Of a stretch of 64,000 nt of DNA, positions 1 through 64,000 are shown piece after piece. The stretch comes from Bacillota bacterium (GTDB lineage Bacteria > Bacillota > Clostridia > Lachnospirales > Bianqueaceae). The position numbers were made by a program, and so were the translations under genes. Where the stretch lies: positions 1 to 64,000 of the forward strand of contig JAFZQZ010000090.1 in NCBI GenBank assembly GCA_017620135.1. Direction: 5' to 3'. Each line of letters opens with the position of its first letter. Position 1 is the first letter of the stretch. Under the pieces are notes generated by a model. That model saw only the letters and a program-made list of their open reading frames with translations. It was not told the DNA's origin and made no database searches.

Positions 1-1086
1 GAACTGATCGATGAGCTCTACTGTATGCAGGAGAAAAACCAAGTCGCACCTAGAGACGCTCATCTGGCCGGAAACGGAACGGATCAGGTTTTCCTTGTGC
101 CGGCGGATGACGGCTGCACGATCCGACAGGAAGAAGCCAGAGCACTGATTCTCGCGGCCGCGCGCGCCGGGGAAAGCTCGGTCGACGTGACCGGCTGCTA
201 CGAAAAGGCAACGCTTCGTGAGGACGAGCCGATCTTCCAGACCCGCATGAAGAGAGTGGAAAGCGTCTACCGCAAACAGTTCACGATCAACATATATGAT
301 GATATCACCGAGGCTGTGACTGAAGAGGATCTTCGGAAGATGGTCCATATCGATGAGAATGCCGAATATCAGATCGACGAAGCGGCGGTCAAAGCCTATA
401 CGGCTTCTCTCGCGCAAAAATACCCGACTGTCGTACATCGCCGCGGATTCATGACGACCAAAGGTCATCTGGTCCCGGTAGGCGACAACGAGGATGTATA
501 TCTGTATACCTTTGATACGGAAGAAATGGTCAAAGCCCTTTCGGAAAAGCTTCCGCTGATCGGTGATCTGTCGATGCCGGCATGCTGGTACCGGATCAAG
601 AAAACAGAGACCCAGCAGAATGGCAAGACCGTTACGACGGAGACAAAGATCCCCGGACTGACGATCGACGAGTTTGGTGTTGGCACCGAGTATGACGGCA
701 CCTATATCGAGATCTCCATCGACGATCAGCACATGTGGTACTACGAACATGGAGAGCTGATCCTGGAGACAGATGTGGTCACCGGACGTAAAAACGTCTC
801 GGATTCACCCTGCTGCGCGGAGCCTATCTGGTACCGGGCGGACGGTTATATCGAACTCGACCATCAGTCGTTCGTGGATTACTGGATGGCCTTTTACGGC
901 ATATCCTACGGGATCCACGACGCGGCTCGCTGGAGAAGCGAATACGGCGGCGATATTTACCTGAGAAACGGATCGGGCGGCTGCATCAACACCCCTTACG
1001 ATATCTGCGAACAACTGTATGAACTGACAGATTACGGCACGATGGTCATCGTCTACGAAGAATCCACCAACCGGGGAGGAGTATAA
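1..1086 (+). CDS. L,D-transpeptidase (YkuD) with VanW-like/PG_binding_4 region, 5' partial
   Basis: The frame is open from base 1, so the true start lies before the window and the ATG at 25 is probably internal. The C-terminal third is a YkuD-type L,D-transpeptidase domain: it begins near the motif GTYIEISIDDQHMWYYE, has a conserved GIHDA histidine and ends in the catalytic GSGGCIN motif (Cys encoded at 982-984). The family motif is usually SHGC; here the His is a Gly. The upstream part resembles the peptidoglycan-binding domain that accompanies such enzymes (IDENAEYQIDEAAVKAY). It would form 3-3 crosslinks in the cell wall outside the membrane. It is a close paralogue of the next gene, whose ATG directly follows this stop codon, so the two form one operon. 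Confidence 0.85.
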   Translation, partial: ELIDELYCMQEKNQVAPRDAHLAGNGTDQVFLVPADDGCTIRQEEARALILAAARAGESSVDVTGCYEKATLREDEPIFQTRMKRVESVYRKQFTINIYDDITEAVTEEDLRKMVHIDENAEYQIDEAAVKAYTASLAQKYPTVVHRRGFMTTKGHLVPVGDNEDVYLYTFDTEEMVKALSEKLPLIGDLSMPACWYRIKKTETQQNGKTVTTETKIPGLTIDEFGVGTEYDGTYIEISIDDQHMWYYEHGELILETDVVTGRKNVSDSPCCAEPIWYRADGYIELDHQSFVDYWMAFYGISYGIHDAARWRSEYGGDIYLRNGSGGCINTPYDICEQLYELTDYGTMVIVYEESTNRGGV

Positions 1087-2553
1087 ATGGGAAAGACTTC
1101 AGGCACCAAGGCCCCTTCAGGCAGCAAAGCCCGACGTCGTAAAAAGAAGAAGAGCAATGCCGGCCTGATCATTGTGATCCTCCTTCAGCTGATCCTGATC
1201 GCCGGCGTCTACGCCTATGGACTGAACTATTCAGGACAGAAATTCTTCCCGGGCACTACGATCGACGGGCTGGACGTAAGCAAAATGACTGCCGAGGAAG
1301 CACAGGCAGAGCTGCAGAAGACCGTTCCGTCCATCCGGATCGTGGAAATGGATCCGAGCGGCAAAAACCCGATCATCGAAGAGATATCCCTGGATAAGAT
1401 CGGGTACAAAGCCAGTTACGATACAGAGTCGCTCCTTTCCAGCCAGAAACATATCGACTGGTTCCTTCAGTATAAAAACCCGGCCAGCTTTTCCATCAGC
1501 AAGTCGGACTTCACCTACGATCCTTCCCTGCTGGAGCAGGTCACCGATTCCCTTGTCTACGTCCGCAACATCAGCGGAAGGCAGCTTAGCCGCGATGAAG
1601 TGAGAGACCTGTTCAAACAGGCGGTGGAGGAAGAGCTGGATACCATCCTGCTTTTCCGGAACGGTTATCTTCGAAACGATCCAACAGAGAGCGATGAAGA
1701 TCTGCTGGAAGAGGCGCGGGCCGTCGAAGGTGTTTACCTGAAAAGCCTGACCGTCCACATGTACGATGAAGTGACCGAGATCCTGTGGCCGTCGGATCTG
1801 AAGGACATGATCTATATCGATGACGAAATGCATTTCACCGCGAATGAAGCTGCGGTGGACGCGTTCGTCGATAAGCTTTCAAAAAAATACACCGTCGTCC
1901 TGGGGCATCGCCGGGCACTGGTGAGCGGCAGCGGGAAAACCGTATATGTCGGAACACAAGACGATGTGTTTGATTATACGTTCGACGCGGCGCTGACGAA
2001 AGAAGCCATTATGGCGGGCCTTTTCTCGCCGGAGGATATCACGGTCCCGGCCGGATGGATCCGGAAGGAACGCTATGTCTCGCCGGATCAGGAAGAAGAG
2101 CTGGAGATCCACAGCGAACCTTCCATCCCGGGCCTGACAGTCAACGAGTTCGGCGTAGGTACGCCCGCGGGCGGTACCTATATCGAGATCTCTCTGGATG
2201 ATCAGCATCTCTGGTATTTTGAGAACGGCGAATTGATCGTCGAAGGGGATGTCGTCACGGGATATCAGGATGTTCACGATACGCCCTGCGCCGTATTCCA
2301 GGTAGAAAACAAGGACGAAGACTACAACAAGCTGGAAGGCGGTTCTGTCTGCGATTACTGGGTAGGCTTTTACGGCCAGACCTACGGGATCCATGACGCT
2401 TACCGCTGGCGGACGAAATACGGCGGAGACATCTATCAGTGGAACGGTTCCCACGGATGTGTGAACGCGCCACTGGAAGTCGCTCAGACACTTTACGAGA
2501 GAGTGGAGATGGGCACGCCGGTCATCGTCTACGAATCTTCAAGAAAGCGATAA
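1087..2553 (+). CDS. L,D-transpeptidase (YkuD), membrane anchored, with PG_binding_4 region
   Basis: This 488-residue protein has a Lys/Arg-rich cytoplasmic tail (residues 1-24), one membrane segment (about 25-46), a long extracellular peptidoglycan-binding region and a C-terminal YkuD domain with GIHDA and the full catalytic GSHGCVN motif (Cys458). It should make L,D-crosslinks between stem peptides. The start is set by GGGGAGG a few bases upstream of the ATG; the preceding gene stops at the base before it. The N-terminal architecture (short basic tail, signal anchor) is what the truncated upstream paralogue probably also has. A hairpin terminator follows the stop codon. Confidence 0.92.
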   Translation: MGKTSGTKAPSGSKARRRKKKKSNAGLIIVILLQLILIAGVYAYGLNYSGQKFFPGTTIDGLDVSKMTAEEAQAELQKTVPSIRIVEMDPSGKNPIIEEISLDKIGYKASYDTESLLSSQKHIDWFLQYKNPASFSISKSDFTYDPSLLEQVTDSLVYVRNISGRQLSRDEVRDLFKQAVEEELDTILLFRNGYLRNDPTESDEDLLEEARAVEGVYLKSLTVHMYDEVTEILWPSDLKDMIYIDDEMHFTANEAAVDAFVDKLSKKYTVVLGHRRALVSGSGKTVYVGTQDDVFDYTFDAALTKEAIMAGLFSPEDITVPAGWIRKERYVSPDQEEELEIHSEPSIPGLTVNEFGVGTPAGGTYIEISLDDQHLWYFENGELIVEGDVVTGYQDVHDTPCAVFQVENKDEDYNKLEGGSVCDYWVGFYGQTYGIHDAYRWRTKYGGDIYQWNGSHGCVNAPLEVAQTLYERVEMGTPVIVYESSRKR

Positions 2554-2554
2554 A

Positions 2555-2581
2555 AAACCGCGCTGATGAGGCGCGGTTTTG
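2555..2581. terminator. Bidirectional rho-independent terminator
   Basis: An inverted repeat with arms AAACCGCGC and GCGCGGTTT around a short loop, flanked by A-run and T-run. It ends the L,D-transpeptidase operon on the plus strand and could also end the minus-strand operon that stops at 2617. Confidence 0.85.
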
Positions 2582-2616
2582 TCATTCATATCTCGTCGCA
2601 CGCTGCGAAGCGAAGA

Positions 2617-3612
2617 TCAGTATCCCAGTTTCCGGTCCACTACGTGGTGCAGCTCTTCGCCGCTAAAGTACCTTTCCAGATTGCGGCAGAAAATGTCCAC
2701 ATTCAGGTCGGACGTGTAGCTCAGCGACATATTGCCGGCCACATGCGGCGTCAGGATCACATTCGGCAGATCGTAAAGCGGGTCGTCAGCAGGCAGCGGT
2801 TCCGGTGTAAATACATCCAGGGCCGCGCCGGCAAGGCGGCCTTCTTTTAATGCCTCGGTCAGGGCTTCCTGATCGATGGCACTGCCGCGGCCGACATTCA
2901 CCACGAAGGTCTTGGGATCCATCTTCGCGATGATCTCCCGGGAAAGAAGACCGTTCGTCTCTGCAGTCGCCGGTACGCAGAGCGCGAGCACATCGGCTCC
3001 CTGCAGTGCTTCTTCCAGATGCTCCAGCGTTCCGATCGAGTCAAAAGCCGGATCGGCGGCTTTCAGGGTCCTACGAAGACCGATGATCTTGGAAGCGCCC
3101 ATGGCTTTCAGCCGTCTTGCCAGGTTCGTTCCGATATCGCCGGTACCTACGATGACCACGCGGCTCCCGTATATGGAACGGATATCGCCGATATATTTCC
3201 AGGTCCGCTCGAGCTGCAGGCGGCCATACTCGAGCTGCCGGCGCATGAGCATGAGGATCATCATGACCATGTACTCGGAGATCGTGATCCCGTAGGATCC
3301 GTTGGAGTGTGTGAGAATGATTTTGTCCGGATGGGCATAGACGTCGTCGGAAAGGAGAGAATCCACGCCGGCGGAAGCCGCATGCAGCCAGACGAGTTTT
3401 TTGGCCTCTTTGATCATGTCCGCGGGGAAATACCCGTAAAGGATCTCGCAGTCCGCGATCCCTTCCCGAACGTCTTCGGCCGAGTGGAAGTAACGGATGG
3501 TATACGGCTCTTTGCCCTCGCGAAGCAGCAGGGCATTGCCGCGCGCCACCGTATCTTCGATATGGGCAGCGCGATGGGCCAGATAGTCGGCCCAGATTCC
3601 GATGATAGGCAT
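2617..3612 (-). CDS. D-2-hydroxyacid dehydrogenase family protein
   Basis: The 331-residue product has the two-domain layout of D-isomer-specific 2-hydroxyacid dehydrogenases. A Rossmann motif GTGDIGTNLARR sits mid-protein, the NAD-domain arginine is in VNVGRGSAIDQ, and the C-terminal part has the glutamate-containing TPEPLP and the catalytic His in TPHVAGN. It would interconvert a 2-oxoacid and a D-2-hydroxyacid with NAD(P)H; the substrate cannot be told. The start has AAAGGAG eight bases upstream. It lies 12 bases behind the alpha-galactosidase gene on the same strand, so it is probably cotranscribed as the last gene of that operon. Confidence 0.85.
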   Translation of the reverse strand: MPIIGIWADYLAHRAAHIEDTVARGNALLLREGKEPYTIRYFHSAEDVREGIADCEILYGYFPADMIKEAKKLVWLHAASAGVDSLLSDDVYAHPDKIILTHSNGSYGITISEYMVMMILMLMRRQLEYGRLQLERTWKYIGDIRSIYGSRVVIVGTGDIGTNLARRLKAMGASKIIGLRRTLKAADPAFDSIGTLEHLEEALQGADVLALCVPATAETNGLLSREIIAKMDPKTFVVNVGRGSAIDQEALTEALKEGRLAGAALDVFTPEPLPADDPLYDLPNVILTPHVAGNMSLSYTSDLNVDIFCRNLERYFSGEELHHVVDRKLGY

Positions 3613-3624
3613 GGGAGTCTCCTT

Positions 3625-5814
3625 TCAGTTCACTTTATGGAAAACGATGGTGCGGCTGACAAAGTCGCCGGTCTTGTCCCAGATCATCGGGACGCCGGCT
3701 TCCATGAGAGCAGAACCGGTAAATACACTTCGGAAAGATTCCGGGAGGGACGAAGCATCGGCTTCATCGATCTGATATAGAGCCGACGGCTCGAGACCTT
3801 TCAGATACACCCGGTGCGGGATGGGATTGGGTTCGGCCAGGATCCTGTAGTAACAGAGAAGGACCCGTTTCTCATCCGCGAACTGCCAGGCAGTATAGTT
3901 CGTCTCAAAAGGTGAGATAAGTCGGGTAAACGTGCCGCGGGCTGTGAGTCTTCGAAGGTCTTTCAGTTTTTGGACATAGGCTTTGGCTGTGGCAAGATCC
4001 TGATCGGAAAGTCTGTCGAGATCCAGCTCAAAGCCGAAGTTCCCGCCGATGGCCACATCGGCCCGCATGTTCATGGATGTGACTCGGCCGATCTGGTGAT
4101 TCGGAACAGCGCTTACATGGGCGCCCATCGCGGAAGCGGGATAGACTAAAGAAGTCCCGTACTGGATCTTCAGGCGTTCGACCGCGTCGGAATCGTCTGA
4201 GGTCCAGGTCTGTGGCATGAAGTAGAGCATACCCGGATCAAAACGTCCTCCGCCACCCGAACAGCTCTCGAAAAGAATGTGAGGGAAAGCCTCGGTAAGG
4301 GTATTCAGCACCCGGTATAGGCCCAGGATATAGCGGTGCTGGGTCTCCATCTGCAGATGAGGCGGCAGCAGCGCAGAGAAGCTTTCTGTCATATTGCGGT
4401 TCATATCCCACTTGACATAGGAAATGTCCGCAGAAGAGAAAACGCTGGTCAGTACCCGGATCAGGTAATCCTGCACATCCTCGCGCGAAAGATCGAGGAT
4501 AAGCTGATGGCGGCCTTCGGTGCGGCTGCGGCCGGGTGCGTGGAGACACCAGTCGGGATGTGCCCGGTACAGATCACTGTCCGGAGAGATCATCTCCGGC
4601 TCTACCCAAAGGCCGAACTTCATCCCCAGTTCACCGACTTTTTTCGCGATCCCTGAAAGTCCGTGGGGAAGCTTCTCGGGATTCACATACCAGTCACCAA
4701 GCGAACGGCGGTCATCGTTTCGGACGCCGAACCACCCGTCATCCAGTACCAACAGTTCGATCCCCAGGGAAGAGGCTTTTTTCGCCAGCGACAGAAGTTT
4801 GCGCTCATCAAAACGGAAGTACGTGGCTTCCCAGTTGTTGATCAGGATGGGTCGTTCTTTCCCGGCCCATTCGCTCCGGCACAGATGATCACGATAGAGT
4901 CTGTGATAGATCTGGCTCATCCCGTTCATACCTTCATGAGAGTAAACAAGCACGGCTTCCGGACACTGGAAAGTCTCACCGGGAGCCAGGTGCCACTGAT
5001 GGGTCATGGGATTAAGTCCGATCGAAACATAGGTGCTGTCGAAGGGACTGACCTGCGCCTCCGCCAGGAAACTGCCGCTGTATACGAGGCTGAGTCCATA
5101 GACGGGATCGGCATTTTCAGTCGTTTCCGGCGCAAGCAGCGCAATGAAAGGATTCTCCTCATGCCCGGAGGCACCGCGCTGGGACTGGATACGGACCTGG
5201 GCTTGTCCGAGCGGTGTCCGGACGATATGCCGTTCTCTGGCCCAGGCGCCGCGAAGATGAAGGACTTCAAACCGACGGGAAGGAAGAGAGAAACCCGCGG
5301 ACGCCATATGGGTAAGCAGCAGTTCGTCCGATCCAGCGTTCACGAGTCGCATGGAACGGGCTAAAGCGGAATCCAAAACCGTATAGGAAAGGATCGCCTG
5401 AAGACCGGTCAGTTCATCCTTCAGCAGGATCTCCAGTGTTTCATCTTTCTCCAGCCTGGCGCTGCCGACACCCACGGAAGGAAGTCCTTCCAGGGGCTCT
5501 TTATGCGGCAGGATCTTATAGTCCGCAAACCGCAGTTTGGTAATGTTATTTCCGTCCGGTCCGATCGCCTGCACGGAAGGATCACCATACCAGCCGGTAC
5601 CGACCGACGGGAGTTCCAGCGGCAGGTTCTGCTCGATCTGTTCAAAAGAGGAAACCTGATAGTAGGAAGAGAGCAGATAAGAAAGATCCGTTCCGGGTGT
5701 CAGTGGATCACCGTAGTAAAGGTTCAGCAGCCTTCCGTCCCTGACAGCCAGCACATAGCTGAAAGTATCGGAAGAAAGATGAAACAGGCCGGACTTCTCA
5801 TTATATTCGATCAT
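3625..5814 (-). CDS. Alpha-galactosidase, GH36
   Basis: GH36 enzyme releasing terminal alpha-galactose from raffinose-type sugars or galactans. Visible family marks are the nucleophile motif YVKWDMNRN, the acid/base region CSGGGGRFD and the segment ILINNWEATYFRFDE at the start of the catalytic barrel. No signal peptide is seen, so it acts in the cytoplasm on imported oligosaccharides. I place the start at 5814 (MIEYNEKSG, about 729 residues) because GGAGGA lies eight bases upstream and the ATG overlaps the upstream stop as ATGA, suggesting translational coupling; a longer in-frame start 72 bases upstream lies inside the preceding gene. Together with the GalK-GalT fusion and GalE elsewhere in the window it completes galactoside use. 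Confidence 0.92.
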   Translation of the reverse strand: MIEYNEKSGLFHLSSDTFSYVLAVRDGRLLNLYYGDPLTPGTDLSYLLSSYYQVSSFEQIEQNLPLELPSVGTGWYGDPSVQAIGPDGNNITKLRFADYKILPHKEPLEGLPSVGVGSARLEKDETLEILLKDELTGLQAILSYTVLDSALARSMRLVNAGSDELLLTHMASAGFSLPSRRFEVLHLRGAWARERHIVRTPLGQAQVRIQSQRGASGHEENPFIALLAPETTENADPVYGLSLVYSGSFLAEAQVSPFDSTYVSIGLNPMTHQWHLAPGETFQCPEAVLVYSHEGMNGMSQIYHRLYRDHLCRSEWAGKERPILINNWEATYFRFDERKLLSLAKKASSLGIELLVLDDGWFGVRNDDRRSLGDWYVNPEKLPHGLSGIAKKVGELGMKFGLWVEPEMISPDSDLYRAHPDWCLHAPGRSRTEGRHQLILDLSREDVQDYLIRVLTSVFSSADISYVKWDMNRNMTESFSALLPPHLQMETQHRYILGLYRVLNTLTEAFPHILFESCSGGGGRFDPGMLYFMPQTWTSDDSDAVERLKIQYGTSLVYPASAMGAHVSAVPNHQIGRVTSMNMRADVAIGGNFGFELDLDRLSDQDLATAKAYVQKLKDLRRLTARGTFTRLISPFETNYTAWQFADEKRVLLCYYRILAEPNPIPHRVYLKGLEPSALYQIDEADASSLPESFRSVFTGSALMEAGVPMIWDKTGDFVSRTIVFHKVN

Positions 5815-6212
5815 GGACGATTCCTCCGATTCTGATAGTAAGCGCGTTCTTCCTGAAGATGCTCCAGAAGATACAGCGTGCTCCATTCGGCGTTCGTGGG
5901 CGTCAGCATTGCTTTCAGGATCTTCGAGGAAGTGCCTTTGGAAAGCGCTTTCAGCTGATCCACAAAATGACTCACCTGTTCCTGATCCATGCCGGCAAAC
6001 AAAATGAGTTCTTCTTCCGGCACCTGATCCACCGGTGCCGTGGCCGGCACAGCAAAAGGCAGGAAAGTCCCGGGCTCAGCACTTACGAGCTGCCTGAGAG
6101 GCTGCCTGATTTCATTTGTTCCGATGATCCTCGCTTCGTGACCGTACATGGCACAAAGCATGCGGATCGCCGGTAAAAGAGGATGCTCCTCAAGCCTGTA
6201 GAGAAGAATCAT
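5811..6212 (-). CDS. DUF3783-like small protein
   Basis: A 133-residue soluble protein of unknown function. The C-terminal part, with ILKAMLTPTNAEWSTLYLLEHLQEE, resembles the DUF3783 family found in anaerobic Bacillota; the middle has EEELILFAGMDQEQVSHFVDQL. No catalytic motif or membrane segment is visible. The start has GGAGG six bases upstream. Its stop overlaps the alpha-galactosidase start by four bases. A hairpin separates it from the rubredoxin gene just upstream, and no separate promoter fits in the 18 bases between hairpin and start, so expression probably depends on partial read-through. Confidence 0.6.
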   Translation of the reverse strand: MILLYRLEEHPLLPAIRMLCAMYGHEARIIGTNEIRQPLRQLVSAEPGTFLPFAVPATAPVDQVPEEELILFAGMDQEQVSHFVDQLKALSKGTSSKILKAMLTPTNAEWSTLYLLEHLQEERAYYQNRRNRP

Positions 6213-6230
6213 GGAAGTCCTCCAAAGTGA

Positions 6231-6261
6231 AAAATAAGGCCGGCTCAGAAAGCCGGCCTTG
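6231..6261 (-). terminator. Rho-independent terminator or attenuator after rubredoxin
   Basis: Arms AAGGCCGGCT and AGCCGGCCTT around a five-base loop, followed on the minus strand by TTATTTTT. It lies between the rubredoxin stop and the next minus-strand gene and may only partly terminate. Confidence 0.75.
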
Positions 6262-6279
6262 CTTTATAGATATATCCGA

Positions 6280-6441
6280 TTATTCCTCTTCTTCGGTGAA
6301 ATCTTCTTTACCGGCTCCGCACAGGGGGCAAAGGAAATCCTCGGGAAGTTCGTCCCATTTGGTTCCGGCTTCGATATCGTTTTCCATATCGCCAAGCTCT
6401 TCGTCATAGACGTAGCCGCAGATGTTGCAGACATACTTCAT
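6280..6441 (-). CDS. Rubredoxin
   Basis: A 53-residue one-iron electron carrier. It shows both metal-binding knuckles in the expected places: YVCNICGYVYD near the N-terminus (Cys5, Cys8) and FLCPLCGAGKEDF near the C-terminus (Cys38, Cys41), with the conserved aromatic and acidic residues between them. The length is normal for the family. It acts in the cytoplasm in anaerobic electron transfer, often to oxygen or peroxide detoxifying enzymes. AAGGAGG lies nine bases before the ATG. It has its own promoter (6472-6500) and is followed by a hairpin. Confidence 0.95.
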   Translation of the reverse strand: MKYVCNICGYVYDEELGDMENDIEAGTKWDELPEDFLCPLCGAGKEDFTEEEE

Positions 6442-6471
6442 TCAGGTGATCCTCCTTCATTTGTTTTCCTG

Positions 6472-6500
6472 AATATATCATAGAACGAACTTAAGTGCAA
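6472..6500 (-). promoter_or_regulatory. Sigma-A-type promoter for rubredoxin
   Basis: Minus-strand TTGCAC (6500-6495), 17-base spacer, TATATT (6477-6472), about 30 bases before the rubredoxin start. Confidence 0.6.
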
Positions 6501-6511
6501 TAGGAATTTGC

Positions 6512-7324
6512 TCAGTTTTTCAGGTATTCGATGGACAGTTTGACTGCCTCCATGGGTGTACGGCCTACGCTGCGATCCTGCTCGACAACAAGATATTTAG
6601 CGCCTGCTTCTTCCGCGGCTTTGACGATCGCGGGCATATCCTGCAGACCGTATCCGCAGGGACGGAATTCGAACACGCCCTTGGACTCTTCTTTCTTCGT
6701 GATGCCGATCAGTTCATACATGCCTTCGGCTTTGCCTTCTTTGTAGAAGTCTTTCAGGTGAACAACAGGGCAGCGGCCCGCATATTTCTTCACATATTCA
6801 GCGGGATTCTCACCGGCGACGTTGACCCAGCAGGTGTCGATCTCGGTCTGCAGCAGGTCCGCGGGAATCACTTCATACATGTAATCGAACGCGTATTTGC
6901 CATCATCCATTTTGATGAATTCGAAATCGTGGTTGTGATAGAGCATGACCATGCCCATTTCTTTGGCGACTTCACAGATCTTCTTCATGTTGGCGAGGGT
7001 CTCCGGGAATGCCGGCGTGCCATGACGTACGGAATCATCCAGATACGGGAAAGCGATATACTTCACACCGATCTTCTGATATTTCGCGATCGTGCCAGCC
7101 GGATCTGCCAGCAGCTCTACATAGGGAACGTGTGCGCTGATCGCCGGGATCCCGACTTCATCCAGCACTTTCTTGATCTCTTCGGCTTCCATACCGTAAA
7201 GGCCGGCCAGCTCGACAAAATCGTAACCCATATCCTTCAGGGCCTGGAGCGTTCCGCGGAAATCCTTTTCCGCATATTCACGGACGGAATACACCTGTAT
7301 ACCGATCGGCAGCTTTGTCATCAT
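6512..7324 (-). CDS. Sugar phosphate isomerase/epimerase family protein (xylose isomerase-like TIM barrel)
   Basis: The product has the layout of the AP-endonuclease-2/xylose-isomerase-like barrel: IGIQVYSVREYAEKD at the N-terminus, ISAHVPYVEL, MLYHNHDFEF and a metal-binding set ending in EIDTCWVNVAG and VHLKDF. These enzymes use a divalent metal to isomerise or epimerise sugars; the actual substrate is not apparent. I prefer the start at 7324 because AGGAGG then lies nine bases upstream; ATGs at 7330 and 7321 are alternatives and an in-frame start at 7396 lies in the promoter region. It is transcribed divergently from the membrane-protein gene at 7505. Confidence 0.8.
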   Translation of the reverse strand: MMTKLPIGIQVYSVREYAEKDFRGTLQALKDMGYDFVELAGLYGMEAEEIKKVLDEVGIPAISAHVPYVELLADPAGTIAKYQKIGVKYIAFPYLDDSVRHGTPAFPETLANMKKICEVAKEMGMVMLYHNHDFEFIKMDDGKYAFDYMYEVIPADLLQTEIDTCWVNVAGENPAEYVKKYAGRCPVVHLKDFYKEGKAEGMYELIGITKKEESKGVFEFRPCGYGLQDMPAIVKAAEEAGAKYLVVEQDRSVGRTPMEAVKLSIEYLKN

Positions 7325-7380
7325 AACCATTTTCCTCCTCTTATTTTGCGGCCGCATTCGCCGCGATATTTCTTGCTTCA

Positions 7381-7409
7381 ATCTTACAGGATTCACGGGT
7401 CATTGTCAA
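7381..7409 (-). promoter_or_regulatory. Promoter for the isomerase-like gene
   Basis: Minus-strand TTGACA (7409-7404), 17-base spacer, TAAGAT (7386-7381). Confidence 0.6.
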
Positions 7410-7446
7410 CCAGAAAGCGACACGCCATCAAACAGACGAGATCCTC

Positions 7447-7475
7447 TTGCCTGGACGTCTGCAGCGCGTTATAAT
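7447..7475 (+). promoter_or_regulatory. Promoter for the 7505 membrane-protein gene
   Basis: TTGCCT (7447-7452), 17-base spacer, TATAAT (7470-7475), about 30 bases before the ATG. Confidence 0.6.
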
Positions 7476-7504
7476 GGATTCATTGAAAGAAAGCGAGAAT
7501 TAAA

Positions 7505-8197
7505 ATGAATAGAAAAAAAGAAAGCAACTTACTTACGATCATCTTGTATCTGGCGGGCATGCTGCTGATCGTCAGTGGATCGATCGCCGTGCCGATCCTG
7601 ATTCGTCCGCTGTACGCCATACAGATAGATCCGCTCCATCTGACGGAAGTGAAGGTCGCTCTCGCAGAGGGCACCCGTACACTGACCCGCGCCGAGATCA
7701 TGGAAGCATACAACGATATGATGAATTACTGCATCGGCCTCTCATCCACCTTCCGTACCGGTATTCTGGCTTTCTCGGAAGAGGGCAGGATGCATTTTGA
7801 GGATGTCCGAAAGCTCTTTATGTTGGATCTCTGGGTCCTGGGCATCAGCGGAACGATCGTGCTCGGCTGGCAGTTCCTTCGACGTGTCGTGAATGTTCGA
7901 CTGAAGAGGTGGGGCGGGCACCGGACAGGTTTCTGGTGCGGTGTGACGCTGCTGATCCTGTTCGCGGTCATCGGTATCTTCGGGGCTATCGACTTCTCCC
8001 GTTTCTTCACGATCTTTCATCATATGTTTTTCCCCGGGAAATCCAACTGGATCTTCGATCCTCGCTACGATCAGATCATCAACATCCTCCCGGAAGAGGT
8101 CTTTATGCATTTCGCGGTCGTGATCGCTGGCCTGATCCTTCTGATCTGCATCATCCTCATTCTTCGCGACGTGATAAGACAAAAAAAGAATCCATAG
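7505..8197 (+). CDS. TIGR01906/DUF1461-like integral membrane protein
   Basis: A 230-residue membrane protein of unknown function. Four hydrophobic segments are visible at about residues 10-32, 113-130, 144-164 and 200-220. The first extracytoplasmic loop has the family pattern IMEAYNDMMNYC followed by MHFEDVRKLFM, as in the TIGR01906 family of Bacillota. The first in-frame ATG was used; the upstream ribosome site (AGCGAGAA) is weak. It stands alone and runs toward the purH operon, sharing its stop region with that operon's terminator. Confidence 0.75.
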   Translation: MNRKKESNLLTIILYLAGMLLIVSGSIAVPILIRPLYAIQIDPLHLTEVKVALAEGTRTLTRAEIMEAYNDMMNYCIGLSSTFRTGILAFSEEGRMHFEDVRKLFMLDLWVLGISGTIVLGWQFLRRVVNVRLKRWGGHRTGFWCGVTLLILFAVIGIFGAIDFSRFFTIFHHMFFPGKSNWIFDPRYDQIINILPEEVFMHFAVVIAGLILLICIILILRDVIRQKKNP

Positions 8198-8216
8198 CAA
8201 TTTTGCTATGGATTCT
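8181..8216 (-). terminator. Terminator of the purO-purH operon
   Basis: A 14-bp perfect stem (arms 8187-8200 and 8203-8216, two-base loop) followed on the minus strand by seven T. It overlaps the stop codon of the convergent plus-strand gene ending at 8197. Confidence 0.85.
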
Positions 8217-8230
8217 CGTCTTATTAGAGA

Positions 8231-9409
8231 TTAATGATGGAACAACCTCAGTCCTGTGAAGCACATCACCATATCATGCTTATCGCAGGCGGCGATGACG
8301 TTGTCATCTCGAACAGAACCGCCGGGTTCCGCGACATATTTCACGCCGCTCTTGAACGCACGTTCGATATTATCGCCGAAGGGGAAGAAGGCATCGGAAC
8401 CAAGGATCACATCTGTATTTTTGGCCAGCCATTCCTTCTTTTCTTCACGAGTGAAGACAGAAGGCTTCTCGGTAAAGGTATTCTCCCAGACACCGTCCGC
8501 GAGCAGGTCTTCATACTCGTCCCCGATATACAGATCGATCGCGTTGTCACGGTCGGGACGGCCGATATCCTCGCGGAAAGGCAGGTTCAGTACCTTCGGA
8601 GACTGTCTGAGCCACCAGTTGTCTGCCTTCTGTCCGGCCAGGCGAGTGCAGTGGATCCGGGACTGCTGACCGGCACCGATACCGATCGCCTGACCGTCCT
8701 TGACATAGCAGACGGAGTTGGACTGGGTATACTTCAGGACGATCATCGAGATGGCCAGATCCAGCTTGGCTTCCTCAGGAAGGTCCTTGTTGGCGGTCAC
8801 GATGTTCGAAAAGAAATTCTCATCGATGATCAGTTCGTTACGACCCTGTTCGAAGGTCACGCCGAACACTTGTTTGCGCTCGACGGACGCCGGTTTATAA
8901 GAAGGATCGATCTGCAGGACGCAGTAGCCGCCCTGCTTTTTCTTTTTCAGCATTTCCAGCGCCTTAGGCTCATAACCGGGAGCAATCACGCCGTCAGAGA
9001 CTTCCCGGCGGATCAGACGGGCTGTCGCTACGTCACAGACATCGGACAGAGCGATGAAATCACCGAAGGAGCTCATGCGGTCCGCGCCTCTCGCGCGTGC
9101 GTAAGCGGTGGCAAGGGGAGTGAGCGTTTTGACATCGTCCACCCAGTAGATCTTCTTCAGCGTATCGGACATTTCACGGCCGATCGCGGCACCGGCGGGC
9201 GAGACATGTTTGAAGGAAGTCGCGGACGGAAGACCGCTGACTCTCTTCAGCTCACTGACCAGCTGCCAGCCGTTCAGGGCATCCAGCAGGTTGATATAGC
9301 CGGGACGGCCGTTCAGGACAGTGATCGGAAGGTCCGAGCCGTCCTCCATAAAGATCCGGGCCGGTTTCTGGTTGGGGTTGGTACCGTATTTCAGCTGCAA
9401 TTCATTCAT
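8231..9409 (-). CDS. purH: AICAR transformylase (PurH C-terminal domain only)
   Basis: The 392-residue protein matches the formyltransferase half of PurH and lacks the N-terminal MGS-like cyclohydrolase half. Marks are LKYGTNPNQKPAR at the start, SFKHVSPAGAA, IGIGAGQQSR and FFPFGDNIERA. It transfers a formyl group from 10-formyl-THF to AICAR, the penultimate step of IMP synthesis. AAAGGAG precedes the ATG. The missing ring closure is supplied by the PurO-type gene 43 bases upstream on the same strand, so the two enzymes are made from one transcript. Confidence 0.93.
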   Translation of the reverse strand: MNELQLKYGTNPNQKPARIFMEDGSDLPITVLNGRPGYINLLDALNGWQLVSELKRVSGLPSATSFKHVSPAGAAIGREMSDTLKKIYWVDDVKTLTPLATAYARARGADRMSSFGDFIALSDVCDVATARLIRREVSDGVIAPGYEPKALEMLKKKKQGGYCVLQIDPSYKPASVERKQVFGVTFEQGRNELIIDENFFSNIVTANKDLPEEAKLDLAISMIVLKYTQSNSVCYVKDGQAIGIGAGQQSRIHCTRLAGQKADNWWLRQSPKVLNLPFREDIGRPDRDNAIDLYIGDEYEDLLADGVWENTFTEKPSVFTREEKKEWLAKNTDVILGSDAFFPFGDNIERAFKSGVKYVAEPGGSVRDDNVIAACDKHDMVMCFTGLRLFHH

Positions 9410-9452
9410 AGGGATCTCCTTTCGCCGCCGTCAGCCGGCGGTATGTAAATGA

Positions 9453-10169
9453 TTACTGATTCTTATTCACGATCCGGGTCTCACAAGCGCCGGTCTTAAT
9501 ATCGATATAGCGTACGAACAGGGATACTTTATTGTCTTCATTGAGATTGTCCCAGACCAGCGAAGTCATTTCATCGATATCGTCCGGGATCGTGACAACC
9601 GGCGTGGGCTCCCCTTCAAAGCTGGGCAGTGGATTTCCGTCGCCGGCATAGGTGTGAAGGAAGCGGCCGACGCCTGCCTTGGGGCAGTTATAGGCAAAGT
9701 TCTGACGAAGAGTAGAGGAAGGATCACCGTCATCGGATTTCAGGATCGAGAGGGCAAAGTTGTATTTTCCGTTCTCGATATGCATGATCCCCGAGATACG
9801 GGGCGTGTAGTTCGGCGCGTCGGGCTCGAAGGTACGTGTACGCAGCGCCTGTTCGAAGGTCATCTGCTTGTCCATCAGTTCATAGATCGTATCCGTCTGA
9901 TCGCCGTTGGTCACGATCGTCTTATTGCCCAGAACACGCACAGGCGCGTAGATGATCAGGCTGGGATCGGAAAGCTTGGACGGATCGAAAGCTTCGGTCC
10001 GGATCCCTTCACCGTCGGTCACAAAGATACGGTTGCGGGAGTTGACGCTGCGGCCCATGATAAAGTAAGCGGTGACAGCCTTCCGGCCATCCGCGGACAG
10101 ACCCAGGATGATCCCGCGGCCGGGATAGGTATTGCCGGAGAGCTCTTTGGCAAGACAAACAGGTTTCAT
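9453..10169 (-). CDS. purO: PurO-type IMP cyclohydrolase
   Basis: The product (about 238 residues) matches the archaeal-type IMP cyclohydrolase family: YPGRGIILGLSADGR and VTAYFIMGRSVNSRNRIF near the N-terminus, and RQNFAYNCPKAGVGRFLHTY in the middle. It closes FAICAR to IMP. I choose the start at 10169 (MKPVCLAKELSGN); the in-frame ATG at 10205 lies upstream of the GGAAGG ribosome site and close to the promoter. It is the first gene of a two-gene operon with the transformylase-only purH. Confidence 0.88.
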   Translation of the reverse strand: MKPVCLAKELSGNTYPGRGIILGLSADGRKAVTAYFIMGRSVNSRNRIFVTDGEGIRTEAFDPSKLSDPSLIIYAPVRVLGNKTIVTNGDQTDTIYELMDKQMTFEQALRTRTFEPDAPNYTPRISGIMHIENGKYNFALSILKSDDGDPSSTLRQNFAYNCPKAGVGRFLHTYAGDGNPLPSFEGEPTPVVTIPDDIDEMTSLVWDNLNEDNKVSLFVRYIDIKTGACETRIVNKNQ

Positions 10170-10211
10170 ATAAATGATTTCCTTCCTATTATAATATATG
10201 GTCACCTGAAA

Positions 10212-10241
10212 ATGATATCATGCGGACGAGAAAAGTGTCAA
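10212..10241 (-). promoter_or_regulatory. Promoter for purO-purH
   Basis: Minus-strand TTGACA (10241-10236), 18-base spacer, TATCAT (10217-10212). Confidence 0.6.
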
Positions 10242-10299
10242 TTGACCAAATGCCAAAACGAAACGGTTCGCTTTAATAAAAAAACATATATAATTTTCA

Positions 10300-10326
10300 A
10301 AGATACCTTGACAGGCGAGGTATCTT
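10300..10326. promoter_or_regulatory. Dyad operator over the padR promoter
   Basis: Perfect inverted repeat: arm AAGATACCT (10300-10308), nine-base spacer, arm AGGTATCTT (10318-10326). It covers the -35 box and most of the promoter spacer. Position and symmetry fit a repressor dimer site, most simply for the PadR protein encoded just downstream. The protein assignment is inference. Confidence 0.7.
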
Positions 10327-10336
10327 GTAATAGAAT
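10308..10336 (+). promoter_or_regulatory. Promoter of the padR operon
   Basis: TTGACA (10308-10313), 17-base spacer, TAGAAT (10331-10336), followed by AACGAGGAGAAAGCTT before the ATG. Confidence 0.75.
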
Positions 10337-10368
10337 ATACTTAGAAAACAAAAACGAGGAGAAAGCTT

Positions 10369-10710
10369 ATGTCTATCACAGCTGATTTGATCCGCGGACA
10401 CACGGATACGATCATCCTGGCCCATCTGCTTCATGGGAACAGTTACGGCTACCAGATCAATAAAGCCATCCAGGATAAGACAGCCGGGCAGTACGAGCTG
10501 AAGGAAGCGACTTTATACACCGCCTTCCGACGGCTGGAAGCTGCCGGATACATATACTCCTACTGGGGCGACGAGATGACCGGTGCCCGAAGGAGGTATT
10601 ACAGTATCACCCCCACCGGGCGGGAAGCGTACTTCCGTATGAGAGCCGAGTGGGAAGAAGCAAAGACGACTATAGAGAAACTTTTGGAGGATAATGACCA
10701 TGGAAGATAG
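10369..10710 (+). CDS. PadR family transcriptional regulator
   Basis: A 113-residue winged-helix regulator. The N-terminal half has the PadR pattern TIILAHLLHGNSYGYQINKAI followed by LKEATLYTAFRRLEAAGYI and the wing GARRRYYSITPTGREA; a C-terminal helix probably serves dimerisation. PadR proteins repress their own operon and release on ligand binding. The next gene starts before this one stops, so the regulator, a DUF1700-like membrane protein and a DUF4097-like protein are coexpressed. A dyad covers the promoter. Confidence 0.9.
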   Translation: MSITADLIRGHTDTIILAHLLHGNSYGYQINKAIQDKTAGQYELKEATLYTAFRRLEAAGYIYSYWGDEMTGARRRYYSITPTGREAYFRMRAEWEEAKTTIEKLLEDNDHGR

Positions 10711-11377
10711 AATCCGTGCCCATATGGATCAGCTGTTTGCGGGTGTTCAGCCCACACGGTCGGCGGTCGAGCTGAAGGAAGAGATGATCCAGAACGCCAT
10801 CGACAAATATCATGACCTTCTTTCGGAAGGTAAGAGCCCGGAAGCGGCTTACAACATTACCATCGCCGGGATAGGCGATGTCTCAGAACTGATCAGCCAG
10901 CTCCAGCTGGAACAGCAGCAGTATGTTCCGTACAATCAGCAGGAGGTGGATGAAGCCGGTAAACAAAGCGCGATCTTTCGCTCCATTGCCATCGCTCTGT
11001 ATATCCTGTGCCCGGTCCCTGTCATTATTTTCGGAAATACGTTCGGTGTCGTCTGCCTGTTTCTGTTCGTCGCGGCAGCTACCGGCCTGCTCATCTACAA
11101 CAAACTGTCCAAACCTTACTACAAAGCCAAAGGCCAGTCGATGGTCGATGACTTCCGGATCTGGCAGAACAGGAATTCCGACAAGCACAAACTTTATGAC
11201 GCAGTCCACGGCGCCATGTGGATGGTGATCGTTGTCCTGTATTTCGCCATCAGCTTTCTGACCGGCGCCTGGGGTATCAGCTGGCTGATCTTCCTGATCG
11301 GCGCGGCCATCGACCAGATCCTGAGAGCGATCTTTGATTTAATGGAAGAAAAAGATAAAAACCGGAGGATGTATTAA
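10700..11377 (+). CDS. DUF1700-like (permease-prefix) membrane protein
   Basis: Residues 1-75 form the soluble helical domain typical of proteins cotranscribed with PadR regulators (VELKEEMIQNAIDKYHDLL, SPEAAYNITIAGIGDV). Four hydrophobic segments follow (about 95-110, 113-132, 170-188, 190-210). Function is unknown; such proteins are thought to act in envelope stress with DUF4097 partners. GGAGG lies nine bases before the ATG at 10700; an ATG at 10694 is only three bases from it. It overlaps the end of padR. Confidence 0.8.
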   Translation: MEDRIRAHMDQLFAGVQPTRSAVELKEEMIQNAIDKYHDLLSEGKSPEAAYNITIAGIGDVSELISQLQLEQQQYVPYNQQEVDEAGKQSAIFRSIAIALYILCPVPVIIFGNTFGVVCLFLFVAAATGLLIYNKLSKPYYKAKGQSMVDDFRIWQNRNSDKHKLYDAVHGAMWMVIVVLYFAISFLTGAWGISWLIFLIGAAIDQILRAIFDLMEEKDKNRRMY

Positions 11378-11379
11378 TC

Positions 11380-12204
11380 ATGAAATCATCAGCAGTTATT
11401 CGAGTGATCATTTGGTCCGTGGTCGCAATCATTCTTGCCTGGGTCCTTTGCTGGGGTCTGTGGCTGCATGGAGGTGGAAGCCTGCTTGGCAATAAGAAAA
11501 CGGGGGCTTCGTCGGAGGCGAAATCTTCCGGTAACGTGATCTCATCTTCAGAAAGCTTTGAAGGACAGAAGATCAATAAGGTAAAAGTCGAATGGGTCGC
11601 CGGGTCCATTCAGGTCGAAAGCGGCGACGCGGTTTCTTTCGAAGTGAATGAACCGGAAAACCTGAAGGACGAGCAGAGAATGTCCTACAAGATCGATGGC
11701 GATACCCTGATCATCCAGGAATACAGCCAGTCCTGGAACTTCTCTCTGGGCTTTAACCTGAATACCATCAACAATTACGCATCCAAGAATCTGAAACTCG
11801 TCATCCCGGCCGGTCTGGAAGAACTGAAGATCGAGACCGTCTCCGCCGATGTGGATCTGAGAGCCGGTATCGTTGTAGAGGAGCTGGAGGTCGAAGCTGT
11901 CTCAGCGGATATCAATGTAGATGAGATCAGTGCAAGGAAGATCGAATTCGAAACGGTCAGCGGCGATATGACTGTCAGCCTGGCGAAAGCGGCAAAGAAG
12001 ATCAAGGGCAACACAGTCAGCGGCGAGCTTACGGTATATGTATCGGAGGACATTGGCTTCACCGCGGAAACCGAATCAGTTTCCGGTGACACGAATGTCA
12101 ACATGTCCGTCACAAACCATAATGACAAGATCATCCATGGTGACGGAGACATGGAAATCGAACTCAATTCCGTTTCCGGTGACATGAATATCTATAAGAA
12201 ATAA
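11380..12204 (+). CDS. DUF4097 family beta-repeat protein
   Basis: A 274-residue protein with one N-terminal membrane segment (residues 8-27) and an outside beta-helix-like domain. The repeat motif is plain: successive strands end in VSADV, VSADI, VSGDM, VSGEL, VSGDT and VSGDM about every 18-20 residues. This is the signature of DUF4097 adhesin-like domains. GGAGG precedes the start and the previous gene stops two bases upstream of the ATG. As last gene of the PadR operon it is probably an envelope component controlled by that repressor. Its molecular role is not known. Confidence 0.85.
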   Translation: MKSSAVIRVIIWSVVAIILAWVLCWGLWLHGGGSLLGNKKTGASSEAKSSGNVISSSESFEGQKINKVKVEWVAGSIQVESGDAVSFEVNEPENLKDEQRMSYKIDGDTLIIQEYSQSWNFSLGFNLNTINNYASKNLKLVIPAGLEELKIETVSADVDLRAGIVVEELEVEAVSADINVDEISARKIEFETVSGDMTVSLAKAAKKIKGNTVSGELTVYVSEDIGFTAETESVSGDTNVNMSVTNHNDKIIHGDGDMEIELNSVSGDMNIYKK

Positions 12205-12218
12205 TTTGAAGAAAAGAT

Positions 12219-12247
12219 TTGACAAGCCAGAGCCCCTTTGCTATAAT
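12219..12247 (+). promoter_or_regulatory. Consensus promoter for tRNA-Ala
   Basis: Perfect TTGACA (12219-12224), 17-base spacer, perfect TATAAT (12242-12247), 12 bases before the tRNA. Confidence 0.9.
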
Positions 12248-12259
12248 AAGAATTCGCAT

Positions 12260-12332
12260 GGGGCATTGGCGCAGTTGGGAGCGCGCTTGACTGGCAGTCA
12301 AGAGGTCAGGGGTTCAAGTCCCCTATGCTCCA
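12260..12332 (+). tRNA. tRNA-Ala (anticodon GGC)
   Basis: A 73-nt cloverleaf: acceptor arms GGGGCAT and ATGCTCC with the G3:U70 wobble that identifies alanine tRNAs, D stem GCGC/GCGC, anticodon stem CTTGA/TCAAG around loop CTGGCAG (anticodon GGC, reading GCC/GCU), and T arm AGGGG-TTCAAGT-CCCCT. The discriminator is A and the CCA end is not encoded. Confidence 0.96.
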
Positions 12333-12340
12333 TATAGTGA

Positions 12341-12370
12341 ACCGGGTTCATATACGAGCCCGGTTTTTTG
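12341..12370 (+). terminator. Terminator of tRNA-Ala
   Basis: Nine-base-pair stem (ACCGGGTTC with GAGCCCGGT, one G-U pair), six-base loop, then a run of six T. Confidence 0.88.
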
Positions 12371-12413
12371 TTTCTTTGCATTTCTTCCGTATGAACAGTA
12401 CCCAACAGGTTAC

Positions 12414-12442
12414 TTGAATTACGGTCTTTCGAAAGTTATAAT
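12414..12442 (+). promoter_or_regulatory. Promoter of the RNA-repair operon
   Basis: TTGAAT (12414-12419), 17-base spacer, TATAAT (12437-12442), about 43 bases before the first start codon. Confidence 0.7.
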
Positions 12443-12484
12443 GGCTGTAGGAGATAAAGAATTATTGGAAACGAGGTGCCGCAG

Positions 12485-13420
12485 ATGTTCATTCCCGAGA
12501 TGGTGATGATGATCGGACTTCCGGCAAGCGGAAAGTCCACGCTGGCTTTGGAGTATGAGAAAAAAGGATATCATATTCACAGTTCGGACGCGATCCGAAG
12601 AGAACTCTATGGTTTTCTGGATCAACGCGATCCGAACAGAGTGTTTCAGCTGCTTCAGAAGCGGGTCAAAGAAGATCTGAAAAACGGAATCAGCTGTGTT
12701 TATGATGCGACAAATATTCACTATCGGTACAGGACTGTATTTCTGGCGGAACTTAAGAATATCCGATGTGTGAAAACGGCAGCAGTTGTTATGGCGCCGC
12801 CAGCTTTGGTAAGAGAGCGCAATCTTCTGCGAGAAGCTGTCGTACCGGATGATATTATCGAAAAGATGCTGCGCTCCTACCATGCTCCATACTATCATGA
12901 AGGTTGGGACAGGATCGAGCTCATTCCCGGATGCGACCTTGAGCTGATCAGGAAAGACGCGGAGAAAAATGATGGCTGGGAACCGGAGAAGATGGTAGAG
13001 ATCGGGCACGATAATCATCATCATCCGGAGACGATCGGCCAACATATGCTGATGGCGGAGGCATACGCGAAGGAACATGGATTTTCGAAGCTGGTCCGGG
13101 TAGCCGCGCGATATCATGATATCGGCAAGCCCTATACCAAGGCATTCTTCAATTATAAAGGTGAACCTACCGAAGAGGCTCATTTCTACGGACACGAGAG
13201 TGTGAGCGCGTACTTTTATCTGTTGAAGGCACTGGCAGAGGGCATGGAGACTGATCCGGCGTTGTATGTAGCGGCGATGATCAGTCTCCATATGCGGCCG
13301 CTCCACGCATGGAACAACTCAGAGAAAATGAGAGAGCTGGATGGAAAACTTCTGGGCGAGACTTTGTATGAGGACGTCTGGAAACTGAATGCGTGTGATA
13401 AAAATGCACGTTTGAAATAA
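12485..13420 (+). CDS. Polynucleotide kinase-HD phosphohydrolase fusion (RNA end-healing candidate)
   Basis: The N-terminal half is a P-loop kinase of the polynucleotide-kinase type: GLPASGKST close to the N-terminus, then HSSDAIRRELYG and YDATNIHYRYR. The C-terminal half is an HD phosphohydrolase: GHDNHHHPETIGQH, ARYHDIGKP and the later metal ligands HFYGHES and SLHMRP. A kinase plus an HD phosphoesterase could phosphorylate 5'-OH ends and clear 2',3'-cyclic or 3'-phosphate ends of broken RNA. Joined kinase and HD domains are known in HD-Pnk enzymes, there in the opposite order. I favour the ATG at 12485, eight bases after GAGG, over the GTG at 12476. A T4 Rnl1-like ligase gene follows after four bases. 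Substrate and activity are inference. Confidence 0.82.
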   Translation: MFIPEMVMMIGLPASGKSTLALEYEKKGYHIHSSDAIRRELYGFLDQRDPNRVFQLLQKRVKEDLKNGISCVYDATNIHYRYRTVFLAELKNIRCVKTAAVVMAPPALVRERNLLREAVVPDDIIEKMLRSYHAPYYHEGWDRIELIPGCDLELIRKDAEKNDGWEPEKMVEIGHDNHHHPETIGQHMLMAEAYAKEHGFSKLVRVAARYHDIGKPYTKAFFNYKGEPTEEAHFYGHESVSAYFYLLKALAEGMETDPALYVAAMISLHMRPLHAWNNSEKMRELDGKLLGETLYEDVWKLNACDKNARLK

Positions 13421-13424
13421 TAAG

Positions 13425-14564
13425 ATGGCAAGTTTGATTTTAGATTTGGTAAAGCAGTATCCCATCGAAACTGTCAAAAAAATAATGAACGAGAAGGCGG
13501 TCTCGGTCAGTTGGGATGGGGATCTGTATATTTTTAATTACGGCGCCGCGCCGGACTTTTCTGATCCCTATGTGTGTGAAGCAAGGGGAATTATCATCGA
13601 TGTGGTTCGTCAGAAAGTGGTATGCCGCGGATTCGATAAATTCTTCAATTTCTCAGAGCCTTACGCGGCTTCGATCGACTGGGAGAGCGCGAAGGTCCAG
13701 GAGAAGGTGGACGGTTCGATCATCAAACTGTACTGGTATGACGGAGAGTGGCGTTTCTCCACGAACTCGGTCATCAACGCGAAAAATTCTCATTTATCGG
13801 AAATAAATGCCAACATCGGCGGCAGGTATAAAAACTTCGATGAACTGATCCGGGCAGCGGAAAACTATGGCTCGATCCCTTTTGAGAAACTGGACAAAAA
13901 TGCAACCTATATTTTTGAGCTGGCTTCTCCGTACAATCATGTGGTGATCCACTACGGGAAGATCATACTGTACCATACTGGGACAAGGGATAATCTTACC
14001 GGACAGGAACGAGTGGAAGATATCGGTGTGATCCGACCGGCGGAGTATTCGTTTCATACGCTGGATGACTGTATCGAAGCCGTGAAGAAGCTCAACCGGT
14101 CTGATCGGGCGGTGGAAAAAGAAGGGTTCGTGGTCGTCGATCAGTACTTCCGAAGGATCAAGATCAAAGCGCCGGAGTATCTTTTCTTTCATAGTAAAGC
14201 GAATAATCATGTCCTGACGAAGGAACGCGTCATCGAAATGATCGAGAGCGATGATTTCGATGAAAAGCTGTTCCTGGAGCAGTTTCCGGAGTTTTCCGGT
14301 GTTTTTTCCTGGTATGAGGCCGAACTGATGCATTTTCTGGAAGAATGCGAGGCGCATGCGATGGCCGGACGGGAGGCTTTTCAAGAAGGTATCCTGTCAG
14401 CAAAGGAATTATACGCGAAATATCAGGATGATCCCTATGTGTTTGTGGTGATGAACGCATTCAATCGCCCGGAGAAAACAATGCGAGAGATCATGAACGA
14501 TATCCGGCACGCAAAGAAGATGGGTCTTTTACGGGAATATGCGCCTGATGGGAGAAACAGATGA
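13425..14564 (+). CDS. T4 Rnl1-like RNA ligase
   Basis: A 379-residue ATP-dependent RNA ligase candidate. The nucleotidyltransferase motifs are in order: motif I KVDGSIIKLYW (adenylated Lys), motif Ia/III-like YIFELASPYNHVV, motif IV EGFVVVD and motif V RIKIKAPEY. Before motif I is CEARGIIIDV followed by GFDKFFNFSE, as in T4 RNA ligase 1. It would seal 5'-phosphate and 3'-OH RNA ends. It lies four bases behind the kinase-HD gene and overlaps the next gene by four bases, so healing and sealing activities are coexpressed. A strong ribosome site is not evident, which suggests coupling to the gene before. Confidence 0.85.
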   Translation: MASLILDLVKQYPIETVKKIMNEKAVSVSWDGDLYIFNYGAAPDFSDPYVCEARGIIIDVVRQKVVCRGFDKFFNFSEPYAASIDWESAKVQEKVDGSIIKLYWYDGEWRFSTNSVINAKNSHLSEINANIGGRYKNFDELIRAAENYGSIPFEKLDKNATYIFELASPYNHVVIHYGKIILYHTGTRDNLTGQERVEDIGVIRPAEYSFHTLDDCIEAVKKLNRSDRAVEKEGFVVVDQYFRRIKIKAPEYLFFHSKANNHVLTKERVIEMIESDDFDEKLFLEQFPEFSGVFSWYEAELMHFLEECEAHAMAGREAFQEGILSAKELYAKYQDDPYVFVVMNAFNRPEKTMREIMNDIRHAKKMGLLREYAPDGRNR

Positions 14565-15367
14565 AGATCTATGAACTGATGTATTCCAACACGAATACCT
14601 ACTTGATCGAAGGATTAAAAGGCCGGATCCTCTGGGATACCGGATGGGCCGGGACATTTCCTGAGTTTTGCCGGATGATGGGAGAGCTTGGGATCCCGGT
14701 CCAGAAGATCGATTATATCCTGATTTCGCACTTTCATCCGGACCATATGGGGATCGCCCAGGAGATCGCGGACCTGGGACCTGTGATCGTGGTAATGGAC
14801 GTTCAAAAAGACTATCTGCATACTGCGGATACCGTCTACGCAAAGGAAAAGAATATGCGATTTCTTCCGATCAGGGATGAGAAAATCAAGGTGATCTCTC
14901 TGGCTGAAAGCCGAAGCTTTCTGGCTCGGCTGGGGATTCGGGGCGAGATCCTTTCTACGCCGGGTCACAGTGATGACAGTATCTCACTCTGCCTGGATGA
15001 AGGCGATTTCTTCGTGGGCGATCTGAATCCGCTGTACGAGCTTGAGTTACATCTGGGGACGCAGATCGCTAAAAGCTGGGAAAAGCTGCTTGAATGTCAT
15101 CCGAAAACGATCTACTACGGCCATGCGAAGACTGCACACCTCGAGAAGAAGGAGATACAGGAAAAAGCTCCGCAGGATCTGGATCTTCTGGTCACAAGGA
15201 TCACGAAGTATATCGATCGGGGCTTGTCCCTGGAGAAGATCGCGAAGAAGACAGGCGCAGAGTTTTCTTTTGTAGAGAATGTGGCCAGGATGTATCTGAC
15301 TCATCAGAATATCAGTGTGCAGGGGATCCTGGACAGGATCCAGTCACGCGCGGGTTATGGAAGATGA
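14561..15367 (+). CDS. Metallo-beta-lactamase-fold hydrolase
   Basis: A 268-residue MBL-fold enzyme with the dinuclear-metal motif SHFHPDHMG, a second ligand set STPGHSDDS and the third ligand aspartate in FFVGDLNP, plus YYGHAKT near residue 190. The C-terminal tail (about 205-268) is helical and may bind nucleic acid or act as a helix-turn-helix-like add-on. Its ATG overlaps the ligase stop (ATGA), so it belongs to the repair cassette. MBL enzymes include RNases and phosphodiesterases as well as small-molecule hydrolases; which applies here is not shown by the sequence. Confidence 0.8.
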   Translation: MKIYELMYSNTNTYLIEGLKGRILWDTGWAGTFPEFCRMMGELGIPVQKIDYILISHFHPDHMGIAQEIADLGPVIVVMDVQKDYLHTADTVYAKEKNMRFLPIRDEKIKVISLAESRSFLARLGIRGEILSTPGHSDDSISLCLDEGDFFVGDLNPLYELELHLGTQIAKSWEKLLECHPKTIYYGHAKTAHLEKKEIQEKAPQDLDLLVTRITKYIDRGLSLEKIAKKTGAEFSFVENVARMYLTHQNISVQGILDRIQSRAGYGR

Positions 15368-15380
15368 CTGCCTTTAGTTC

Positions 15381-15409
15381 TTGAAAAATTGCCTGAAAAA
15401 GGGTAAAAT
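15381..15409 (+). promoter_or_regulatory. Promoter of the trkA operon
   Basis: TTGAAA (15381-15386), 17-base spacer, TAAAAT (15404-15409). GGAGG lies shortly before the trkA ATG. Confidence 0.7.
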
Positions 15410-15445
15410 AAGGAGAAGTATCCATACACTGGAGGATAACGCGTA

Positions 15446-16813
15446 ATGAAGATAATTGTCGTGGGTTGCGGGAAGATCGGAACATATATCGTGGGGACGC
15501 TGGCAGCGGAAGGACACGATGTGACAGCAATCGATCTGTCGGAGTCTGTGATCAAAAGTATTGCTGATCAGTATGACGTTCAGACGCTGGTAGGCGACGG
15601 AACTGACTATGATACGTTGCAGGAAGCTGGCGCGGAAGAATGCCGGCTCTTCCTTGCGATGACGACATCGGATGAAAAGAATATCCTCTGTTGTTTCCTG
15701 GCAAGGAGAATGGGCGCCCATCATACGGTGGCAAGGATCGAAAAACCGGAAACATCCGACCGGGAACTCGCCTTTATCAAGCAGCAGATGAATATTTCCA
15801 TGTTTCTGAATCCGTCTCAGATCGTGGCTTCGGAGCTTTTCAACATGCTCAAGCTCCCGTCCGGCATGCACGCGGATTATTTCGCGCGCAGAAGCTTTGA
15901 GATGGTCGAGATGAAACTGCCCGCGGATTCTTCTCTGGATGGGATGACGCTGATCGATATGCGTAAACAATATAAAGGCAAATATCTGATCGTGGCTGTG
16001 GGACGCGGAGACGATGTTTTCGTTCCCGACGGGTTTTTCCGGCTGCGTGCAGGCGACCGGATCACGATGAATGCCTCGCCCGCGGAGGCGGACCGTGTCA
16101 TCTCGGAATTGGGATTCAGTACGATCGCGTCCAGAAACGTAATGATCCTGGGCGGCAGCCTGACAGCCATGCACCTCGGGAAAATGCTGGTGGAGCTGGG
16201 TACCACAGTCAAGATCATCGAGGAAGACCGTGACAGATGCCGTGATCTTTGCGAGGCAGTACCTGAGGCGATCGTTATTCATGGTGACGGCGCGCACGGA
16301 GATATGCTGATGGAAGAAGGCCTGGAAAACTGCGACGCGTTCGTAGCATTGACCGGCATGGATGAGGAAAACATCCTGATGGCGATCTACGCGGCTTCGC
16401 AGAATGTAGGCAAGACGCTGGCGAAGATCGACCGGACAGAGTTCAGCAACCTGGCGATGAAGCTTGGTCTGATGGGTCAGGTAGAGCCGAAGAAGCTGGT
16501 GGCGGATCTGATCGTTCGTTATGCCCGCGCAATCGAGAACGCGGTAGGCAACAACGTAGAAACTCTGTATAAACTGATGGGCGGCAAGGCGGAAGCGCTG
16601 GAGTTCAACGTACGTCAGAACTTTAAGAGAGCCGGTGTCGCGCTTCTCAATCTGAACGGACAGATCAAACCGAATATCCTGATCGGCGGCATCGTGCGCG
16701 GTGATCAGAGGATCATTCCCGGTCCTACCGACAGCATGCAGGTCGGCGATCGCGTTATCGTAGTTTCCGCAGGCCATACACTGTATGACCTTTCCGATAT
16801 TTTCGTCGAATAA
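15446..16813 (+). CDS. trkA: Trk potassium uptake regulatory subunit TrkA
   Basis: A 455-residue cytoplasmic gating subunit with two RCK units. The first NAD-binding domain begins KIIVVGCGKIGTYIVGTLA and continues with the acidic VTAIDLSE; the second begins NVMILGGSLTAMHLGKML. Each is followed by a TrkA-C-like domain (about 140-215 and 370-455). It binds NAD(H) or nucleotides and controls K+ flow through TrkH, whose gene follows after 18 bases. Length and layout are normal for the long TrkA form. Confidence 0.93.
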   Translation: MKIIVVGCGKIGTYIVGTLAAEGHDVTAIDLSESVIKSIADQYDVQTLVGDGTDYDTLQEAGAEECRLFLAMTTSDEKNILCCFLARRMGAHHTVARIEKPETSDRELAFIKQQMNISMFLNPSQIVASELFNMLKLPSGMHADYFARRSFEMVEMKLPADSSLDGMTLIDMRKQYKGKYLIVAVGRGDDVFVPDGFFRLRAGDRITMNASPAEADRVISELGFSTIASRNVMILGGSLTAMHLGKMLVELGTTVKIIEEDRDRCRDLCEAVPEAIVIHGDGAHGDMLMEEGLENCDAFVALTGMDEENILMAIYAASQNVGKTLAKIDRTEFSNLAMKLGLMGQVEPKKLVADLIVRYARAIENAVGNNVETLYKLMGGKAEALEFNVRQNFKRAGVALLNLNGQIKPNILIGGIVRGDQRIIPGPTDSMQVGDRVIVVSAGHTLYDLSDIFVE

Positions 16814-16831
16814 TCCTTCCTGGAGAATGAT

Positions 16832-18349
16832 ATGAATCGAAAAATGATTTTCTTCATGATCGGTCAGGTCATGGAGGTGGTGGCGGCTCTGATGATCTTA
16901 CCGCTTGTGGTCTCGATCATCTATCATGAGCGATGTATCACGGCTTTTCTAATCACGATCCTGATCTCGCTGGCCGGCGGACTGACGCTGACACTTATTT
17001 TCCGCAAAGGAAACCGCGTGATCTACGCGAAGGAAGGATTTATCATCGTCGCGCTGTCGTGGATCATCGTATCCGCGATAGGCGCGCTCCCGTTTGTTAT
17101 CAGCAAAGAGATCCCGAACTATATCGACGCGTTTTTCGAAGTAGTCAGCGGCTTTACGACGACAGGTGCTTCGATCCTTCGGGATGTGGAAGCGATGAGT
17201 AAAGGAATGCTGTTCTGGCGAAGCTTTACGCACTGGATCGGCGGTATGGGCGTGATCGTGTTCATGATGGCGATCGTTCCTTCGCAGAATGACCGCAACA
17301 TGCATGTCATGCGGGCAGAGGTGCCCGGGCCGACCGTAGGTAAGCTGGTGCCGCGTCTTCGTGATACCGCGCGGATCCTGTATCTTCTTTATATCGCGAT
17401 CAGCGTGATCGAGGTGATCTTCCTCCTGGCTGGCGGCATGTCTGTTTTTGAAAGCTTCTGTCACATGTTCGGTACCGCCGGTACCGGCGGCTTCGGTGTC
17501 AAGGGAGATTCCATCACCTCGTACAGTCCGTATCTGCAGTGGGTCATCACGATCTTCATGATGATGTTCGGTGTCAACTTCAACCTGTACTATCTGGTCG
17601 TACGAAAACAGCTCAAGCTGGCGCTGCAATCCACGGAGCTTCGCTGTTATCTCCTGATCTGGGTGGGAGCGAACGTGCTGATCGTTCTGAATCTGATGAG
17701 CCGGATGGGGCTTACATTCAATCTGGCTCTTCGCCAGTCAGCCTTCCAGACGGCTTCTATCCTGACGACGACCGGTTACGCGACGGCTGACTTCAACACC
17801 TGGCCGCAGCTTTCGAAGTCGATCCTGCTTGTCCTGATGTTTATCGGCGGATGTGCCGGTTCCACAGGCGGCGGTCTGAAAGTCTCGCGTGTGATGATGC
17901 TCTTTTCCGACATCAAACGGGAACTGAGACATCTGCTGCATCCCAGATCCGTCGAGATCATCAAATTCGAGGGCAAGCGTCTGGATAATACTGTGCTGCA
18001 TTCCGTCAACTCGTACTTTTCTCTGTATATGGCATTGTTGATCCTGATGATCCTCTTGCTGGCGTTTGACAAGTCTGATTTCGAGACGGATGTTACAGCC
18101 GCGATCGCCTGTTTCAACAATATCGGTCCCGGTTTTGCGGCCGTTGGTCCGTCGGCGAACTACGCGGACTATTCATGGTTCTCCAAGCTTGTGCTGGCAG
18201 CCGGTATGCTGCTTGGACGTCTGGAGATCTATCCGATCGTGATCGCGCTGACGCCGGCTACCTGGACGACGAGAAACCTGCTGACGCTGCGGGAACGTAT
18301 CCGGATCGCGTATCAGCGGTCGTATCACCGCCGTCATCACGAGGAATAG
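16832..18349 (+). CDS. trkH: Trk potassium channel subunit TrkH
   Basis: A 505-residue polytopic membrane protein with the four-repeat pore of the SKT superfamily. Filter-like sequences are visible: SGFTTTGASIL, GTAGTGGFGVKG, TTTGYATADF and FNNIGPGFAAVGP, together with SFTHWIGGMGVIVFMMA. It forms the K+-conducting pore in the membrane, gated by TrkA from the gene directly upstream. RsmI starts one base after the stop codon, so the operon continues into RNA-modification and galactose genes. Confidence 0.93.
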   Translation: MNRKMIFFMIGQVMEVVAALMILPLVVSIIYHERCITAFLITILISLAGGLTLTLIFRKGNRVIYAKEGFIIVALSWIIVSAIGALPFVISKEIPNYIDAFFEVVSGFTTTGASILRDVEAMSKGMLFWRSFTHWIGGMGVIVFMMAIVPSQNDRNMHVMRAEVPGPTVGKLVPRLRDTARILYLLYIAISVIEVIFLLAGGMSVFESFCHMFGTAGTGGFGVKGDSITSYSPYLQWVITIFMMMFGVNFNLYYLVVRKQLKLALQSTELRCYLLIWVGANVLIVLNLMSRMGLTFNLALRQSAFQTASILTTTGYATADFNTWPQLSKSILLVLMFIGGCAGSTGGGLKVSRVMMLFSDIKRELRHLLHPRSVEIIKFEGKRLDNTVLHSVNSYFSLYMALLILMILLLAFDKSDFETDVTAAIACFNNIGPGFAAVGPSANYADYSWFSKLVLAAGMLLGRLEIYPIVIALTPATWTTRNLLTLRERIRIAYQRSYHRRHHEE

Positions 18350-18350
18350 C

Positions 18351-19193
18351 ATGGGGACCCTGTATCTTTGCCCGACGCCGATTGGAAATCTGTCGGATAT
18401 TTCCGAAAGGGTGCTGGAAACGCTCCGGTCGGTGGATGTGATCGCCTGTGAGGATACGCGCACATCGCTGGGGCTGCTTACACATTTTGATATTCATAAA
18501 CCGCTCATCAGCTATCACAAGTTCAACGAACAGGAGCGCTCCGAGGAGATCATCAGAAGGCTCAAAGGCCTGGATCAGCCGGAGGAGGACGTCGCGCTGA
18601 TCTCGGATGCCGGTATGCCGGCGATCTCCGATCCCGGGCAGATCCTGGTCAGGAAATGCCATGATGCGGGGATCCATGTGACAGCGCTGCCGGGACCCTG
18701 CGCGTTCGTGACGGCTCTGGCGCTGTCGGGACTTGATTCCAGGAGGTTCAGCTTCGAAGGGTTCCTTCCCACGGATAAAAAAGAGAGAGAAGAAGTGCTC
18801 GAAGCGCTCGCTAAAGCGCGTGGGACCACGATCTTCTATGAAGCGCCGCACAGGCTCAAGGAGACCCTGAAACTGCTTTCCAAATCAGCGGGAGGACGTC
18901 CGGCGGCCTGTGTGCGGGAGATCTCCAAAAGGTTTGAGGAGGTCCGACTGGGGACGATCGAGGAGCTTGGCATCTACTTTGACAGGGTCGAGCCCAGAGG
19001 TGAGTTCGTGATCCTGATCGAAGGCGTGCCGGAAGAAGAAAGACAAAAGGAAAAGGTAGCGCGCTTTGAGGACTTGAGCATTGAAGAGCATATGGCACTG
19101 TATCAGGACCTTCCGGAGAAGGACGCCATGAAAGCGGTAGCGAAGGACCGCGGGATCTCCAAGCGGGACGTCTACGCGGCGCTGAAAAAGTAA
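18351..19193 (+). CDS. rsmI: 16S rRNA 2'-O-ribose C1402 methyltransferase
   Basis: The 280-residue product matches RsmI: GTLYLCPTPIGNLSDIS at the start, ACEDTRTS, ALISDAGMPAISDPG and TALPGPCAFVTALALSG, then FEGFLP. This tetrapyrrole-methylase-fold enzyme uses SAM to methylate the ribose of C1402 in the decoding centre. The C-terminal segment carries a typical helical tail (RGISKRDVYAALKK). It starts one base after trkH and precedes the HIT gene by about 30 bases, in the same direction. Confidence 0.93.
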   Translation: MGTLYLCPTPIGNLSDISERVLETLRSVDVIACEDTRTSLGLLTHFDIHKPLISYHKFNEQERSEEIIRRLKGLDQPEEDVALISDAGMPAISDPGQILVRKCHDAGIHVTALPGPCAFVTALALSGLDSRRFSFEGFLPTDKKEREEVLEALAKARGTTIFYEAPHRLKETLKLLSKSAGGRPAACVREISKRFEEVRLGTIEELGIYFDRVEPRGEFVILIEGVPEEERQKEKVARFEDLSIEEHMALYQDLPEKDAMKAVAKDRGISKRDVYAALKK

Positions 19194-19226
19194 ACGATCG
19201 ACATTATTTATAAAGGAGTACGGGTG

Positions 19227-19661
19227 ATGGACAACTGTATTTTCTGCAAGATCGCGGCGGGCAAGATTCCGTCGAATACCGTTTATGAGGATGAAGATTT
19301 CCGTGTCATCCTGGATCTCAATCAGGGAATGAAAGGGCATATGCTGATCCTCCCGAAGGAGCATTATGAGAATTTCTACGAACTTCCGGACGAATTGGCA
19401 GCGAAAGCGATGATCCTCGCGAAAAAGCTCTCTCTGGCAGCGAGAAAGGCCTTTGCCGAGGCCGGGACGCCGCTGGATGGACTGAATATCCTCCAGAATA
19501 ACGGCGAAGCCGCCGGACAGAGCGTAATGCATTATCATCTTCACGTGCTGCCCCGGATCAAAGGGGATGACCCGCTGTTTCCGCTGTGGAGTGAAGCGGC
19601 CATGGAGTCCGATGATATGAAAGCGCTAGCGGAAAACCTGAAAGGAGCCCTGGAGTCATGA
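19227..19661 (+). CDS. HIT family nucleotide-binding hydrolase
   Basis: A short HIT-fold protein beginning DNCIFCKIAAGKIPSNTVYEDE and containing the catalytic histidine triad in MHYHLHVLPR. Such proteins hydrolyse nucleoside phosphoramidates or dinucleotides. The ATG at 19227 is eight bases after AAAGGAG; the GTG three bases before is less well placed. Its stop overlaps the start of the galactokinase-GalT gene (ATGA), which suggests coupled translation. GalT itself belongs to the HIT superfamily, but this small protein is a separate enzyme. Confidence 0.9.
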   Translation: MDNCIFCKIAAGKIPSNTVYEDEDFRVILDLNQGMKGHMLILPKEHYENFYELPDELAAKAMILAKKLSLAARKAFAEAGTPLDGLNILQNNGEAAGQSVMHYHLHVLPRIKGDDPLFPLWSEAAMESDDMKALAENLKGALES

Positions 19662-22537
19662 GTGACCAGAAGGCTTATCTGCTCGAAGAATTCATCAAGC
19701 GTTTCGGCGGGACCGAGGAGGATGTCAGAGTTTATTATGCTCCCGGACGCGTGAACCTGATCGGTGAGCATATCGACTATAACGGCGGCAAGGTATTTCC
19801 CTGCGCGCTGACTTTCGGTACCTGGGGTGCGATCAGACTGCGCACGGACCGGGTACTGCGCTTTGAAAGCCTGAATTTTCCGCACCGCGTAGAGACGAGC
19901 CTGGATCCGGTCGAGTATCGCAAGGAAGACGGCTGGTCGAACTATCCGAAGGGAGTCATCAAGGAATTCCTGATGCGGGGCGTACCGCTTAGTGGCATGG
20001 ATATCATGGTCTACGGGGAGATCCCGAACAGCTCGGGCCTTTCTTCTTCCGCTTCGCTGGAAGTCCTGATCGCTACCATGCTGAACGATCAGTTCCATAC
20101 AGGGATCGATAAAGTCACTCTGACCAAGATGTGCCAGCACTCCGAGAACACCTTCAACGGGGTGAACTGCGGGATCATGGATCAGTTTTCCGTAGGCTTA
20201 GGCCGGGAGAACAAGGCGATCCTGCTGGATTGCGCGAGCCTTGAGTACAGCTATGTACCGCTGGAACTGGGACCGGTGGCGATCGTGATCGGCAACACGA
20301 AGAAAAAGCGTGGCCTGGCGGACTCCAAGTATAACGAACGGCGCGCGGAGTGCGAACAGGCACTGGCGGATCTTCAGACGAAACTGCCTGTCAAAGCACT
20401 CTGTGATCTGACGCCCAAACAGTTTGAAGCGAATAAACGTCTGATCCAAAGCGGTGTCTGCCGTAAGAGAGCCGAACACGCGGTATATGAGAATTCGCGT
20501 GTTCTGGAGGCGGTGGAAGTCCTCTCCAGAGGGGATATTGAAGCTTTCGGAAAGCTGATGAATCAGTCCCATGATTCTCTTCGGGATCTTTATGAAGTGA
20601 CCGGAAAAGAGCTGGATACCATGGTAGAAGAAGCCCGGAAGATCCCGGGCACCTTGGGTTCCCGTATGACGGGAGCCGGTTTCGGCGGCTGTACTGTGAG
20701 CCTCGTAAAAGAGGATCAGGTAGAAGTATTTATCCGCCGGGTAAGCGAAGTCTATGAGAAAAAGACCGGCCTGAAGCCGGAATTCTATGTGGCTAAAGCC
20801 GGAAAAGGCGCCTGCCGCGTGGATGAACCCATCGAGTTTCTGGTAGAGGAACTCCTGGCATATGGTTTGACGGAAGAGCTCATAGAAAAGAATGATGTGG
20901 TCTATGTCCGCAACCAGCTGCTGGATGTTTTGAAACTGCAGGAGCCCTGGGCCGAGACGAACGGTACTCAGCCGCCGCAGGCTGCCTTTGACGCGGTCGC
21001 CAAAGCGCTTCACTTAAACCGCGGGAGTCTTCATGAAGTGAAGCGAATGGAGAAGCTCGGGATCAAGGTGGTCTTTGATGACGGCAACGGTCTTTCCTCG
21101 GAAGAGACCAGGAAGCTTCAGGCCGTGGACGCGTCCAGGGATACCTTTACCCCTGAGCCGATCCTTTCCAAGATCCTGGACTATATGGTGGATAACGGAC
21201 TCATCGAGTCGGAGAGCATCGATCACCGGGACCTGATGGACGCGAAGATCATGGGATTCTTTGTGGCGCGTCCTTCGGAAGTCTCCAGGCGTTTTGAAGC
21301 GCTTCGTCAGGATGATCCGGAAAAGGCTTCCGAGTATTTCTATCATTTGTCCCGCGCAAGCCACTATGTGATGGACGAGCGGATCAAAAAGAATCTGTAC
21401 TGGCAGACGAAGACCGAGTACGGCGATCTGGAGATCACGATCAATCTTTCCAAGCCGGAAAAGGATCCGCGCGTGATCGCGAAGATGCTGAAGATGAAGA
21501 CTTCTTCCTATCCGAAGTGTCTGCTGTGCCCGGAGAACGTGGGCTACCAGGGAAGGCTCGGCCATCCGGCGAGGCAGAACCTGAGGCAGATCCCCATGGA
21601 TCTGATCGGGGAGGAATGGTATCTGCAGTATTCTCCCTATACCTACTATAACGAGCACTGTATTTTGCTGAAGGGCGAGCATGTGCCCATGAAGATCTCG
21701 GAACTGACGTTCCGGCGGCTGTTCCAGTTCGTTACGTATCTGCCGCATTATTTTATGGGATCCAACGCCGGTCTGCCGGTGGTGGGCGGGTCGATCCTGA
21801 CCCATGAACACTACCAGGGCGGTCATCACGTGTTCCCCATGGAAAACGCCTATATCCGCTGCGAGTACCGTGACCGGTCCGTGCCGAGTGTGAAGATCGC
21901 GATGGTGCACTGGGCCATGAGCTGTATCCGGCTGACCGGAAAGAATCCTTCCGAGGTGATCCGGGTGGCATCGCACATCCTGACAGCCTGGGAAGCGTAT
22001 ACGGATCCTTCCGTAGGCGTGTATGCCTTCACGGAAGAAGACGAAAAGATGGTACCGCATAACGCCATCACGCCTATTGCCAGACGGACGAAAGACGGCG
22101 GTTATGAGCTCGATCTGGTGCTTCGCAACAATCTGACGAGCGAGGAATATCCGGACGGGATCTTCCATCCGCATCCGGAACTGCATCATATCAAGAAAGA
22201 GAATATCGGTCTGATCGAGGTCATGGGCCTGGCGGTGCTGCCGGGCCGGCTCGAGAAGGAATTGGGATTGATCCGCGGGATCCTGACCGGCATGGATGAG
22301 ACACGTCTTTCTGATGCGCAAAAGGAAAGTCTGGAAAAGCATCAGCCCTGGATCAAAGAGATGAAAGAAAAGTACGGGACCGATCTGGATGAGGAAAGAG
22401 CGGAAGAGGTCCTGAAGGATGAAGTCGGCGATATCTTCCGTAAGGTCCTGGAGGACTGCGCGGTCTTCAAGAACAGTCCGTCCGGGCTGCTCGCGTTCGA
22501 CAAGTTCATGCTCAAATGCGGATTTACCCGTTTATAA
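19658..22537 (+). CDS. Bifunctional galactokinase / galactose-1-phosphate uridylyltransferase fusion
   Basis: One 959-residue frame joins two Leloir enzymes. Residues 1 to about 387 are galactokinase: GRVNLIGEHIDY (30-41), SSGLSSSASLEV and GSRMTGAGFGGC. From about 395 on it is a class II (Bacillota-type) GalT: VRNQLLDVLKL, FVARPSEVSRRFEAL, SYPKCLLCPENVGYQGR, QYSPYTYYNEHCILL and the active-site segment THEHYQGGHH near residue 715. Both halves have near-normal length and intact motifs, so this is a true fusion and not a truncated remnant. It would turn galactose directly into glucose-1-phosphate and UDP-galactose with less loss of Gal-1-P. Nearest neighbours are HIT upstream and a cyclophilin lipoprotein downstream; GalE is 22 kb away. 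Confidence 0.9.
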   Translation: MSDQKAYLLEEFIKRFGGTEEDVRVYYAPGRVNLIGEHIDYNGGKVFPCALTFGTWGAIRLRTDRVLRFESLNFPHRVETSLDPVEYRKEDGWSNYPKGVIKEFLMRGVPLSGMDIMVYGEIPNSSGLSSSASLEVLIATMLNDQFHTGIDKVTLTKMCQHSENTFNGVNCGIMDQFSVGLGRENKAILLDCASLEYSYVPLELGPVAIVIGNTKKKRGLADSKYNERRAECEQALADLQTKLPVKALCDLTPKQFEANKRLIQSGVCRKRAEHAVYENSRVLEAVEVLSRGDIEAFGKLMNQSHDSLRDLYEVTGKELDTMVEEARKIPGTLGSRMTGAGFGGCTVSLVKEDQVEVFIRRVSEVYEKKTGLKPEFYVAKAGKGACRVDEPIEFLVEELLAYGLTEELIEKNDVVYVRNQLLDVLKLQEPWAETNGTQPPQAAFDAVAKALHLNRGSLHEVKRMEKLGIKVVFDDGNGLSSEETRKLQAVDASRDTFTPEPILSKILDYMVDNGLIESESIDHRDLMDAKIMGFFVARPSEVSRRFEALRQDDPEKASEYFYHLSRASHYVMDERIKKNLYWQTKTEYGDLEITINLSKPEKDPRVIAKMLKMKTSSYPKCLLCPENVGYQGRLGHPARQNLRQIPMDLIGEEWYLQYSPYTYYNEHCILLKGEHVPMKISELTFRRLFQFVTYLPHYFMGSNAGLPVVGGSILTHEHYQGGHHVFPMENAYIRCEYRDRSVPSVKIAMVHWAMSCIRLTGKNPSEVIRVASHILTAWEAYTDPSVGVYAFTEEDEKMVPHNAITPIARRTKDGGYELDLVLRNNLTSEEYPDGIFHPHPELHHIKKENIGLIEVMGLAVLPGRLEKELGLIRGILTGMDETRLSDAQKESLEKHQPWIKEMKEKYGTDLDEERAEEVLKDEVGDIFRKVLEDCAVFKNSPSGLLAFDKFMLKCGFTRL

Positions 22538-22559
22538 TCATGTTACAAAGAGGCAGTTT

Positions 22560-23357
22560 ATGAAAAAAGTATTTGCACTTATCCTGTGTCTGGTCCTTAC
22601 CGCGGCTTTTGTATCCGGCTGCGGAGGAAGCGTCAAAAAGGATTATCAGTATCAGTTCTCCGAGCCGGCGAAAGGAGACACCATCGCGGTGATCCATACC
22701 AGCATGGGAGATATCACGGTTCGGTTTTTCCCGGATGAAGCACCGAAAGCGGTGGAGAATTTCCTGACCCACGCGAAGGAAGGCTATTTCGACGGCCAGG
22801 AGTGGTTCCGTGTCATGGATTTCTTTATCCAGTCCGGCGACCCGACGAATACCGGCGACGGCGGCGAGAGCATCTGGGGAGAGACCTTTGAGGACGAGAT
22901 CGTCGATTATCTTTCTCCCTACTACGGAGCTCTCTGCATGGCGAACTACGGCGCTTTCACCGGCACCAACTCCTCTCAGTTCTTTATCATCACGACGGAG
23001 AATAAGGATATCACGCAGGCACAGACCGCGAATGAGAACGAGAATACGCCGAAGGATATGAAGGTCGACCAGGCCAAGCTGGACAATTATCAGAAGGTCG
23101 GCGGAGCGATCTGGCTGGACGCGCAGGTAGGTGCGCTGTACGAATCCACCCTCAGCGGCTATACCGCAACGGCACATACCGTTTTCGGTCAGGTGATCGA
23201 CGGAATGGATGTGGCGGTCGCGATCTCTCAGGTACAGACGTACTCGAAGATCCAGGAGACCGACGCGACGATCGATGATCCCAAACAGACCAAAGTGAAG
23301 GAGAATCGTCCGGTCGAACCGGTCTATATCCTGAGCATCGAAGTCAAAGAATATTGA
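22560..23357 (+). CDS. Cyclophilin-type peptidyl-prolyl isomerase, lipoprotein
   Basis: The product starts with a lipoprotein signal (KKVFALILCLVLTAAFVSGC, lipobox VSGC) and then a cyclophilin domain: VIHTSMGDITVRFFPDEAPKAVENFL, FDGQEWFRVMDFFIQSGDP, GTNSSQFFIIT and HTVFGQVIDGMDV. It would catalyse proline isomerisation during folding of exported proteins on the outer face of the membrane. An insert of about 35 residues (around ENENTPKDMKVDQ) lies between the FFIIT strand and the last core strands. The start at 22560 is chosen because the signal peptide begins there; a longer in-frame start lies inside the GalK-GalT gene. Confidence 0.9.
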   Translation: MKKVFALILCLVLTAAFVSGCGGSVKKDYQYQFSEPAKGDTIAVIHTSMGDITVRFFPDEAPKAVENFLTHAKEGYFDGQEWFRVMDFFIQSGDPTNTGDGGESIWGETFEDEIVDYLSPYYGALCMANYGAFTGTNSSQFFIITTENKDITQAQTANENENTPKDMKVDQAKLDNYQKVGGAIWLDAQVGALYESTLSGYTATAHTVFGQVIDGMDVAVAISQVQTYSKIQETDATIDDPKQTKVKENRPVEPVYILSIEVKEY

Positions 23358-23390
23358 GACAGAATGTAAGCAAACCTCACAGTTTTTGAC

Positions 23391-23419
23391 TTTACACACC
23401 CGGGTTTTTATGTTATGAT
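23391..23419 (+). promoter_or_regulatory. Promoter of nifJ
   Basis: TTTACA (23391-23396), 17-base spacer, TATGAT (23414-23419). The leader to the ATG is about 80 bases and holds a GC-rich imperfect inverted repeat (CCGGCCGCAG near 23437 against CTGCCGGCCGG near 23469). Confidence 0.6.
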
Positions 23420-23507
23420 TACCTATGGTACATGATCCGGCCGCAGGTCTCGTCCAGTTGATGATCGGCTGCCGGCCGGCCCATATAAAATGAAAGGGAG
23501 AAAAACT

Positions 23508-26500
23508 ATGGCAAGAAAAATGAAGACCATGGACGGCAACAACGCAGCGGCGCATGTCAGTTACGCGTTTACTGAAGTTGCGGGCATTTACCCGATCACC
23601 CCGTCCAGCCCGATGGCCGACTACGTGGATCAGTGGTCCGCGCAGGGTCTGAAAAACATTTTCGGCACAACTGTCAAGGTCGCCGAGATGCAGTCTGAAG
23701 CCGGTGCGTCCGGTACCGTTCACGGTTCTCTGGCCGCAGGTGCTCTGACGACCACTTACACCGCTTCTCAGGGACTTCTTCTGATGATCCCCAACATGTA
23801 CAAGATCGCTGGTGAACTCCTTCCCGGTGTCTTCCATGTATCCGCTCGTACAGTCGCGGCTCAGGCGCTGAACATTTTCGGTGATCATTCCGATGTGTAT
23901 GCCTGCCGTCAGACCGGTTTCGCGATGCTCTGCGAGACCAACACCCAGGAAGTTATGGACCTCGGTGCGGTCGCTCATCTGGCAGCGATCAAAGGCCGTG
24001 TTCCGTTCCTGAACTTCTTCGATGGATTCCGTACTTCTCACGAGATCCAGAAGATCGAGATCTGGGATTATGATGATCTGAAAGAAATGGTCGACATGGA
24101 TGCAGTTGCCGAGTTCCGTAAGAGAGCGCTGAATCCGGAGCGTCCCGTTATGCGCGGTTCTCACGAGAACGGCGATATCTTCTTCCAGCATCGTGAAGCT
24201 TCCAACAAGTACTATGATGCTCTTCCGGCGATCGTCGAAGAGTACATGGACAAAGTCAATGCCAAACTCGGCACCAACTACAAACCGTTCAACTACTACG
24301 GTGCTCCCGACGCGGAAAAGATCATCATCGCCATGGGTTCCATCGTGGACGTAGCGGAAGAAGTTATCGACTACCTGACCGCCAAAGGCGAGAAGGTCGG
24401 TCTGGTCAAGGTTCGTCTGTACAGACCTTTCTGCGCAGACAAATTGCTGGCTGCTATTCCCGAGACCGTTAAGAAGATCGCGGTCCTTGATCGTACCAAA
24501 GAGCCCGGCGCGCTGGGCGAGCCCCTGTTCCTGGATGTCGTTACCGCTCTGGCGGAAGCCGGCAAGAATGATATCAAGGTCATCGGCGGCCGTTATGGTC
24601 TGGGTTCCAAAGATACGCCTCCGTCCAGCATCTTCGCTGTATATGACGAGCTGGCGAAAGACGCTCCCAAAGAGAGATTCACTCTCGGCATCAACGATGA
24701 TGTCACCTATCTGTCCCTGGAAGAGAAACCCTCTCCCAACACCGCGGCAGAAGGCACCATCGAGTGCAAGTTCTGGGGTCTTGGCGGCGACGGTACTGTT
24801 GGCGCAAACAAGAACTCCATCAAGATCATCGGTGACTATACCGACAAATACGTTCAGGCATACTTCCAGTATGACTCCAAGAAGACCGGCGGCGTGACCA
24901 TTTCCCATCTGAGATTTGGTGACAAGCCGATCAAATCTCCCTACTATATCAACAAAGCAGACTTTGTTGCCTGCCATAATCCTTCCTACATTACCAAAGG
25001 CTTCAAGATCGTCAACGACGTTAAACCCGGCGGTGTCTTCCTGATCAACTGCCAGTGGAGCCCGGAAGAGCTTTCCGAGCATCTGAATGCCGAGACCAAA
25101 CGCTACATCGCGAAGAACAACGTTCAGCTGTACACCATCGACGCGATCGATCTGGCACAGAAGGTCGGCATGGGCAAACGTACCAACACCATCCTTCAGT
25201 CCGCATTCTTCACCCTGGCAGAAGTCATGCCCAAGGAAGAAGCGATCCAGCACATGAAGGACGCTGCCAAGAAGTCCTACCTGAAGAAAGGTATGGATGT
25301 CGTTGAGAATAACTGGAAAGCGATCGACGCCGGCTCTGATGCCTTCGTGAAGATCGATGTTCCCGCTGACTGGGCTGACGCGGTCGATGCTCCCGCCGAG
25401 AACAAGCTGGCCGGTCCCGAGAAGCTGGTCAAGATGGTCGATACCATCCTGAATCCGGTCGACAAGATGGACGGTGACTCTCTGCCTGTTTCCGTATTCA
25501 TGGATCACGCAGACGGTACCTTCGAGCAGGGCGCTGCCGCTTATGAGAAACGTGGCGTAGCTGTTAACGTTCCGGTTTGGAATGAGGCTACCTGTGTGGC
25601 TTGTAACAAGTGCGCGTTCGTCTGCCCGCACGCTACCATCCGTCCGTTCGCTCTTTCCGAGGCAGAAGCCGCAGCGGCTCCCGCGAACACCAAGTACGCT
25701 CCCAAAGCCGCTCTGGTCAACAAGGCCGGTTACAAGTTCACGCTGGCGATCAGCCCGCTGGACTGCATGGGCTGCTCCGTCTGTGTAGGCGTCTGCCCGA
25801 CCAAGTCTCTGTCCATGGCTCCGATCGAGTCTCAGCTGGATCAGCAGCCGGTATTCGATTACGCGGTAGCAAACGTGACCGAGAAACCCGAACTGACCAA
25901 ATCCATTACCGCTATCTCCAGCCAGTACAAGAAACCGCTGCTTGAGTTCTCCGGCTCCTGCGCAGGCTGTGCGGAAACCTCTTACGCTCGTCTGATCACC
26001 CAGCTGTTTGGTGACAGAATGTACATCTCCAACGCGACCGGTTGCTCCTCTATCTGGGGCGGCCCCGCGGCTACTTCTCCCTACACCACGAACTTCAAGG
26101 GTCAGGGTCCTGCCTGGGCGAACTCCCTGTTCGAGGACAACGCGGAGCATGGCTTCGGTATGTATCTTGGCCAGAAAGCGATCCGTAACCGTCTGGTCGA
26201 CAAGGTGAAAGCCATTGTCGAGAAGACCGGCGACGAAGCGCTGAAGGCTGCCGGTGAAGCTTATCTCGCTACCCTGGATGACGGTGCCAAGAACCCGGCC
26301 GCGGCTGAGGCTCTGGTAGCTGCTCTTGAGAAGACCGATTGCGGATGCGAAGAGAAGAAAGACATCCTTGAGAACAAAGAGTATCTGGGCAAGAAATCTG
26401 TCTGGATCTTCGGTGGTGACGGCTGGGCCTATGATATCGGCTTCGGCGGTCTGGATCATGTCCTGGCCTCCGGCGAAGATATCAACATCATGGTCTTCGA

Positions 26501-27059
26501 TACCGAAGTTTACTCCAATACCGGTGGACAGGCCTCCAAGGCTTCTCAGATCGGTCAGGTCGCTCAGTTCGCGGCTGCCGGTAAAGAAATCGCCAAGAAG
26601 AGCCTTTCCGAGATCGCTATGAGCTACGGCTATGTATACGTTGCTCAGATCGCGATGGGCGCTGACAACAACCAGACCCTGAAGGCTCTGCAGGAAGCGG
26701 AAGCTTATCCGGGACCGTCACTGGTCATCGGCTATGCTCCCTGTGAGATGCACTCCATCAAGGGTGGTATGGCGAACTGCCAGGCTGAGATGAAGAAAGC
26801 GGTCGACTGCGGCTACTGGAATCTGTTCCGTTACAACCCGGCTCTGAAGGCTGAGGGCAAGAACCCCTTCACGCTGGATTCCAAGGCTCCGGTTTCCGAG
26901 AACTATCGTGCGTTCATCCTGAACGAGGCTCGTTACAGCGCGCTGACCCGTTCCTTCCCGGAGAGAGCAGAGACTCTGTTCGCGAAGGCCGAGGCTACCT
27001 CTGTCGCTCGTTACAAACACCTGCTGAGACTGAAAGATTTGTACGCACCCGAAGAATAA
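23508..27059 (+). CDS. nifJ: Pyruvate:ferredoxin (flavodoxin) oxidoreductase
   Basis: A 1183-residue single-chain PFOR that oxidises pyruvate to acetyl-CoA and CO2 with reduction of ferredoxin. Domains in order: pyrimidine-binding domain (YPITPSSPMADYVDQW), transketolase-C-like and gamma domains (VGANKNSIKIIG), an 8Fe ferredoxin domain with CVACNKCAFVCPH and CMGCSVCVGVCPT, then the TPP/Fe-S domain with CAGCAETSYARL, GDGWAYDIGFGG and NTGGQASKA. Length is normal. The ATG at 23508 follows AAAGGGAG; the ATG at 23490 lies before that site. Its codon use is strongly biased (many AAG, CTG, GGC), as expected for a very highly expressed central enzyme. It is monocistronic with its own terminator. Confidence 0.97.
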   Translation: MARKMKTMDGNNAAAHVSYAFTEVAGIYPITPSSPMADYVDQWSAQGLKNIFGTTVKVAEMQSEAGASGTVHGSLAAGALTTTYTASQGLLLMIPNMYKIAGELLPGVFHVSARTVAAQALNIFGDHSDVYACRQTGFAMLCETNTQEVMDLGAVAHLAAIKGRVPFLNFFDGFRTSHEIQKIEIWDYDDLKEMVDMDAVAEFRKRALNPERPVMRGSHENGDIFFQHREASNKYYDALPAIVEEYMDKVNAKLGTNYKPFNYYGAPDAEKIIIAMGSIVDVAEEVIDYLTAKGEKVGLVKVRLYRPFCADKLLAAIPETVKKIAVLDRTKEPGALGEPLFLDVVTALAEAGKNDIKVIGGRYGLGSKDTPPSSIFAVYDELAKDAPKERFTLGINDDVTYLSLEEKPSPNTAAEGTIECKFWGLGGDGTVGANKNSIKIIGDYTDKYVQAYFQYDSKKTGGVTISHLRFGDKPIKSPYYINKADFVACHNPSYITKGFKIVNDVKPGGVFLINCQWSPEELSEHLNAETKRYIAKNNVQLYTIDAIDLAQKVGMGKRTNTILQSAFFTLAEVMPKEEAIQHMKDAAKKSYLKKGMDVVENNWKAIDAGSDAFVKIDVPADWADAVDAPAENKLAGPEKLVKMVDTILNPVDKMDGDSLPVSVFMDHADGTFEQGAAAYEKRGVAVNVPVWNEATCVACNKCAFVCPHATIRPFALSEAEAAAAPANTKYAPKAALVNKAGYKFTLAISPLDCMGCSVCVGVCPTKSLSMAPIESQLDQQPVFDYAVANVTEKPELTKSITAISSQYKKPLLEFSGSCAGCAETSYARLITQLFGDRMYISNATGCSSIWGGPAATSPYTTNFKGQGPAWANSLFEDNAEHGFGMYLGQKAIRNRLVDKVKAIVEKTGDEALKAAGEAYLATLDDGAKNPAAAEALVAALEKTDCGCEEKKDILENKEYLGKKSVWIFGGDGWAYDIGFGGLDHVLASGEDINIMVFDTEVYSNTGGQASKASQIGQVAQFAAAGKEIAKKSLSEIAMSYGYVYVAQIAMGADNNQTLKALQEAEAYPGPSLVIGYAPCEMHSIKGGMANCQAEMKKAVDCGYWNLFRYNPALKAEGKNPFTLDSKAPVSENYRAFILNEARYSALTRSFPERAETLFAKAEATSVARYKHLLRLKDLYAPEE

Positions 27060-27120
27060 TCAGGGAAGACAGTAAGCTTTCGGAAGGAAGATAGGCTTTC
27101 AGCTTAACAAAACAAATGAA

Positions 27121-27149
27121 GCCCGGGACTTTATGGTCCCGGGCTTTTT
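27121..27149 (+). terminator. Terminator of nifJ
   Basis: Nine-base-pair GC-rich stem (GCCCGGGAC with GTCCCGGGC) and a run of five T. Confidence 0.93.
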
Positions 27150-27163
27150 GTGTACGTGCCAAT

Positions 27164-27415
27164 CTTGTTACCGTTATACTATCTGCTAGCAAGAATGATT
27201 AAAAAAACATGAGAACCTTGCTAATGATATAGCAAGAAAGGTGATTTTTTCGAACTGACCTTGCTACTGCTGGGTCACTGAATAGCAAGGTGGAAAGCTA
27301 AACTGGACAAACCTTGTTAAAAAACTAGCAAGGAAGGTGGCGTTTCTGCTTATATCTTGCTATAGGTTAGCTGTTGCCTAGCAAGAAAGACTCTAAAAAA
27401 CAGAGAATCTTGCTA
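27164..27415. repeat. Regular array of eleven alternating heptamers (CTTGYTA / TAGCAAG)
   Basis: Noncoding stretch between nifJ and a toxin gene on the other strand. CTTGCTA or CTTGTTA starts at 27164, 27217, 27260, 27313, 27356 and 27409; its reverse complement TAGCAAG starts at 27187, 27230, 27283, 27326 and 27379. Start-to-start steps are 23, 30, 13, 30, 23, 30, 13, 30, 23, 30. So dyads with loops of 16 and 6 bases alternate and are always 23 bases apart. The bases between heptamers are largely unrelated, with only faint similarity between every second unit. The two variant heptamers (CTTGTTA) still pair with TAGCAAG through a G-U pair on plus-strand RNA. No open frame crosses the array. 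Function unknown. Confidence 0.93.
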
Positions 27416-27450
27416 GTGCATAGTCACATCGTAGAAAGAAAGAATAAGTG

Positions 27451-27786
27451 CTAATTAAGGGAAAATCCCTGCTTCAGGACCTTGATCCAGTCTCTTTTCT
27501 CATAAAGGAATCGTATGATGTGAACAATCTTTTTTTCCTCATCAATTGTATAGAAAGCCAGATAGTTATTTACTACTACAAAGCGGATCCCATGTGTTAG
27601 TAGAAAAGGATCATCTACGATCGAATGTCCTTGAGGGTAGTTTTCTAAGTGGTTAAGTTGCTCGTCCAAAGCATCCAATAGGGCATCAGTAGCTTTGGGA
27701 TTGAGAAGGACATGATCGATATAATCAGCGGTTTCGTTAAGATCTTTGGCTGCAGTTTCAGAATAGTGGATGGTATATTTTTTCAT
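27451..27786 (-). CDS. RelE/ParE family toxin
   Basis: A 111-residue protein with the RelE/ParE fold pattern: YTIHYSETAAKDLNETADYI at the N-terminus, helix AILDALDEQLNHLENYPQG-like region, then HGIRFVVVNNYLAFYTID and the final strand VHIIRFLYEKRDW. RelE-like members cut ribosome-bound mRNA and ParE-like members block gyrase; which applies is not clear. Its ATG overlaps the antitoxin stop by four bases, the usual antitoxin-first arrangement. The heptamer array begins 36 bases beyond its stop codon. Confidence 0.87.
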   Translation of the reverse strand: MKKYTIHYSETAAKDLNETADYIDHVLLNPKATDALLDALDEQLNHLENYPQGHSIVDDPFLLTHGIRFVVVNNYLAFYTIDEEKKIVHIIRFLYEKRDWIKVLKQGFSLN

Positions 27787-28046
27787 CGTTGTCTGCGCTG
27801 CCTTAAATCTGACATTACTTTATCTGCAGGAATAGTTTTGCCGGATTTTACATCGTTTAGTCCAGTCTGTAAAAGACCATATAGTTCAAATTTTCCAACC
27901 AGTTGTTCATAAGCTTCGACACTGAGAACAGCCAAATCTCCCTTACCGTTTTTCGTTATAAAAACAGGTTCAGCATATTGATGACAGAAGTTGGAAATGT
28001 CATTATAGTTGTTTCGAAGATCAGCGCTTGATCGAATAGTTGGCAT
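27783..28046 (-). CDS. Phd/YefM family antitoxin
   Basis: An 87-residue antitoxin. The N-terminal DNA-binding part reads TIRSSADLRNNYNDISNFC and PVFITKNGKGDLAVLSVEAYE, typical of Phd/YefM; the C-terminal part (LYGLLQTGLNDVKSGK and a basic tail) should wrap the toxin. It binds the operon promoter and neutralises the RelE/ParE-like partner encoded next. AGGAGG precedes the ATG, and a consensus promoter lies just upstream. The lower GC content of this pair compared with its neighbours suggests lateral acquisition. Confidence 0.88.
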   Translation of the reverse strand: MPTIRSSADLRNNYNDISNFCHQYAEPVFITKNGKGDLAVLSVEAYEQLVGKFELYGLLQTGLNDVKSGKTIPADKVMSDLRQRRQR

Positions 28047-28075
28047 AATAAAAGCCTCCTTTTGGTGATAACAAA

Positions 28076-28104
28076 ATTATAACTGAATTTGTGTATATTG
28101 TCAA
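28076..28104 (-). promoter_or_regulatory. Consensus promoter of the Phd/RelE-type pair
   Basis: Minus-strand TTGACA (28104-28099), 17-base spacer, TATAAT (28081-28076). Confidence 0.85.
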
Positions 28105-28112
28105 TGAAAGCT

Positions 28113-28153
28113 AAAAAACCGGTCTGCCAAAAAATAACAGCAGACCGGTTTTC
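28113..28153 (-). terminator. Terminator of the zinc-knuckle lipoprotein gene
   Basis: Arms AAAACCGGTCTGC (28115-28127) and GCAGACCGGTTTT (28140-28152) with a 12-base loop; A and T runs on both sides allow action on either strand. Confidence 0.85.
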
Positions 28154-28180
28154 TTCGTCTTAATATTTTGTGATACGGTT

Positions 28181-29383
28181 TTAGTCTTCTGGTTTGAGGC
28201 CGGTGCCGCCGCAGGCTTCGCAAAGGCCGGTGCCGCCGCAGTGGCAGAGAACAGTACCTTCGCCATCGCAGTCTTCACAGATGACCATTCCGGTTCCATT
28301 ACAGTGAGGACAATCACGGATACTGGTACCACCGCAGATCTGACACTGACCTGTACCATCGCAAGTCGGGCAGGGATCACCATCTTCGTTCACGCAGGTA
28401 CCGCCGCAAGCATCACAGCGACCGCCGTCACATTCACAGTCCTCATAACCGGCGCCATCACAGGAAGGACAGGGCATATATCCGGAGCCATCGCACATAT
28501 AGCAGCGTTCACGGCCGGTTCCGTCGCAGCGATCACAGACACCGGTTCCCTGGCAGACACTGCAGCCCTCGTGTTCATCTCTCGGTTCGCCACCTTCTTC
28601 GTCTTTATCATCTTCATCGCCTTCGTCTTCGCCAGCGCCGTCATCGTCATCATTGTCTTCGGCGTCTTCGTCTTCATCCTCGTCGGCATCTTCAGGATCT
28701 TCCTCGCCGTCCTCACCCGGATCTTCTTCGCCTTCGTCTTCCGGCTGACCTTCATCTTCTTCGCTTTTCGGTTCTTCGGACTGCTGGGAAGGATCGGGAG
28801 CATACTGGACGGCAGCATCGACTTCGATGGTGGGGACGATCGTCAGGCTGCTTTCCTTGGCGGTATCCTGCATACTCTTGTGCGCACGGGATAAAAGCTC
28901 CTGTGTAGCTGCTTCGGTCTCGGTGGTACCGAGAAGGGTGATCTTGACATCTACACCTTCCTTCAGGTAGCCGTCATCGATGGCGGTACTGATCAGATCC
29001 TTAACAGCCTCGTTGAAAGGACGGTCGATGAACATCATGCGTCCTTCCGCGTCCATCTTTTTGGCATCCTCATTTAGTGGTTCATAGGAAAAGACATCGC
29101 CGTTTTCATGCAGATAGAAAACAAAGTCAGGATTGATCGTGACGCGCACCGCATAGGCATAGACCTCAGGCGCTTTGGCAAGCACTTCGTCCGTTTTCTG
29201 TAGGGTTTCAGGCTGCGTCGGAGCTGTGCTGCTCTCGGCGGTATCGGTTTTTGTCGAAGATTCTGTAATGATGGGAACATCCTGGCTGTCTTCCTGTTTG
29301 GTACATCCGGAGAGTGCTCCGGAGAAGACCAGACAGAAGGATAAAAACAGGCAGAGTACCCATCTTTTTTTATTTGTAAACAT
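28181..29383 (-). CDS. Lipoprotein with RsgI-like domain, acidic linker and twelve zinc-knuckle-like motifs
   Basis: A 400-residue exported lipoprotein with lipobox LSGC (Cys27). Residues about 75-165 resemble the middle domain of RsgI-type anti-sigma factors (AVRVTINPDFVFYLHENGD, YEPLNEDAKKM, FNEAVKDLI). Residues about 200-275 are almost purely Asp/Glu with Gly and Pro. The C-terminal 120 residues hold ten CxxC-G motifs (for example CSVCQGTG, CDRCDGTG, CYMCDGSG, CPTCDGTG) and two CxC variants (CECDGG, CHCGGTG), like the DnaJ zinc centre, which normally has only four. Without J domain or sigma-factor partner nearby, a role in metal or redox sensing or in folding outside the cell is only a guess. 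I do not recognise this architecture. Confidence 0.8.
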   Translation of the reverse strand: MFTNKKRWVLCLFLSFCLVFSGALSGCTKQEDSQDVPIITESSTKTDTAESSTAPTQPETLQKTDEVLAKAPEVYAYAVRVTINPDFVFYLHENGDVFSYEPLNEDAKKMDAEGRMMFIDRPFNEAVKDLISTAIDDGYLKEGVDVKITLLGTTETEAATQELLSRAHKSMQDTAKESSLTIVPTIEVDAAVQYAPDPSQQSEEPKSEEDEGQPEDEGEEDPGEDGEEDPEDADEDEDEDAEDNDDDDGAGEDEGDEDDKDEEGGEPRDEHEGCSVCQGTGVCDRCDGTGRERCYMCDGSGYMPCPSCDGAGYEDCECDGGRCDACGGTCVNEDGDPCPTCDGTGQCQICGGTSIRDCPHCNGTGMVICEDCDGEGTVLCHCGGTGLCEACGGTGLKPED

Positions 29384-29418
29384 AGGTGTATCCTTTCCAA
29401 AATAGAAATTGTGTATCC

Positions 29419-29447
29419 ATTATAGCGGAAAGCCTGAAAGAAAACAA
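29419..29447 (-). promoter_or_regulatory. Promoter of the zinc-knuckle lipoprotein gene
   Basis: Minus-strand TTGTTT (29447-29442), 17-base spacer, TATAAT (29424-29419), about 35 bases before the start codon. Confidence 0.65.
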
Positions 29448-29487
29448 CATTTTTACCGAATAAGGCAAATGACACGATAAAAATGAA

Positions 29488-29718
29488 TCAGTCTCTCCGC
29501 ACGAGGATATCGTCGATGGGCACGCCAAACAGATCGGAAAGGACGAGCAGATTGTCAATGGTAGGTATGGTATCGCCGCGCTGCCACTTATAGATCGCCT
29601 GAGGTGTAGAGAAACCAAAGGCAGATTGCAGTTGTTTTACAGAGAGGCCGGATCCCAGGCGCAGCTGATGAATCTTTTGACCTGTCCGGCTCAGGTCAAC
29701 GACTGGAAAATGATCCAT
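29488..29718 (-). CDS. Small XRE-family helix-turn-helix protein
   Basis: A 76-residue single-domain DNA-binding protein. The helix-turn-helix is seen in GQKIHQLRLGSGLSVKQLQ followed by FGFSTPQAIYKWQRGD and the usual LLVLSDLFGVPIDDILV ending. AAAGGAG precedes the ATG at 29718; a longer in-frame start would run through the ribosome site. It stands between the zinc-knuckle lipoprotein gene (104 bases downstream, same strand) and a terminator, so it may regulate that gene; this is inference from position only. Confidence 0.82.
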   Translation of the reverse strand: MDHFPVVDLSRTGQKIHQLRLGSGLSVKQLQSAFGFSTPQAIYKWQRGDTIPTIDNLLVLSDLFGVPIDDILVRRD

Positions 29719-29755
29719 GGTTTTGATCTCCTTTACAGAATATTCCAATAAAAAA

Positions 29756-29779
29756 CGCCTGCCTCATCAGAGGCAGGCG
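29756..29779 (-). terminator. Terminator behind the frl genes
   Basis: Arms CGCCTGCCTC and GAGGCAGGCG with a four-base loop; the minus strand continues with a T run. It is placed to stop transcripts arriving from the FrlD/FrlB-like genes 250 bases upstream. Confidence 0.75.
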
Positions 29780-30032
29780 CAGTGTTTCAGGAATTCGCGA
29801 ATCTAGAATCTAGCGCATTCGAGCAAACTGCGGCATTTGGGCCTCTTTAGAGGGTATACGGGTAAAATGAGCAGGCATAATAAGGCACTGCATATTCATA
29901 CGAACTGCAGGCTTACGGATGATGTTAGCTGAAAAATACAGGTTGTTTATCATTGTTTCCCGTCCCTTTCTAAAGATTTGGTTCTGCACACTATGGGTAG
30001 TTTACCACAGGCAGATCGTTTTGTCATTATAC
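29780..30032. other. Intergenic stretch without recognised feature
   Basis: About 250 bases between a terminator and the frlD-like stop codon. It holds a tandem GAATCTA pair near 29799 and short palindromes such as ATTCGCGAAT, but no convincing gene, RNA or promoter. It is probably the 3' untranslated region of the frl transcript. Confidence 0.4.
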
Positions 30033-30941
30033 TCACGGTATAAAATGTTCGGAAAATGCAAGCATCACCGCTTTGTCTTCCTTTGTCAGCGATACCTGTT
30101 TTCCATGGCCGAAGGATCCGGAAACAAGACACTGGGCGGCAGCAAAATCAGCCGAAAGAGAAAGGATCTCATGAATGTACTCGCCCGGAATAGAAGGAGA
30201 ATCGGCAGTCTTTATTTTCAGGGCTTTGACATAGTTTGTCAGAAAACAGGTCAGAAACGCGTCTCCGGCGCCCATGGTATCGGTCGCTTCTACCAGATGC
30301 GGCGGCTGGAGATAGAGCTTGTCATGGATCAGTACCTGCGCGCCTTTGGAGCCGCGGGTAGCGATCACGACAGTGGGACCGTAAGAGGCGACTTTCTTCT
30401 GGAGTGCCAGGATCTCATCTTCCGGCATCTTTCCGCAGGAGAGGATAGCTGCGTCGATATAGGGGCAGTACTGAGCCAGATAGTCCGGCGTATAGTCATC
30501 CGAGAAGTCCATGGAGACAAACGCGCCGCTTTGTTTCAGCTTATACAGCTGTGGCTCCAGATAGCTGTAGATACTGGTGTGGAGGAGATCAAATTCCTTC
30601 ATGTAGTCCATATCCGCGTCATCCAGGATAGGCGGATGCTCTTTGCAGGCGCCGCCTTTGTTGCCGGGAAGAAAGACCCGGTCACCATTGACCAGCCAGA
30701 CTCTGGCCAGACCGTTTTCGCCGGAGACATAGCGGCAGTGGGAAAGGTCGAGTCCGAGTTCTTTTGCTACGCTGGAAACGTGGCAGCCTACGATGTCATC
30801 GCCAAAAGTACCGAGATAGGCGGATCCGCAGCCAAGCTTCTGCGCGAATACGGCGAAGTTCATGGCGTTTCCGCCGGGATAGATCGTGCCGGTCTCCAGG
30901 TATTTATCGCAGACGTTATCGCCGATGCCTAAGACTTTCAT
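30033..30941 (-). CDS. FrlD-like fructoselysine 6-kinase (PfkB family)
   Basis: A 302-residue PfkB-type sugar kinase. It begins VLGIGDNVCDKY and PGGNAMNFAVFAQKLG, has NGDRVFLPGNKGG and SMDFSDDY, and ends with the catalytic motif ATDTMGAGDAF. The GDNVxD start, the DRVF segment and the DFSD segment are shared with fructoselysine 6-kinase FrlD. It would phosphorylate an Amadori product such as fructoselysine on C6. The FrlB-like deglycase gene lies one base upstream on the same strand, so both steps are coupled. No dedicated transporter is seen next to the pair. Confidence 0.8.
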   Translation of the reverse strand: MKVLGIGDNVCDKYLETGTIYPGGNAMNFAVFAQKLGCGSAYLGTFGDDIVGCHVSSVAKELGLDLSHCRYVSGENGLARVWLVNGDRVFLPGNKGGACKEHPPILDDADMDYMKEFDLLHTSIYSYLEPQLYKLKQSGAFVSMDFSDDYTPDYLAQYCPYIDAAILSCGKMPEDEILALQKKVASYGPTVVIATRGSKGAQVLIHDKLYLQPPHLVEATDTMGAGDAFLTCFLTNYVKALKIKTADSPSIPGEYIHEILSLSADFAAAQCLVSGSFGHGKQVSLTKEDKAVMLAFSEHFIP

Positions 30942-30942
30942 G

Positions 30943-31929
30943 TCAATACTCCATTTTCCACATATAGCGTCTTTCGCTTAACGGATGCTGACGTTCTTCC
31001 GACAGACGCTCCGCGTAGACTCGAAGGACCGCACCCAGCAGGATAGGGTTGAAGAAGTCTTTGACCTCTGCCGGGACAGCCTTGTCCAGATGATGATCCC
31101 TGGCATCCACGACAGTCAGCTTCGCTTTGAAACGAAGCAGAAAGGCCTTGGCCCGTTCATCCATGGGACGGGTCGGGCCGTCATTCATCAACAGGAGGTA
31201 CGGGACGCCTTGATCTACCATCTCGAAGGGCCCGTGAAAGAAATCTCCGACGTTATAGGTGGATGCCGGAATCCACTGCATTTCCATCATGAGGCAGGCG
31301 GCAAAGGACCAGGCGAGCTCCTGCATACTGCCGGAGGAGGTAACGTAGAGAAGAGACATGTCGCGGCAGTCTTTCGCGAATTTTCCCGCGGGCTCAGAAA
31401 GATCGGATGTGACTTCGTCGATCAAGGGCAGGATCTGCCCTACAGCCTGATACATCAGGAGAAGATCCCGGTAGCCTTCCGTCTGGTCCAGCAGTTCCGC
31501 CGCCAGAAGAAGCGCTTTGATGGTTTTATCTTCCTTTACGGAATAGGCGCCTTTCCATTCGAAGGTAACGATGGCGTCGGCGTCTTTGGTCATAGGTGAA
31601 GCCGGGTCGTTGGTCAGGGCGATCGTTACAGCGCCGCGGGCTTTCGCGACAGAAGTGGCTTTGACCGTCTCGGGCGTAGTACCGCTGAGTGAGCAGGTGA
31701 TCACTACGGCGGTCTCATCGACCGCGTCCATGGTAGCCAGAACGAACTCGTTGGCTGTGTGCAGAGAGGAGCGCAGATATCTTGCTTTGGCGGAAAGCAG
31801 ATAACACGCGGGATACAGATCCGAGCGGGAAGCACCGCAGCCGACAAAATAGATACTACGGATGGTCCGGTCGGCGATCAGCTGATGGATCAGGCCTTTT
31901 ATTTCATTGATCTGTGAGATCTGAAGCAT
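30943..31929 (-). CDS. FrlB-like fructoselysine-6-phosphate deglycase (SIS domain)
   Basis: A 328-residue protein with two SIS domains: IRSIYFVGCGASRSD and VITCSLSGTTPETVKA in the first, LLYVTSSGSMQELAW in the second. The segment VGDFFHGPFEMVDQGVPYLLL and the C-terminal SERRYMWKMEY match the FrlB branch closely, better than GlmS-like isomerases. It would split phosphorylated fructoselysine or a related Amadori compound into glucose-6-phosphate and the amine. Substrate is inferred from the pairing with the FrlD-like kinase. A good promoter lies upstream. Confidence 0.8.
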   Translation of the reverse strand: MLQISQINEIKGLIHQLIADRTIRSIYFVGCGASRSDLYPACYLLSAKARYLRSSLHTANEFVLATMDAVDETAVVITCSLSGTTPETVKATSVAKARGAVTIALTNDPASPMTKDADAIVTFEWKGAYSVKEDKTIKALLLAAELLDQTEGYRDLLLMYQAVGQILPLIDEVTSDLSEPAGKFAKDCRDMSLLYVTSSGSMQELAWSFAACLMMEMQWIPASTYNVGDFFHGPFEMVDQGVPYLLLMNDGPTRPMDERAKAFLLRFKAKLTVVDARDHHLDKAVPAEVKDFFNPILLGAVLRVYAERLSEERQHPLSERRYMWKMEY

Positions 31930-31958
31930 AGGAATCTCCCTTCGTATAGGATATTTTC

Positions 31959-31988
31959 TGTATATCAGATAAGGACTGAAACTGTCAA
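31959..31988 (-). promoter_or_regulatory. Promoter of the frl pair
   Basis: Minus-strand TTGACA (31988-31983), 18-base spacer, TATACA (31964-31959). Confidence 0.6.
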
Positions 31989-32090
31989 GATAAGGATCAT
32001 GCCAAAATCATTTGTCAGAGTTCAAGTTTTTTGAAAAAATGAACAAGAATGTATAGTTTTGTGGAATTCTCCGGAATTCGAAAAATACAG

Positions 32091-32119
32091 TTGCATTCAC
32101 AGAACAAATCCGCTATAAT
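32091..32119 (+). promoter_or_regulatory. Promoter of the type VII secretion operon
   Basis: TTGCAT (32091-32096), 17-base spacer, TATAAT (32114-32119). It lies in a divergent region with the frl promoter; a GGAATTC repeat pair sits just upstream (32073-32089). Confidence 0.75.
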
Positions 32120-32171
32120 AGTGCTTACTTTTCGACGATAATACCAGTAGAAACTGGAAGGAGACACATGA

Positions 32172-32708
32172 GTGAAATTCAGAGCGAAAACCAAGGATGA
32201 CCTGCTATATATTAAGGTAAAGACACCAAGGAAAGATGATCTGAATAGTGCAGAAATGTATTATTTCGCATCCAGATCGATTCCTTCCTTTCTATGCCCG
32301 GTCCAGGAGAAAAAGAATACCGTCATTTATTCCGGCCCCAAGGGAATCCCGCTTAAAGATTATCTGGAACGCGGTGTGACGCATAATGAGTTTTTTTCTC
32401 TGATCCGACAGATCACAGGCGCGACTTTGCGGCTCCGAAAAGAGATGTTCGCGATCAATCGGGTGATCTGGGATATCCGGTATGTATATATTTCGGAACG
32501 GACGAAAGAAATCCGGCTGATCTTTGTACCGGTAGAACAGAAGAAAGATCCGAAAGAAATACTGGTATTCTTCGTCCATATGATGAATACGCTGCGCCTT
32601 TCCTCGGGAAAGGATCGTGAGTATCTGGAGGATTTTTATCGCTTTTTGAAGACGCAGCAGTCCTATGAACCGGTCCGGATCGACCGTTATATCAGCCAAT
32701 ATGGATAA
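32172..32708 (+). CDS. DUF6382/EssB-like protein of the type VII secretion locus
   Basis: A 178-residue soluble protein opening the secretion operon. The order of strands and helices, with LKDYLERGVTHNEFFSLIRQI, then AINRVIWDIRYVYISE and IRLIFVPVEQKK, resembles the pseudokinase-like fold of DUF6382 and of the EssB N-terminal domain. No membrane segment is present, unlike EssB. I take the GTG at 32172, eight bases after AAGGAG. An ATG four bases earlier opens a ten-codon out-of-frame peptide and stops, so a short overlapping frame precedes the gene. It overlaps the essC-like gene by eight bases. Confidence 0.6.
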   Translation: MKFRAKTKDDLLYIKVKTPRKDDLNSAEMYYFASRSIPSFLCPVQEKKNTVIYSGPKGIPLKDYLERGVTHNEFFSLIRQITGATLRLRKEMFAINRVIWDIRYVYISERTKEIRLIFVPVEQKKDPKEILVFFVHMMNTLRLSSGKDREYLEDFYRFLKTQQSYEPVRIDRYISQYG

Positions 32709-35700
32709 AAACCGCGCATGGATCCATTTGACCCTGTATCGCTCGCCGAAGACGGATCAGCGGGCGGTGGAAGCGGATCTGGAGGTCCCGCTTTCGATCA
32801 CGGCGGAAGATCTTAAAGAAGCTCTTTCAGGGATCTATCAGGTAAAGATCGAGATCCTGAAAACAGAATATCCATACAGGATCCTGGCCGGGAAGGCCGT
32901 TTTAAGTGAAACAGGACTAAGAAACGGTACTCACCTGATCGCGGGACCGGCTGACATTGAATACCTTCCGGCCGGAGGAGGAATCTCGGCGGATTTCCGC
33001 CCGGGGAAAGAATATCCCAGATTTACCAGAAATACGCGGATCCGGATCGTTCCGGACCAAGAGGGGATCGAGATCCTGGATCCTCCGAAGAAACCCGAGA
33101 AGAGGAAAGAAGGGTGGCTTCTCCGGCTCCTTCCGGCTTTCAGCATGCTGATTACAGCCGGAGCTCTGGCTGTGCTCGGAGGCGGCCGGATGCTGGTTTT
33201 TTCGGTCATTTCCGGTATGATGGCGATCATCAGTTCCGTGGGAGCGCTAATTCATTCCCGCAAAGAGAAAAAAGCGAACATCAAAGGACGGACACAGAAA
33301 TACAAACAGTATATCGCGAATAAACAACGAGAGATCGAGCTGGCGCGCGAAAAGGAGAAGAAAGACCTGGAGAAGATCTGCCTGTCTCTTCCGGAAGAGG
33401 AAGAGAGGATCCTGCGGTTTTCACCGCATCTTTTCGATCGGACGCCGGAGGATGATGATTTCCTTCTCGTTCGTCTGGGAAGCGGCTCGGTCCCGGCCGT
33501 CAAAGAAATCATCTGTCATCATCAGGAACGGCTGGAGGCGGAAGACGAGCTTTTTGACCTGCCAGGACAACTGAAACGGCGGTATCAGTTTATTCCGGAT
33601 TCGCCTGTGACAGTGGATCTTAAGAAAATCTGCGCGATGGGCGTGGTGGGGAAGGAACCGGATCGCTATGAGATCCTGAAGGAGATGCTGATCGATCTGT
33701 GTTCTCGTCAGTACTGCTCAGATCTTTGCCTGATCCTGGTAGCCGGTGAAAAGACTGCCGAAAGGATCCGTTGGGCCCGGTTTTTCCCACATGTTTTCTG
33801 TGAAGAGCTTGGCATGCCCGCGGCAGCCGCGACAGATGAATATCGTCTGGTCATCTACGAGTATCTTTATAAGGAACTGTCCGAACGCGAGCAGATACCG
33901 AAAGAAGCTCTCAGGCACAGAGCATGGCTGGTCGTGTTTCTCTATGAGGATATAGGCTTTATGACTCATCCGGTTTCCCGGTACGTTGAGAAGGCCAGGG
34001 AACTGTCGGTAACATTCATTTTCTTCAAGGATCATCCGGAGGAAGTGCCCGTAGGATGTCAGTATATTCTGGAGATCAAGGACGAGCGAGGGGCCGTCCT
34101 GATCCCGGTATCCGACAGCGCCAGGTCCGTTTATGTCTTTTATCCGCGGATCCCGGATGAAAGGGCGGAAAAGCTCGCGAAGATCCTGGCTCCGGTTTAT
34201 ACGGAAGAGATCTCCCTGGAAGGTTCTCTCTCAAAAAACTACTCTCTCTTTGAAATGCTGGGGATCCACTCAGTGAGAGAACTGGATCTTTCCAAACGAT
34301 GGAAACAATCGGATGTGACTCGCCATATGGCAGCGCCGATCGGTATTTCCAAGACAGGGATCCTGGAACTGGATCTGTCGGAGCAGGCCCACGGTCCTCA
34401 CGGACTGATCGCCGGCATGACTGGCTCTGGCAAGTCGGAACTGCTGCAGACACTGATCCTTTCCCTGTCGGCTTTGTTTCATCCGTTTGAAGTTGGATTC
34501 GTGATCATCGACTTCAAGGGCGGCGGTATGGCAGGACCGTTCAGGGATCTGCCGCATCTGATCGGTACCATCACGAACATAGATGATAGTGCCGTGGATC
34601 GATCATTAAGGTCCATCAAAGCGGAGCTGACCAAGAGGCAGAAGCTTTTTCACGAGGCGAATGTCAGTCATATCGACCAGTATATCTACCTGTACAAGGC
34701 AGGGAAGGTCTCCTGGCCTATGCCGCATCTGATCATCATCGTGGATGAATTCGCCGAGCTGAAAGCCGAGCAGCCGGAGTTTATGAAGGAGGTCATCTCA
34801 GCGGCCCGCATCGGCCGAAGTCTGGGAGTCCATCTGATCCTGGCGACGCAAAAACCGGCCGGACAGGTGAGTGAACAGATCTGGTCCAACTCACGTTTTC
34901 GGATCTGTCTGAAAGTCCAGAGCAAGGAAGACAGCAATGAAGTGCTGAAATCGCCTTTGGCAGCGGAGATCAGGGAACCGGGCCGCGCCTGTTTCCAGGT
35001 AGGGAATAACGAGATCTTTGAACTGTTCCAGTCCGCGTATTCCGGCAGTCCGTTGGATACTGTTTCCGGCAGCCAAAAGGAATTTGTTATTTATCAGTAT
35101 ACAGAAACCGGTAAGCGTACACCGGTTTATGTACGGAAGAATCCACAGACCGCGGAAAAGAAGACACAACTGGAAGCGCTCGTCCGGCATATCCGTGACT
35201 ATGCCGAAGCAGCCGGGATCCGGAAACTCCCGGATATCTGTTTGCCTGAACTTTCGAAGGTGCTGAACTATCCGGATGAGGAAGGTCCTACCGCCGCGGG
35301 GATCCTTTGCAGGATCGGGGTCTGTGACGACCCGGACGAGCAGTATCAGGGAGAGTATTTTCTGGATTTTTCCGGACAGAATGTCATGATGATCGGTTCA
35401 TCCCAGAGCGGAAAAACGAATCTGCTGCAGACGATGATCCGCAGCCTCGCCAGCCGGTATTCGCCGCAGGAAGTCAATATCTATCTTCTGGACTTTGCCT
35501 CTATGTCGCTGAAGAATTTTGAAACGCTTTCTCATGTGGGCGGAGTTGTCACCGCTTCGGAGGATGAAAAGCTGAAGCATTTGTTTCGAATGCTTCTGGA
35601 TGAAATACCTTCTCGAAAAGAAAAACTGCTTCGAACGGGCGTCAGTTCGTTCGAAGCCTACCGTGAAGCAGGACGAAGCGATCTTCCGCAGATCGTCCTG

Positions 35701-36840
35701 ATGATCGATAATCTGACAGTCCTGAAGGAACTGTATCTGCAGGACTCCGATGAACTGCTGACGCTGTGCAGGGAAGGCGCTTCCCTGGGGATCAGCGTGA
35801 TCGTCGCGAATTCTCATACACAAGGCATCGGGTATCGGTATCTTTCTTCGTTTGGCTCAAGAATCGCTTTTTTCTGTCATGACACAGGCGAATACAGTGC
35901 GCTCTTCGATCACTGCCGTGAGCGGCTTTCAAATATTCCCGGCCGCGCGCTGATCGGGATGGACAAGAAACATCCGGAATGTCAGGTCTATCTGGCTTTC
36001 CAGGGGGAAAAGGAGATCGAGCGTGCGGAGAAGATCCGGGAGTTTATCAGGAAGACCAATCAGCAGTATCCGGACATCCACGCACCAAGGATCCCGGTGA
36101 TCCCTGACCGGCTGCGGATGGAAGACCTCTGCAAAGCTTTTCCGGCTAAGAAGCCGTATCAGTTGCCAATTGGGCTCGATTATGAGACAGTCAAACCGTT
36201 CGTCCTGAATCTCGCTGCAGCAGGAACACTGGCGCTTTCCGGAAGGGATGGAGGCGGATATCATGAAAGAATGATCAGACTGCTCCAGATGACGGACAAG
36301 CTCTATCCGGGCAAAATTAAGGTATATGTCGTGGACGGAGTAGAGAGAAGGCTGGAAAAGCTGCGAGCAGTAAACTTTGTAAGAAGTTATACGGTGGACG
36401 CAGAAGCATCCTGCATGATCATCCGGCAGATGGAAGAAGAGCTGAAAAAACGATACGAGCTTTTGGTAAGCGGCGATAGAGAGCAACTACAGAAAACACC
36501 GCTTCTCGTCTTGCTGATGGAAGGGAACGATCCCGCTATTGCGGTCCAGAATAGTAAAGAGGCGCTGACAGCGTATAGAAACATCGTTGGTCGGTATAAG
36601 AATCTGAACGTCTGTATTTTTCTGCTGATCGAGAATATGGCGATCCCCTACAGTGCGCCGGATATGTTGAGGGCCGTCAGGGATAACAGACATATCCTGT
36701 TTTTTGACAATTTGGCAGATGTGAAGATCTTCGACCCGCCTCTTCCCTGGCTGCGTACATACAAAAAGCCACTCGAACAAGACGATGGTTATTATATGAA
36801 AGGAAATGAAATTGTGAAGCTGAAGACACCAAGGGTGTAA
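32701..36840 (+). CDS. EssC-like type VII secretion FtsK/SpoIIIE ATPase with ubiquitin-like N-terminus
   Basis: The motor of a Bacillota-type (T7SSb) secretion system, about 1379 residues. Residues 1-85 resemble the ubiquitin-like YukD/EsaB fold (IHLTLYRSPKTDQRAVEADLE, LSITAEDLKEALSG), in place of the FHA domains of classical EssC. Two membrane segments lie at about 139-185. ATPase domain 1 has Walker A GMTGSGKS (about 572-579) and Walker B LIIIVDEFAEL; domain 2 has GSSQSGKT (about 898) and IVLMIDNL; domain 3 (about 1179 on) reads SGRDGGGYHER and lacks the Walker lysine. It drives export of WXG100 partners, one of which is encoded next. I use the ATG at 32701; an ATG at 32665 lies deeper in the preceding gene. 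Confidence 0.9.
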   Translation: MDKNRAWIHLTLYRSPKTDQRAVEADLEVPLSITAEDLKEALSGIYQVKIEILKTEYPYRILAGKAVLSETGLRNGTHLIAGPADIEYLPAGGGISADFRPGKEYPRFTRNTRIRIVPDQEGIEILDPPKKPEKRKEGWLLRLLPAFSMLITAGALAVLGGGRMLVFSVISGMMAIISSVGALIHSRKEKKANIKGRTQKYKQYIANKQREIELAREKEKKDLEKICLSLPEEEERILRFSPHLFDRTPEDDDFLLVRLGSGSVPAVKEIICHHQERLEAEDELFDLPGQLKRRYQFIPDSPVTVDLKKICAMGVVGKEPDRYEILKEMLIDLCSRQYCSDLCLILVAGEKTAERIRWARFFPHVFCEELGMPAAAATDEYRLVIYEYLYKELSEREQIPKEALRHRAWLVVFLYEDIGFMTHPVSRYVEKARELSVTFIFFKDHPEEVPVGCQYILEIKDERGAVLIPVSDSARSVYVFYPRIPDERAEKLAKILAPVYTEEISLEGSLSKNYSLFEMLGIHSVRELDLSKRWKQSDVTRHMAAPIGISKTGILELDLSEQAHGPHGLIAGMTGSGKSELLQTLILSLSALFHPFEVGFVIIDFKGGGMAGPFRDLPHLIGTITNIDDSAVDRSLRSIKAELTKRQKLFHEANVSHIDQYIYLYKAGKVSWPMPHLIIIVDEFAELKAEQPEFMKEVISAARIGRSLGVHLILATQKPAGQVSEQIWSNSRFRICLKVQSKEDSNEVLKSPLAAEIREPGRACFQVGNNEIFELFQSAYSGSPLDTVSGSQKEFVIYQYTETGKRTPVYVRKNPQTAEKKTQLEALVRHIRDYAEAAGIRKLPDICLPELSKVLNYPDEEGPTAAGILCRIGVCDDPDEQYQGEYFLDFSGQNVMMIGSSQSGKTNLLQTMIRSLASRYSPQEVNIYLLDFASMSLKNFETLSHVGGVVTASEDEKLKHLFRMLLDEIPSRKEKLLRTGVSSFEAYREAGRSDLPQIVLMIDNLTVLKELYLQDSDELLTLCREGASLGISVIVANSHTQGIGYRYLSSFGSRIAFFCHDTGEYSALFDHCRERLSNIPGRALIGMDKKHPECQVYLAFQGEKEIERAEKIREFIRKTNQQYPDIHAPRIPVIPDRLRMEDLCKAFPAKKPYQLPIGLDYETVKPFVLNLAAAGTLALSGRDGGGYHERMIRLLQMTDKLYPGKIKVYVVDGVERRLEKLRAVNFVRSYTVDAEASCMIIRQMEEELKKRYELLVSGDREQLQKTPLLVLLMEGNDPAIAVQNSKEALTAYRNIVGRYKNLNVCIFLLIENMAIPYSAPDMLRAVRDNRHILFFDNLADVKIFDPPLPWLRTYKKPLEQDDGYYMKGNEIVKLKTPRV

Positions 36841-36900
36841 TCAAAACCGCATATACCCGGGTCATCCGGTGATATAAAAACAAAATGGGAGGAAAAAACT

Positions 36901-37197
36901 ATGGCAAGTCAAATCAGGATCACCCCCGATCAGATGCGGGGAAGAGCAAATGAATACCGAACAGAGGCAGATACGGTAAACGGCGTGATCAGCCGGATGG
37001 ATATGCTTCTTTCAGCGCTTTCGAGCGAATGGGAGGGAGCGGCCAGTGAATCCTATCAGAGTCGGTACAGTGAGCTGAAACCTTCTTTCCTGAAAGCGGA
37101 AGAGCTGATCCGGGAGATCGCGCAGGCGCTGGATACGACCGCGAATATCGTGGAAGAGACGGATACTTCGATCGCCGCTCAGTTCAGAAATGGCTGA
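36901..37197 (+). CDS. WXG100 family type VII secretion protein
   Basis: A 98-residue helical hairpin protein beginning IRITPDQMRGRANEYR and carrying the central WEG turn (LSSEWEGAASESYQ), the mark of EsxA-like substrates. It forms a dimer and is exported by, and activates, the EssC-like ATPase encoded 60 bases upstream. GGGAGG precedes the ATG. Its last codons overlap the next gene by eight bases, which suggests coupled synthesis of a secretion partner. No C-terminal YxxxD/E tail is obvious. Confidence 0.93.
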   Translation: MASQIRITPDQMRGRANEYRTEADTVNGVISRMDMLLSALSSEWEGAASESYQSRYSELKPSFLKAEELIREIAQALDTTANIVEETDTSIAAQFRNG

Positions 37198-37465
37198 TAC
37201 GATCCTTTTTAATGAAAGCATATTTCAAACCTGGATCTCGGAACTGGAAGGTTCTCTGGAATATGATCTGTCTTACATGGAGGTATCTTCGAAAGAAACT
37301 TTAAGCGCTGTCAGAATGATGCAGGAAAGCATGTCCGCCTATGTGGAAGTTCTGAGGATGCTGTCGGATAACCTCGCGGAGGAAATCATTCAGATGAAAG
37401 CGGCGGCGGATACCATCATAGAAACGGATCAGAAGGCCAGAGGGAGTTTTAGCGGAAAGATATGA
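37190..37465 (+). CDS. Small helical partner protein (Lap/WXG-like) of the secretion locus
   Basis: A 91-residue, almost wholly helical protein without cysteine or signal peptide. Its size, helical heptads (TLSAVRMMQESMSAYVEVLRM) and position between a WXG100 gene and a large LXG-like gene match the small targeting partners that accompany LXG effectors. The sequence lacks a WXG turn. It overlaps the WXG100 gene by eight and the next gene by four bases. The role as effector chaperone is inference from context. Confidence 0.65.
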   Translation: MADTILFNESIFQTWISELEGSLEYDLSYMEVSSKETLSAVRMMQESMSAYVEVLRMLSDNLAEEIIQMKAAADTIIETDQKARGSFSGKI

Positions 37466-39591
37466 ACAGCACATTTTATTTGGATCCGGAGTCCGTTCAG
37501 TATTCCTGTCAGACTTATATCTCGCGGCTGGAAGAAGGAAACGAAAGCCTGAAGAGAACGGAGGACGCGGTCCTTCTGGGATCGGATCAGAGTGGAAGCC
37601 TGGCAGGCGAAGGGATGGAAGCCTGCAAAACGCATCTGGCAGCATACAAAGAGATCCTTTCCGCGATGATCACCATAGGTGCGATCGAGATCGAAGAAAG
37701 CCGCTTTTTGAGCCGGTCGGTGGGAGATGAACTGCTGGATGGGGATTCGCTTTACTGTTCACTGGATGAACTAAGCAGCGCCGAACGAGACGCGCGGATG
37801 AACGCGGATATCTGGTACGCAAGAGCCTGTGCGGAGACTCACAGTGAGATACAGGAAGAGTATTATGAGAACAGCCGGCACTGGCAGTATAAGGCTGATC
37901 AATATGAGGAGATGGCGGAAAGGATCGCCGGGAAGATCCGCCGGTACGGAGATATTCAAACGAGTACGGCTTCTCTGTTTGCAGAAACGGCCGGTCTTCG
38001 AAGGGAATTGATATCAGCGCTCAGGGATCTAAGCGCGAACGGAACGAGAACAGCAGTTACAGAGATCGATCAACTGGATTGGAAGAACAGCTATATGACC
38101 TTCCTGGGAAAGAGCATCCGGCTCTCCATTCAGCGCCGTCAGAAGCTGAAAATCATGGGGATCACGGATGAACAGCTTTCCCGCATATTCTCAAAGGTCC
38201 GGACGACGAATGACTATCGGTTCCTTTCACTGGTGACAGAAGGAGACTATATCGCCGCCTTTCAGACGGATCCGGGGGGCGTAAGCTATGAGGCGATCCA
38301 GGGTGTCCTCATATATATCCTTTGCCTTTCCGCAAGCGGCGAGGAGAAGGAAATCCAGGATCTGACAAACGGGATCCTGTGGACAGATGAGTCGCATTAC
38401 CGGAACCTGACCAGACCGGAAGAGGCGGCACATGGGAAAGAATATCTGTACGAAATGTCAGCAGTTCTTCTGGAAGAGCTCACCGGGAATGCACAGCTTT
38501 CCCTGTACGGCGGGTTAAGCGAAGAGGCAATCGAACAGTATTCTCTGCTCCTTCTGGTCGACAGCTACCTTCTTTCCGTCCTTTCACTGGCATTTGATCA
38601 GAATGAATACCGGAGGATCACGGGACAGGATGTGACCCCTTCGGATTATCGTCAGCATGATCTGGATGATCTGACAGCCAAACTCTCAAACCGGTATCTG
38701 ACAGGAGCGAGGATCGATGGCCTTACATTCACAGAAAACGGCTTTTCTTATCAGATGCAGTATCAGATCTCCGAACACGGGATCATTCCGGACGAGCGAT
38801 GTTTCTGGCTGGATGATCCTTCCGAGACGCTTTTTGTCAAGGGAGGAACCTATCGGTCACAGTCTTCGATCGATCAGGCGATGAGCCGGGTGAGTATGGA
38901 AAGCTATGTGGATCAGCTGGAAAAGCTGAACAGCGTGTACGCATATCAGTGGCTGACAAAAAAGGCCGGCGATCATACGGACAGCCTGGTGGAGGATACA
39001 TTCAACTATGACTGGAAAAAGGCACTGCAGCACGGGACGAAGCTGGCGGTGAAGGACAGGACGATCAAGGAAGTCGTGGGAGATGTACCCATCGTATGGG
39101 CGGACATCTGTGTCCATGAATGGAAGTATCAGGAAAGCAGGAAAGAGTATCTGAAAAGGATCGATACGGAACAGACCAGGCAGCAGGTAAAGATGTACGG
39201 AGAAGCTGCCTACTATGAAACGACGGTCGGACAAGGTCCGTATGCGGAGAAGGAAGTCCACCTGACTGACCTGGGGATCTATGATATCCATGTGATGGAA
39301 AACATGGGAGAGATCAGCCGAGTCGGGTTTGAGGCTTTTATGGAAGAGGTCGATACTGGGAACAGGGTCGATACGGATCTGATCGTCAGGATCATCAAGG
39401 AGGCCGAGGATCCGAATGTCCGGATCTACGGGAACGCGCTGCTGGACGGGAGAGTGGAACTGCTGCTTCGGAACCAGAACGGCAGCGAGGTATGGAACGC
39501 GTTTTCCATGATAGAACAAAGCTATAATGAAAAGACCGGTCCTATGGAGAAACTGGATCTGTTCAGTCTTCTCCGGGGAAAGTATGAATGA
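37462..39591 (+). CDS. Large LXG-like type VII secretion effector candidate
   Basis: A 709-residue protein with no signal peptide or membrane segment. The first 200 residues are helical and start with YLDPESVQYSCQTYISRLEEG and SLAGEGMEACKTHLAAYKEIL, resembling an LXG/WXG-type secretion domain. The middle (220-420) is helical; the C-terminal 250 residues contain mixed alpha/beta sequence (VVGDVPIVWADICVHEWKYQ, YYETTVGQGPYAEKEVHL) that I cannot assign to a toxin family. Operon position after EssC, WXG100 and a small partner supports export by the same system. A structural component role is the alternative. Confidence 0.6.
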   Translation: MNSTFYLDPESVQYSCQTYISRLEEGNESLKRTEDAVLLGSDQSGSLAGEGMEACKTHLAAYKEILSAMITIGAIEIEESRFLSRSVGDELLDGDSLYCSLDELSSAERDARMNADIWYARACAETHSEIQEEYYENSRHWQYKADQYEEMAERIAGKIRRYGDIQTSTASLFAETAGLRRELISALRDLSANGTRTAVTEIDQLDWKNSYMTFLGKSIRLSIQRRQKLKIMGITDEQLSRIFSKVRTTNDYRFLSLVTEGDYIAAFQTDPGGVSYEAIQGVLIYILCLSASGEEKEIQDLTNGILWTDESHYRNLTRPEEAAHGKEYLYEMSAVLLEELTGNAQLSLYGGLSEEAIEQYSLLLLVDSYLLSVLSLAFDQNEYRRITGQDVTPSDYRQHDLDDLTAKLSNRYLTGARIDGLTFTENGFSYQMQYQISEHGIIPDERCFWLDDPSETLFVKGGTYRSQSSIDQAMSRVSMESYVDQLEKLNSVYAYQWLTKKAGDHTDSLVEDTFNYDWKKALQHGTKLAVKDRTIKEVVGDVPIVWADICVHEWKYQESRKEYLKRIDTEQTRQQVKMYGEAAYYETTVGQGPYAEKEVHLTDLGIYDIHVMENMGEISRVGFEAFMEEVDTGNRVDTDLIVRIIKEAEDPNVRIYGNALLDGRVELLLRNQNGSEVWNAFSMIEQSYNEKTGPMEKLDLFSLLRGKYE

Positions 39592-40510
39592 GGATAAAGT
39601 GAAGAAAAAACTGTTCATGATAGCAGCCCTGTTGGCGCTGTTTATGAGTCTGAGCGGATGTGATCTAAGCCCGAAAGAGGAAGGAGCGGATCTTTCCTGT
39701 GACGGATGGGTCACATCCGTTTCTCAGATGAGGATATTGTGCGATGATTCGTGTCATGCCTATTGCCTTTATGCCGATGCGACCGATCTGAAGTTCGATT
39801 ATATTCCGGAAAAGTATTATTTTCAGATCACGGAGTATCAGGAAAGGGACGGGAAGGCGGAGATCTGTGAGATCACTGTCTGTTCGGCGGATCATGGCCG
39901 TGTAGAAAAGGTTGTTGATATCTGCCGGATCCTTTCAAGCTATGAGGGCTGCCGGCTCAGGGAAGCGGAAGTCTATGGCTGTGAGATCGATGGGAAAGTC
40001 TGGATAGAGGTCCCGCTGATCCATGAGATCTCAGAGGATGAAGAATGGCTGCTGATCCGGGTGGAAGATATGGAAACGAAGATCGCGACGGATAGTAAGG
40101 TTCCGAACTACGCGGTGTCGGATGAGAATATCAAGATCATCAAGTCGACGGAACTTCTGCAGGAATACGGATTCAGCTGGACGAGGGTCTATAACTGCCG
40201 CAGATTTCCGGGATATTCTCTGATCATCGTTCCGGCGGATGAACTGCAATACTGCAATCAGGAACTCGTTTTCGGGATGTTTCCTGAACTCAAAGATTTC
40301 GATGGGCAGGAAGGAGGTTCATTCTATTTTTATTTTCCTCAGATGGACGATCGTTCTGGCATCGATTTTCTGATCGGACTGGACAAAGTGGATCTTGGGA
40401 GAGTGAAGCCGAAAAAGGACGGGATCTACGGGACATATTATGATCATGGAGAGTATCATGAAATTCATGAGACAGAATGGAGGGAGATACTGAAAGACTG
40501 GACAAAATAG
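39584..40510 (+). CDS. Lipoprotein of the type VII secretion locus
   Basis: About 308 residues. The start at 39584 gives a lipoprotein signal (KKKLFMIAALLALFMSLSGC, lipobox LSGC) and overlaps the preceding stop by eight bases; the longer in-frame start inside the effector gene has no signal. The exported part has Cys-rich early segments (DLSCDGWVTSV, ILCDDSCHAYCLYAD) and no known motif. As the gene directly after the putative effector it could be an immunity protein acting outside the membrane or an accessory part. Neither is shown. Confidence 0.65.
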   Translation: MNEDKVKKKLFMIAALLALFMSLSGCDLSPKEEGADLSCDGWVTSVSQMRILCDDSCHAYCLYADATDLKFDYIPEKYYFQITEYQERDGKAEICEITVCSADHGRVEKVVDICRILSSYEGCRLREAEVYGCEIDGKVWIEVPLIHEISEDEEWLLIRVEDMETKIATDSKVPNYAVSDENIKIIKSTELLQEYGFSWTRVYNCRRFPGYSLIIVPADELQYCNQELVFGMFPELKDFDGQEGGSFYFYFPQMDDRSGIDFLIGLDKVDLGRVKPKKDGIYGTYYDHGEYHEIHETEWREILKDWTK

Positions 40511-40573
40511 CGCCGCGGGTGTAATATATTCTGTGTTTATATTATCAGATATCTGTCATCAAGGAGAGATGCT

Positions 40574-41440
40574 TTGAAAATCAGATGCGAAAACTGCGGC
40601 GTTTACTTTGATCTGGATCAGGACAAGACCTGCCCGCGCTGTGGATCGGTTCCTTCACCGGAACACATATTGGTTCAGCGGAAAGATGAGATCGAAGCCA
40701 AGAAAGCGGCCTACGAGGTAGAGCGGCTGGAAGCCATGCTGGCGGAGGCGGATCTTCGAGAGCAGAGAGCCAACGCCGAAAGAGAAAAGGTGGCGTCGGC
40801 ACAGAAGAACCGGGAGGCCAACGAGAAGATCACGAAAGGGATCAAGATCGGATGCCTGATCCCTGTGATCCTGATCGCGCTGATGGTCATAGCCGGTGTC
40901 GTCATAGGCGTTTTTCAGGGGCTCAGATCCGTTCAGACGTCCGAACAGGAAAAGGCCGGTACGTCTCAGCCGGGACCGATCGTGATCGAAGTGGAAGAAA
41001 GCAGTGAGGAACAGTTTGTGGAAGTTTCCTTTGGGGAGAGAGCCGAGCTTTCTGACAGGGCGATCATCTGCGAGAAAATAGAGAACTATACGTATCCCTG
41101 GGGCAGTCCAAAGCATGGTTTTAAGCTGATCAGGCTTTATTTCCGGATCGAGAATACCTCTTCCGGTGATATCGATCAGGACTATTCGGCGGATGATCTG
41201 GTCTGCCTGTTCGATTATGATGGTGCTGTCTACGAGGCGGAACATCCGACGATCGAATCCGAGTATCTCTCGGAAAAACTGTCCTGGAAGAGAATCTCAG
41301 CCGGAGCATCCAAAGGAGGATGGGCCTGGTTCGAGGTCCCGGAGGACTTTGATGAACTGAGGATCCGGTTCGGTGATCATGTGTTGATCCATGTGCCAGG
41401 AAGTTTGAATCCAGTAGCCCAGGAGGAACCAGAAGAATGA
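40574..41440 (+). CDS. Zinc-ribbon membrane protein with DUF4352-like outer domain
   Basis: A 288-residue protein. The N-terminus is a zinc ribbon (IRCENCGVYFD and TCPRCGS; Cys5, 8, 20, 23), then a charged coiled coil (about 35-88), one membrane segment (about 94-115) and an exported domain with RLYFRIENTSSGDIDQDY that resembles the DUF4352 immunoglobulin-like fold. The start is TTG at 40574, seven bases after AAGGAG; the ATG five bases earlier reads only two codons. Last codons overlap the next gene as ATGA. Function unknown; it continues the secretion operon. Confidence 0.7.
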   Translation: MKIRCENCGVYFDLDQDKTCPRCGSVPSPEHILVQRKDEIEAKKAAYEVERLEAMLAEADLREQRANAEREKVASAQKNREANEKITKGIKIGCLIPVILIALMVIAGVVIGVFQGLRSVQTSEQEKAGTSQPGPIVIEVEESSEEQFVEVSFGERAELSDRAIICEKIENYTYPWGSPKHGFKLIRLYFRIENTSSGDIDQDYSADDLVCLFDYDGAVYEAEHPTIESEYLSEKLSWKRISAGASKGGWAWFEVPEDFDELRIRFGDHVLIHVPGSLNPVAQEEPEE

Positions 41441-42555
41441 AAAAGGTTTTATTGCTGCTGATCACCGTGATCATGCTGACAGCACTGCTGATCGGATGTC
41501 AGATCCAGAAGAAAAGCTACAGCCTGAATGAGTATATCGAATATGAAGTCGAAGGCGTGGACGGCGAAGGCACGATCACGGCAAAATTCAACTATAAGCA
41601 GTTTATCGAAGATGCCAGGATCCCTGAAAAATACCAGGATGAGATCAAGGATTTCAAGGTCCGGATCAGTCAGGAAGACGGACTGTATAATGGAGATAAA
41701 GTCAAACTGACAGTCAAATACGACCGCGAGATCGAAGAAAAGATCAACGCGGAACTCGTCGATAAAAGCGTGACGATCACCGTCGAGGGACTGGAAGAGC
41801 GGGAATATACAGAAGAAACGAAAGCCGAAGAGACAGCGGCTGAGGAACAGTCCGCGACGGAAGGAACTTCTGAAGAAGCTGTGGCAGAGGAAAGTTCAGA
41901 CATAGAAGAAGCATCGCAGGAAAGTGCGGCAGAAGAGGCACCCGAAGAGGCGCCCGCAGAAGAGAGCTCGGCTGTGGAAGAAACGCCGCAGGAAAGCGCA
42001 GCGGCAGAAGAATCGTCTGAAGAATCTCCCGCTGAAGAGACAGCAGAAGAGACTCCCGCACAGGAGAGTTCAGTCGCCGAAGAAGTGGCTGAGCCCAGCC
42101 CGCTGGACGGCTATGTGAAAGTATCGACGGAAATTACCGAAGCGGCGCTGGACCTGATGAAAGCGGACGCGGAACAGCGGATCCGGGATCGTGAAGCTTT
42201 TGATATGGATGCGGGCGAATCACTGAAAAGCGTGTATTTCCTAGAGTCGGTTTTCCTCGTATCCAACGATGGGACGGATGATCCAAAGAATGCCGTCTAT
42301 TTGATTTTCCGGATCACCGCAAATAATACGAACGGCGAGTTCAACTGGTATGACTGCTTCCGGTATTCGGATCTGACGATCGATGCCGAGGGCAATGTAG
42401 CGGTGGATCTTGAGACCGCATCAGGTCTTTGGCAGCGGCATATCGCTGAAGATAACAAGCGGGAGAGATATTTCTACTATACCGGCTATGAGACCATGGA
42501 CGAGATCCGTGAGTTCTGCGAGACGGAACTGGGCGATGATTATTCGCTGAAATAG
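41437..42555 (+). CDS. Lipoprotein with long Glu/Ser/Ala-rich linker
   Basis: A 372-residue lipoprotein (KKVLLLLITVIMLTALLIGC, lipobox LIGC). After an N-terminal beta domain (about 25-130, with YVEVEGVDGEGTITAKF-like strands) comes a low-complexity linker of about 100 residues built from Glu, Ala and Ser with recurring EESS and QES units, then a C-terminal domain (about 235-372) with AVYLIFRITANNTNGEFNWYD resembling the outer domain of the previous protein. The linker may span the cell wall. It is the last gene of the secretion operon and is followed by a terminator. Confidence 0.7.
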   Translation: MKKVLLLLITVIMLTALLIGCQIQKKSYSLNEYIEYEVEGVDGEGTITAKFNYKQFIEDARIPEKYQDEIKDFKVRISQEDGLYNGDKVKLTVKYDREIEEKINAELVDKSVTITVEGLEEREYTEETKAEETAAEEQSATEGTSEEAVAEESSDIEEASQESAAEEAPEEAPAEESSAVEETPQESAAAEESSEESPAEETAEETPAQESSVAEEVAEPSPLDGYVKVSTEITEAALDLMKADAEQRIRDREAFDMDAGESLKSVYFLESVFLVSNDGTDDPKNAVYLIFRITANNTNGEFNWYDCFRYSDLTIDAEGNVAVDLETASGLWQRHIAEDNKRERYFYYTGYETMDEIREFCETELGDDYSLK

Positions 42556-42581
42556 AACGAGATAATGTGCTCGAAAAAGGT

Positions 42582-42608
42582 AAAAAGGAGCAATCACTGC
42601 TCCTTTTT
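42582..42608 (+). terminator. Terminator of the type VII secretion operon
   Basis: Eleven-base-pair perfect stem AAAAAGGAGCA / TGCTCCTTTTT with a five-base loop. It may act on both strands. Confidence 0.9.
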
Positions 42609-42681
42609 GTGTTCTGGCTGGCAGAAACTAACCTTTGTCAAGAGTGAAAAATGTTGAAAAATAGCCAGTCGGATCATCCGG

Positions 42682-43323
42682 TCAGTACTCGATCAAATCC
42701 TCCATACGGCAGTGCAGAGGTCGGCTGAGCTGAAGTAAAGTGATAGCGGAAGCTTTATTGATGTCTCTCTGCCTTTGTTCAAATAGCTGTATCTGCCGCA
42801 GTGCGACACCTGACTCGGAGGCTAGTTCTGATTGTGACAGACCGCAGTTGACTCGTTTGGTTTTCAGTCTTGTAGATGGATAGGCTTCTGTCATCCGTTC
42901 ATCCATCCGCTGTGTAAAATGGGAAACATCCATTTCATGATAAACAGGGTACATGGCGATAATGGCTGATAGAGGGACAGCTGTCAGGATCTCCATAAAT
43001 GACCGGGAAGAGGCCCACTGATAATAGGCGAGAGCCCAGCCGGCCCAGTACTCTGGAGATCTGTCCAGATACATGGCGTCAGCCCTGTCGTGGAAAGAAG
43101 TATGTGTTTCGGACAGCGTGAGTCTCGCGAGCTCGCATCCGTTCATTCCGGCAATATATCGGGGATTTCCAGTTGCGAATTGCTTGGAAACATTGGATAC
43201 AGCGAACGCGCTGCCAAATGTGTCAGGGTCAAGATGTAAGGTCATGATAGCAAAGTCGACTGCATGGCCAAGAATATTCTGGGCGTTTGTCAGATAAGAT
43301 TCATCGTAAGCGCGGATCGCCAT
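42682..43323 (-). CDS. XRE-family protein, likely antitoxin of the DUF3990-like toxin
   Basis: A 213-residue protein. The C-terminal third is a helix-turn-helix domain (LKTKRVNCGLSQSELASESGV, ALRQIQLFEQRQRDINKAS). The N-terminal two thirds carry a separate helical domain (NAQNILGHAVDFAIMTLHLD, FAVSNVSKQFATGNPRYIAG) that probably contacts the partner. GAGAGGA precedes the ATG, and the gene overlaps the toxin-like gene by 23 bases. A large dyad covers the shared promoter, as expected if the protein represses its own operon. Antitoxin role is inferred from this layout. Confidence 0.75.
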   Translation of the reverse strand: MAIRAYDESYLTNAQNILGHAVDFAIMTLHLDPDTFGSAFAVSNVSKQFATGNPRYIAGMNGCELARLTLSETHTSFHDRADAMYLDRSPEYWAGWALAYYQWASSRSFMEILTAVPLSAIIAMYPVYHEMDVSHFTQRMDERMTEAYPSTRLKTKRVNCGLSQSELASESGVALRQIQLFEQRQRDINKASAITLLQLSRPLHCRMEDLIEY

Positions 43324-43972
43324 TTTTCATTTCCTCTCTCATAATGTCAAGGATAAAGAGATCATGGATATTATCCGGTGAGTGTTTCGTGTTTCGGTAA
43401 GCACGCCTGGCATCTATGTCCCGACTGATTTTCATCTCATAGTAGATTGCGGTATTTGCGGGCTTTGCATCAATAAAACGAAGACGCTTAAATGATTCCC
43501 GGCTCTTGAATACGATCTGTTCTCCGAGTTTTCCAAGACGCATGGCTTCGGAAAGCTTGGCAAGAGAAATAGTCCCGGCGACAAAATCCTGTGCGAAAGA
43601 GAAGTAAGAATCATCTGCCCGATAACCGATAATAACATCATATTCTGTAGGATCGACAAAGAAATACTTTTGCAGATATTCTTTCGCTTGTTCCGCAACA
43701 CTGCCATTTTGCCAATAAGTCCTGTACTTTGTAAGGACTGCGAGCCAGTTCAGAATATTATATTCCGGACTATTCAGGTTTAAAATGCGCAAACCGTCTA
43801 GATCCGCTTCATAGCAGTTTGCGAAACCATCCGTGTTATTGGAACAAGCCCATTCCTTCGCCAGCTCCAGACTCTCGGTAGTATAGAAACCATAACCGTA
43901 GTCATTCGTCCGTTTACTGCCGTTATAAACAGGAGTTTCGATGATATGGTCAGACCCATGGTAAACAATCAT
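43301..43972 (-). CDS. DUF3990-like (ADP-ribosyltransferase-fold) toxin candidate
   Basis: The product (223 residues) starts MIVYHGSDHIIETP and has GSKRTNDYGYGFYTTESLELAKEWA, the pattern of DUF3990 proteins, which share an ART-like fold; a middle segment reads DVIIGYRADDSYFSFAQDFV. Such genes are often paired with small partner genes in Bacillota and behave like toxin-antitoxin modules. I use the ATG at 43972, seven bases after AGGAGGT; a GTG lies nine bases upstream. It is first in its operon, toxin before antitoxin, unlike the Phd/RelE pair. NAD-dependent activity is a prediction. Confidence 0.72.
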   Translation of the reverse strand: MIVYHGSDHIIETPVYNGSKRTNDYGYGFYTTESLELAKEWACSNNTDGFANCYEADLDGLRILNLNSPEYNILNWLAVLTKYRTYWQNGSVAEQAKEYLQKYFFVDPTEYDVIIGYRADDSYFSFAQDFVAGTISLAKLSEAMRLGKLGEQIVFKSRESFKRLRFIDAKPANTAIYYEMKISRDIDARRAYRNTKHSPDNIHDLFILDIMREEMKNGDPRLR

Positions 43973-43992
43973 TAGACGCACCTCCTTTAATC

Positions 43993-44020
43993 ACATTATA
44001 TCGCTGTAGCGATATAATGT
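43993..44020. promoter_or_regulatory. Perfect 13-bp-arm operator over the toxin promoter
   Basis: Arms ACATTATATCGCT (43993-44005) and AGCGATATAATGT (44008-44020) with a two-base centre. It fills the space between and includes parts of both promoter boxes, so binding would block polymerase. The XRE protein encoded downstream is the likely ligand. Confidence 0.85.
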
Positions 44021-44023
44021 CAA
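43995..44023 (-). promoter_or_regulatory. Consensus promoter of the DUF3990/XRE pair
   Basis: Minus-strand TTGACA (44023-44018), 17-base spacer, TATAAT (44000-43995). Confidence 0.88.
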
Positions 44024-44083
44024 GACGAAGGAGCAGCAAAGCTTTTGCGGAGCTTTTTGGTGGGGCCTCTTCTTTACTTTCGG

Positions 44084-44112
44084 TTGTCAACCGGGCGGCA
44101 GTATGATACAAT
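44084..44112 (+). promoter_or_regulatory. Promoter of the nucleosidase-galE operon
   Basis: TTGTCA (44084-44089), 17-base spacer, TACAAT (44107-44112). The -35 box sits inside a small dyad CGGTTG-T-CAACCG (44081-44093). Confidence 0.65.
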
Positions 44113-44143
44113 GAACTGGATATATACCAGAGAGGTGGAACCT

Positions 44144-44848
44144 ATGGTTGGAATTATCGTAGCGACGATCGAGGAGCTGGAAGCCCTGCAGAAAAAGTTG
44201 GGTGTTTCCAAGAGCCGTGTGGCTGTCAGCCGTCACGCCGTCGGCGGTGTGATGGAGTTCGGGACCGGGATGCTTGGCGGCGAGCGGGTCTGTTACTGTC
44301 GGTGCGGCGTAGGAAAAGTGGCTGCCGCGCTGTGTGTACAGCAGATGGTCGACCGCTTCCGCCCGGAAAAGATCCTGATGGTGGGCGTGGCCGGCGCACT
44401 GAATCCCAAACTTCATGTAGGGGATATCGTGGTGTCCGAGGACGCGGTCCAGCATGATTTTGATACGACGTATTTCGGTGATCCGCCGGGATACGTGAGC
44501 GGGATCAACTGCTTCAACTTCAAAGCGGATCCTGTGCTGCGGGACAAGGCAGTCGTCGCGGCCGGGCTTCTGGGCTATCACTGTATCGTGGGAAGGATCC
44601 TGACCGGGGATCAGTTTATCAGTGATCAGGCCAAAAAGGAATGGCTGATCGAGACCTTCCAGGGCGACTGCTGTGAGATGGAAGGTGCGGCGATCGCGCA
44701 GGCATGCTATACCAATCATGTACCGTTCGTCATTATACGCGCGATCAGTGACAGCGCTTCGGATGAAGCCATCGTCCAGTATGGAGAATTTGTGAAAGAA
44801 GCTGCTGATAAAGCAGTGGCATTGTTGAGCGAAATACTTCAATCATAG
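44144..44848 (+). CDS. mtnN: 5'-methylthioadenosine/S-adenosylhomocysteine nucleosidase
   Basis: A 234-residue purine nucleosidase. Marks are VGIIVATIEELEAL at the start, LMVGVAGALNPKLHVGDIVVSE, CCEMEGAAIAQAC (catalytic Glu region) and IIRAISDSASDEA (catalytic Asp). It splits adenine from MTA and SAH, recycling methionine and removing SAM by-products. The ATG at 44144 follows GAGGTGG; an earlier in-frame start lies in the promoter. galE follows after 12 bases. Confidence 0.92.
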   Translation: MVGIIVATIEELEALQKKLGVSKSRVAVSRHAVGGVMEFGTGMLGGERVCYCRCGVGKVAAALCVQQMVDRFRPEKILMVGVAGALNPKLHVGDIVVSEDAVQHDFDTTYFGDPPGYVSGINCFNFKADPVLRDKAVVAAGLLGYHCIVGRILTGDQFISDQAKKEWLIETFQGDCCEMEGAAIAQACYTNHVPFVIIRAISDSASDEAIVQYGEFVKEAADKAVALLSEILQS

Positions 44849-44860
44849 GAGGAAAAAACT

Positions 44861-45889
44861 ATGATCTTAGTTACTGGCGGCGCCGGATATATCGGCAGCC
44901 ATACCTGCGTAGAACTTCTGAACGCCGGATATGAAGTCGTGGTCGCGGACAACCTGTACAATGCTTCCGAGAAGGCGCTGGACCGGGTCGAAGAGATCAC
45001 CGGGAAGGAACTGACCTTCTACGAGGTGGATCTGAAAGACGAAGAAGCACTGCGTACCGTATTCGAGAACGAAAAGATCGACGCGGTCATCCATTTTGCC
45101 GGTTATAAAGCGGTGGGAGAATCTGTGGCCAAGCCCCTGGAGTACTATGAGAATAATCTGGAAAGCACGATCAATCTTTGCAAAGTCATGCGGGATCACG
45201 GCTGCAAGAATCTGATCTTTTCCTCTTCTGCGACAGTGTACGGCTATCAGCCGGTGATGCCGGTGACGGAAGAGATGCCCAAACAGCCCGCTTCCAACCC
45301 TTATGGCTGGACCAAATGGATGATCGAGGAGATCCTGAAAGACCTCCACACGTCAGATCCGGAATGGAATATCATCTTGCTTCGTTATTTTAATCCCATC
45401 GGGGCTCACGAAAGCGGTCTGATCGGTGAGGATCCCAAGGGGATCCCGAACAATCTGGTCCCCTATGTGGCGCAGGTGGCTGTCGGAAAACGGGAATATG
45501 TCCATGTATACGGCGGCGACTATGATACGCCTGACGGAACAGGCATCCGTGACTATATCCATGTCGTGGACCTGGCGAAGGGACATCTGGCGGCGCTCGA
45601 TAAGTTCATGCAGAATCCCGGTGTAGCTGTCTACAATCTAGGTACAGGAATCGGTTACAGTGTGCTGGATGTGATCCACGCGTATGAGAAAGCGATCGGC
45701 CATGAGATCCCGTACAGGATCGAAGACCGCCGTCCCGGTGATCTGGCTGTTACGTATTCCGATCCGTCCAAGGCTGAGAGAGAGCTCGGCTGGAAAGCTG
45801 AGCTGGGTATCGAGGAGATGTGCCGTGACTCTTACCGCTGGCAGTCACAGAATCCAAACGGATATCAAGAGGAAGAAAATGCGGAATAA
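44861..45889 (+). CDS. galE: UDP-glucose 4-epimerase
   Basis: A 342-residue extended-SDR epimerase: NAD motif [37 protein letters not shown] and the catalytic YGWTKW (Tyr-x3-Lys), then [11 protein letters not shown] and [11 protein letters not shown]. It interconverts UDP-glucose and UDP-galactose, closing the Leloir cycle begun by the GalK-GalT fusion. AGGAGG precedes the ATG. The murG start lies inside its last codons. Confidence 0.95.
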
Positions 45890-46970
45890 ACATTTGATTT
45901 TTATGGCCGGCGGAGGGACCGCCGGCCATGTTTACCCCAATATGGCGCTGGTCGATCCGCTACAGGAGAAAGGCTATGAGATCCATTATCTGGGGAAGAA
46001 AAAAGGACTGGAATACGGTATCGTAAAGGATAAAGGCCTCCCGTTCCATGAGGTCAATTCGGAACGGTTTTTCCGGTATTTCACGCCCAGACTATTGCTC
46101 ACGCCGCCCCGGGTCCTCCAGGGCATCTTTCAGACGTTGAACCTCGTCAGAAAGTATAAGCCGGCCATGATCTTCTGCAAGGGCGGATTCGGATCCCTTC
46201 CGGCCGCGGTCGGCGGATGGCTGACCCGTACACCGGTGGTGCTGCATGAGTGCGATATGACTCCGGGCCTTGCCAATAAGCTTTGTATGCCATTTTCCAA
46301 AAAGCTCTGCGTGACCTTTGAGGAAACACTGAAATCCGTGCCGAAGGGAAAAGCGGTCTATACCGGGACGCCGATCCGCGCTTCTTTGCTGCAGGGAAGC
46401 CGGGAGAAGGGTTTTGAACTGACAGGTCTTGATCCTGTCGGCAAACCGGTACTAATGATAGTGGGCGGAAGTTCCGGCGCGAAAGCGTTGAACGACGCTG
46501 TGGCGGAGAGCCTTCCCGAGATCCTGGAGCGTTTCCAGGTCGTCCATCTCTACGGGGGCAAGCAGGAGGATTATGAACCGCCTGTTTCTGAACCGGAAAA
46601 AGGATATTACGCGAAAGATTACGCGAAGGACGAGCTGATCGATCTGTTCGCCATGACGGATCTGGTGCTTTCCAGAGCCGGCTCGAACGCGATCAACGAA
46701 CTGCTTCTGCTGAAGAAGCCGCATATTCTGGTGCCGCTGCCGCTTTCCGCCAGCCGGGGAGACCAGATCCTGAACGCGGAATACTTTAAGGCGCAGGGAT
46801 TCAGTTATGTGCTTCCTCAGGAAGAGATGACAAAGGAAACTCTCCTGAAAGCGCTGGATGAGGTCTATGAAAACAGACAGACCTATCAAGGCGCGATGAG
46901 TTCCGATAAAGCGAAGAACGGAACGGAAGAAGTCCTGAAAGTGATTCTGGAGGTGTGTGGTGATCAGTAA
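45879..46970 (+). CDS. murG: UDP-N-acetylglucosamine-lipid I GlcNAc transferase MurG
   Basis: A 363-residue glycosyltransferase that makes lipid II on the inner membrane face. It has the N-terminal loop [46 protein letters not shown], the second glycine loop [15 protein letters not shown] and the donor-binding [22 protein letters not shown] precedes the ATG, which overlaps the galE stop by eleven bases. The next gene again overlaps, so galE, murG and a hexosaminidase are translationally linked. It lies outside the usual division-cell-wall cluster. Confidence 0.95.
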
Positions 46971-48612
46971 AGAACTTAAGTTTATGGTCGGTCAGATGAT
47001 CATGGCCGGATTTCCTTCTCCTTTTGTGGATGACCAGGCAAAAAAACTGCTGAGCGATTATCAGGTCGGCAATTTCATCTATTTTGCCCGGAATATCCAG
47101 GGAGCGGAAAGCTGCGCCAGATTATCAAAGGAATTGTCAGATCTGACCTTTGAGACTCTGAACATCTGTCCCTTTATCTCCACCGACCAGGAAGGCGGTA
47201 TCGTCTCCCGCCTGATCGAAGGGGCGGCGCTCATTCCCGGAGCGGCCGCGACAGGCGCGGCGGTGGCCGGTGCGGTCTACAGGAATTCCCAGGATAGGAC
47301 AGGCGCGGTACTGGAAAAAGCCAACAACATGATCTATCTGAAGGTGAGAAGCGTTTCCAGATCAAGCGGAGAGATCCAGCGCGCCTGCGGGATCAATCTT
47401 GATCTGGCGCCGGATCTGGATGTGAACATCGAACCGGCCAATCCGATCATCGGGGCGAGATCTCTGGGCGATGACCCGGTGATGGTGGCAAAGATAGGGA
47501 TCTGCCAGATGGAAGGTCTTCGTGAAGGTGGCGTAGTGGGCTCGATCAAGCATTATCCCGGTCACGGCAATGTCCGGAGTGATTCTCATCTGGGGATCCC
47601 TGTGAATGATACGCCGAAGGAAGTCCTTATGGAGACGGAATTCAAACCGTTCGAGGAAGCCATCCGGGCTGGCGCGAAAGCGCTTCTGACTTCGCATGTT
47701 CGCTATACGGATGTGGACCCGGAAAACCCGGCGACACTGTCCAAAGTGATCATCACCGATCTTCTGAGAGCCACCTACGGATTTAACGGGATCGCAATGA
47801 CGGACTGCCTGGAAATGGACGCGATCCGCGCGGCCTATGGCTGCGGAGAAGGCGCCGTCCGTGCGATCGAGGCGGGAATCGATATTCTGACCGTATCTCA
47901 CACCTATGGGGCGGTGAAGGAAGTGGCCGAGGCGATCTATCAGGCGATCGAAAGCGGACGGATCAGCCCGGAAAGGATCCGCGAATCATTCGACCGGATC
48001 ATCAGTCTGAAGCGGGAGATGGGACTGGACAAAAAGCAGGAGATCGATCCTATCCATGCCGGGGACATGGTCCAGACCAGCGGGAGACTGCTCCTGGCGC
48101 AGGATCTGATGGAAGGAGCCATCACGCTTCTGAAAGGTGATTTCGACTTGGATCCGGTAAAGGATGATTATCTTGTGGTCTCCTTCGATCAGTCGGCTTC
48201 CAACCGTGCGGAAGATATGCGGCCGCTCTCATTCGGCGACAGGATGAGCGCTCAGTTCCAGAAAAGAGTGATCAATCTTTCACTGAACGCGGAAGGGCAG
48301 GAGGTGGAAGACGCTATTCGTCAGATCGATGAGGCGCTGGCGAAAAAAGAGAAGACCAAGGTCATTTTGGGACTTTATAATGCCCGGTTCCGCAGTGGGC
48401 AGAAGGAGATCATCCAGGCGCTTCGTGAACGGTCGGAAGAGGGGAAAATCGAAGTCACGGCAGTCCTGCTCGGCGCGCCGTATGATTTAGATCTGGTCCG
48501 GTTCGCTCCGTGTGTGATCACGACCTATGAATATACGAGACTTTCTCTGGAAGCGCTGACGGACGCGATGAAGCATCATGACTTCCCTGGAAAATCTCCG
48601 TTCAAACTATAA
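46957..48612 (+). CDS. GH3 beta-N-acetylhexosaminidase, NagZ-like
   Basis: A 551-residue glycoside hydrolase. The GH3 barrel is shown by STDQEGGIVSRL, GSIKHYPGHGNVRSDSHLGIPV (with the NagZ-type His) and the nucleophile region GIAMTDCLEMDAI. A C-terminal GH3-like domain follows (about 390-551). There is no signal peptide, so it acts inside the cell on wall fragments, in keeping with the murG gene that overlaps its start. The start is GTG; GTG codons at 46957 and 46960 are both possible, the second being better spaced from GGAGG. Confidence 0.88.
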   Translation: MVISKELKFMVGQMIMAGFPSPFVDDQAKKLLSDYQVGNFIYFARNIQGAESCARLSKELSDLTFETLNICPFISTDQEGGIVSRLIEGAALIPGAAATGAAVAGAVYRNSQDRTGAVLEKANNMIYLKVRSVSRSSGEIQRACGINLDLAPDLDVNIEPANPIIGARSLGDDPVMVAKIGICQMEGLREGGVVGSIKHYPGHGNVRSDSHLGIPVNDTPKEVLMETEFKPFEEAIRAGAKALLTSHVRYTDVDPENPATLSKVIITDLLRATYGFNGIAMTDCLEMDAIRAAYGCGEGAVRAIEAGIDILTVSHTYGAVKEVAEAIYQAIESGRISPERIRESFDRIISLKREMGLDKKQEIDPIHAGDMVQTSGRLLLAQDLMEGAITLLKGDFDLDPVKDDYLVVSFDQSASNRAEDMRPLSFGDRMSAQFQKRVINLSLNAEGQEVEDAIRQIDEALAKKEKTKVILGLYNARFRSGQKEIIQALRERSEEGKIEVTAVLLGAPYDLDLVRFAPCVITTYEYTRLSLEALTDAMKHHDFPGKSPFKL

Positions 48613-48647
48613 AATAAAGAAAACTATCATTTCCCTGTGAAATATGG

Positions 48648-48653
48648 TACAAT
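48648..48653 (+). promoter_or_regulatory. Possible -10 box of the ATP synthase operon
   Basis: TACAAT about 50 bases before atpB; no good -35 box lies 17 bases upstream. Confidence 0.4.
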
Positions 48654-48702
48654 GAAAGGAACATAGCCGGGTGAACGTCTGGCCTGGCTGATAGGAGTGA
48701 TC

Positions 48703-49868
<1,166 letters not shown>

Positions 49869-49891
49869 TCTATCTTTTATAGGAGGCAGGT

Positions 49892-50398
49892 ATGCCACTC
49901 AATATTGATTTTCAACAGATCCTGCTGCATCTGTTCAATTTCGTGATCCTCGGAGGGGGCCTGTATTTTCTTCTGTATAAGCCCGTAAGAGCGTTCATGG
50001 ATGAGAGAGAAAAGAGGATCTCCGACAGCCTGGATAAAGCGAAAGCGCAGATGGAAGAAGCGGAAGCCATGAAGGCCGATTACCAGAAGCAGATGGCGGA
50101 CGCGCATGCATTGATCAAGGCGCATGAGCAGGAAGCGGAAGCCAGGATCGAGATGGAACGCCGTACGATCGAGAAGGACGCAAAGAAGCAGGCTGCCGAA
50201 TACCTCAAGTCAGCGCGGGCGGAAGCGGAAAAAGAGCGCGAACTGATGATGGAAGAAGCGCAGAAGGAGATTCGTGTGCTCGCTTCGGAAGCGGCTGAAA
50301 AACTGGCGAGAAGTTCCATCAGCAATGTGTATGACGAATTTCTGGATTCTGTGTCCGGTCCGGCGTCGATGCCGCAGAATGAGCGCAGGCAGGGATAG
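49892..50398 (+). CDS. atpF: F0F1 ATP synthase subunit b
   Basis: A 168-residue stalk protein: one N-terminal membrane helix (LFNFVILGGGLYFLLYKPV), then a long charged coiled coil (DSLDKAKAQMEEAEAMKADY onward) ending in EAAEKLARSSISNVYDEFL. It dimerises and links F0 to the top of F1 through the delta region. GAGGCAGG precedes the ATG. The next gene is the unusual delta-alpha fusion, only 11 bases away; no separate atpH exists between them. Confidence 0.93.
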   Translation: MPLNIDFQQILLHLFNFVILGGGLYFLLYKPVRAFMDEREKRISDSLDKAKAQMEEAEAMKADYQKQMADAHALIKAHEQEAEARIEMERRTIEKDAKKQAAEYLKSARAEAEKERELMMEEAQKEIRVLASEAAEKLARSSISNVYDEFLDSVSGPASMPQNERRQG

Positions 50399-50409
50399 GA
50401 GACAGGGTC

Positions 50410-52152
50410 ATGAGTGAATTTAGTGACCGCAGAGTCGTACAGGCTTTGATCCGGTCCGCTCAGCCGCCTTCACGGGAGCAGAGGGAACGGTTCGTCAAGT
50501 TTGTCGCGAACAATTACAGCGGTGAAATTCGTCTGTCCTGGGACAAGGAAGAGTCGATCACCGACGGCTTCATCCTTCAGGTCGGCTCGGATCTGTATGA
50601 CTGGAGCCTGGAAGGCCGTATCCAGCAGATGAAGGAAGCCATCGAGAATGTCACGGATGAGCCGGGTGTTCCTATCACCACCCTGATCCGGCAGAAGATC
50701 GAGAGCTTCCAGCTGGAGGCGATGCCTCGTGAAGTCGGCCGCGTGCTGACGGTCGGAGACGGGATCGCCACGGTGGACGGGCTTTCCGGAGCTGCCTACG
50801 GTGAGATCCTGGTCTTTGAGAACGGGATCCGGGGCATGATCCAGGATCTGAGAAAAGACTACATCGGCTGTGTGCTTTTTGGTGACGACGGACAGATTTT
50901 GGCCGGAAGCCGTGTGTATCGCACACACAGGCAGGCCGGTGTTCCGGTCGGCTCCAGTTATCTGGGACGTGTCGTGGACGCGCTCGGCGGACCGATCGAT
51001 GATCAGGGTCCTATCCGTGCCGACGACTATATGCCGCTGGAAATCGCGGCTCCGGGGATCATTGACCGTCAGGCTGTCAATGAACCCATGGAAACAGGGC
51101 TTCTTTGTATCGACGCGATGTTCCCGATCGGACGCGGCCAGCGGGAGCTGATCATCGGCGACCGTCAGACCGGTAAAACGACGATCGCTCTGGATACGAT
51201 CCTGAATCAGAAGGGTAACGGCGTCATCTGTATCTATGTGGCCATCGGCCAGAAGAACAGTTCCGTGGCGCAGACGGTCAAGATCCTGTCTGAACACGGG
51301 ATGATGGATCAGACGATCGTGGTCGTTTCCTCGGCCAGCGATCCGGTACCGCTTCAATATATCGCGCCTTATTCCGGGACGGCCATGGGCGAGTATTTCA
51401 TGAATCAGGGCAAGGACGTCCTGATCGTGTATGACGATCTTTCCAAGCACGCCACCAGTTATCGGACGATCTCCCGTCTTCTGGGACGATCACCCGGACG
51501 TGAAGCCTATCCCGGCGATATTTTCTATCTGCATTCAAGACTGCTGGAACGTTCGGCGCATCTGTCCGATGAAATGGGAGGCGGATCCATGACCGCGCTT
51601 CCGATCGTCGAGACGCAGGCCGGCGACGTTTCCGCCTATATCCCCACCAATATCATTTCCATCACGGACGGACAGATCTTCCTGGAGAGCGATCTGTTTT
51701 TCTCCGGTCAGCGGCCCGCTGTGAACGTAGGTCTTTCAGTGTCGCGTGTCGGCGGCAGCGCTCAGACCAAGGCGATGAAATCCGCTACCGGAACGCTCCG
51801 GCTCGATCTTTCGCAGTACCGTGAAATGCAGGTCTTTACCCAGTTTGATTCGGATCTGGATGATCTGACAAAAGCGCAGCTCGCGTACGGTCAGTCACTG
51901 ATGCAGCTCCTCAGGCAGTCACAGCACAGTCCTCTTTCTATGGAGGAACAGGTCGTGGTACTGGTCTGTGCACTGGGGCATAAGCTGCAGAATTATCCGC
52001 TGGATGAGATCCGCAATGTTCGCACGCGGCTGCTGCAGGGAATGAAAGACCGTTATCCGCTCATTATGAATGAGATCTCTGAAGGATATAAGCTTACACA
52101 GGAACTGAGGGAAGCGATCCTTTTAGCCTGTGATGAGATTCTGAAAGAGTGA
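50410..52152 (+). CDS. atpA: F0F1 ATP synthase alpha subunit with N-terminal delta C-terminal-domain fusion
   Basis: A 580-residue protein, about 80 longer than normal alpha. Residues about 82-580 are a complete alpha subunit starting PITTLIRQKIESF and containing DGIATVDGL, Walker A GDRQTGKT (near 250) and ISRVGGSAQTKAMK-like segments (SVSRVGGSAQTKAM). Residues about 20-78 match the C-terminal domain of delta (AtpH): ERFVKFVANNYSGEIRL, ESITDGFILQVGSDLYDWSL and EGRIQQMKEAI, the last matching the iDGSvrgRLerL motif of delta. The helical N-terminal delta domain, which normally binds the alpha N-terminus, is absent, and there is no atpH gene in the operon. The fusion is in one frame with a normal ribosome site. 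Confidence 0.9.
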   Translation: MSEFSDRRVVQALIRSAQPPSREQRERFVKFVANNYSGEIRLSWDKEESITDGFILQVGSDLYDWSLEGRIQQMKEAIENVTDEPGVPITTLIRQKIESFQLEAMPREVGRVLTVGDGIATVDGLSGAAYGEILVFENGIRGMIQDLRKDYIGCVLFGDDGQILAGSRVYRTHRQAGVPVGSSYLGRVVDALGGPIDDQGPIRADDYMPLEIAAPGIIDRQAVNEPMETGLLCIDAMFPIGRGQRELIIGDRQTGKTTIALDTILNQKGNGVICIYVAIGQKNSSVAQTVKILSEHGMMDQTIVVVSSASDPVPLQYIAPYSGTAMGEYFMNQGKDVLIVYDDLSKHATSYRTISRLLGRSPGREAYPGDIFYLHSRLLERSAHLSDEMGGGSMTALPIVETQAGDVSAYIPTNIISITDGQIFLESDLFFSGQRPAVNVGLSVSRVGGSAQTKAMKSATGTLRLDLSQYREMQVFTQFDSDLDDLTKAQLAYGQSLMQLLRQSQHSPLSMEEQVVVLVCALGHKLQNYPLDEIRNVRTRLLQGMKDRYPLIMNEISEGYKLTQELREAILLACDEILKE

Positions 52153-52156
52153 TCCT

Positions 52157-53035
52157 ATGGCCAGTACAAAAGAGATCCAGGACAGGATCACGAGTGTCCG
52201 GGACACGCAGCAGATCACCAATGCCATGTACCTGATCGCGTCCATGAAGATGCGCAAGGCAAAGCGTGAACTGGACGGGACCAGGCCATATTTTGAAGCT
52301 GTCAGTAAAGAGATCAAAAGGATCTTCCGGACAGCGGAAAATGTCCGCAGTCATTATTTTTATTCTTCCGAGAGCGAGATCGAGGCAGAAGGGACCGACG
52401 GGCTTCTGGTCATCACGGCCGACAAGGGCCTGGCCGGAGCCTACAACCAGAATGTGCTCAAAAAAGCGGAAGAGATCCTGAAGCAGAATCCGGACACCAA
52501 ACTGTTTGTGGTCGGCGAATTCGGTCGTCAGTATTTTCAAAGGCGAAAGATCGAGGTGGAACAGAACTTTCTCTATACAGCGCAGAATCCGAACATGGCC
52601 CGTGCCAGAGAGATCTGCCTGTCCATGCTGACACCCTACGAAGAAGGCAAGATAAAGCGGATCTTTATTCTCTATACGGATCTGAAAAACGGTATGGTGA
52701 CAGAGCCGGTCTACGCCAGGCTCCTGCCGTTCAAGTCATCTTCCTTCCAGACGACGACGGAAGAAAAGAAAGTGAAGACTCCTTTTATCTTCATGCCGTC
52801 GATCGAGGCAGTACTCGACCGGCTGGTCCCGAGTTATGTGTCCGGCAACATCTACAGCGCGCTGGTCGACAGTTTCTGTTCGGAACAGCAGGCCCGGATG
52901 AGCGCGATGAAAGCAGCCGGAGACAATGCCTCCGAGATGCTGGACGAACTATCCATGGAGTACAATCATATCCGTCAGACAGGTATTACACAGGAGATCA
53001 CCGAGCTTTCTGCGGGCAGCAGAAACCGGTCCTGA
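52157..53035 (+). CDS. atpG: F0F1 ATP synthase gamma subunit
   Basis: A 292-residue rotor shaft protein. It begins STKEIQDRITSVRDTQQITNAMYLIASMKM and ends with NASEMLDELSMEYNHIRQTGITQEITEL, the two helices of the central coiled coil; GLLVITADKGLAGAYNQNVL is the central domain. It turns inside the alpha-beta hexamer. It lies four bases behind atpA and 21 before atpD, in the standard order. Confidence 0.95.
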   Translation: MASTKEIQDRITSVRDTQQITNAMYLIASMKMRKAKRELDGTRPYFEAVSKEIKRIFRTAENVRSHYFYSSESEIEAEGTDGLLVITADKGLAGAYNQNVLKKAEEILKQNPDTKLFVVGEFGRQYFQRRKIEVEQNFLYTAQNPNMARAREICLSMLTPYEEGKIKRIFILYTDLKNGMVTEPVYARLLPFKSSSFQTTTEEKKVKTPFIFMPSIEAVLDRLVPSYVSGNIYSALVDSFCSEQQARMSAMKAAGDNASEMLDELSMEYNHIRQTGITQEITELSAGSRNRS

Positions 53036-53044
53036 TCATCATAA

Positions 53045-54933
<1,889 letters not shown>

Positions 54934-54945
54934 AGTTAAAAACGA

Positions 54946-54987
54946 AAAGGCACGATCAGAAGATGGCTTCAGATCATGCCTTTTTTT
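54946..54987 (+). terminator. Terminator of the ATP synthase operon
   Basis: Stem of arms AAAGGCACGATC and GATCATGCCTTT with one mismatch, followed by seven T. Confidence 0.85.
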
Positions 54988-55000
54988 CATTCGTTCACTC

Positions 55001-55228
55001 AGCTCCTCAAATCGAAGTTTTTTCAAAATCACGCGGCGTTGCAAATCGGACGTTTTTCAAAACCACGCGTAAAAGGCTAGTCAGATAGCAGTCAGAAGGC
55101 CAGAAATACGCGTCGATTTGATAAATCCCCAATCTACGGAGCAAACGAGACGTTTGATTTTGAAAAACATGTCTTTTACGGAGCAGGTACGCGTGCTTTT
55201 GAAAAACAGGCTTTATAGGGAGCAACTG
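55001..55228. repeat. Cluster of opposing degenerate ~40-bp repeats
   Basis: Between the convergent atpC and pseudouridine-synthase genes. The core is GTTTTTCAAAANCACGCG. Two forward copies are at 55017-55035 (six T) and 55052-55069. Three copies on the other strand are at 55190-55207 (close match), 55156-55168 (partial) and 55109-55127 (weak). The three inverted units also carry GGAGCA at 55138, 55180 and 55219, giving unit lengths of 42 and 39; the first forward unit has the complementary GCTCC at 55002. The last GGAGCA lies inside the final codons of the minus-strand gene. Forward and reverse groups face each other and could fold on one RNA. Function unknown. Confidence 0.8.
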
Positions 55229-56178
55229 AACCTTGCTTCTGAAGGCAGGAAAGCCATAAAGTCTTCCGGCAAAGGGGCGGTGATCTCCAGAGGTTCTTTC
55301 GTAAAAGGCTCCAGGCAGCGGATCTTCCAGGAATGAAGCATGGTGCGAGGCGCGTCCGGGACAGTCACGGGCGGCGTATAGCTCGTGTATTCCTGGTAGA
55401 GTTTGTCACCCAGAAGAGGATGGCCGAGATGGGCGAAATGCGTACGGATCTGGTGGGTCCGGCCGGTGAGAAGATGGATACGGACCAGGCTGATGTTTTC
55501 GTCGGAAAACAATACTTGATATTCCGTCTGAGCGGGTTTCCCGGACGGATCCGGCTTCATCAGGCGAAGCAGCCGGCCGTTTTCTCCGAGGGGCGTATTA
55601 TCTCTGGTTTCGAGAAGGGGCTGGTCGATCAGACCGGCTCCTTCCATTTTCCCAAGGACTAAAGCGAGGTAGATGCGGGAAAGCGTGCCATCCGCGCGTT
55701 GCCGTTCCAGGATCGTGGCGGCGGGCGTATTTCGGGCGACAGCGATAAGCCCGGATGTTTCCTTATCCAGCCGTCCGATCAGACGGACCGGTTCGGGATA
55801 TAATGCCGCCAGATAATTGACCAGGGTGTCATCATAATGACCATGGGCCGGATGGACCGCCATGCCGGATGGCTTGTTCACCATCAGCAGGTCATTGGAA
55901 TTATAGAGGATGGAAAGATCGCCTTCCGCGGGAACGACCGAAGGTCCCGTATCCGGCAGAGTCACCGTGATCTCATCACCGGCCAGAACAGGTGTTTTCA
56001 TGGTAAAAAGAGGCTCAGCAGTCTTTCTCGCGGGTGACGCTTGGAAGACGAGAGCCCCTTTCAGGTTCAGAACATGCCGGATCTGTCCGGCACTTAAGAA
56101 ACAGCGGTCTTTCAGGATCTGTCTCAGGGTAAGTCCCTGATCAGCTTCCGTGACAGTATAGCGGATGTTTTTTTCCAT
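55213..56178 (-). CDS. RluA family pseudouridine synthase
   Basis: A 321-residue enzyme with an N-terminal S4-like RNA-binding region (LRQILKDRCFLSAGQIRHVL), then the catalytic domain: LLMVNKPSGMAVHPAHGH, the active-site motif IGRLDKETSGLIAVA (catalytic Asp) and LLTGRTHQIRTHFAHLGHPLLGD. It isomerises uridine in rRNA or tRNA; the site cannot be told from RluB/C/D-type sequence alone. It starts one base after the PgsA-like gene ends, so both are cotranscribed. The last residues (SCSL) are encoded by a unit of the neighbouring repeat cluster. Confidence 0.9.
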   Translation of the reverse strand: MEKNIRYTVTEADQGLTLRQILKDRCFLSAGQIRHVLNLKGALVFQASPARKTAEPLFTMKTPVLAGDEITVTLPDTGPSVVPAEGDLSILYNSNDLLMVNKPSGMAVHPAHGHYDDTLVNYLAALYPEPVRLIGRLDKETSGLIAVARNTPAATILERQRADGTLSRIYLALVLGKMEGAGLIDQPLLETRDNTPLGENGRLLRLMKPDPSGKPAQTEYQVLFSDENISLVRIHLLTGRTHQIRTHFAHLGHPLLGDKLYQEYTSYTPPVTVPDAPRTMLHSWKIRCLEPFTKEPLEITAPLPEDFMAFLPSEARFSCSL

Positions 56179-56179
56179 G

Positions 56180-56827
56180 TTATTTATAGTCGTGGAGCGT
56201 CGGATCTTCGGGATCCGGGACGATCGGATCCGAGTCGATCTTTTTGCCTTTGCTGTCGACAGTGACCGTGCCTTCGGTCCTGCCGTGCCACATGCCCCAG
56301 TAATTGTGCGCGTAAAGCATCAGCGTGACGATCATCCAGGTCCCGCAGAAAACGACCAGAGAGAGACGGATGTTTTCAGGCATCTGTGGAAAGACCAGCA
56401 GAAGAAGGATGGTCCCGTCGGTGATACCGGTTCCGACTTTGCCGTACCATTTGGCGCCGCCGAACTTGATATGCTTTTTGCGGATGGTCACAGCGCCGGC
56501 GATAGCCATAAAAGCTTCTTTGATAAACTCGATAGCGAACAGATACCAGAGCATCGGGTAGCGGATACCCAGACAGATGACAGCCGCGCCCTGGGTACAC
56601 TTATCGGCAACGGGATCCAGCAGGATGCCCAGTTCGGACACCTGGTTGAAAGCTCTGGCGGCCTTGCCGTCCAGAAAATCGGAGACGATGGAAAAAACGA
56701 CACACAAAACAGCACCGGTATTATGGCCGGTGAGATAGAAATAAATAAATGGCGGGATCAGTAAGAAGCGTATATAGGTCAATATATTGGGAACATAGAA
56801 CAGTTCCCTCTTTCTGAATCGAAGCAT
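56180..56827 (-). CDS. CDP-alcohol phosphatidyltransferase, PgsA-like
   Basis: A 215-residue membrane enzyme with the CDP-alcohol transferase signature SDFLDGKAARAF followed by GILLDPVADK. It would make phosphatidylglycerol phosphate from CDP-diacylglycerol, or a related lipid. Hydrophobic segments are at about 13-33, 38-52, 78-110 and 135-175. The C-terminal 40 residues are acidic and Pro-rich (IVPDPEDPTL), an addition compared with short PgsA proteins. It begins an operon with the pseudouridine synthase gene. Confidence 0.85.
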   Translation of the reverse strand: MLRFRKRELFYVPNILTYIRFLLIPPFIYFYLTGHNTGAVLCVVFSIVSDFLDGKAARAFNQVSELGILLDPVADKCTQGAAVICLGIRYPMLWYLFAIEFIKEAFMAIAGAVTIRKKHIKFGGAKWYGKVGTGITDGTILLLLVFPQMPENIRLSLVVFCGTWMIVTLMLYAHNYWGMWHGRTEGTVTVDSKGKKIDSDPIVPDPEDPTLHDYK

Positions 56828-56930
56828 GAAATTCCTTTCTTTTTTGCATCAAAAACAAAACGAACATTACTATTTTATCACGCTTTGCGGGGTTCTGCAA
56901 GCAACCGGATTCTTAATTTACGGAAAAACG

Positions 56931-56959
56931 TTGCATATTGAGTGGAAAATCGGTATCAT
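56931..56959 (+). promoter_or_regulatory. Promoter of the fucosidase gene
   Basis: TTGCAT (56931-56936), 17-base spacer, TATCAT (56954-56959), about 30 bases before the ATG. Confidence 0.65.
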
Positions 56960-56989
56960 GGAGTCCAAGACTTTATTTCAGGAGAGACT

Positions 56990-58678
56990 ATGAATATTCA
57001 TTCTCATCTGCTGCCGGAAATGCAGCCTCAGAAAAAAGCAGGGGCCGTGGATGAATCCGCGGTAATGGATAATACGCTTTCCGGTTCATTTGTCAGTCGA
57101 AACCTGCCGGAAAAACTTACCTGGCTGCAGGATGCCGGGATGGGATTATTTATCCACTGGTCACTGGACGCCCAACTGGGATGCGTCATCAGTCACACGC
57201 TTGTCGGGGCCAGCAGAGATTATGTGGAACGTTTTTATACCGAACTCCCGAAAACGCTGGAGAAGGGAGAATGGGATTTTGATCATCTCGCCAACCTGGC
57301 TAAACTGTGCGGATTTCAGTATGCGGTCCTGACGACCAAGCATCACTGCGGCTTCTGCCTGTGGCCGTCGGAAAGCACGGATTTTCATGTGGGAAATACC
57401 GCTGTCGGAAGAGATCTGGTATCGGAATACGCCGCAGCGTTTCGCCGCAAGGGGATCAAGGTAGGCTTTTATTTTTCGCCGGAGGATTTCTGGTTTCTCC
57501 GGAAGATGGGCCTTCCCATCACCCGCAGCCCCAAAGAAACTTATCCGGAAGAGATCCATCAGGCTTACCGTGCGTATCTGAAGATCCAGATGGAAGAACT
57601 GATGGATCACGGACCGGTGGACGTGCTGTTTTTCGACGGCGGGGAAAGCATGACCGGTGAAGACGGGATCAGCCTGCAGCAGTACTGCATGAATATTGCC
57701 TGGGACTATCAGCCGGACGTGCTGATCACGAGAGGCGCGATCCCCACTCCGGAACAGCAGCTGCCGGGCGTAGGAGCGGATCAGGCCTGGGAAGCCTGTA
57801 TCACACTGGGAACGGCCTGGCAGTATCAGCCGACGAACGAGATCTACAAGACCGGCGCGCATGTCATCCGGCTCCTGGTAGATACCAGGGCAAAGGGCGG
57901 AGCGCTGCTGCTCAATATCGGACCGGACGCGAGAGGGATCCTCTGCCGGGAACAGGAGAACATTCTTCGGGAACTGGCGCTTTGGCATTTTATCAACGGG
58001 GAATCGGTCCACTCTGTCCGGCCGTGGGTGCTGGTCTCGGAAGAGGATGAGGAGCGGACGATCTATCTTCTGAGGAAAAAGGATGAAGATACCGTTTACG
58101 CAGTCATTTTCGGAGAAAAGGAGTGGGATCGCGGCCAGAGGAGGAAGATCACGCTTCATTCGGTGAAAGCGGGAGAGAAGACCACCGTTCAGGTATTGGG
58201 CCAAAGCGGAGAAGAAACGGAATACCGGCCCGATCTGGACGCGCATTCCTACTTTACACAGGAAGAAGACCGGCTGGTCATCGACGTCATGAATGCGCAG
58301 CGAGTCTACTGCGGGATCCAGTGGAGAAATCCGCTAGTACTGAAGCTGACCGACGTTCATCCGGCATTCGTCCCGATGATGATCAAGCAGGGAGAAAGCA
58401 GTATATATGGCGGGGAAGTGCTTCTGAAAGCCAATGTACGGGATATGGGAAGCTTTGAGAGCGCCTCTCTTCGCTTTGAATACCGTGTCTACCCGGGATT
58501 CGCGCTTTCCTCCTACGATGAAGGGTGGAAGAGCACGGATCCGGTCACGGTGAAGAAGCCGGGAAGCTATGAGACTGTTCTGGATGGTCTTAGCTCCGGC
58601 GTCACCTATCAGTGGAAGGCCATCCTGGAAAACAGACAAAACCGCATGCAGACAGAGATGGCGCTCTTTCATTTGTGA
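56990..58678 (+). CDS. Alpha-L-fucosidase, GH29
   Basis: The product (about 562 residues) has the GH29 pattern: GMGLFIHWSLDAQLG, LAKLCGFQYAVLTTKHHCGF, LWPSESTDFHV, VGFYFSPEDFW and the nucleophile region VDVLFFDGGES. It removes L-fucose from oligosaccharides. No signal peptide is seen, so substrates are probably imported short glycans. The C-terminal 200 residues are beta-rich. The start at 56990 follows AGGAGAG; the in-frame ATG at 56942 overlaps the promoter. Two changes from common GH29 motifs, KHHCGF in place of KHHDGF and the LDAQLG region, leave exact specificity open. Confidence 0.88.
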   Translation: MNIHSHLLPEMQPQKKAGAVDESAVMDNTLSGSFVSRNLPEKLTWLQDAGMGLFIHWSLDAQLGCVISHTLVGASRDYVERFYTELPKTLEKGEWDFDHLANLAKLCGFQYAVLTTKHHCGFCLWPSESTDFHVGNTAVGRDLVSEYAAAFRRKGIKVGFYFSPEDFWFLRKMGLPITRSPKETYPEEIHQAYRAYLKIQMEELMDHGPVDVLFFDGGESMTGEDGISLQQYCMNIAWDYQPDVLITRGAIPTPEQQLPGVGADQAWEACITLGTAWQYQPTNEIYKTGAHVIRLLVDTRAKGGALLLNIGPDARGILCREQENILRELALWHFINGESVHSVRPWVLVSEEDEERTIYLLRKKDEDTVYAVIFGEKEWDRGQRRKITLHSVKAGEKTTVQVLGQSGEETEYRPDLDAHSYFTQEEDRLVIDVMNAQRVYCGIQWRNPLVLKLTDVHPAFVPMMIKQGESSIYGGEVLLKANVRDMGSFESASLRFEYRVYPGFALSSYDEGWKSTDPVTVKKPGSYETVLDGLSSGVTYQWKAILENRQNRMQTEMALFHL

Positions 58679-58679
58679 G

Positions 58680-58708
58680 TTTACAATCAGCAGAAAAGAG
58701 TTTATAAT
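58680..58708 (+). promoter_or_regulatory. Promoter of the corrinoid-activator-like gene
   Basis: TTTACA (58680-58685), 17-base spacer, TATAAT (58703-58708). The -35 box touches the fucosidase stop codon. Confidence 0.7.
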
Positions 58709-58722
58709 GGGAACATGTTCCC
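58709..58722. promoter_or_regulatory. Perfect 14-bp palindrome at the transcription start
   Basis: GGGAACATGTTCCC directly after the -10 box, a place where a bound dimer would block initiation. A second imperfect dyad, CCTTGAGG-CC-CCTTAAGG (58721-58738), follows at once. The binding protein is unknown. Confidence 0.7.
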
Positions 58723-58751
58723 TTGAGGCCCCTTAAGGAAAGGAGTCAGCC

Positions 58752-60266
58752 GTGATTACTGTAACGATTCACCAGAAAGATCAGATTAGCAAGGTCCAGG
58801 CCGCGCAGGGCGAGCTTATGCTGGATATCCTTCAGCGTGAACAGATCCCTGTCAGGACACCATGCGGCGGAAGAGGCACCTGCCGGAAATGCCGTATCAC
58901 CATGACGCAGACCAATCAGGTGACCGGCCAGATGGAGACAGTGCAGCACCGCGCCTGTACGACACAGGTGATGGAGGACTGCGATGTCTGGGTCCCGGAC
59001 TACAGCAGCGGATATAAATTCCGTTATGAAGAAACGGCTAGATCCGCGAAGGAAGAGGTATACCAGGCAGCGGTCGATCTCGGTACGACGACGATCGCCG
59101 TCCAGGTGATCGATCAGGAAGGGATCGTGGCTCTTTCAGGAACAAAGCTGAATGAACAGGAGATCTGCGGCGCGGATGTCATCAGCCGGATCAAGGCATC
59201 GGGTGAAGGCAAGAGAGAACTGCTGACCGACCTTGTCCGGAAGGAAGTAGCCGGGATGCTGAAAGACTATCACTGCGAAAAAGTGGCAGTCTGCGGCAAT
59301 ACGACAATGCTGCATCTGTTCCTCGGCGTCGATCCGTCACCGATCGGTGTTTACCCGTTTACCCCTGTATTTACCGAGACGAAAGTAGTTGCGGGCAGTG
59401 AAGTCGGGCTGGACGCGGATACGGTCATCGTGCTGCCGTCTGCTTCCGGTTATATCGGTGCGGATACGGTCTGCGGCGCTCTGGCGCAGGACCTTTCCAA
59501 AGAGAGCGGGACGCTGCTCATCGACCTCGGGACCAACGGCGAAATGGTACTTAGTTTCCGCGGGCAGATGTTCGCCGCTTCGACAGCGGCAGGACCCTGT
59601 CTGGAAGGAGCGGAGATCGAGTGCGGTATGGGCGGAACGCCCGGCGCGATCGCGCATGTGCGGCTTGCGCCGCCGATGACAGGCTATCTGCGGCCTTTGA
59701 TGGATGATTCCCCGTTCCAGATGAAGATCATCGACGCGGAGCTAGCGGAAGGGATCTGCGGCAGCGGTCTGATCGATATCGTAGCGCTGCTGCTGGAATT
59801 GGGCGTGATGACGAAAGACGGGCAGTTCGTAAAAGATCAGCCGCCCGGACCGGCCCGCACGGTAGCGCAGCGGATCCGGGACGGAAAACTTTATCTGACG
59901 GACAGCGTTTACCTTTCCGAGCAGGATATCCGGAAATTCCAGCTGGCCAAGGCAGCGATCCGCGCGGGGATCGAGACCCTGCTGGAAGCGGCCGGCGCGA
60001 AAACGGATGATGTGGATGAAGTACTGATCGCGGGCGGACTCGGCTATTTCCTTCGTACCGAATCAGCGGTAAGAGCCGGTCTTATACCGGAAGAAATATC
60101 CGAGGAGATGGAAGCTGTCGGAAACGCCGCGCTGGAAGGCGCGCTGAAATGCCTGGATCCGGAAGTTCTGAAAGAGGCGGAGAAGATCGCGAAAGCTATT
60201 CAGGTGATCGATCTTTCCGCATTCAAGGGATTTGAAAAACGCTGGATCGCATCAATGAATTTCTAA
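58752..60266 (+). CDS. Ferredoxin/ASKHA protein of the corrinoid reductive activator (RACE/DUF4445) type
   Basis: A 504-residue protein with an N-terminal 2Fe-2S domain (CGGRGTCRKC, Cys38, 44, 47, and Cys69 in HRAC) and a C-terminal ASKHA-fold ATPase-like part: AAVDLGTTTIAVQVID, CGNTTMLHLFLGVDPSPIG, LLIDLGTNGEMVL, AGPCLEGAEIECGMGG and LIAGGLGYFLRTESAVRAG. Relatives reduce inactive Co(II) corrinoid proteins with ATP hydrolysis. The start is GTG, six bases after AAGGAG. No methyltransferase or corrinoid protein is encoded nearby, so the partner lies outside the window. Confidence 0.88.
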   Translation: MITVTIHQKDQISKVQAAQGELMLDILQREQIPVRTPCGGRGTCRKCRITMTQTNQVTGQMETVQHRACTTQVMEDCDVWVPDYSSGYKFRYEETARSAKEEVYQAAVDLGTTTIAVQVIDQEGIVALSGTKLNEQEICGADVISRIKASGEGKRELLTDLVRKEVAGMLKDYHCEKVAVCGNTTMLHLFLGVDPSPIGVYPFTPVFTETKVVAGSEVGLDADTVIVLPSASGYIGADTVCGALAQDLSKESGTLLIDLGTNGEMVLSFRGQMFAASTAAGPCLEGAEIECGMGGTPGAIAHVRLAPPMTGYLRPLMDDSPFQMKIIDAELAEGICGSGLIDIVALLLELGVMTKDGQFVKDQPPGPARTVAQRIRDGKLYLTDSVYLSEQDIRKFQLAKAAIRAGIETLLEAAGAKTDDVDEVLIAGGLGYFLRTESAVRAGLIPEEISEEMEAVGNAALEGALKCLDPEVLKEAEKIAKAIQVIDLSAFKGFEKRWIASMNF

Positions 60267-60298
60267 AATAATATATTACTTATTACCAGGAGGCTCTC

Positions 60299-61186
60299 AT
60301 GAGTAAAGCGAAACGTCGCTGGGGCGACAGAAGAGACGCGACTTTGATCCGTGATCTGGACGGTCTTCATTTTATCATGAATATCGTCTATGGCAAGAAG
60401 ACCGAGAACGAAGCTTATATCTCACAGAATATCGATCTGACGGCCATGAATGAGTATCTGACCAGACTGAACTATGATGGCATCGACTTCAAATATACAT
60501 TTTTCCATATCATTGTAGCGGCCATCCTTAAAACCGTTTATCTTCGTCCCAAACTGAACCGCTTTATCGTCAATGAGAATATGTATCAGCGTAATGTCGT
60601 AAGCGCGGCTTTTATCGTCAAGAAGATCTTCAGTGACGAAGGAGAGGAAGGACTGGCTTTCCTGGAAGCTCACGCGGACGATACGCTGGAGAGCGTTCAT
60701 AACCGAATCAAGGAAATCGTTACGAAGGAACGCAAGCACCACGAAGGCAGCGCGAATCCGACCGAGGTCGCGATGGATTTCTTCGCACAGAAGCTGCCCC
60801 GTTTCCTGAGTAAGTCCTGTGTTCATTTTCTGATGTGGCTGGACAAACACGGCTGGGTGCCGCAGGCACTGATTTCCGATGATCCCAATCAGGCGTCTGT
60901 GCTGATCTCCAACCTGGGTTCCATTAAAATCAAATCCGGTTATCACCATCTGTCCAACTGGGGAACCACTTCCATGTTCTGTATCGTGGGTGAGAAGGAA
61001 TGGCGCCCGATCTTCAGTCAGGACGGTTCCTATGTTATGCATGAATTCTTAGATCTCGGCATGACCATAGACGAACGTCTGGCGGACGGATACTACTATT
61101 CCAAGAGTATCAAGCTTCTGAAGTACCTCCTGGAACATCCGGAAGAACTGGAAAAACCATTGGAGGAGGAAGTCAGCTATGAGTAA
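60299..61186 (+). CDS. 2-oxoacid dehydrogenase E2/CAT-like acyltransferase homologue
   Basis: A 295-residue protein with the chloramphenicol-acetyltransferase/E2 catalytic-domain fold (FFHIIVAAILKTVYLRPKLNRF, VLISNLGSIKIKSGYHHLSNWG). The usual catalytic HxxxDG motif appears as DERLADGYYY in LGMTIDERLADG, so the His is replaced by Glu and normal chemistry is doubtful. There is no lipoyl or subunit-binding domain. AGGAGG precedes the ATG. It overlaps the acyl-CoA ligase gene by eight bases, which suggests a joint role in acyl transfer; the reaction is unknown. Confidence 0.75.
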   Translation: MSKAKRRWGDRRDATLIRDLDGLHFIMNIVYGKKTENEAYISQNIDLTAMNEYLTRLNYDGIDFKYTFFHIIVAAILKTVYLRPKLNRFIVNENMYQRNVVSAAFIVKKIFSDEGEEGLAFLEAHADDTLESVHNRIKEIVTKERKHHEGSANPTEVAMDFFAQKLPRFLSKSCVHFLMWLDKHGWVPQALISDDPNQASVLISNLGSIKIKSGYHHLSNWGTTSMFCIVGEKEWRPIFSQDGSYVMHEFLDLGMTIDERLADGYYYSKSIKLLKYLLEHPEELEKPLEEEVSYE

Positions 61187-63221
61187 TGAAACCGCAGTTA
61201 ACGCTTCACATCTTTTAGGGGCGTTCGATACGCCCATTACCGAGCGGATCCCGTGGGCGGCAAGCAAAGACCCGGAAGTTCCGCTTCATCTTGAATACTC
61301 TAAAGAGACCATGGCCGGACGGGTCAAGGAGATGGTCGATAAATACCCGGACTATATCGCGTATGAATTTATGGGCCGGGAGACGACCTATGCCGAAATG
61401 TGGAACAAGATCGAAGAATGCGCCAAATCGCTGAAAGCGATCGGCGTACGGGAAGGCGACCGGGTCACGATCTGTATGCCGAACTGCCCGCAATGCCTGA
61501 ATATGTTCTACGCGGTGAACCTGGTCGGCGCGGTAGCCAGCATGGTCCATCCGCTTTCCGCGGAGAGCGAGATCGCATTCTATCTGCGCGATTCCGCTTC
61601 AGTGGCGGCACTGACGCTGGATCAGTTCTATCCCAAGTTTGAGAATGTCATGAAGGCAGTAGATCTGCCGGCTCTGATCGTAACGTCTGTCGCGGATGAA
61701 CTGTCCGTCCCGATGAAAGTCGGATATTACCTCACCCAGGGAAGAAAGATCGCTTCCGTTCCCAGGAAACCGCGGATCGTTATGTGGAAAGATTTCCTTA
61801 AGAGAGGAAAGACAATCGAGATATTTAAGGTTAAGCGTCAGCCCGATGATCCGGCGGCGATCCTGTATTCCGGCGGTACCACCGGTGTTTCCAAAGGAAT
61901 CGCACTGTCCAACCTGAATTTCAACGCGCTGGCCGCGCAGGTTTACGCAACGAATCCCATCTTCACGCCAGGCGATAAAATGCTGGCGGTCATGCCGATG
62001 TTCCACGGGTTTGGGCTGGGTGTTTCGATCCATACCATGATGGCCTTTGGCGGATATTGTATCCTGATCCCGCGTTTCAACGCGAAAACGTACGCGGAAA
62101 TGCTGAGTAAATACAGGCCGAACTTCATCGCGGGGGTCCCGTCTCTTTATGAAGCGCTGCTTCGGAATAATACCATTGCGGATCTGGATCTTTCCTGTCT
62201 GAAAGGCGTATTCAGCGGTGGAGATTCGCTTTCCATCGAACTGAAAAAGCGTTTTGACGCGTTTTTGAAGGAGCATCACGCACCGATCACTGTCCGTGAG
62301 GGATATGGTACCACCGAATGCGTCACGGCCAGCTGCCTGACCCCGATCCATAAACAGAAGGAAGGCAGTATCGGAATTCCTTTCCCGGACACCTACTATA
62401 AGATCGTCAAACCCGGTACGGAAGAAGAAGTCCCCTACGGCGAGGAAGGCGAGATCTGTCTGGCCGGTCCTTCCGTGATGTTGGAATACATCAACCAGCC
62501 GGAGGAAACGGCAGATACACGCCGCGTCCATGCGGACGGGCTGACCTGGATCCATACCGGTGATCTGGGTATCATGGATGACGAAGGCTTCATCTACTTC
62601 CGTCAGCGGATCAAGAGAATGATCGTGACCAACGGCTACAACGTTTATCCTTCGCAGATGGAAAATGTGCTGGACGGCAATGAATATGTCCAGATGAGCT
62701 GTGTGATCGGCGTCCCGGATCCGATCAAGGTGCAGAAGGTCAAGGCTTTTGTCGTGCTCAAAAAGGGATATTCTCCCAATGAGAACGTGAAGAGCGCGAT
62801 CATGGATTACTGTAAAAAGCATATCGCGAAATACGCGCTGCCGTATGATATCGAGTTCCGCGACGATCTTCCCAAGACACTGGTAGGAAAGGTAGCCTAC
62901 CGTGTTCTGGAGGAAGAGGAGCTTGCCAAGATCGAAAAGGAAAAGAACCTGGCGGCAGAGCGGGAAGACGCCCGGAAAACGATGGACGAACGTCTGAAGG
63001 CCGAGGCGGAAGCCGAAAAAGCCAAACAGGAAGCGAAAGCCGCCGCCGATAAGGCAGCCCGCGCCGCCAAGGCAGAAGAGCAGCGGCTTGAAGCGGAAAA
63101 GAACTGGAACAAATTCACGGGGGACGTGAAAAAAGCCTTCACACCGAAAGATGCCGGTGAGAAGGCAGAAGAAAAACCGGAAGAAACTCCGGAGGAAGCT
63201 TCAGAAGAAGCCCGGGAATAA
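61179..63221 (+). CDS. Acyl-CoA synthetase/AMP-binding protein with Ala-Glu-Lys-rich tail
   Basis: A 680-residue ANL-superfamily enzyme. The AMP-binding core has LYSGGTTGVSKGIALS, VREGYGTTECVTASC, WIHTGDLGIMDDEGFIYF, RIKRMIVTNGYNVYPS and the C-terminal Lys in LPKTLVGKVAYR. It would activate a carboxylic acid to acyl-AMP and then to acyl-CoA. The last 95 residues form a highly charged coiled-coil tail (AEAEAEKAKQEAKAAADKAA) ending in Glu/Pro repeats, which is not part of the family. It overlaps the E2-like gene. Confidence 0.88.
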   Translation: MSNETAVNASHLLGAFDTPITERIPWAASKDPEVPLHLEYSKETMAGRVKEMVDKYPDYIAYEFMGRETTYAEMWNKIEECAKSLKAIGVREGDRVTICMPNCPQCLNMFYAVNLVGAVASMVHPLSAESEIAFYLRDSASVAALTLDQFYPKFENVMKAVDLPALIVTSVADELSVPMKVGYYLTQGRKIASVPRKPRIVMWKDFLKRGKTIEIFKVKRQPDDPAAILYSGGTTGVSKGIALSNLNFNALAAQVYATNPIFTPGDKMLAVMPMFHGFGLGVSIHTMMAFGGYCILIPRFNAKTYAEMLSKYRPNFIAGVPSLYEALLRNNTIADLDLSCLKGVFSGGDSLSIELKKRFDAFLKEHHAPITVREGYGTTECVTASCLTPIHKQKEGSIGIPFPDTYYKIVKPGTEEEVPYGEEGEICLAGPSVMLEYINQPEETADTRRVHADGLTWIHTGDLGIMDDEGFIYFRQRIKRMIVTNGYNVYPSQMENVLDGNEYVQMSCVIGVPDPIKVQKVKAFVVLKKGYSPNENVKSAIMDYCKKHIAKYALPYDIEFRDDLPKTLVGKVAYRVLEEEELAKIEKEKNLAAEREDARKTMDERLKAEAEAEKAKQEAKAAADKAARAAKAEEQRLEAEKNWNKFTGDVKKAFTPKDAGEKAEEKPEETPEEASEEARE

Positions 63222-63746
63222 TCACTGAAAATCTTTAGGATCGACCGTTCTGACCCACCGGATCTTTGCCAGAGGAACATGGCAATATCCGGTGGGATTT
63301 TTGTCGAGATATTCCTGATGGTATTCCTCAGCCGGCCAGAAATTCTCAAGAGGAAGAACTTCCATGGCGAGAGGGGTACTATATTTTTGCTGCAGTTCCC
63401 AGACAGTTTCATCGATGACGGGACGATCTGCATCCTGCAGATAGTAGACGCCTGTCCGGTAATTATGACCGACATCGTGACCCTGACGGTCTACCTCAGT
63501 AGGGTCTATGATCTCATAAAAGAGCCTTAGAAGGGCGGAAAGCGGACAAAGAGCAGGATCGAAAACAGTCCGGACTGCTTCGGTGTGGCCGATGTTTTCA
63601 TAACGCACCGCTTCATAGGAAGGGTTTTCGATGCCAGGATCGCCGTTGGCGTAGCCGACCTCAGTGGAAGGGACGCCGCGGATCCCGGAGAGATAAGCCT
63701 GGACGCCCCAGAAGCATCCGCCGGCAAGGACGATGGTATGTGTCAT
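63222..63746 (-). CDS. msrA: Peptide-methionine (S)-S-oxide reductase
   Basis: The product (about 174 residues) has the MsrA active site GGCFWG (Cys11), then GYANGDPGIENPSYEAV and IGHTEAVRTVFDP, RTGVYY and the C-terminal FWPAEEYHQEYLDKNP. It reduces methionine-S-sulfoxide in proteins. The start at 63746 is preceded by GAGGTG; an ATG 12 bases earlier overlaps that site. Its stop codon directly meets the stop of the convergent acyl-CoA synthetase gene, with no terminator seen between. Confidence 0.95.
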   Translation of the reverse strand: MTHTIVLAGGCFWGVQAYLSGIRGVPSTEVGYANGDPGIENPSYEAVRYENIGHTEAVRTVFDPALCPLSALLRLFYEIIDPTEVDRQGHDVGHNYRTGVYYLQDADRPVIDETVWELQQKYSTPLAMEVLPLENFWPAEEYHQEYLDKNPTGYCHVPLAKIRWVRTVDPKDFQ

Positions 63747-63852
63747 AGCGCACCTCATTACATTGTCATTGATTTCAGGGTAGCAGAAAACGGATCCTTT
63801 TTCAAGTCATTTGAAGAATGGTTTCTGTGTAAACTATTTTCGGTGAAAGCAC

Positions 63853-63881
63853 TTGCATTTTGAGCGTAAAAGAGGTACAAT
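63853..63881 (+). promoter_or_regulatory. Promoter of the CobW-type gene
   Basis: TTGCAT (63853-63858), 17-base spacer, TACAAT (63876-63881). Confidence 0.65.
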
Positions 63882-63926
63882 ATCTGTTTGGAATTGAAAG
63901 AATTATGAAAGGATGGAATATACAAA

Positions 63927-64000
63927 ATGACAAAGATCGATATTTTCTCCGGCTTTTTGGGTGCCGGAAAGACCACACTGATCAAAAAACTGATCGCGGA
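63927..64000 (+). CDS. CobW/G3E-type GTPase, 3' partial
   Basis: Only the first 24 codons are in the window. They read TKIDIFSGFLGAGKTTLIKK, with the P-loop GFLGAGKTT of the G3E (CobW/YjiA/ZNG1) GTPases, which act in metal insertion. The ATG is about ten bases after GAAAGGATGG. Whether it serves cobalamin, zinc or another metal cannot be told here. Confidence 0.8.
   Translation, partial: MTKIDIFSGFLGAGKTTLIKKLIA

Follow-up and report, generated by a model that had tools for sequence, protein, structure and literature searches.

In RsgI anti-sigma factors, the SEAL domain is the part that cleaves itself and that is proposed to sense force, and a parallel to it has been proposed in the eukaryotic SEA domains, which undergo autoproteolysis with retained strand pairing but belong to a different sequence family. 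The motif CxxCxGxG is the form taken by the zinc sites of DnaJ, in which the first motif pairs with the fourth and the second with the third. RsgI periplasmic domains autocleave, and the separation of strand β1 is the first step of signalling (PMC12203970). In plants, the proteins BSD2, LQY1 and PSA2 carry C-terminal CxxCxGxG repeats without a J domain (PMC4806229).

Here we analyse a gene in the window, a 64,000-nucleotide stretch of DNA from a Bacillota bacterium, whose product joins a SEAL domain to a tail of such cysteine motifs. The gene (28181-29383, minus strand) is an exact open reading frame with an ATG start, and the encoded protein of 400 residues consists, in this order, of a lipoprotein leader with the lipid Cys27, an RsgI_M/SEAL domain (PF23750), an acidic linker and the cysteine-motif tail (Table 1). 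Because the same combination of leader, SEAL domain and cysteine tail recurs in 12 proteins from 11 genomes, we regard it as a real family and not as an oddity, and the family is apparently undescribed. The individual domains are already known; the combination, its recurrence and a lipid-anchored class appear to be new to the literature covered, in which we found no description of a lipoprotein-SEAL-knuckle protein and which does not include the original SEAL papers (Brogan 2023, Chen 2023, Takayesu 2024).

The window protein shares with the RsgI anti-sigma-I factors (B. subtilis RsgI and C. thermocellum RsgI1-9) a homologous SEAL domain, the N-P bond, a linker and an exchangeable C-terminal module. 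It differs from them in having a lipid anchor instead of a transmembrane helix, in lacking RsgI_N and any cytoplasmic part, and in having no adjacent sigma factor. With the cysteine-rich domain of DnaJ (PF00684; 1exk) the tail of the family has the CxxCxGxG motifs in common; in contrast to DnaJ, the family has no J domain (absent from the window protein according to Pfam), is extracellular, and carries 6-16 motifs that are mostly 1-3 residues apart, where DnaJ has four spaced ones. The plant proteins, unlike the SEAL-knuckle family, have four motifs, no SEAL domain and no lipid anchor.

Table 1. Features of the lipoprotein gene and of its immediate surroundings in the window.
Feature	Position	Strand	Basis
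Lipoprotein leader with lipobox (LSG-C27), residues 1-27	29303..29383	-	Sequence; homologue alignment
Ser/Thr/Glu-rich stalk, residues 28-70	29174..29302	-	Sequence
RsgI_M/SEAL domain, residues 78-182	28838..29152	-	Pfam match and AF2 model
Asn84-Pro85, predicted autoproteolytic bond	29129..29134	-	Invariant INP; RsgI PDB B-chain starts
Acidic linker, residues 197-273	28565..28795	-	D/E content
Zinc-knuckle tail, motif group 1 (six; fifth CxC), residues 274-337	28373..28564	-	Spacing, Cys invariance
Zinc-knuckle tail, motif group 2 (six; fifth CxC), residues 338-395	28199..28372	-	Spacing
Intrinsic-terminator-like hairpin just past the lipoprotein gene	28113..28154	-	17-pair stem, T run
Small XRE/HTH_3 gene, directly upstream	29488..29748	-	HTH_3 E 1.7e-9
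Second terminator-like hairpin, upstream of XRE	29755..29780	-	Scan

Architecture of the window protein

The leader of the window protein, MFTNKKRWVLCLFLSFCLVFSGALSG-C27, is a canonical lipobox. The lipid Cys is aligned and invariant across 12 homologues, 11 of which have a canonical lipobox and one of which (G935) has FYGC. An earlier note, made from the sequence alone, had described an exported lipoprotein, and this description holds; homologues without a signal peptide, which would have spoken against the note's idea of metal binding outside the cell, did not turn up, the leader and its Cys being retained. Ahead of the RsgI_M domain, the only hydrophobic stretch is the leader that ends at Cys27. 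The stalk that follows the anchor differs in length between homologues, and Cys is absent between C27 and the tail of the window protein.

Residues 78-182 match PF23750 with an E-value of 1.2e-12 and 49 bits (cut-off 25.3), and the same profile is matched by 12 of 12 family members, in line with the resemblance to the middle domain of RsgI that the earlier note had pointed out. An AF2 model of the domain (pLDDT 69, pTM 0.61), although only of moderate quality, retrieved 8t9n in a Foldseek search (E 1.5e-4, probability 1.00, TM 0.54-0.65) as well as 8hdj, and the significant fold matches of the model are RsgI structures only.

Could the window domain cleave itself as RsgI does? In the alignment of the 12 members, I83-N84-P85 is invariant, as are N104 and A107. 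A profile built from 18 RsgI_M domains (A1) retrieves the solved RsgI periplasmic domains from the PDB, and in 8her, 8heq, 8hdj, 8hep and 8u9o the B chain begins at the residue aligned to Pro15 of this profile. In 8t9n, by its name a GGG-mutant RsgI from B. subtilis, the chain continues through the aligned cleavage position. We take the cut in the RsgI structures to lie at Asn-Pro from these chain starts. Because five RsgI B chains start exactly at the aligned Pro, residues 84-85 of the window protein align with the bond at which RsgI cleaves itself, and it is likely, judging from this alignment, that the window SEAL domain cleaves its own Asn84-Pro85 bond. The earlier note had recognized the RsgI-like domain and overlooked the conserved self-cleavage bond within it. 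In the nearest paralogue (G000:C8; L154 5332-6270), also a lipoprotein with a SEAL domain, G-P replaces N-P and an acidic end replaces the knuckles, which makes it a candidate for a non-cleaving natural control.

The tail holds 25 Cys within residues 274-400. Its motifs number ten CxxCxG, eight of them full CxxCxGxG, plus two CxC variants, CECDGG and CHCGG, in agreement with the earlier count of DnaJ-type motifs. They are spaced 9-11-11-11-7 in the first group and 9-11-11-11-8 in the second. An origin of these two six-motif units by internal duplication is only suggestive, as 285 out of 5000 shuffles of the order scored at least as high in sequence. By analogy with DnaJ, we infer that motifs 1-6, 2-5 and 3-4 would pair within each unit, giving six predicted zinc sites. 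AF2 returned no fold for the tail (pLDDT 35, from a two-row alignment).

In seven genomes of the window's genus neither DsbA nor VKOR was found, and the exported proteins of obligate anaerobes tend to be kept free of cysteine (PMC12453122). Metal-bound thiols are for these reasons likelier than disulphides, and the tail cysteines probably bind metal. The same tendency makes an extracellular zinc-knuckle module unusual for an obligate anaerobe.

Members, conservation and distribution of the family

We counted as members those proteins that combine a lipoprotein leader, an RsgI_M domain and a knuckle tail, found through searches for relatives and by reading of loci. They belong to two families of one order: three are from the window's genus (the window genome G000, G006 and G002), and the others are from another family of the same order (G358, G858, G909 with two copies, G963, G999, G373, G892 and G935). 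With 12 members, a single-lineage oddity is ruled out. An NCBIfam search of the window protein gave no meaningful match. The core Cys and Gly of the tail are invariant in the alignment of all 12, so that the cysteine motifs, on whose conservation the earlier note had made its metal-binding reading depend, are kept in the homologues.

The closest orthologue, in a metagenome-assembled Bacillota genome from goat omasum (L001 in G006), is 82-87% identical to the window protein. It retains 24 of the 25 tail Cys, the lost C330 being a non-motif position; six Cys codons differ synonymously between the two genes, and dN/dS is 0.12 in the tail and likewise 0.12 in the RsgI_M part. The cysteine tail is therefore not a product of chance, and by these codon comparisons its Cys are under purifying selection.

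The linker behaves differently. In the window protein it is indeed acidic, as the earlier note had stressed, with a D/E fraction of 0.62 over residues 197-272, but this feature is not conserved: homologue linkers range from about 4 to 88 residues, with about 4 in two members, and are elsewhere Ser/Gln-, Thr/Ala- or Pro/Gly/Asp-rich. We therefore reject the acidic linker as an essential part; since linkers vary in both length and composition, the conserved parts are the leader, the SEAL domain and the tail.

A strict double-motif pattern is rare: among 392 genomes of the order, 9 carried it, as did 9 of 397 of the other family, some of these hits lacking a SEAL domain. The pattern search detected no SEAL-knuckle protein outside the order among the sampled genomes of the phylum, where the matches were GGC repeats, one of which contains a stop in frame, and a single short knuckle end.

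In the domain tree, a single clade of all knuckle bearers alone was rejected (AU p 0.005, 12 members). A clade that unites the knuckle bearers with tail-swapped lipoproteins, carrying an acidic tail or MORN-like repeats, received support of 90/94.6 in a smaller set and was not rejected in a larger one (AU p 0.26-0.38). Because the knuckle bearers group with tail-swapped lipoproteins and not alone, it seems that the tail is a module which can be exchanged on, or lost from, a lipoprotein-SEAL chassis. The sensor modules of the C. thermocellum RsgI proteins are likewise exchangeable (PMC12203970). One lipoprotein-SEAL protein (L028 1345-2823, in G017) has MORN/YwqK-like repeats where the knuckle tail would be. 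Dense CxxCxGxG knuckles were also seen without a SEAL domain, on other apparently exported or lipid-anchored proteins (L017, L033, L037, L038, L041, L042, L156 and L160), and given these bearers the knuckle ends are apparently an extracytoplasmic module of wider use.

Gene neighbourhood and relation to SigI-RsgI signalling

Besides the XRE gene, the neighbours of the window gene are a toxin-antitoxin pair and a gene resembling that of pyruvate:ferredoxin oxidoreductase. The XRE gene, which the earlier note had placed upstream on the same strand, is indeed found there, and an orthologue (96%) occupies the same place in G006; as a conserved partner of the lipoprotein it is unsupported beyond that genome. 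As both genes sit between two terminator-like hairpins, they may form a two-gene unit. Elsewhere, the regulator immediately upstream on the same strand is again of the XRE type in G935, and MFS-LuxR membrane regulators hold this position in G002 and G358. No regulator lies immediately upstream in G858, G963, G999, G373 and G892 or at either G909 copy. We regard the upstream regulators as a lead and not as a conclusion. In two families, the gene next upstream of a SEAL-knuckle lipoprotein encodes an MFS-fold membrane protein that ends in a LuxR (GerE) domain (L151 5385-6785 and L153 43-1506).

Other observations concern the surroundings of the gene. The toxin-antitoxin pair (27451-28046, minus strand) is of the ParE/Phd type and has a TTGACA-17-TATAAT box without mismatch at 28104-28076; G006 showed no such pair at the corresponding place (L001, L155). 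On the plus strand, at 32172-36840, a DUF6382 gene is followed by that of a 1391-residue FtsK/SpoIIIE protein similar to the type VII secretion protein EssC; the region is syntenic in G006. A frame of 1311 residues (22524-26459, minus strand) runs antisense to the pyruvate:ferredoxin oxidoreductase-like gene and is open in G006 (L001) too; it is probably an artefact of codon bias.

RsgI_N had no match in the window protein and none in the genome G000, whose RsgI_M matches comprise two proteins only, both lipoproteins, and the window protein has no transmembrane helix linking the cytoplasm to the SEAL domain. A lipoprotein that has no part in the cytoplasm is unable to bind a sigma factor there by itself, a point that the earlier note had passed over. 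We therefore reject a direct anti-sigma role; by its domain content the window protein is a relative of the RsgI ectodomain, not an anti-sigma factor. In the survey of gene neighbours for sigma factors that the earlier note had proposed, no sigma factor or sigI adjoined the window gene; the first G909 copy comes just after an ECF-sigma/ABC operon. Membrane-anchored RsgI_M proteins of the same family carry DINPS or DVNPS, and several appear by eye to lie near sigma-factor-like genes. A knuckle tail is absent from the membrane-anchored relatives examined, except for the short end of L181 (in G1081), a terminal cysteine patch with two CxxC (CYPCGYEGCPICYG).

A separate group of lipoproteins does accompany sigma factors. 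At 13 loci (L112, L116, L119, L121, L133, L194, L200, L207, L209, L210, L211, L212 and L213), a lipoprotein with an SVNPE-type RsgI_M domain adjoins a sigI-like gene and an rsgI gene, and in several of them a VTC-domain gene comes next. Pfam confirmed the sigma70 region 2 and RsgI_N/RsgI_M domains in L116, L207 and L210. These lipoproteins share with the knuckle family the lipobox and an RsgI_M domain with N-P. They differ from it in forming their own SVNPE branch of the domain tree and in having acidic, Tyr/Asp-repeat or PepSY tails and no knuckles.

A proposed detachable anchor and competing explanations

We propose, with a probability of about 0.5, that the window protein is a lipoprotein anchor which cleaves itself, is held together non-covalently, and displays and may shed a predicted zinc-knuckle binding domain. 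It would be organised like the RsgI ectodomain, with an anchor, a SEAL domain that cuts itself, a linker and a binding module, the lipid on Cys27 replacing the transmembrane helix and the cytoplasmic anti-sigma part. By homology, the SEAL domain would cut Asn84-Pro85 after export, and the lipid-linked residues 27-84 would stay attached to the remainder through β-strand pairing; the outer part would consequently be held non-covalently and could be released upon pulling or upon destabilisation by a ligand. The outer domain with its 24-25 cysteines, presumably kept reduced and loaded with metal since enzymes that form disulphides seem to be missing from the organism, would bind a partner, be it a protein, a metal or a wall component, and the likeliest job of the whole would be the regulated display and shedding of this domain. 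What points most strongly to a pull-apart anchor is that INP is invariant in proteins with no membrane-crossing route of their own, and that the outer module is conserved while the linkers are not. The close paralogue with G-P lacks the knuckle tail as well, as a single case. Against the proposal, L028 and L193, lipoproteins near the knuckle group, keep N-P with a different tail, and no gene neighbour conserved among the members indicates a read-out.

The main rival, which we consider rather unlikely, is that the protein signals in trans as the outer half of a two-protein sensor, dissociation of its SEAL domain acting on a separate membrane or DNA-binding regulator, which would be sigI/rsgI in other species and an HTH regulator here. 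It could draw on the lipoprotein-SEAL group found directly beside sigI-rsgI and on the HTH regulators immediately upstream in G000/G006, G002, G358 and G935. However, the window genome has no RsgI_N and no RsgI_M proteins other than the two lipoproteins; moreover, the upstream regulators are of differing families, are missing in other members, and their enrichment is a post hoc observation.

The DnaJ-like character of the tail raises the less probable alternative that the protein assists exported proteins outside the cytoplasm, as a holdase or in thiol-disulphide chemistry, with the SEAL domain as a mere stalk. The tail matches the DnaJ structure 1exk in a phmmer search (E 2.5e-5), the DnaJ_CXXCXGXG model is matched in 3 of 12 members (best E 1.5e-7) and BSD2_CRD in one of the 12 (E 0.0077). 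Plant DnaJ-type zinc-finger proteins without a J domain take part in protein assembly, in the case of PSA2 within the thylakoid lumen (PMC4806229). Against this, the Pfam DnaJ search did not reach the window protein at E<=1, the close packing of the motifs departs from the spaced four of DnaJ, and a mere stalk offers no evident reason for an invariant INP.

A cell-surface store or sensor of metal, in which acidic linker and knuckles together bind zinc or iron, is more doubtful still: the window protein, with its 25 Cys and strongly acidic linker, would suit it, but most homologues lack such a linker and metal genes do not recur consistently next to the members, an MgtE-like gene adjacent to G963 and a more distant Fur-like gene being single cases noted by eye. 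That the cysteines are disulphide-bonded into a stable adhesive rod fits their extracytoplasmic location and is nevertheless very improbable, given that neither DsbA nor VKOR was found in seven genomes of the genus and given the zinc-site form of the motifs.

Returning to the detachable anchor, the invariant cleavage bond on lipid-anchored proteins, which cannot alone pass a signal across the membrane, suggests a second use of the SEAL domain as a pull-apart anchor. More tentatively, SEAL domains released from their anti-sigma role might serve bacteria as a class of detachable anchors, force- or ligand-released clips that keep zinc-knuckle or other domains at the cell surface and shed them when needed, possibly with SigI/RsgI or HTH partners in trans. 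The group linked to sigI-rsgI, in turn, suggests that SigI signalling in gut Bacillota includes a lipoprotein component, one that has apparently not been described.
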